Below, in pieces: positions 1 through 27,089 of a stretch of 27,089 bases of DNA. Position 1 is the stretch's first letter. Each line of letters starts with the position of its first letter. The position numbers and the translations under genes were made by a program. Origin of the DNA: Irineochytrium annulatum (lineage: Eukaryota > Chytridiomycota > Chytridiomycetes > Chytridiales > Chytridiaceae); the NCBI GenBank assembly GCA_027600665.1, contig JADGJL010000279.1, positions 1 through 27,089 of the forward strand. The letters run 5' to 3'. Under the pieces are notes generated by a model that saw only the letters and a program-made list of their open reading frames with translations, did no database searches and had not been told where the DNA came from.

Positions 1-2222
1 ACCCCATCCTCCCCATCCAGCCGCGGCCCAAAACCATTTTTGGCCAGGATCGACTCCCGCAGTCGATCGACCGGCTCGACCTTCCACGTGCCCGTCGACA
101 TCGTCCGTCTTATGACGGGCGGGCGTGCTGGCGTGCCGTCGTCGGCCTCGTCCGTCTGTCGCTTCTTCGGGTGGTCCTTTATCGCCCGGTCCCCATTCAA
201 AAAGGGCTCCGCGTTGTCGTCGTCGCCCTCCGGTGCGTCCTTCTTCGACGGGGCATGGGTGTCGTCGTTGGCAGCATCGGCGGTGGCCTTCCGCTTCGAC
301 TTCGGCGGTGGCTTCAGGAAGTCGCCGTTGACAATCGGTTGATTAAGGGCCGGCGAAGGCTTCTCAGCCTTAAGTGGCGCCGCCTCATCATCCTCGTCAT
401 CCGAATCCATGATCCGCATGCTTCTTCGGCGCTTATGCGTTATGCCGTTGATCAGCGCCTTCTCAAAAGCATCTTTTCGCACCACAAACGCGCGCTCGAC
501 CTTATCGCTGACATGGTCGCCAACCAGCCTCGACTTTGGTGATAGCACCGCCTTTGCCGTACCCAACGTCGCTCCGTTAGCACCAGGAGCGTGAGGCGTC
601 GCGCTGGACAACTTTCCAGCGCTGTAGAACGAGGGCCCGTACAATACTAGGTCCTTCGCGCCCTTTTTCACGATCCCGGCGTTCATATCAACCGACTTCA
701 GTTTTGTATCCAAATCGGCTAACGGAGACTTCTTATGCTTCGATACCTCTGCAACCTCAACCTTCATCGCCGGCTTCGACCCGGGTTTCACCTCAGCTCC
801 TTTGGCCCCGATGAACGCATTGACCTTGGAAGGCGGCACGGTCTCGTAAAAGAGCATGTACGCCTTTTGGTCGAGAACCGTCTTCTGGCTTACTTGCCGC
901 ACCTCTGAATCATTCATCAGATACCAAAGCCCGTTCGATGCCTTAATGTATGAGAAGTAGTGGCCGGAGTGAATTCCGTGGCCAGAGTGCACGAGGACGC
1001 CGATGAGGGTATACGTTCCAGCGGCTTTGTTCTGCCATTGTTCGGTTAGCATGATTAATGATGCACAAATTAAAGACCTTTGCCGGCTCGCACAAGAAGG
1101 GCCGCACGTCCAAAGCGATAGGAAACTTAATATGCCGGTCAATTTTCACGCTGCTGATGCCGAAGTCAAATCGCTTCAAGTGTAAAACGAGCACCAAAGG
1201 CGGAGTCGCTATTCCCAGCTTCTTCTGAGCGTCAACCAGCACTTTGCATCTTCCAAATTTTTAAAAATTTTGCACCCGCGACTTCCTAATACTTACTTCG
1301 AACACCGATATCGGTTGTCCTTTGTCAGCAGCTCGGGCTTTGTGAAGTGTCTGAACGCCTTCTCCAGGGTTTCGCACTTTTTGATCTCCAAACTAATATC
1401 TAGGACCGTCTCCGACGTGTTTGAGGGATGGCCACATTTCATACATTTGACCTGACTTTGAAGGTACCCGCCGAAGATCTGATGGATGACGGTTTCTTCC
1501 TTAACCTTCTCCTCAAGCCTGAAGGACGGGCGGAACCGTGAGTCGGATAGTCAGAAGCGAGTGGCGACAACTTACTTCGGATGCCCTGCCAAACAAGCTG
1601 TCTGTAAGGAGTCGATGAAGCAACGAAGAAACTCATGAGAGTCCTCTTGTCGTCCAATGCGCAAATGCTTTGAAATCGCTAAGATTTAGGTCAGAAACAG
1701 AAACACCTGCCAGACCAACCAACATTTTAGTCTGCTCACAAGTACTTTGGGGCTGACGACGCGTGCCTTTGGACCTTCCCCAAGGCACCGAACGACATGC
1801 GTCTCCAGGTCGCAAAAGGTGCAAGTTCCAGATTTCTGGCCTGTACAGGATTAGCATGGGTTACATAGAAGAAGAAATGAAGTTCAAAACGAATTACGCA
1901 GCACGATTAGATACTCACATGTTCGACTATGTGATCTCTCAAGCAAGTAGCAAGCGAGTGGCGGCGTGTATGTCAAGCACTGCAACACACTGTTAAAGAA
2001 ACAGGTGTTGCCGAGGTTCGAAAGGCCCGGGCCTATGGGCAGCGTCTCCGGCCACGTCAGATGAAGCCTCTCACGCGGGAAAACGGTGTGCCTGCGGCCG
2101 CCGTGATCGCCGGCGCCGCTCACCGCGCCTTTCCCGGCGACTGACACCTCGATGCGGGAGACGTCGACCCCTGGGCGCGTCGTCTCAACGAAAGTAATCC
2201 GCCGCTTCAGAAGAGGCTCCAT
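1..2222 (-). CDS. Ubiquitin carboxyl-terminal hydrolase, USP36/USP42 type (3' end cut by window edge)
   Basis: Cysteine protease that removes ubiquitin from proteins; the closest animal relatives, USP36 and USP42, act in the nucleolus and nucleus. Exon 1 (2222-1919) carries the Cys box [18 protein letters not shown] with the catalytic Cys. Exon 2 (1840-1724) has a Cys-rich stretch. Exon 3 (from 1678) carries [17 protein letters not shown] later exon has [17 protein letters not shown], and with CSKC after the next splice this supplies the two Cys pairs of the USP zinc-binding fingers. Then come [10 protein letters not shown] and the His box [15 protein letters not shown] followed by LMNDSEV (catalytic His and Asn/Asp). 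At least five introns were placed, for example AAG|GT near 1095 to AG|AAC near 1050. After the protease domain, a long Lys/Ser/Asp-rich tail stays open from about 850 to position 1, so the C-terminus lies outside the window. The start is the first Met of an open frame. The family is secure; the USP36 versus USP42 assignment is inferred. Confidence 0.9.
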
Positions 2223-2504
2223 CGGTCTCGTTTGCCGTGATCAGGCCGCTTTATGAGGGATCCTCTGGAGTGGCCAGTTGAAGAAAAAGGGGTCGAGTCG
2301 CTTCAAAGACTCTCCAAATCCAAATTGTCCTCGCCGCTCTCGCGATCTCGACGTTCGAGCTTCCAGCTACAGCGACCGGGACGACGGTCCGAGGATCGAG
2401 TCTATCTTTGTCCCTGATCCTCCTCATACTGGTCCCTCACCTCAACCCGATAACTGCCTGCTGGAAGGCGACGATCACGCAGACTCTGAACCGCTACCGT
2501 CAAC
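2223..2504. promoter_or_regulatory. Divergent intergenic region between the USP gene and FHIP
   Basis: These 282 bp separate the start codons of two divergently transcribed genes and must hold both 5' UTRs and promoters. An open frame on the plus strand (2278-2544) overlaps the FHIP start codon in another frame and has no recognisable content. No TATA box stands out. Confidence 0.5.
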
Positions 2505-5229
2505 ATGTCGTCGCAAACACCACTCCAGTTCTTTCAGAACATGAACTTTGGCGGCTTCGGCTCTGGGAAGAAGCCGCGGGAGCGGGCTCATTTGGTGCAG
2601 AAGTTCCAAAGGGCCTGGTGCGTGGGAAACAGCCTGAAGCTCACTTTTTAGTCCTAACGTGATGATATATCCTCTATAGGGATTCTATTATTATTGACTA
2701 CCAGGTTAGGATGATCATGACAGGGAGCATCTTACTGATTCTGCCAGACGGAGAGCAACTGGACAAAACACGTCTCGAACACGGATATTATCAAAAGTTT
2801 GGAGACAATGGTTGATATCCTGGTGAAAGAGCATGCAATTATGGATGGAGGCGTAGAGCCCGGAGGCTGCACGGAGTTGTTCTTGAACGACGACATGATG
2901 GCGCAGTTGGTAAAGATATCGGAGAACGACGTCCCGCTCGGGTTTCGTGGCGAGGTGATTCGGTTCCTGAACAATCTTGTCGCCGTGTTGGACTCGAAAT
3001 TGATGATTCAGAACGCAATACACCGGCCGACGCTTACACTGATTCGGCTGTGTTTGGCAGACAAGGAGAAGAAGTATGAGGATGAGATGCTGGAGCTTGA
3101 GTACGACATTGCAGCAAAGATCCACGAGTACCCGGAATTGCTGTACATCTTCTTCATCAAGACGTTCGTGCCTCGGAACGTGTCGATGGAGTCGTTCAAC
3201 GCGGGCCAGGCTTTCACGTCCACGGCATCCCTCGTCCCTTCCCGATCATCGACCACCTCGGCCAGTAAGCTCGACCAGATGGACGGCGTCTTCGAGTTCT
3301 CGCTGTTCGAACATCTTCTGCGATATGTTCACCTCGAGGGACATCGGGGCGACTTCGCGAGAGAGTCCTGCTTATTTCTGATAGAACTGGCGACAAACGA
3401 CCTGGGGACATACATCGCGTCGTCCGAGTTCGCCTCCGTTGCGATCGCGGGGCTGGGAGGGCTCTACTCGCAACTGCCTCCGACGCTGCCTGCCGGGATC
3501 TCGTGGGGCGACCCGATACGAGGGTCGCTGAGTACGACGGTGATCAACCGAAGGAATCCTTTGGATGTGTTCATGAATGATATGGACTCCTTCATGCGGC
3601 TGGTGCGGTTTGTGCAAGGAATCCTCCTGAAATGCCCGAGTCATAAAATCACCACTGCTATGCTGAACGATCTGAAGCACACATTCCTCGACAACATTGT
3701 TCAGTCTTCAATCACAAGCGCGAGCGATTTCGACGGCACGACGGTTACCGCGCTGTACTATATCCACCAGATGCTGCTCGCTATTAAGGAGGATCAACTC
3801 TCGACCTTGTTCGCCGTGTTTTTGTTGAGCGGGGACGACGACGATGATCATAACGGCTCGAATGACGGGAAGCAGGAATCTGGCGCACCGGACAGTGCAG
3901 GAAAATCCCCAGCAGCAGGACATGGGAGTCAGGAGCTCCGGCTACGGCCACGCGACATCTTGATCTCGAAGCTCAACTCCCTGTCGGAGGAGGTCGTAAC
4001 GGCGACTTTGAACCTCTTTCAAACACTCCTCTCCCACCACTCCGTCCATTCCCTCCACCTCCTCATAGAGCGCCTCCCCGCACCAAAAGGCGGCCACAAC
4101 TCATACTCCTGGGACCCGAAGAGCCAAGCTGGTTACAAGCGATCCGTTGACGCCATCTCGACTGACATTCACGATCACCTCTCTATGGTTGCGCGGTATT
4201 TCGCCCTCGTGCCGCCCGAATCATCACTGCCGATCCCTTCACTGACGCCGCATGACATGACGCCGAACGCGGGCGGCGGGCTACCGGAGGAGACGACTCT
4301 CGGCGCCTACCTGACGGAGGCCGAAACGGTGATGAAGTCGCACTCGAACCGGCATCAGCGGGCGCGGGCCGCCCCGCCCGTCATCACATCTCGAATGTCA
4401 TCCCTACCGTCGACCTCCCAGATCCAGTCTCCGACCGCCACTTCGCCCGCCACGATTCGGAGAGCGCTTGGAGACTCGGACGCGGATGTGGGTGGACTGC
4501 TGGATGCGAACTCGCCCGTGAGGGAGGCGATGATCGAGTTGGGGAAGGACGTAACGCTGCGGAAGTTCCTGGGGAAGTTTTCAAACTTCTTTAGCCACTC
4601 GTACGAAATCAATCTTGTGAGGATTCCTTTTATGATCGTCATTTCGTCTTCGTTCCTTCCCCTTTGTCAATTTCTTTGCGCCGTTAGTGTGGACGTTTCG
4701 CGGTTCCGAGTTGTGACAGCGTCGGCCTCTAATGTGCTTTATTTTCGAAGGCGTTAACAGGCGTTATCTCCCACCTCGCCGCCGCCCCTGTTCCCCTCCT
4801 CTACATGTATCTTTACGCGTCGGACGTGCTCCTCGGACCCTCGTACTCATCCCTCCACACGGTGCTGGTTCGGCTGCGGCGGGAAGTGGAAGAGCGGCGG
4901 GCGACGATTCGCGGCTTTGACGAATCGCTGGCCAGGACACGGGAGCAGTTGTTCAAATCTGGTCCATCCGCCATTGTGACATCTTCGGGGACGTCGAGCG
5001 GAGACTGGCTCCGGGGTCGGAAGGAGGCGGCCGCTCGCGAGAGGTTGGCCTCGTCCATGGGCGAGTTAGATCTGGATGCGGAGTTTCTTAAGAATGTCGT
5101 GGTGCTTGAGGAGGCTGTAAAGGAGTTGTTGGCGATCATCGTGATGCATGGTAACCTATTTCGTTGCCCGCGTATTTACTAAGAACTTTTGAAGGTTCTC
5201 GCGAGCACGATCAGATTTATTACCTATAA
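2505..5229 (+). CDS. FHF complex subunit, HOOK-interacting protein (FHIP / FAM160 / RAI16 family)
   Basis: FHIP proteins join FTS and HOOK in a complex that links early endosomes to dynein for microtubule transport. The model has five exons: 2505-2617, 2680-2704, 2748-4616, 4751-5150 and 5195-5229, giving 813 residues with all phases consistent. The N-terminus reads MSSQTPLQFFQNMNFGGFGS, and conserved family stretches follow: a helical block with EVIRFLNNLVAVLDSK and NAIHRPTLTLIRLC, then CLFLIELATND with a GLGGLYSQLPPTLP segment, then NLFQTLLSHHSVHSLHLLIE, and after the third intron NLALTGVISHLAAAPVPLLY, the C-terminal signature of FAM160 proteins. An Asp-rich loop (DDDDDH) and Ser/Pro-rich linkers separate the helical blocks. 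The large exon stays open through the 134-nt third intron, so a naive frame would end at 4757. The splice 4616/4751 restores the family C-terminus and is strongly preferred. Presence of the full FHF pathway in this organism is inferred. Confidence 0.88.
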
Positions 5230-5377
5230 ATGCACCAGGAGCGAGCACGTTTCACGGCGCGATCACGTTATTAATGCACTGTTTCTTAATTCTTCTGACT
5301 TTATTGTGTTTTTCCTACAATAGAAATGAATCCTATTTTACGCTTCGTGATATGCGCAACCATTGACCCCATCTTCA

Positions 5378-6073
5378 TCATTTGCCTCCCTTCTTCCCCT
5401 TATCCCCCTCCGGCATGCCAATCTGCTTCTTGATGGAGATCTCTGTTATTCTTAGACACGTGTGGTGCGGCCTGTTCCTAACCACCTTTATATGCCCATG
5501 CCTCTTCCAGTGACGCCTCACCACCTCCCCACCGACCGTATGCTCAATCACCACAGCCTTCACCGTGAAAAAGTCGGGCCTCACGTACGGGTTTCCCTGC
5601 AAAATGTAATCCTCCCCGCCCAACTCCCTCACGCGGTCTAGCTCAATCTCGTCCCCCAGCTGCAGCTCGTTCATCCTCATCGTCACGATGATGTCGCGCG
5701 CGCGCACGTGGTAAGGGCGCGACTTGATCTCGACAATGGCGTGGTGGTTCCGCTGCTCCCGGAGCTTCGCCAGCGCGTCCAGAGTGGATTGCGACCATTG
5801 CGTTGGAGGCTGATATTCCGACAGCGCCTGCTGATGCGTTATTGCGAGGGGTCCTTTTCGTCGCGTCGGGGTTGCGGGCTTGGCTTTCGCAGGGTCGAGG
5901 ACGGCGGTGGTCTTCTTCCACAGCTTCCGCCGCCGGACCGCAGGCTCGTCCAGCAGTCCATCCAAGGATTGTGGAGGCTTCGGCGGCGGCGCGGGATTCG
6001 AGGAGGCCTTGGACACGCATCGTCGGGAGGTTTGGACGGCCCCGGCGAGGGTCGGCCGAGTGCAGGCTCGCAA
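5378..6073 (-). CDS. Mitochondrial large-subunit ribosomal protein bL21m
   Basis: Structural protein of the mitochondrial 54S/39S ribosomal subunit. It is a single exon of 231 residues. The first 60 or so residues are rich in Arg, Ser, Ala and Pro with no acidic run (MRACTRPTLAGAVQTSRRCV), consistent with a mitochondrial targeting sequence. The bL21 fold occupies the C-terminal 100 residues: LQLGDEIELDRVRELGGED is the family's 'vGd.i.ldrVl.vgged' motif, then VRPDFFTVKAVVIEHTVGGE and the basic RRHWKRHGHIKVVRNRPHHT, which matches the rRNA-contacting 'kyrrrk.yrr..gHRq..T.l.I' segment. It ends in a Lys/Gly-rich tail. It is convergent with FHIP, with 148 bp between stop codons. The start is the first Met and gives a plausible presequence. 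Confidence 0.9.
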   Translation of the reverse strand: MRACTRPTLAGAVQTSRRCVSKASSNPAPPPKPPQSLDGLLDEPAVRRRKLWKKTTAVLDPAKAKPATPTRRKGPLAITHQQALSEYQPPTQWSQSTLDALAKLREQRNHHAIVEIKSRPYHVRARDIIVTMRMNELQLGDEIELDRVRELGGEDYILQGNPYVRPDFFTVKAVVIEHTVGGEVVRRHWKRHGHIKVVRNRPHHTCLRITEISIKKQIGMPEGDKGKKGGK

Positions 6074-7704
6074 CAGCGTGGGGAGGCGATCGACTGGAGA
6101 AAAAACCCGGATGACATTAGCGCGCTATATCCAGGCAAACGAAGGATCCATACCGAGCATCGCTACTCTTCGCTGTAAGTGATAGCAAAATGCCTGTACG
6201 TCGAATTTGACGTCCCGCGACTTCCACTGCTGGCCTTTCCCTTCGAAACTTCGTTGATCTTTTTCAACCGCTGCTTTAAAAAGATTATTTAGTATGAAGT
6301 CTACCCACTTATTACTTGCGTATTCTTTTATTACAAATTCATGTCTCCCAGTATTCAGGGAATGGGCCGAATCGTCCAAATAGTAAACGCAGAACCAGCG
6401 CCGCAAAGTGATGCGACTTGTGATTGCCGCAGGTTGTCCGATGTCCAGTGTCAGCTGTTTCCTTCGTCTTTCTAATATGCACGAACTCGGCTTCGTTCAT
6501 CCTTAGTATTTCAGGCGGCCTCCGTGAGCCCCTGTGCTGCACGACAAAACCTCAGCACAATTTACTGCCTGCTCACAGGGGTCTGATAGCGAAGGCAAAC
6601 AGCAATGATATGACAAGGCATATTGGGTGGCGTAAATCTGCCACCGCAGGGGTGCGCGACAGTTAGCGAGGCTTTGAATTTCGATTTGTGGTCGTGGTCA
6701 CAGGTGGCATGCATCGGACCTTTTTTACTTTGGGAGTCACGCGTATAGTCTGTACGCGTGAACGCGTCCACCCGGCGCGTTCACGGTGGACGCGTTGTTG
6801 GAGTGCTGTTGGGCACAATCCCCATTAGCATTGGTTTCCCATACGTAAAAGCAATGATGACGCAATGCAACTTTTCCACCTTGCGCCTGCTCGGCGTTGT
6901 GCAACGTTATTTTACTTTTCCCTTTGCACCGGAAGGAAACTTCGACGTTTATCTTGAAAAACAAGGTCGTGTAGACGGCGCAGAGCTGCACCGCTTAAAT
7001 CTACTGTCGTTATGTTGGATTTACTTTATGTGTTATTTTATTTTTTTGGCCAGAAAAGGACCGTCGTTCTTGCTCGAAGCGTGTTTTTCATATGTAAAAT
7101 ATAGTGACTATTTCGGAAGGAATCTCCAGAAGCTGCTCTGCAGGTTTTAGTAGTGAAATACTTTGTATTTGGCAAAATCCCAACATTCTGTATAGCATTT
7201 GCGGGCTTCCTCGCCTTCTCTCCGGAAATAGAACTCACTTGCGCCGTCTCGCCTCCCAACGCTTTTTGGTCACCACAGGAGCACGGACCCAACGTCAGGA
7301 TAACCGTCATCCTCCCGACCCCGTCACCCCGACATCCGCCGACGTCCTCCTAATTGTCCGGGATCCCCCAACTAGCCCGTCGGCCGCCCCCCGTTCTCCT
7401 CACCTTCACTAGGTGCGTTTGCACGATGTCATGGACTGCGACGCCGCCGGATGACGGGACCTGGACCTCGGATGGACGATCTGGGAACTGGGACTGAGAC
7501 GGGGATGGATCATGGTTGGGGTGGACGCCGGGGAGAATGCATGGCATGTGGGCGATCTTGGGTGCATTGCCCCTGATCCACCCATACGCGGACGCCATTC
7601 ACCCTTGATCGGATCCTCCTTGCCTTCCCTTGCATCATGCTAATCTTGACGTTCCCTTCTTTGATCTCCAGCTTCTCGCGCACTTATCCGCCTCGAACGA
7701 CCAA
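6074..7704. other. 1.6-kb interval without a recognisable gene
   Basis: Open frames here are short (up to 130 codons), overlap one another on both strands and show no family signature I recognise. The longest are 6125-6406 on the minus strand, with Trp/Tyr-rich content (WFCVYYLDD), and 6758-7150 on the plus strand. The left part is the likely promoter and 5' UTR of the bL21m gene, and the right part (from about 7400) that of Rac1. A pyrimidine-rich stretch ending in CTCCAG at about 7673 could close a 5'-UTR intron of Rac1. A cluster of ACGCGT boxes lies at 6739-6796 and is listed separately. A small exon-split gene or a decayed mobile element cannot be excluded. Confidence 0.5.
6739..6796. 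promoter_or_regulatory. Cluster of four ACGCGT (MCB-like) boxes within nested inverted repeats
   Basis: ACGCGT occurs at 6739-6744, 6754-6759, 6762-6767 and 6790-6795, with a near-match GCGCGT at 6775-6780. AACGCGTCCACC (6761-6772) and GGTGGACGCGTT (6785-6796) form a perfect 12-bp inverted repeat around a 12-nt spacer. A competing 9-bp pair, GTGAACGCG (6758-6766) and CGCGTTCAC (6776-6784), overlaps it. ACGCGT is the binding site of the fungal MBF/DSC1 cell-cycle factor; use of these copies by such a factor is inferred. The site lies about 0.7 kb upstream of the bL21m start and 0.9 kb upstream of the Rac1 start, so the target gene is unclear. Confidence 0.4.
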
Positions 7705-8804
7705 ATGCAGGCCATTAAATGTGTTGTGGTGGGCGATGGGTGAGTTCGCTGAGCTTGTGCGGGGCCGGGACGATGGGTTGGAGCGAGTGATTGGACTTGC
7801 ATTGGCGGTTGTGGAAGACCGGAGTGTGTTGGGTATCGAAATGCGAGATATGGATTCAGGAGGAGATTTTTAATGAGAGGCGGCCTGGAGGGCGATTGAT
7901 GCGTTGCAAGTGACGGACACGAGTTCATCGAGAACGTTGTCGTGTTGCTAATCGTCCTTTCTTTATCTTCCGTTGTTCAGTGCCGTCGGAAAGACTTGCC
8001 GTATGTATTTTGACTTTGCTATTCGTTTGGATAAGGCAAATAACTGTCCTCCTTTCCCCAGTGTTGATCAGTTACACGACGAACGCCTTCCCCGGAGAGT
8101 ACATCCCGACAGTGTAAGTTGCAAGCCTGTTATCTCCTCGTCTCATCGTTTGTGTGGAACCTGACTTTCTCTATAGGTTCGACAACTACTCTGCGAATGT
8201 GATGGTTGACGGCAAGCCCATCAATCTGGGTCTTTGGGACACGGCTGGTCAGGAAGACTACGACCGGCTCCGACCCCTCTCCTACCCGCAAACGGACGTC
8301 TTCCTCATCTGCTTCTCCCTTGTCTCGCCCCCCTCCTTTGAGAACGTCCGAACCAAGGTATAGTCTCTTCCACTCACATAGAACCCCCTCTCTCTTTTTC
8401 ATTTTAACTTATTCTCAACTCCCCTTTCACAGTGGTTCCCCGAAATCAGCCACCACGCCCCCAACACGCCCGTCATCCTTGTTGGTACCAAGCTCGATTT
8501 GCGCGAGGACCGCGAGACGATCGAGAAGCTCCGCGAGAAGAGGATGGCGCCGATCACGTACCCGCAGGGCCTCCAGATGGCGAAGGAGATTAACGGTGTC
8601 AAGTACCTTGAGTGCTCGGCCCTGACCCAAAAGGGACTGAAGAACGTTTTCGACGAGGCCATCAGGGCCGTCCTCAGCCCCGCCGCGCCGCCCAAGAAGA
8701 GGAGGGAGGGGAAGTGTGTCATTGTGGTATGTTTTCCTTGCTTTCTCTTTCCCTTTGCAAGACGGTGATGTTAGCTAACTCTATCGTTCCTCCCTTAATA
8801 GTAA
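7705..8804 (+). CDS. Rac1 family small GTPase
   Basis: Rho-family GTPase that switches actin remodelling and polarised growth at the plasma membrane. The model has six exons: 7705-7739, 7981-8000, 8062-8113, 8177-8357, 8433-8726 and 8802-8804, giving 194 residues. It begins [19 protein letters not shown] is the P-loop, YIPTVFDNY switch I with the effector Thr, and [20 protein letters not shown] switch [10 protein letters not shown] is the G4 region (TKLD) with the Rho insert following, and ECSAL is G5. This is near-identical to animal Rac1 and separates it from Cdc42 and RhoA. The C-terminus is a basic stretch (PKKRRE) followed by CVIV, a CAAX prenylation box. The last intron (8727-8801) falls exactly after the final Val codon, and the last coding exon is only the TAA. 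Reading through that intron would add 14 residues before a stop at 8766-8768. The hydrophobic X residue (Val) suggests geranylgeranylation, which is inferred. Confidence 0.95.
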
Positions 8805-9635
8805 TCTTCTCGCGTCATCTTTCGCCACATTTCGGTCGCAGTGTTTTCTCCTTTACCTCTTTAAAGAATTCGTTGTTGGCTGTGTAGTGGATGGTGAGGA
8901 GCAAGGAACATCATGTTGTGGATCTTATACTGTGTGTGTGGCGTGCGTGTGCTTAGGTCTTTTCAGTTGTGTTTTGAATATTGGGGATTTTTTAAACGGC
9001 ATATGTGTGTGTGAAGGCATGTTTTTAGTTTACTTACTGGCCCCCGCTTTCCTCCTATTTCTCCCTCTCCCTCTTCCAAAGTTCTTGCCTTATTTTCCCA
9101 TATTGTTCTTTTGTGCTTTCCTCTTCAATTTTCTTTTTCGGTTTGTTTTTCTGTCATTGTCAAAGAAGAAAAATGAATAGTGTCATGCTGCATTGTTGCC
9201 TTGTGGTTATTGAGACTCATTTTTCGTGATATATGGATGGCGAGCCGTTCGCCGACGGAAATGTAATACTTTATCTTTTTACATCTGTTACGGTGATATG
9301 GGAAGCCTCCTTGAACTCTTGCAGCAAGTCGCTTCAATTTCTTCTATTCTCCTTTGACAATGTGTGGGCTTGGAGCACCCCTTCCTTCAGCTTTCCATTA
9401 TAACCTATTGTGGTTCGAATCTTTTCCTTCATTCAGTACAATTCTCGTGACACTCCTGCAAATTAAGAACTTGTGCTTGTCGTGGGCTACTTGTAAGTGA
9501 GAAAGCGGGGGCTATAAATCCAACGTTCTTGAAAGCTGCTGGACTGGAGCAGCTGCCGGTACTTCCATCCTCGGTGCTGAGTCGAGCCTAGCTACCCAAA
9601 ATGCACATTGGTACATATCTGCCAGAATAAGACCG
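8805..9635. other. Convergent intergenic region between Rac1 and the methyltransferase gene
   Basis: These 831 bp hold the 3' UTRs of two convergent genes. Around 8930-9010 the sequence is rich in TGTGTG tracts, and 9045-9150 is a long pyrimidine-rich tract. An open frame at 8887-9180 translates to low-complexity hydrophobic sequence (Phe/Leu/Pro) and looks like a by-product of that tract. No RNA gene or repeat element was recognised. Confidence 0.5.
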
Positions 9636-10940
9636 TTAGATCTTCCGATTAGAATACGCCTCACATTTGAGCATCGAAGTCGGGTTAGACGAGTATGTGG
9701 ACGGGCAGACGCGCTCGATCTCGAAGACGAAGCCGAACTTCTTGGCGACGTCCTTGACCTCGTCGAGGGAGAGGTCGATGGAGATCTCGGTCTTCATGCC
9801 CTCAAAGTGGTAAAGCAACGGGCCAAGGTTGATCCATGTGCCGCCTGCTTTGAGTGCTTTAGAGATGACCTCGAGGTAGTGGATAATGTTCTTGGCGGTG
9901 TCTATGAAGTAGCAAGTGACGATTACGTCCCAGGCCCCTATAACCATCGTTTAGCGCCACGAATCCGCGCAAAGAAAGGAAGAGAGATCTGTTTGCAAAC
10001 CTAGCTGGTCCGGATGCGAATACACCTCCAGGAAGTCTCCCGCAACCATACTAAAATCCGCCTTCGCCGGTATCGCCTCCGGCACGATGTCGGGAATTTT
10101 GACGGCCGCCGCTTGGGTCTTGCCCGAGACCTGGTTCGAGAACGTGTGGATCCAAGGGAAGATCTCATGCTTTCCGACGCTCTTAACCGTGTTGAGGATG
10201 AAGTTCGAGGCGAGGAGCATGTAGAAGCTAAACTCATTTCCTTGGACCGTGAAACCCTGAGCGACGATGTCGTAGCAGAGACGACCGAGACCAGCGCCGG
10301 GTACGAGAACGGAGATGGTGCCTCTTTGTGCACAACAGATTAGGACAACTGCGGGATGCATAGTCATGAAGGCCTGTAGGCGAGGCTGACCTGTCGGCGG
10401 GGCGAACATCCTTGAAGCGATCCTTCAGCGCGTCAAGTATCGGCTTGTAGGTCGCATCCCGCTCAGGCCTGCCATCCTCGCTCCAGTCGCGCACAAACTG
10501 CCGAAGCGTGCTCCGGACCTTGTCCATATCGCTCTCCATCACCGTGTCCGCCTTGGCAGAGTTCGCGCCATTCTACAGATCCACACGACCCTTAGATATC
10601 CGAACGCGGTCAGCGGAAGTTCGTCCCGCACCTGCTGTGATGCCTCGATTTCATTGATGTCATCCGTCCCCTCCTGCGCCATGACGATCGCCCGCAGAAA
10701 CTCCCCGTTTCTTTTTATCTTCTCATCGACGGCGTCGAGCCTCAAGCCATATCCCGGCGCGAGGGCCCGGTGCGCGGCTGGGATGGAGCACCAGTCTTTC
10801 CGCCGCTTCTTGGCAGCCAGGGCCGTGTGCGACGGGTAGTTCAGGAAGGCCCTGAGGACCTTGTTATACATGCGCGACTCGTTCAGGTGGTCATCGGCCG
10901 TCTCGTTAAAGCCATCACTTGTAGGAAGGTGGGGAAACAT
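9636..10940 (-). CDS. Carnosine N-methyltransferase family protein (N2227 domain)
   Basis: SAM-dependent methyltransferase; characterised eukaryotic members N-methylate carnosine to anserine, while the fungal substrate may be another small His-containing molecule. The model has four exons: 10940-10632, 10572-10391, 10323-10001 and 9937-9636, giving 371 residues. The N-terminal helical part reads HLNESRMYNKVLRAFLNYPS. SAM motif I is ISVLVPGAGLGRLCYDI, followed by the family's GNEFSFYMLLASNFILN. A second conserved block is FSMVAGDFLEVY, and the C-terminal half has WDVIVTCYFIDTAKNIIHYL and GGTWINLGPLLYHF, the 'GGxWiNlGPLlyHf' signature of N2227 proteins. An in-frame TGA lies five codons upstream of the chosen Met, which supports that start. 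Length is close to the human enzyme. The family call is secure; the physiological substrate is not shown by the sequence. Confidence 0.93.
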
Positions 10941-11135
10941 CCTTTGCTGATGTCAAAGAGCTTCGCCATCAGTGGAAGCGATCGTGCAAGGACGGTGGCA
11001 ATTTTGGCCGTTCTACATGTGATTGTTGCAAACATTGTTTTTGTTACTCAGAGCGTGAACAAAACAATCATAGCAAAAGCATAATATGTTGTGAGAATTA
11101 AACGAACGTAAACGTGTAAAGAGGGTTTTGTTTGA

Positions 11136-12737
11136 TTAGTATCCACCAAGCTTCTCCAGCGCCCGCACACCTTGCTCCTCCCACTCCCGCTTCGTGACCC
11201 AAAAGCTCTCCTTGTTTTTCATGATGTCACCAAGGACGGCACCTCCAAGGAAGACCATGTGCTTGCGGCGAGGAGGGTCTTCCACCCGAAGCTTGAAATC
11301 CTGCGAGCAAGGTTAACAGCTGTTCAAAAAAGCCTTTTTAAAAAGAATGAACCACCTTAAGCCTCGACACGTCGTTCTGAAGAACTTTTTCCAGGTACAG
11401 GGCTTTTAGCTCCTTTTCTAGCCGGCTAGGAAGGCCGGGATACATCGAGGAACCGCCCGAAAGGACGATATGCTTGAAAAGCTCTGGCCGAATGTCGTAC
11501 TCCGCAGATTGAATCGACGAGTACAGAAGGTCTGATGGAAGGAGGTAAGAAACATGCAACAGAGCCATCGAATGTAATTAGTAACGCACCGGCAAGACCC
11601 GGGGTTTCGACATCAACAAGTTCCGGCTTGAAGAGTGCTTCCGGTGCCGCGAACCTCTCCGACCCAACCTTTATTACACGGCCATCCGGGAGCTGAAAAC
11701 AAGACCCCATCGTGTAAATAAGCCGTGAACGGAATAGCATCATACCGTGTAGGACTCGACCAGAACGGTGGTTTCTTGCGCAAGCCTCTCCTCCAGCTGA
11801 AGATCGTAGCTTTGCGAATGTTAGATTTCAGTGTGCGACCCGAGACATACCCGACGTAGCAGAGCTTTTCCTTCACCTGCCGAACCGTCTCGAAATCGGC
11901 TGTCCGGTTAAAAGCGTAACCGCGGAGAAGCAGAAGCTTAATGAGGTATTTGGTGATGTCCCGACCAGCTACGTCCAGCCGCCTCACCAGGTGAGGGAGT
12001 GCAAAACCCTCGTACACGGGGACGATGTGCGTCACACCGTCGCCGGAATCGACGACCACACCCGTGAGAAGACCTGAAGCATAAGAGTAATTAGCTCGCT
12101 GTCTGTAACACGTTCGACATCCCACCTTGCGCGTAAAGGGTAAGGACGGCCTGGATCGCGACGTAGACGCCGTTGAATCCGTAGTTTTCAAACATGACCT
12201 CGCACATCTTCTCGCGGTTCTTCTTCGGGTTCATAACGGGCTCCGTGAGCAGGATCTTGTGGTCGGCCGGGTTCGTGATCCCCAACTTCTGCGAGAATGT
12301 GTAATCCCACAAGTGGATCATGTCGTCCCAATTCCTAACAATCCCGTTCTCCATGGGATACGCCATCTGCAGCATGCTCCTCGCCGCGGCCGCCTCGTCC
12401 CCGACCATGATGTCCTTCAGCTGGAACTCGCTCATGCGCTCCTCTGCCCGAAGGATTGGCCGCCCGACCACGGCCTGGAATATGCAGTCCGGGAAGTTTG
12501 TCCCGGCGAACCCGGCCTTGACGAACTGGATGGGATCGTGGAAGGGATGTGTAAGTTATGCATGGTATCGCGAGTGATCCACGCCGCTGATCGCGATCTC
12601 GAGATCCACGCGCTCAGGCCGCGTCCACAGCGTCCCTCAAGCGCTCCAATGCACACGCCGTCCGCACCGATGAAGGCAGCAGTACTGACCCCTGTCCCAT
12701 TGTCGCAGATCACGACCTCCTTGGAACCAGGCGCCAT
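11136..12737 (-). CDS. ARP2: Actin-related protein 2 (Arp2/3 complex subunit)
   Basis: Arp2 pairs with Arp3 to mimic an actin dimer and nucleate branched filaments. The model has seven exons: 12737-12690, 12525-12126, 12073-11851, 11809-11746, 11692-11590, 11531-11356 and 11300-11136, giving 392 residues, the usual Arp2 length. It starts [16 protein letters not shown], the phosphate-1 loop of the actin fold, continuing after a 164-nt intron with [20 protein letters not shown] and GRPILR, typical of Arp2. Further landmarks are [16 protein letters not shown], the phosphate-2 loop [37 protein letters not shown], and the end [18 protein letters not shown]. The first intron is the longest in this gene and stays open, so a frame reading through it continues 53 codons beyond the true exon with no actin similarity. 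It is head-to-tail with the methyltransferase gene, with 195 bp between its stop and that gene's start. Confidence 0.95.
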
Positions 12738-13025
12738 GATGGATTGATGATTTCAAGCAGCAGCAAACTTTCGGCCGTTAACTCTTGGCAGGATCCCTCC
12801 ATCCATCCTAGCTACATTAACACCGCGACCGCGCAGAAGTCGCTTCGTGTCCACCGTGCCGAGCCGTCCGTTAGAGGGTTGATAAATCAAGCCAAGATTA
12901 GTGATTGAGGTAATATGGTCAAAAAGTCGATTATTGCTCTGAAATGCGATATAACAAGGAATGCAGCTGCGATTTTACTACAAAGATACAGTTTCTAACA
13001 TTAAAATCAACATCCCCAAATCGAA

Positions 13026-13591
13026 TCAGGAGTCGCGCGCATGCAGCTGTCAACGAAGTATAAAGGAATTTAAGGATGCGAAGATGCAATAACAATTGCT
13101 TACATCATTCAAAACGGGCACGTATGTTAACGCTCTCCACAGTGCGCTGGTCTGTGTAGTCGGCGCGTCATCCAACCCCCAGAGCAGAAGCGAATCAAAC
13201 TCCTTGACCGACTTCCATGACTTTGCGTCCATATCGACGGCCTGCGTCGGTTTGGTTTCCTCAATCACGCACCCTTAATCTCTCGTTAAAAATTGCTTTC
13301 CAGACAAGCCCACCTGCATATCCCTCCGGCATCTTCAGCGACTTAGCCTCCAGTGCCCGTCCGCGGAACGACGACTTGTATATCCCTGCATGGGCTGGTT
13401 TATGATTGAGAAAGGCGAGGAGAAAGCCGAGGAATTCAACCTTCGTCGCCCTCCGCGGGCTCGGTCCCATCTCCACCCGTCGCCACGATCTCAGGCGGCC
13501 TCACGATGAAGTAGGCGGTGTTCACCGGCCCATTGTGCAGGATCTCGAACGGGAGGTGATGGAGGTCGTGTGGTGCAGGAACTTCACCCAT
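13026..13591 (-). CDS. Ribonuclease H2 subunit C
   Basis: Non-catalytic subunit of the heterotrimeric RNase H2, which removes ribonucleotides from DNA and degrades RNA-DNA hybrids in the nucleus. The model has four exons: 13591-13441, 13385-13314, 13273-13104 and 13046-13026, giving 137 residues, between the yeast (about 110) and human (164) sizes. Family motifs in order are HDLHHLPFEILHNGP, matching 'h.LPceI..dGpa'; SSFRGRALEAKSLKMPEGY, matching 'fRGr.L.G..v.vP.g..G'; and LLLWGLDDAP followed by RALTYVPVLNDL and HARD, matching the C-terminal helix. Introns are very short (55, 40 and 57 nt). The 40-nt intron 2 is required to keep the frame between GYAG and VIEETKP. The frame is open 60 codons further upstream (to 13771), but the Met at 13591 aligns with the family N-terminus and avoids overlap with the divergent TPR gene. 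Confidence 0.87.
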
Positions 13592-13715
13592 TTCCGGACG
13601 GAACAGACCGGATATTGGGAAGACACTGCGATTTGACGACTGCTTCAGCCCGAACCAAAGCGGAGTAACGAACGACAGCCCATTAAGGCAGGCGACGGGT
13701 GCGGATTTCTCTCCC
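13592..13715. promoter_or_regulatory. Short divergent promoter region between RNase H2C and the TPR gene
   Basis: Only 124 bp separate the chosen start codons of two divergent genes, so the promoters and 5' UTRs must overlap or be very compact. No defined motif was recognised. Confidence 0.4.
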
Positions 13716-14187
13716 ATGGCGACAACAGCAGATTCCAACCATCCGCAAAACTCGTCGACGGAATGGCTCATGCTCCGGGTCGGCGTTCTGCCCCGGAATT
13801 CGCTTGGTTGGTTTCGGTGTGGGGTCGGCTTCTACAACAAAAAGGAGTACACGAAGTCGATTGAGTGCTTTGAGAAGAGTGTGGAACTTGATCCTATGAA
13901 CGTGAGCTTTTATGTTGCTGCTTCGTTGTGCCTTCAACTGAAATGAGTCGATAAGTACAACGCATACCAAATTATGGCTCGTGCTTGCATTGCAGTCAAC
14001 CGTATGTTCTCCTGCATCTTGTTCGGTTCTTACGCCATTTCCAGGAAAAGATGATGCTATCGCTGCGTTGAAACAGTCCGTCATGCTCGACAACCCTTCA
14101 GACTGGTATGTAGTGCATGCTCCCTCAGCGCTAACACAACCATCTTTTAGGCAATTACTCGTCGAGCTGACGTCAAATAAGGAATAG
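13716..14187 (+). CDS. Small tetratricopeptide repeat (TPR) protein
   Basis: The model has four exons: 13716-13901, 13956-14001, 14045-14105 and 14151-14187, giving 109 residues. TPR units are visible as WFRCGVGFYNKKEYTKSIEC with FEKSVELDPMN, then YNAYQIMARACIAVNRKDDA with IAALKQSVMLDN, showing the usual W/Y, G, Y, A and P positions. It ends shortly after in WQLLVELTSNKE. Intron 1 (13902-13955, donor GTGAGC, acceptor ATAAG) removes an in-frame TGA at 13945 and restores exact TPR spacing between DPMN and YNAY. The N-terminal 30 residues have no recognisable motif. TPR pairs bind partner peptides; no specific partner or orthologue is recognised. It could be a complete small protein or the remnant of a larger TPR protein. 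It converges on the WD40 gene with 77 bp between stops. Confidence 0.65.
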
Positions 14188-14264
14188 AATAAACCGTTAC
14201 TTCTTTCTATATGCAATTATTTGATCTATGATCAACCTAAGTACAGAACTAATGCAAAATAAAC

Positions 14265-15799
14265 CTAATGCTTTGTCGAAAATATCGCCAAGAACCGCTG
14301 CCACCAACTAAGCTTTTTGAGCCCCTCTAAATCGGACACGTTCCAAACTCGGATGGTTTTGTCCCCGCTGCCTGTGAAGAGGATGCCGTCGAAGAATTTT
14401 AAGCAGTACACTTACGGTTGCAATTAGCACAAAGACACTGGCTCCGCGAATTCTTACCTCCGTCGGTGTGGCCCTCAAACACCGCGAGGCAAGCTCCCGT
14501 CTATATGGTTTGAGAACAACCTTCGACAAAAGAACCTGCAGTGGTTTACCTCAACTTGAAAACAACGAATCGTCTTGTCGTATGAGCCGGAAAAGCAAAG
14601 CCTTTCATTCACATTAAGACACTCGATACCGGCCGAGTGGCCTTTTAAAATTTTCGTTGTTTTCGCTGTTTTTAGACTCCATATCCGAATTGTTTTGTCC
14701 ATGGACCTATTGCCTGTCAGAAGGTATTTGGGAAGACAACCCTAACCCGCTATAAAGCAATTCGCCGCATATTTGTATGCATTGAACTCCGTCCGTGTGT
14801 CCTTGGTAAACGTTCACCGGCTCCCCATTCTAAAAGAAACGTTAGCTTATCATCCAAAGGTTGTTGTCATGTATATACCGCTCTGCTCCATTGAATGATC
14901 GTCATATCCCAGCTACCGCTAAATATGTCGGAGTCGGTTATATCCAGGCAGTTGACGATATTTGTGTGGCCTTTAAAAACGTGCATTGGACGCCGTGACT
15001 ACGAATGCTCAGCAAAAAGTAGTGTGACGCTGCGTCCTACCTCCAAGTTCCATGATCGAATTGTTGTATCCCATGAACCCGAGAACGCTCGCTTTCCTCG
15101 GATTTTTAGGCAAGACACATATCCAGTATGCCCATGCAACGTCGCAAGATTTTGTGCTTCCTTTAAAAATAGTCAGCGAAACCTGCCATTGGGCCCCGAG
15201 CCCACCTCTATATCCCAAGTCCGTATTGTGTAGTCCCCTGCTGACACCATGTTCCCCAGCGCGTTAATTTCCGGTAAAGGGGATATCGGTAGCAGCTCCA
15301 AGGCATATACGTCGGCAGTATGGGCGTGCAGCGTCTTCACCTTCTTTATCTTTTGGACGAAAGTTAAGCATAAAGGATAAGTAAACAAACGTTTGACATA
15401 CGTCCACAATGGTCTTCTTGCCCTCCGTCTTGATGATGTCCCAGACGACAATCGACTGATCGTGGGATCCTGCCAGGCCGAGGGGTTAGCGTCTCCAATG
15501 TGGGGCATCCCGCCAACCTGACACCAGCGTGGCGGTCCCATTCTTCTCTTCCACGTCCACCTTCCCCTTCTTTTTCTTCTTCTTTGAAGGCGTTGCGGGC
15601 TTCCCTCCGGACCAGTACGCATCGAGGCTGTAGATCGTCCCCTCGTGGGCCCTTTCGAAGTGACTCTGTCAGCTTGAAGCGGGCCGTCAACGAACAGCCT
15701 AACTCACCGGAAGGACCCGAGACAGTGGCCCCCGACGGACTGTTCTACAGGGTCAGCCTGGCGACGGCGCGCATCGTCATTCACCTTATCATCATCCAT
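14265..15799 (-). CDS. Seven-blade WD40 repeat protein (TRAF7/MHCK-type propeller)
   Basis: The model has ten exons: 15799-15708, 15651-15518, 15469-15402, 15349-15206, 15160-15041, 14998-14879, 14829-14747, 14706-14550, 14500-14458 and 14410-14265, giving 368 residues with all phases consistent. Seven WD repeats are visible: RAHEGTIYSLDAYW with SGSHDQSIVVWDI; HAHTADVYALE with SAGDYTIRTWDIE; HGHTGYVSCLK with SGSWDTTIRSWNLE; KGHTNIVNCLD with SGSWDMTIIQW; QGHTDGVQCIQ with SGSMDKTIRIWSL; KGHSAGIECLN with SGSYDKTIRCF; EGHTDGVYCLK with TGSGDKTIRVWNV. Seven repeats make one closed propeller. The repeat style resembles the C-terminal WD40 domain of TRAF7 and of myosin heavy chain kinases, but no RING, zinc finger or kinase domain precedes it. 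Repeat 1 has a Lys-rich insertion (SKKKKKGKVDVEEK). The Met at 15799 lies 35 bp after the RanGAP stop. The precise function is unknown. Confidence 0.85.
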
Positions 15800-15834
15800 G
15801 GGGCCGACTTTATTGGGGATTACATGTAAATCTT

Positions 15835-17062
15835 CTAAACCTTCACGTTTTTCATGTTGGCGACCAGGTCGTCCACATCATCATCGTCCGCCTCCTTCGC
15901 CGCGCCATCACCACCCTCGTCCTCATCCTCCTCGTCCTCCTCCTCGTCTTCATCGAAGTCCATCTCGTCCAGCTCGTCCAACCCATCCGGGAACCCTGCG
16001 GCGCGGAGGAGACCCTGGATTGTCTTCACCACCGCGTTCTTGGGTGAAAACGAGTTCCCGTTCAGCGTCAACGTCCCCAGCTTCGGCTTATTCGCCAGCA
16101 GCGCGGGGATCAACTCCACACCCGCTGCATCCATCTCGTTGAAGTGAAGGTAAAGGGTCTCCAGCTCCGTATGGTTCGGTGTCAATGCCTTCAGAACGTC
16201 AATCGACCCCTCCTTCTGCAGAAGGCAATCGCCGACGTTCAACTGCTTAAGCTTCGGCCATGACGGGAGCGCCGACGCGAGGGCCTTCGAGCCGACAGTT
16301 GTGAAGGTGTTATCCTGCAGATCGAGGACTTCCAGGTTGACACATCCAGCAAGCGCCTCCATCAACGTCGCGATGCCCTCCGGGCGGATGCTGTTCTGCG
16401 GCATCCGGAGCTCCCGCAGCCCAACGAGAAGGGAGAACGCCGTGGAGAGATGACCAGCGCCCTCCGCCTCCATCCGGTTGCGGCCCATGACGATCGTGTG
16501 GAGCGAGATCGTCGTGTTCGCCGCCTTGGCCTTCTCGACGGCCTCGGTGAAGGCCGATGAGATCAGCTTCGCGCCACCAATGCCTAGGCCGTTGTTGTGC
16601 AGTCGAAGAGTTTCGATGGAGCGGTTGTTGATGATGAGATGCCGCAAGGGCTCGGCGCCTGCGGGCCCGAATGCATTATCCGACAGGTCCACCTCCCGCA
16701 GCGTAGTCTGCAGCATCGTCAGTACAAAATCAAGCCCAAGTGGCAGTACCGTGTTGACTAGAGCATCCACAAACGCATCCAAGGCAGGAGGAATCTCTTC
16801 TTTCAAACGGCCGGTGAAGATGTCGCTTAGATTCGCGCTCTGCATCCAGTCAGTTCTCCGCACATTGCCACGGGTGACTCACCGTGATGGTCGGCGCCTT
16901 CTTCAACGATGCCGCCAGCGCCTTTGCGGCCTCAACTCCAATTGTGTTGCCTCCGAACTGGATCTCTCTCAGGTCCTTGACGGCCTCAATCTGCGTGACG
17001 ATCTCGGCGGCGTCGGCTGCCGTGTGCAGCTTCAGCTGCCTTGCCCCAATCTTGAATGACAT
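15835..17062 (-). CDS. Ran GTPase-activating protein (RanGAP / Rna1)
   Basis: Cytoplasmic GAP that stimulates GTP hydrolysis by Ran and so maintains the RanGTP gradient that drives nuclear transport. There are two exons, 17062-16883 and 16839-15835, with a 43-nt intron, giving 394 residues (fission yeast Rna1 is 386). The protein is a chain of RanGAP-type leucine-rich repeats: LREIQFGGNTIGVEAAKALA, NLSDIFTGRLKEEIP, LREVDLSDNAFGPAGAEPL, IETLRLHNNGLGIGGAKLI, LRELRMPQNSIRPEGIATLM, LEVLDLQDNTFTTVGSKALA, and LGTLTLNGNSFSPKN. Asn ladder residues and the NNGLG segment of RanGAPs are present. The C-terminus is strongly acidic (DEMDFDEDEEEDEEDEDEGG) and then stops, without the SUMO-accepting domain of animal RanGAP1, which favours a fungal-type protein. 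Confidence 0.93.
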
Positions 17063-17179
17063 CGAGTCCGATTTCTATGTCACACAACCACGAGATTCAC
17101 GAAACGGCAACGACGACTTTACAGTAAAGCGACTACGCATCCAGCTATCTATCGTCGCAACGAAGCAATCTACATCTAG

Positions 17180-19211
17180 CTAGAGACTTCGAAGCCTTTC
17201 GAGCATCTCAACAGTGATAGAATCCATAAACGGGTCGTTGGCGAAAACGATCTCTTCCACCCGAACATACGACCCGGCGATCATCTTCTTCGTCAGCTCC
17301 TGTGCCAGCACCGACGTCTGACGCTTCAGCTTTGGGCTAGCGCTATGCACAGGCACCGCAAACGCCCTAGTGAAGCCGTTTAGTACGCGACAAAACTGTT
17401 AAGATGTATACGTACGTCGTAGCAGTCTTCTTGGACACGTCCGTCATGTTGTGGAGTCGGTTGCGTTCGCTAAGCTTTATCAACCCTTCCGTCTTGGCTT
17501 GTAGAGCTTTCTTTTTTTCTTGATTGAGATCGTCCAGCCGACCAAGCTCCTCGCGGAGCTTTTCTATTTCATCGGTGTCGTTGTTTTCTTCCGCTTCATC
17601 GAGTAACCGCTTTAGTCTGATTTTCTCCGCGGCAATATTTGTCGGCTTGCGCATGACCTCTTGCTTGGCTTTAAGCATTTCGTCGATTTCAACCTGCGAC
17701 GGCGTTAACCATGATCACCGAGAGCAATAGGATGGGATGAAGAGAAAAGGCGCTACGAAAAGAGTAAACACGAACATTGGTAAAAGTATGCTTTAGCTTG
17801 TCTTGAAGTTGCCTGGCCGATACTCTGACGCTTGCGGCCGATGGAACCTGCTCCCTATCTACCTCGCAAGACCGTATATACCTCGTCAGTTCCGCCTATA
17901 ATAATTAGATTGTTACAAACACCCTATCCTACCTCCGTGATATGTGAGTTTGATATCAAGTCCATCGTAAACGCCTTCCGTGACTTTCCGTGCTGCAAAA
18001 GCAAGCGCTTCCTCGTCGCCGTTTGGCCAAAAGTGTACACCTTGTACTTCGACGTCTCGTGTTGCCGCTTCTCATTCCCAAGTGAGACTAACTCGGACAC
18101 ATCTGCGCAAATGCATGACTAAATGCACAAGATTTCTATCTCCATACCGGCGATTCTTGCGAGTCGGTAGTTTGCTTTCCCTTCGCTCTGACCGACGCTT
18201 AACCGAACAAAACAACCTTCGGAAGGCATTAGACAAATGCTACACGGGGGTACCAGTGGACCTGTGACTGCCTCCTCAAAAAAGTTTGCGTACACGATAC
18301 GCTCTAACTCGTCTCGAGTTATCGTAGCGGACCGTACGTCCTCTAACGTCAGGACGTCGGACGCCTTATCCTGCGTGGATGCATAATCAAGACCTCGCAA
18401 TAATAGTACTCCGAACCTCTGTCGTCTCATCTTTGTAAGACGGCTCCTCCGACTCACCGGCTTCATCGTTCTCCTCGTCCTCGCTGTATTCAGCAAACAT
18501 CGCTTTGGACGTTCCCGGATCAACATCCTGGCACTCTTAGAAAGACAATTAACCAATGACATACCTTCTTCAACGTCTTCTCATCCCTGCGTTTCTTCAA
18601 CTTTTGCAATGACTTCGACTTGCTCGTCTTTGTTGTGACAACAGTGCGCGATGATATTCCTGCGGCGTCAACGTACAGAATTTAAACACTACAAACCTAC
18701 TCCTATCTTGTTGTAACGGCTTCAGCTTCTTTTGAACTTCCACTCGATCTAACACGTTTTGCCGCTAGAGTACATGATGATTACTTGCACGCCATGCAAA
18801 ACGCGTTATCTACCTTCTCCGCGCGCTCCGCAAGGATTTGTTCTCGCTCCATTTCGGTCATCATGCTCAGCCTAAGCGTCGTTGTTCAACGAAGGCCCAG
18901 CAGCAACGCGACAAACGAACACACGCACCGTTGTCTATCCTCATCGTCACCCATCAAGTCGTCCCCCCACGCGCTGACTTCCTTCAAGTCCCTGTCCTCG
19001 GCCGTCTCGAAGTCGTCCTCATTCTCCTCGCCCTCCTCTATCGAGTCCCCATCTGAATCGCTGAAACCCCGCGATTTCCTCCTGGAACACCTTAAGACCG
19101 GTGCTGAAGTAATAAATAAACGCACAGCTTGGTTTCCCGCTTTCGCTTGGACGACCGGGCGCGCGGGTCGGCGTCAGTGGTGAGGGCCAGCAGTTCTTGA
19201 TCCAGATCCAT
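17180..19211 (-). CDS. RTF1: RTF1, Paf1 complex subunit with Plus-3 domain
   Basis: RTF1 rides with elongating RNA polymerase II, binds Spt5 through its Plus-3 domain and promotes H2B ubiquitylation. Twelve exons were traced by hand, giving about 490 residues. The N-terminus MDLDQELLALTTDADPRAR matches fungal RTF1 starts. An acidic Ser/Asp/Glu region follows, then LSMMTEMEREQILAERAEK, matching the histone-modification-domain vicinity. Lys-rich sequence leads to the Plus-3 domain: LEDVRSATITRDELERIVYA (about 18350-18290), CFVRLSVGQSEGKANYRLA, then KYKVYTFGQTATRKRLLLQH and AFTMDLISNSHITEAEL. A coiled coil (EKIRLKRLLDEAEENNDTDE) and a short C-terminal helix (DPFMDSITVEMLERLRSL) finish the protein. 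One intron near 18565 is only 37 nt with the chosen acceptor. RTF1 is divergent from NUP98-96. Confidence 0.9.
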
Positions 19212-19556
19212 GGTGAATTCAGGTGGGAGTTGACATCACACCAGGTTACTCTTCAAGCCTTTGTGACTGCCAACAAGCTCCAGCTGCACACCCGCTTCTT
19301 TTGCAAACAAGCAACGTGATCGTCTCATGCTCCAATACATCATACTCATGATAATGCTGATAATGACCAATATGTTCTGCAATAACAAAAATAGCGGCTT
19401 CAAATGAAAATAAAAATATAGCGTGGTAAGCAGCGTGGGCATTCTTTTGCGGTAGCCACGAAGGAACTCCGACTGCGAGATCTCTCTGCTGTGTGTGCAG
19501 AAATAGCGTCCGAACACGCGAAGTTCAAAAAGTCGAGTGAAGAAAGGACTCGCGAT
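19212..19556. promoter_or_regulatory. Divergent promoter region between RTF1 and NUP98-NUP96
   Basis: This 345-bp interval separates the divergent start codons. It contains an AT-rich stretch around 19375-19425 and open frames on both strands that extend into the NUP98 first exon. The minus frame (19236-19724) includes a hydrophobic run, but it overlaps NUP98 coding sequence antisense and is judged a shadow. No classical core promoter motif was identified. Confidence 0.45.
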
Positions 19557-22500
19557 ATGTTCTTTGGCGGTGGAGGCGGCTTCGGCCAGCAGCCGCAACA
19601 GCAGCAACCAAATACGATGTTTGGGGCCAGCGCAACCACGAATACACCGGCTTTCGGTGCGAACACAGGTTCGTTCCTCTAGATTACGCGCTGTCCGGAT
19701 CTTGCCCGCCGGCGAGACCGTCAATGCGGCGCTCTGTTAACGTTCGCGTTTGCTACGATTACGAATAGGTGCATTCGGTGCCGCGCCCACAGGATTTGGT
19801 GCCGCCCCGGCGGCTGGGATGACGGGTGCTTTTGGGCAGCCCGCGCAGACCACCTTTGGAGCCACTGGTGAGAACAGTACCCGTCGGCGCCATACTGACA
19901 TCACCTTAGGTGCGTTTGGAGCGCCGGCAGCGCAGCCATCAGCGTTCGGAGCCAGACCGACTGGATTTGGGACAACGACAAACCTTTTTGGCGCGCAACC
20001 AACCGGGGGAACGACTTTCGGTGGAGGTTTCGGAGCTCGTAAGTGTTACGCTTATGCGACGTCTGTATGATCAATGTCTAACCGATACAGAACAACCTGC
20101 GGCCAGCACAGGATTCGGCGCACCGTCTACAGGAGGGTTATTTGGCCAGAGCAACCCTACCACCACTTCGTTTGGCGGAACCGGAATGACGTTTGGGGCG
20201 GGGACAAACACAGGCTTCGGCGGCGCTGCGGCTCCGTCCGCTTTTGGGGCTCAAGGGACGACAGCATTTGGAGCCCAGGGGGGTTTGCCGCCCAATAATG
20301 GAACCGGGAATCCTCCGTATCAGACCACAAAGGACACGGAGCCTGCTGGTATCACGCATTTCATTGCTATCTCTGCTATGCCTCAGTATAAGGCGTACAG
20401 CTGGGAGGTTTGGATTCTGTAACTCGTACAACCGTTGATTTTGCTTTAGGAACTAAGGCTGCAGGACTATCAGATGGGCAAGAAGTTTTCTCAAACGACG
20501 GGACCAGGCTTCGGAGGAGCGTTTGGATCCATGGGCCAAACGACTTCGAACACCTTTGGCGGTGGAGGCTTCGGCGCTGCAGCCGCTGCTCCGACCACGG
20601 GGTTCGGCGCTACTTCAAACTTCTCATTTAATTCACAGCCTACGGGTGGAGGTCAGTAAAAAATCGCGCGTGCTGGTTTACTAACTGCTTTTGAAGGTCT
20701 GTTTGGTGGAGGTAACGCTGCAGCCCCGGCAGCCAATGCTTTTGGTGCAACAACAAACACATTCGGCGCCAATACTACGGGTGGTGTCTTTGGCGGGGGA
20801 GGAGGTGCTTTTGGGCAACCTCAACAGCAAACTACTAGCACCTTTGGCAGCGGCGGATTCGGTGCGGCTGCTGCGAAGCCGGCCTTTACTTTTGGAGGTA
20901 AAACGAAGCTTTGCTTTTGTTTCTTAACTATAAATTAGGTTCTAATACGACAGGCGCTTTCGGAGGTGGGACCACGAATGCGTTTGGCGCAGCGTCGAAC
21001 CCTACCGGAGCGTTCGGGGCTCGCCCTAACAATACGTCGCCTTTTGGACAGCAGCAGACTCAACAGCCTTCAGCGTTTGGAGCATCAAACGTCTTTGGAA
21101 AGCCACCAACAACTGGCGGCGGTCTCTTCGGCAGCACTCGTACGAGTTGTCTTTTAGTTGCAACCTAATCGTTCTTTAGCGGCTGCACCAAGTTTATTCG
21201 GGAACACTCAGCCGACGACAACCGCCCCTTCGCTCTTTGGAGGTGGAACATCGGGGGGCTTTGGAGGGACCAATACGGGCACGAGCTTGTTTGGCGGCGG
21301 CCAGACGGCGACCACTGGATTTGGTGGTGGTACCGGATTTGGAGGCCTGGGGGCCAATACAGCAAATAAACCTACTACAGGTCAGTGTAAAATTGAAGTA
21401 AGATGCCTGTGCTGATGGCGTGCAGGTCTATTTGGAAACACCGGCGGAATGGGAGGTGGTGGGTTTGGAACTGGCGGGAATCTGTTCGGAGGCAATACGC
21501 AGCAGCCAACCAGTTCTTTTGGCACCGGTTTGACGAATACGAACACAAGCTTTGGCGGCCTCGGCACAGGCGGCGGGTTTGGCGGTGGTGGGTTGTTTGG
21601 GAATACCCAGGGGACAGGGAACGCATTCGGCGCCAGTCAACAACAGCCGCCCTTGACGGCATCTATTGATAAGCAGCCCTACGGATTGAACCCGTTATTT
21701 GCGAACACGCCTGCAAAGACCGCCGCGGCGTCGACGAGTGGTCCGCAGGTGTTCTCCATTGCGGCGACGGAACCTAAGAAGCCAGCCTTACTCCCGCACT
21801 TTAAACTCACTCCAAAGAGTGCCAGCAAAATTAAACTTCGCGGTTTTACCCCGTCGCCAATGGTCCGGGACTCGCACTCCCTACCTCTGCGTGACGCTAC
21901 GCCTAAAGACGGTCTTTTGAACCTGTTAAAGCCCGAATCAGATGACCCGCTCAGCCGCGGATTTCCCGAATCTTTCAAGCCTCGCGCGAAGAAGCTTATT
22001 CTGAACAACAGCGATACTCCGGCCCATGGGGCTGTAATTCGTTCGACTACGCCAACAGAAACGCCGGGAAGCACTCAGAAGTCAGTTCGATTCCATCATG
22101 ACGGCGAAGTTGATGCTGTTGTTGACGTTACTGCTGACGGTGACGACCGCTCTGCGCCGGGTTCAGCGGTGTCGGCGGGTAGCCGAGTGAGCGAATTGAA
22201 TTCTTCCCCGGGGTCGGCGAAAAAGTCACCCAGCAATGCTCCGACTTCGACGTCGCCGAAGCGGCTGTCGTACAAAATGTATCCGTCTTTGGAGAGGCTC
22301 TTGCAAATGTCAGATGAAGAGCTCACGCGCGTCCGGGATTTCACGGTGTCGATGGAAGGGATGGGGAAAGTAAAATTCCTTGAGCCAGTCGACCTCTTGC
22401 AAGCTTCGCCTACCGGGACGAGGGAAGGCATTCGGATGATACCGGGGACCGTGATTATTTTTACAAAGAGGATGTGTACCGTCTACCCCGACGATGCAAA

Positions 22501-25500
22501 AAAAGACCCTATGGGTGCGGGTGTTAATGTTCGCGCAGAAGTCACTCTGATGAATTGCCAATGCATTGACAAGGCGACTGGAGTCGCTATAACCCGTGAG
22601 AATGACGCCCGTTTGGACAAGTATTATAAGAAGTTGGAGAACATGGCTGGGACGAAGATGTTGGGATTTAAACCCGAGTCAGGGGAGTGGAAATTTGAGG
22701 TTCAGCACTTCAGCCGATACGGCATCGAGGATGACGAGGAGGCGAGCAACTATAAGATGGAGCCGGAGTTGCAGGATCTACTTCTGAAGTCAGATGCTGA
22801 ATTGAGAAGTGTAGAGAACTTTGTTGTTTCCGTCGACGGAGTAGGGAAGATCCGCTACCTCGAGCCTGTCGACCTTCTGCAAGCGTCGCCCACAAAAACG
22901 AGAGACGGGATAGCTAGAATCACGGAAAGCATAATTCGGATAAAGCGCAAAAGCGTTGAAGTATACCCTGACGGATCCGAAGTGGATGCACCCGGTCATG
23001 GTGTGAATATTCCCGCAGAATTAACTCTTGAAAGCTGCTATTGCCGTGATCGCATAACGAGGGAAGTCATCGTCGACTCGGAAGACAAGCGGTTGCGGGG
23101 CTTTCGCTCGAAATTGGAGTGCATGCCTCAGACGGAATTTATCGACTTCGAACCTGCTGATGGCAGATGGAGGTTTCAAGTGCAACATTTCAGCCGGTAC
23201 GGGTTAGATTCGGACGACGACGACGAGGAATACGAAGTTGACGATGCCACAGCAAAGCATGTCAGTTTTGCATCCGACGGTGAAGACCTTGAGGAGGAGT
23301 CTACGTTTCATAACGATTCCTTCGCAAATATTGGAGTTCGTAAAGGGCCCGTGCAACGCGTCAGGGACCTTCGCAAGGTGGCTGTTATGAACCGAATGGC
23401 GGCCGTGCAGACGACAGATAATCTCCTTGATGAGCTTCACGAAGGAGATGAGGAGTTTGAGCCGGCTGTTGAGACTGAGGCTGACGACGACGAAGAGGCG
23501 ATGCAAGAAGAGTTTGAAGTTTCGCCGGAGGAGGGAGAAGCCATGAACCGTTCTTACGAGATGGACGAGGAAACTTTTGAGCGATCTTCACCGGACCTCG
23601 AAATTAGCAGAGGCGGTCACGGCCGTATTGTTCAGACCCAGACTCACCGGGAGCGGGACCAACCCCCGACGGAGCCGTTTCTTCAACGGCCGGTGTCCTC
23701 GCGCCGTTCACAAGTCATGCGCGCCTCTTTGTTCGTGGACGCCGACATCCGCGAGCCGTCAGTTTCCATGTCAAGACCTTTTCTTCCCGTGACGCCAGGG
23801 CGTTTGCGAGTTTCCCCAATAAATTCAAACTCGAAGCGGCCACGTGTGAATCCGGGAGCGGGAGCGGCGATGCCTAAAGACGACGGTATTGAAGCGACCG
23901 CTTTCAACTTCGAATTGGGAAGTCGATCTACGTCGGCCCTGGGTAAAAATGCAGACAAGAGCTTATTGCCGGTGGATCAATTAAAGTCGCGGGGTTTCGG
24001 TTTACCGTCTCCGAGTCCGGAGGAGCGCGCACCTATTCATCGTGTTTCGAGTTCCGCTTTTGTGCGCCCTCCCACTGAGTCAGCTCACGCACATATCCGA
24101 GAATTGCCCTCCTACGCGGATAGCTTAGTTTACGGGCATGAAGACAAATGGGTGGACTCGGGACTCAGTATGGGCCGAAGTTGCCGCGTTGGTTGGGGAC
24201 CGGGTGGTAAATTTGTTCTTACTGGCAGGTGAGATTACTGCCTTCTTTTTACTTCCTTTGCCCTTTGTGTTTTTTTTTGGGATTGATGAGTCCCAAAATG
24301 GAAAATTTATTGGCGTCGAACATTATTGGCGTCGAATGCCTTTACTTAGTACTATCTGTCAGAAATAAATTCACATTTAATGCTTAATTATTTCTGACGC
24401 CTTTTCAAAGGTTTTCTGGTTCCAAGTCGTTGTCCAGGATTGCAATTAAACAGGTCAATTGCTTTACTCGTGAGGTACGGTTAAGAAGCAAATATATTAT
24501 ATAACGTTACTAAGGATCAAAGCCAGTCTCGAGATAACGAGAAGAGCCGGCACGAAAAGCTTTTGAACGTTTTATATCAGAACTCGCGCGTGATTCGTAC
24601 AAAATCTGCGAATGAGGTCAAAGCGCAGCCCAACCTAGAGCTGGAGGCCGAAGCAAGCGACTTGGTTCCAATGGTTATCGTGAATAAGTCTGCGTGTTTT
24701 TCTACTTTTCTTCCGTGCCAAGCTCACACCCCGTCAATAACGAAGACCTCCTCATCGATGTTCACCCGAAGTGCTCCGGAGCCAGCAAGCGTGTTTAGCC
24801 ACCGTGAAACTTTGATTTGGAAACTAGCATCGGCACTATTCGATCCCTTAAATATTCCGATGCCTATCGACGGCCTAAGCCAGCCTGTGGTGGACGAGAT
24901 CCACGCAGGCTTACGAAAGGAGGCAGTTTCATCGTGGTTGCAGGATTCGTATAAGTCATCTGAGGCTACCGGTAGCATGGGAGACAAGATTTTCAGCCTT
25001 CTGTTGATGAGGCAGGTCGGCGCCGCGGTAAAGACCGCTATTGAAGGGAAGAATCTTCACCTGGCCACCCTCATAACACAAGTCAACGGTGCCGGAGCTC
25101 GCGTGAAAGCCTTCCACAGAGCGGAGGGCAGTTTTGTTACTACCAGTCGACATGGGGTTGATGTCGGCGCGGCGGCGTCCGGGCACGGTGTCGCTGGTCG
25201 CAGCGCTATGACTGAGAGGACGAGGGAGGACTTGTGTGAACAGATAAAGGCGTGGTCCTCCGTTCCTGGTTTAATGAAAGGCGATCTTATAAAAGTGTGG
25301 AATCTTCTCGCTGGTGACCCGGATCTCTGGGGTCCAGAGACTTTGCAACAGATTCCGGATTGGCAAAGGACCTGGGGCTTGTTCCTGTGGTACGCTAACG
25401 GTGGAGGTTACACCGTGGGAGAGTCGCTTTCGGCATATGATAGCACTTGGGCAAAGAGCAACCCGATTGCAAAGTCTCCTGTCCCGCCTTACGCGCAGAA

Positions 25501-27000
25501 GCAAGGGAAGGATGTTTCGAAGACCATTCTCGATATGAGTTACCACCTTTTGAAATTAAGTTTTGATCCGAACCACCTGTTGGAGGCTGCTTTGGAACCC
25601 GAGAATGTCTCTTCTGCTAAAATGGACTGTAGGATTAGCTGGCTTATATGGGTGCTCCTTGCTCGTGGCAAAGCACTCCGGGAGTTCAGCGACGCACAAA
25701 AAGCCGTCGACGTTCAACATGCTGGCGCGTATACCCTTGGCGACACCAATGCGACCTCGAAGACTAAGATCGTACCATCAAGTATTGCCGATTCCATGAC
25801 AGCCTCGCTGTGCGAGAACCTCGCGGTATTGGGCCTTTGGCGATGGGCGTGCTTTGTTGCTATGTTCTTGTCCCATCGGTCTGGCAGGGAGAGCCTCGTT
25901 AGAAATCTGTTGGCAAGGTACTTCCCGTACGAGGACGAGGGCGGAAGTTGTGTAAAGGACGTCGTCGCCGGAATATACGCCGACCCAAACCTGAATACAA
26001 AAATGGAGCTTGTCCGGTCGGATGGTATGGAGAAGGTCCTCTTAGAAGATTGCGACGACTACACGTTTATTGTCCACCGTTTGAAAATCCCCGCGCGATG
26101 GGTCCACGAAGCGAAGGTATGGAGGCTTTATAGGTTCTAAGCTAATGCACTTTTAAAGGCGCTTCGCGCAAACTATGAGCAATATCCATGGCGCGAGGCA
26201 ATTAGCTTAATTGACGCGGGGTGTTTTAATGCCGCGCATACCGTTATCGTCTCTGAACTTAGCCCAGACTGTATTATCAATCGTAAGTACCTGCCACTCC
26301 AAAGGATACTAAATGTTCTCATTTGCTATTAGGGAGGTACAAGAACTTAACGGTTATTTTAAATATTTTATCCGACAAGAAAGTTATTGACTGGGAACTC
26401 GGCGGCGGCTTAATCCTTCAATTTATTGTATGCGACCTCGCTCTTCCGGGGCTTATTGAAGCTGGCGATCCGTCCTTGTCTCGCCTTATCGCTCCGATTC
26501 CTTCATTCGGCGAGGATATGGGGGACGGTTCAAACGAGGCGGCCCAGTCGGCGCAAAACGACGCGATTAAAGTCGGTCAGGCTGCTAAGAAGCAGATCCG
26601 GGAGAAATGGGCCCCGCACATGATAAATGTCTTGAATGGGTTGGTGAAAGTTCGCTCGTTGGGCGGCGTCATGCTTGGGAACGGGCGCCTCGATGATCCG
26701 GCGCCAAGAGGCATTGGCTTGGGAGGAATGGGGCCAACCAGGGCGCAGAATAAGGGTGGACGGTGGAGGCGGCCGGAAATTAACCCGAAAGTCTGCGTTG
26801 CCGAGATGGCTCTTAGGATTCTGAGCTATTTTGACGAATGCAGCAGGATTGGCGTTGGTTGTGTGATGGTGAGTTGTGCTTTAAGTGGCGGCGCATAATC
26901 TGATAAATTTTAGCCGGATCACGAACTCCGCGCGAATTTGCCGGTACCCGAGAACTCTGTGACTGCATTATCGACTTCCACCAAGTGGTTTGAAGACTAG
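19557..27000 (+). CDS. NUP98-NUP96 precursor nucleoporin with two tandem autopeptidase domains
   Basis: Precursor that self-cleaves into an FG nucleoporin of the pore channel (NUP98) and a Y-complex scaffold subunit (NUP96). Fourteen exons: 19557-19668, 19769-19867, 19910-20038, 20091-20407, 20450-20651, 20697-20897, 20939-21139, 21180-21380, 21426-24228, 24411-24453, 24515-26116, 26159-26282, 26333-26868 and 26914-27000. They sum to 6657 nt (2218 residues) with every phase consistent. Residues 1 to about 540 are FG/GLFG-type repeats, interrupted at about 187-232 by a GLEBS motif (GITHFIAISAMPQ, then ELRLQDYQ) that binds Rae1/Gle2. Two autopeptidase domains follow (about 770-918 and 930-1078), each ending in HFSRYG with cleavage expected between Phe and Ser. 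Then come an acidic linker, the NUP96 entry motif MGRSCRVGWGPGG, and the helical NUP96 solenoid with DMSYHLLKLS, CRISWLIWVLL and IPARWVHEAKALRA. A single autopeptidase domain is the norm. Confidence 0.95.
20697..21380 (+). repeat. Three consecutive 201-nt FG-repeat exons in NUP98-NUP96
   Basis: Exons 6 (20697-20897), 7 (20939-21139) and 8 (21180-21380) are each exactly 201 nt, start and end in phase 1, and are separated by introns of 41 and 40 nt. Each encodes 67 residues of Gly/Thr/Asn-rich sequence with dispersed FG dipeptides. The sequences are diverged, so common origin rests on length, phase and composition. The preceding exon 5 is 202 nt because it begins in phase 0. Confidence 0.6.
22271..23200 (+). 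repeat. In-frame 480-bp tandem duplication encoding two nucleoporin autopeptidase domains
   Basis: Copy 1 runs from the Tyr codon at 22271 and copy 2 from the Tyr codon at 22751. The His codon of the HFS site is at 22706 in copy 1 and 23186 in copy 2. Both offsets are exactly 480 bp. A hand alignment without gaps gives roughly 75 identical residues of about 151. The longest shared run is LEPVDLLQASPT, with VQHFSRYG shared at the cleavage site. Other family landmarks kept in both copies are VYPD, G-x-GVN and AE-x-TL. Both lie in the same exon. Confidence 0.9.
24229..24410 (+). other. Longest intron of NUP98-NUP96, with internal repeats
   Basis: At 182 nt this intron is three to four times longer than its neighbours. 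It holds a direct repeat TTATTGGCGTCGAA at 24307-24320 and 24323-24336, and an inverted repeat GTCAGAAATA (24358-24367) with TATTTCTGAC (24389-24398), able to form a 10-bp stem with a 21-nt loop. It lies at the junction of the acidic linker and the NUP96 solenoid. Confidence 0.6.
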
Positions 27001-27089
27001 CCGGTCCACAGCATGTATTGCTTCAAACATCCTTTCGTTGCTCATGTTTTTTTTAGTTATTTGGTGGTTGCATTCCTACCGACCCCTTC

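Follow-up and report, generated by a model that had tools for sequence, protein, structure and literature searches.

Domain architecture of the precursor

The autopeptidase domain of Nup98 cuts in cis and anchors the protein by binding either the N-terminus of Nup96 or Nup88, as described in PMC11148069, and PMC6553703 describes the two modes of binding as mutually exclusive. One such domain couples the production of Nup98 and Nup96 and gives Nup98 two alternative anchoring sites, and the question raised by a gene of Irineochytrium annulatum (Chytridiales), in which two copies stand in tandem, is whether both of them cut and what the additional copy might do. A natural double domain of this kind offers a direct test of whether the shared socket limits the pore, as each precursor would have two sockets and would release a docking domain devoid of FG repeats.

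The gene lies on contig JADGJL010000279.1 in a window of 27,089 nucleotides, the whole stretch of DNA that was analysed (Table 1). FG repeats and the Nup96 domain (PF12110) are present in this one gene, as is characteristic of Nup98-Nup96 precursors. The precursor shares with canonical ones (human NUP98, fungal Nup145) the FG repeats, a putative Gle2-binding-like sequence, an HF/S domain, an acidic tail and the Nup96 domain; it differs in having two autopeptidase domains, with three predicted products, where the canonical precursor has exactly one, with two products. The last FG upstream of the first domain is at aa 555, and the Pfam FG-repeat model gave no match to the Irineochytrium protein (P0002). 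The match to PF21240 (20.0 bits, E 7e-4) scores below the curated cut-off of 27. Our model encodes 2225 aa, compared with 2218 aa in the initial annotation. The GenBank protein HK101_006032 is identical across the region searched, and both domains are retained in the GenBank model and in ours, which differ elsewhere in the gene.

Table 1. Features of the Nup98-Nup96 gene of I. annulatum (positions in the window)
Feature	Position	Strand	Basis
Nup98-Nup96 gene	19557..27000	+	hand-placed GT-AG introns, 14 exons, 2225 aa precursor
FG-repeat part of Nup98	19557..21628	+	55 FG and 5 GLFG within aa 1-770
Putative Gle2-binding-like sequence	from about aa 201, exons 4-5	+	PF21240 Nup98_GLEBS, below cut-off
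D1, first autopeptidase domain, aa 771-920	22274..22723	+	PF04096, tandem structure model
First predicted cleavage site, H915-F916/S917	22706..22714	+	sequence; H in 91/91 reference domains
Acidic tail S917RYGIEDDEEASNY, would-be N-terminus of freed D2	22712..22753	+	resembles Nup96 tail, sequence
D2, second autopeptidase domain, aa 931-1080	22754..23203	+	PF04096, AlphaFold2, Foldseek
Val1007 in D2, counterpart of Lys847 in D1	22982..22984	+	Lys in 87/91 reference domains
Second predicted cleavage site, H1075-F1076/S1077	23186..23194	+	sequence; reference-domain comparison
Nup96	23192..27000	+	acidic tail S1077RYGLDSDDDDEE, then PF12110 Nup96 domain (2.8e-52)

An old tandem duplication within one exon

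The open reading frame at 21416-24229 contains two stretches matching PF04096 (Nup98-96 autopeptidase, MEROPS S59; joint E 1.4e-81), one at 22268-22726 (D1, 147.5 bits, profile positions 3-148) and one at 22745-23206 (D2, 133.6 bits, profile positions 2-148), against a cut-off of 28.4 bits. Nothing else in the 26.9 Mb draft assembly (1082 contigs) matched with an E-value of 0.001 or lower. D1 and D2 are offset by exactly 480 bp (22274 to 22754) and are identical at 74 of 150 residues (49%) with no gaps, which bears out the tandem pair of about 50% identity in 480-bp register proposed in the initial annotation; the HFS sites that it placed at 915-917 and 1075-1077 fall at the same positions in our own 14-exon model. 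At the DNA level the copies are 55% identical (62, 67 and 36% at codon positions 1, 2 and 3), with pN 0.36 and pS 0.77. The divergence is old, and amino-acid-changing differences per site are far fewer than silent ones.

Very little speaks for an artefact of assembly or gene model, or for one domain always being spliced out. The assembly is a draft and the two gene models diverge in places, but both models keep D1 and D2, which sit inside a single uninterrupted exon (21426-24228) that requires no intron, and the low third-position identity contradicts a single copy duplicated in assembly, an explanation that was rejected on this ground and on overall DNA identity. A repeat finder run over 22200-23260 returned one 14-nt pair and nothing else, which excludes a collapsed or duplicated read.

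Homologues and a split gene in a related chytrid

Among the 97 proteins of our survey, all 95 other homologues collected have one autopeptidase domain, in line with what had been stated for known homologues, and in 66 of the 95 there is room for another domain on both sides. The idea that double domains are common in other species found no support in this sample. The set includes close relatives (for example, several Coemansia) and the searches were limited by word and by length (one missed the protein P0047, which a second recovered), so doubles may still occur elsewhere. No description of a tandem Nup98 autopeptidase arrangement was found among the open-licence literature matches listed, consistent with the earlier statement that none was known.

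The nearest parallels are of other kinds. Yeast Nup100, Nup116 and Nup145N come from different genes and all have FG repeats of their own, whereas a single Irineochytrium chain holds both domains and D2 would lack FG repeats; yeast Nup116 has no HFS site in the crystallised chain. The likeness lies in the several Nup98-type proteins per genome described for yeast in PMC4758718. Plants, with Nup98a/b and a separate Nup96 gene, show that the two proteins need not share a gene, and the part of PMC1560137 that places them at different chromosomal locations mentions no tandem domain.

A closer parallel comes from Chytridiales sp. JEL 0842, in which the gene is annotated as split into a Nup98 (P0042) and a second protein (P0047, protein B) on different contigs. 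The last residue of P0042 is the scissile Phe itself, and two metagenomic relatives terminate at the same point; a split gene with Nup98 ending at the cutting point is a new observation and, like the replaced Lys of D2, had no place in the initial annotation. Of the three proteins that terminate there, P0042 and P0043 have Ser in place of the His, while P0044 keeps it, and the P0042 domain is still 73% identical to that of P. planicorne. P0047 consists of a lone autopeptidase domain with HFS followed by Nup96, with no FG. Both species show two autopeptidase domains, one in Nup98 and one directly before Nup96, but in JEL 0842 these are two proteins and the site is found only in the Nup96-side domain.

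Conservation, predicted fold and predicted cleavage of both domains

Of 28 columns conserved in at least 85% of 91 reference domains, D1 and D2 each keep 26. The His, Trp and Asn that are invariant in the reference domains (91/91 each) are present in both, together with the HFSRYG stretch. The AlphaFold2 model of D2 with its tails has a pLDDT of 86.7, with the RYG after the site forming a strand, and its top Foldseek matches are solved autopeptidase domains of Nup116, Nup145 and Nup98 (TMt up to 0.85). A model of the tandem, built with no relatives aligned to D2, retrieved single autopeptidase domains as top matches; its pTM was 0.59, and its pLDDT averaged 65 in the linker region (aa 917-926) and was 58-66 across aa 987-1016 within D2. 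Both domains are thus predicted to have the Nup98 autopeptidase fold.

Given these conserved positions and the modelled fold, both domains likely cut, and we assign a probability of about 55% to a Nup98-Nup96 precursor whose tandem domains, in one exon, each cleave their own HF/S bond. Cutting in cis would release Nup98 (aa 1-916), a free 160-residue D2 (aa 917-1076) and Nup96 (aa 1077-2225). D2 is 48-50% identical to D1 and to the P. planicorne domain and has nevertheless retained HFSRYG, which supports its use, since unneeded sites decay, as the change of His to Ser in P0042 and P0043 illustrates. Cutting need not be essential, as an uncleavable Nup98-Nup96 is, from the title of one paper, reportedly functional in fission yeast.

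It is possible, with clearly lower probability, that only one site is cut: cutting by D2 alone would yield a Nup98 with a double docking module, and cutting by D1 alone a fusion of D2 to Nup96. D2 lacks the near-invariant Lys and would for that reason be the likelier weak copy; this Lys is also missing from the homologues P0028, P0077 and P0078, which carry HFS or HFT, so it is not strictly coupled to the motif. Docking does not depend on cutting: yeast Nup116 was crystallised as a chain with NHAA where D1 has QHFS, and trypanosome Nup158 reportedly lacks the catalytic residues (PMC4758718). A single cut fits poorly with a motif intact in both copies when the His has been lost in two of three relatives with a redundant site, and with a D2 that is modelled as well folded as far as its site.

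Less probable again is that D2, as a diverged spare copy, does nothing by itself and is tolerated since it is cut away. Its branch is longer than that of D1 (0.78 vs 0.34), and selection would in any case act on part of D2 through the HFS needed for the release of Nup96. The excess of silent over amino-acid-changing differences, the conserved positions, the full-length Pfam match and the confident fold all argue against a dispensable D2, although they leave room for one with regard to D2 surfaces beyond the site.

A possible adaptor role for D2

If both domains cut, the freed D2 would begin with SRYGIEDDEEA, which resembles the start of Nup96, SRYGLDSDDDDEE. As the domain binds the Nup96 start in other species, D2 could act both as a plug for D1 and as a socket for Nup96, and we infer from this resemblance that D2 may bridge D1 to Nup96. 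Such an adaptor would provide two docking sockets per precursor instead of one and might ease the mutually exclusive choice between Nup96 and Nup88/Nup82; a possible second docking surface had been proposed in the initial annotation. The JEL 0842 protein B likewise has an HFS-bearing domain before Nup96 and no FG, in keeping with the two-domain reading of the precursor; its predicted N-terminus has no SRYG tail, and a role as a plug would not extend to this protein. A search of the genome with Nup88 family profiles gave no match, nor did the controls.

More tentatively, the Chytridiales might have made a new pore component in this way, namely a free, FG-less autopeptidase domain born of the tandem, which would serve as an adaptor between Nup98 and Nup96 and remove the choice between Nup96 and Nup88/Nup82, with the tandem kept in Irineochytrium and the split completed in the JEL 0842 lineage.

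Origin of D2 and the protein-B domain

The tandem and the JEL 0842 split together suggest a route from a self-cleaving fusion to two genes, by duplication of the cutter and then a stop codon at the cut; the tandem would be a natural stage towards a Nup98 that is encoded as already ending there. Maximum-likelihood analysis grouped D2 with the protein-B domain (bootstrap 80), and the two share nine residues absent from D1 and the seven other Chytridiales domains. The protein-B domain is a very long branch, which an earlier tree placed away from D2, and in a tree without protein B the D1 and D2 pair had a support of 43. None of six trees was rejected by the AU test (p 0.69, 0.69, 0.44, 0.43 and 0.23, and 0.69 for the maximum-likelihood tree). 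On the Nup96 tree, a shared duplication would require several losses (P. planicorne, Podochytrium/Obelidium and P0003); just 38 residues precede the domain in P0003, so that this protein may still have an upstream copy.

Two autopeptidase domains in one Nup98-Nup96 gene

The two autopeptidase domains of the Nup98-Nup96 precursor, D1 (residues 771-920) and D2 (residues 931-1080), align over 150 amino acids each with 74 identities (49%) and no gaps (BLASTP), and their starts lie exactly 480 bp apart, in agreement with the 480-bp register and roughly 50% identity proposed in the initial annotation. The HFS cleavage sites that it had placed at residues 915-917 and 1075-1077 were likewise recovered in the 14-exon model. 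D1 and D2 are the only PF04096-type copies in the whole 26.9 Mb assembly at E <= 0.001. An artefactual duplication was ruled out, the copies being 55% identical in DNA and 36% at third codon positions, with a single 14-nt pair as all that a repeat finder reports for the region. Between D1 and D2, pN is 0.36 and pS is 0.77, the latter near saturation; as judged from the sequences, the duplication is old and both copies are kept under selection.

Both domains are retained in the GenBank model HK101_006032 of Irineochytrium annulatum (Chytridiomycota, Chytridiales), which was 100% identical to the window protein across the 318 residues searched and lacks residues 1266-1446, 1978-2034 and 2198-2225 of our model. 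With respect to 19557-20090 and later exons, HK101_006032 begins later than the 14-exon model, its start lying just 5' of exon 4.

Features of the window, with strand and supporting evidence
Feature	Position	Strand	Evidence
Ubiquitin carboxyl-terminal hydrolase	3-1145	-	Pfam
RAI16-like	2739-4757	+	Pfam
Ribosomal L21p-like	5378-6124	-	Pfam
Carnosine N-methyltransferase	9951-10424	-	Pfam
Actin-family gene, two exon pieces	11613-12555	-	PF00022
Leucine-rich-repeat protein	15835-16878	-	Pfam LRR matches
Plus-3	18119-18580	-	Pfam
Nup98-Nup96 gene, complete	19557-27000	+	14 exons, GT-AG introns, 2225-aa precursor (gene model)
Large exon encoding two PF04096 domains	21426-24228	+	Profile matches

Distribution and timing of the duplication

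Three protein searches (34, 52 and 21 overlapping matches, E <= 1e-5) yielded 97 proteins, including the window's own P0001 and P0002. With a profile built from the family (E < 0.1), P0001 and P0002 each showed two domains and the 95 others a single one, with no second autopeptidase stretch in any of those 95 even at E < 10. A second copy would have shown in 66 of these 95, because at least 160 residues flank their domain on both sides; the other 29 lack such flanks. The check for double-domain proteins elsewhere that the initial annotation had called for thus gave 0 of 95, from searches whose yield depends on word sharing and length and is incomplete: P0047, the Nup96-side protein of Chytridiales sp. 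JEL 0842, was missed by one and found by another.

In a tree including P0047, D1 groups with Chytridiales domains (support 88), and when P0047 is left out both D1 and D2 do so (support 89); the duplication therefore likely occurred within or near Chytridiales. D2 and the P0047 domain were joined at 80 in one tree and apart in another, and an AU test of their placement rejected no alternative (p 0.23 to 0.69). They have in common nine residues absent from D1 and seven other Chytridiales domains, compared with five corresponding residues shared by D1 and D2, D2 and P0047 both being long branches. One shared duplication may lie behind D2 and the P0047 domain.

Conservation of the two copies and a split gene in JEL 0842

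P0047 (1381 aa) has a predicted N-terminus of 46 residues without FG, followed by one autopeptidase domain carrying HFSRYG and then by Nup96; FG is absent throughout. P0042 (993 aa), encoded on a separate JEL 0842 contig (the two contigs that carry P0042 and P0047 have listed lengths of 56048 and 86846, in no stated order), is a Nup98 whose final residue is the scissile Phe (RFRIESF), with Ser in place of the site His. The metagenomic P0043 (KFRIESF) and P0044 (RFRVDHF) also terminate exactly at this Phe. A common end point in P0042, P0043 and P0044, whose domains share 66-87% identity, argues for a real stop codon there. No Nup96-side partner for P0043 or P0044 was found among the collected homologues.

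The remaining 91 domains, excluding P0042, P0043, P0044 and P0047, served as a reference with 28 columns conserved at >=85%. D1 and D2 each keep 26 of the 28, P0047 24, P0044 22, and P0042 and P0043 18 each, five columns being lost in the last three proteins because their chains end at Phe. The site His is present in all 91 reference domains; among the Phe-ending relatives, a natural control, it is lost in two of three and kept in one. D2 has Val1007 (window 22982-22984) where 87/91 reference domains have Lys, which counts against full equality of D2 with D1. P0047 has Ala at this position, and Lys is also missing from P0028 and P0049, whose cleavage motif is HFT, and from P0077 and P0078, which have HFS; in P0049 a Lys lies one place off, within a loop whose alignment is difficult.

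Predicted structure and possible mechanism

An AlphaFold2 model of D2 and its two flanking tails, built from 19 aligned sequences, had a mean pLDDT of 86.7 and a short strand, R1078-G1080, directly after the site; Foldseek matched it, at E <= 0.001, to 22 PDB chains, all of them Nup98, Nup116 or Nup145 autopeptidases. The tandem model, with no relatives aligned to D2, reached pLDDT 81.7 and pTM 0.59, with local pLDDT falling to 65 near the linker and to 58-66 across one D2 stretch; the 22 structures that it matched at E <= 0.001 were single autopeptidase domains. Autopeptidase folds are predicted for D1 and D2, in models that carry no relative orientation of the two.

Published work describes the Nup98 autopeptidase domain as cutting the fusion in cis and then anchoring Nup98 by contacts with either the N-terminus of Nup96 or the propeller of Nup88 (PMC11148069), the two being bound in a mutually exclusive manner (PMC6553703). 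By its entry title, Chaetomium structure 5hb6 combines the domain with the N-terminus of Nup145C. Cutting at S917 would leave D2 with an N-terminus, SRYGIEDDEEA, resembling the start of Nup96 (SRYGLDSDDDDEE), and D2 could then plug into D1 while holding Nup96. Alternatively, D2 might occupy Nup96 and leave D1 free for Nup88/Nup82. A title cited in PMC6553703 states that an uncleavable Nup98-Nup96 works in fission yeast, so cutting may not be essential. Neither a tandem Nup98 autopeptidase nor a chytrid Nup98 was found among the matches listed from the open-licence literature (titles and abstract beginnings).

Neighbouring genes

The leucine-rich-repeat protein had no NCBIfam match, and by eye it looks RanGAP-like; this candidate Ran-cycle factor sits close to the nucleoporin gene. 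The actin-family gene looks, by eye, like an Arp2-like actin-related protein.
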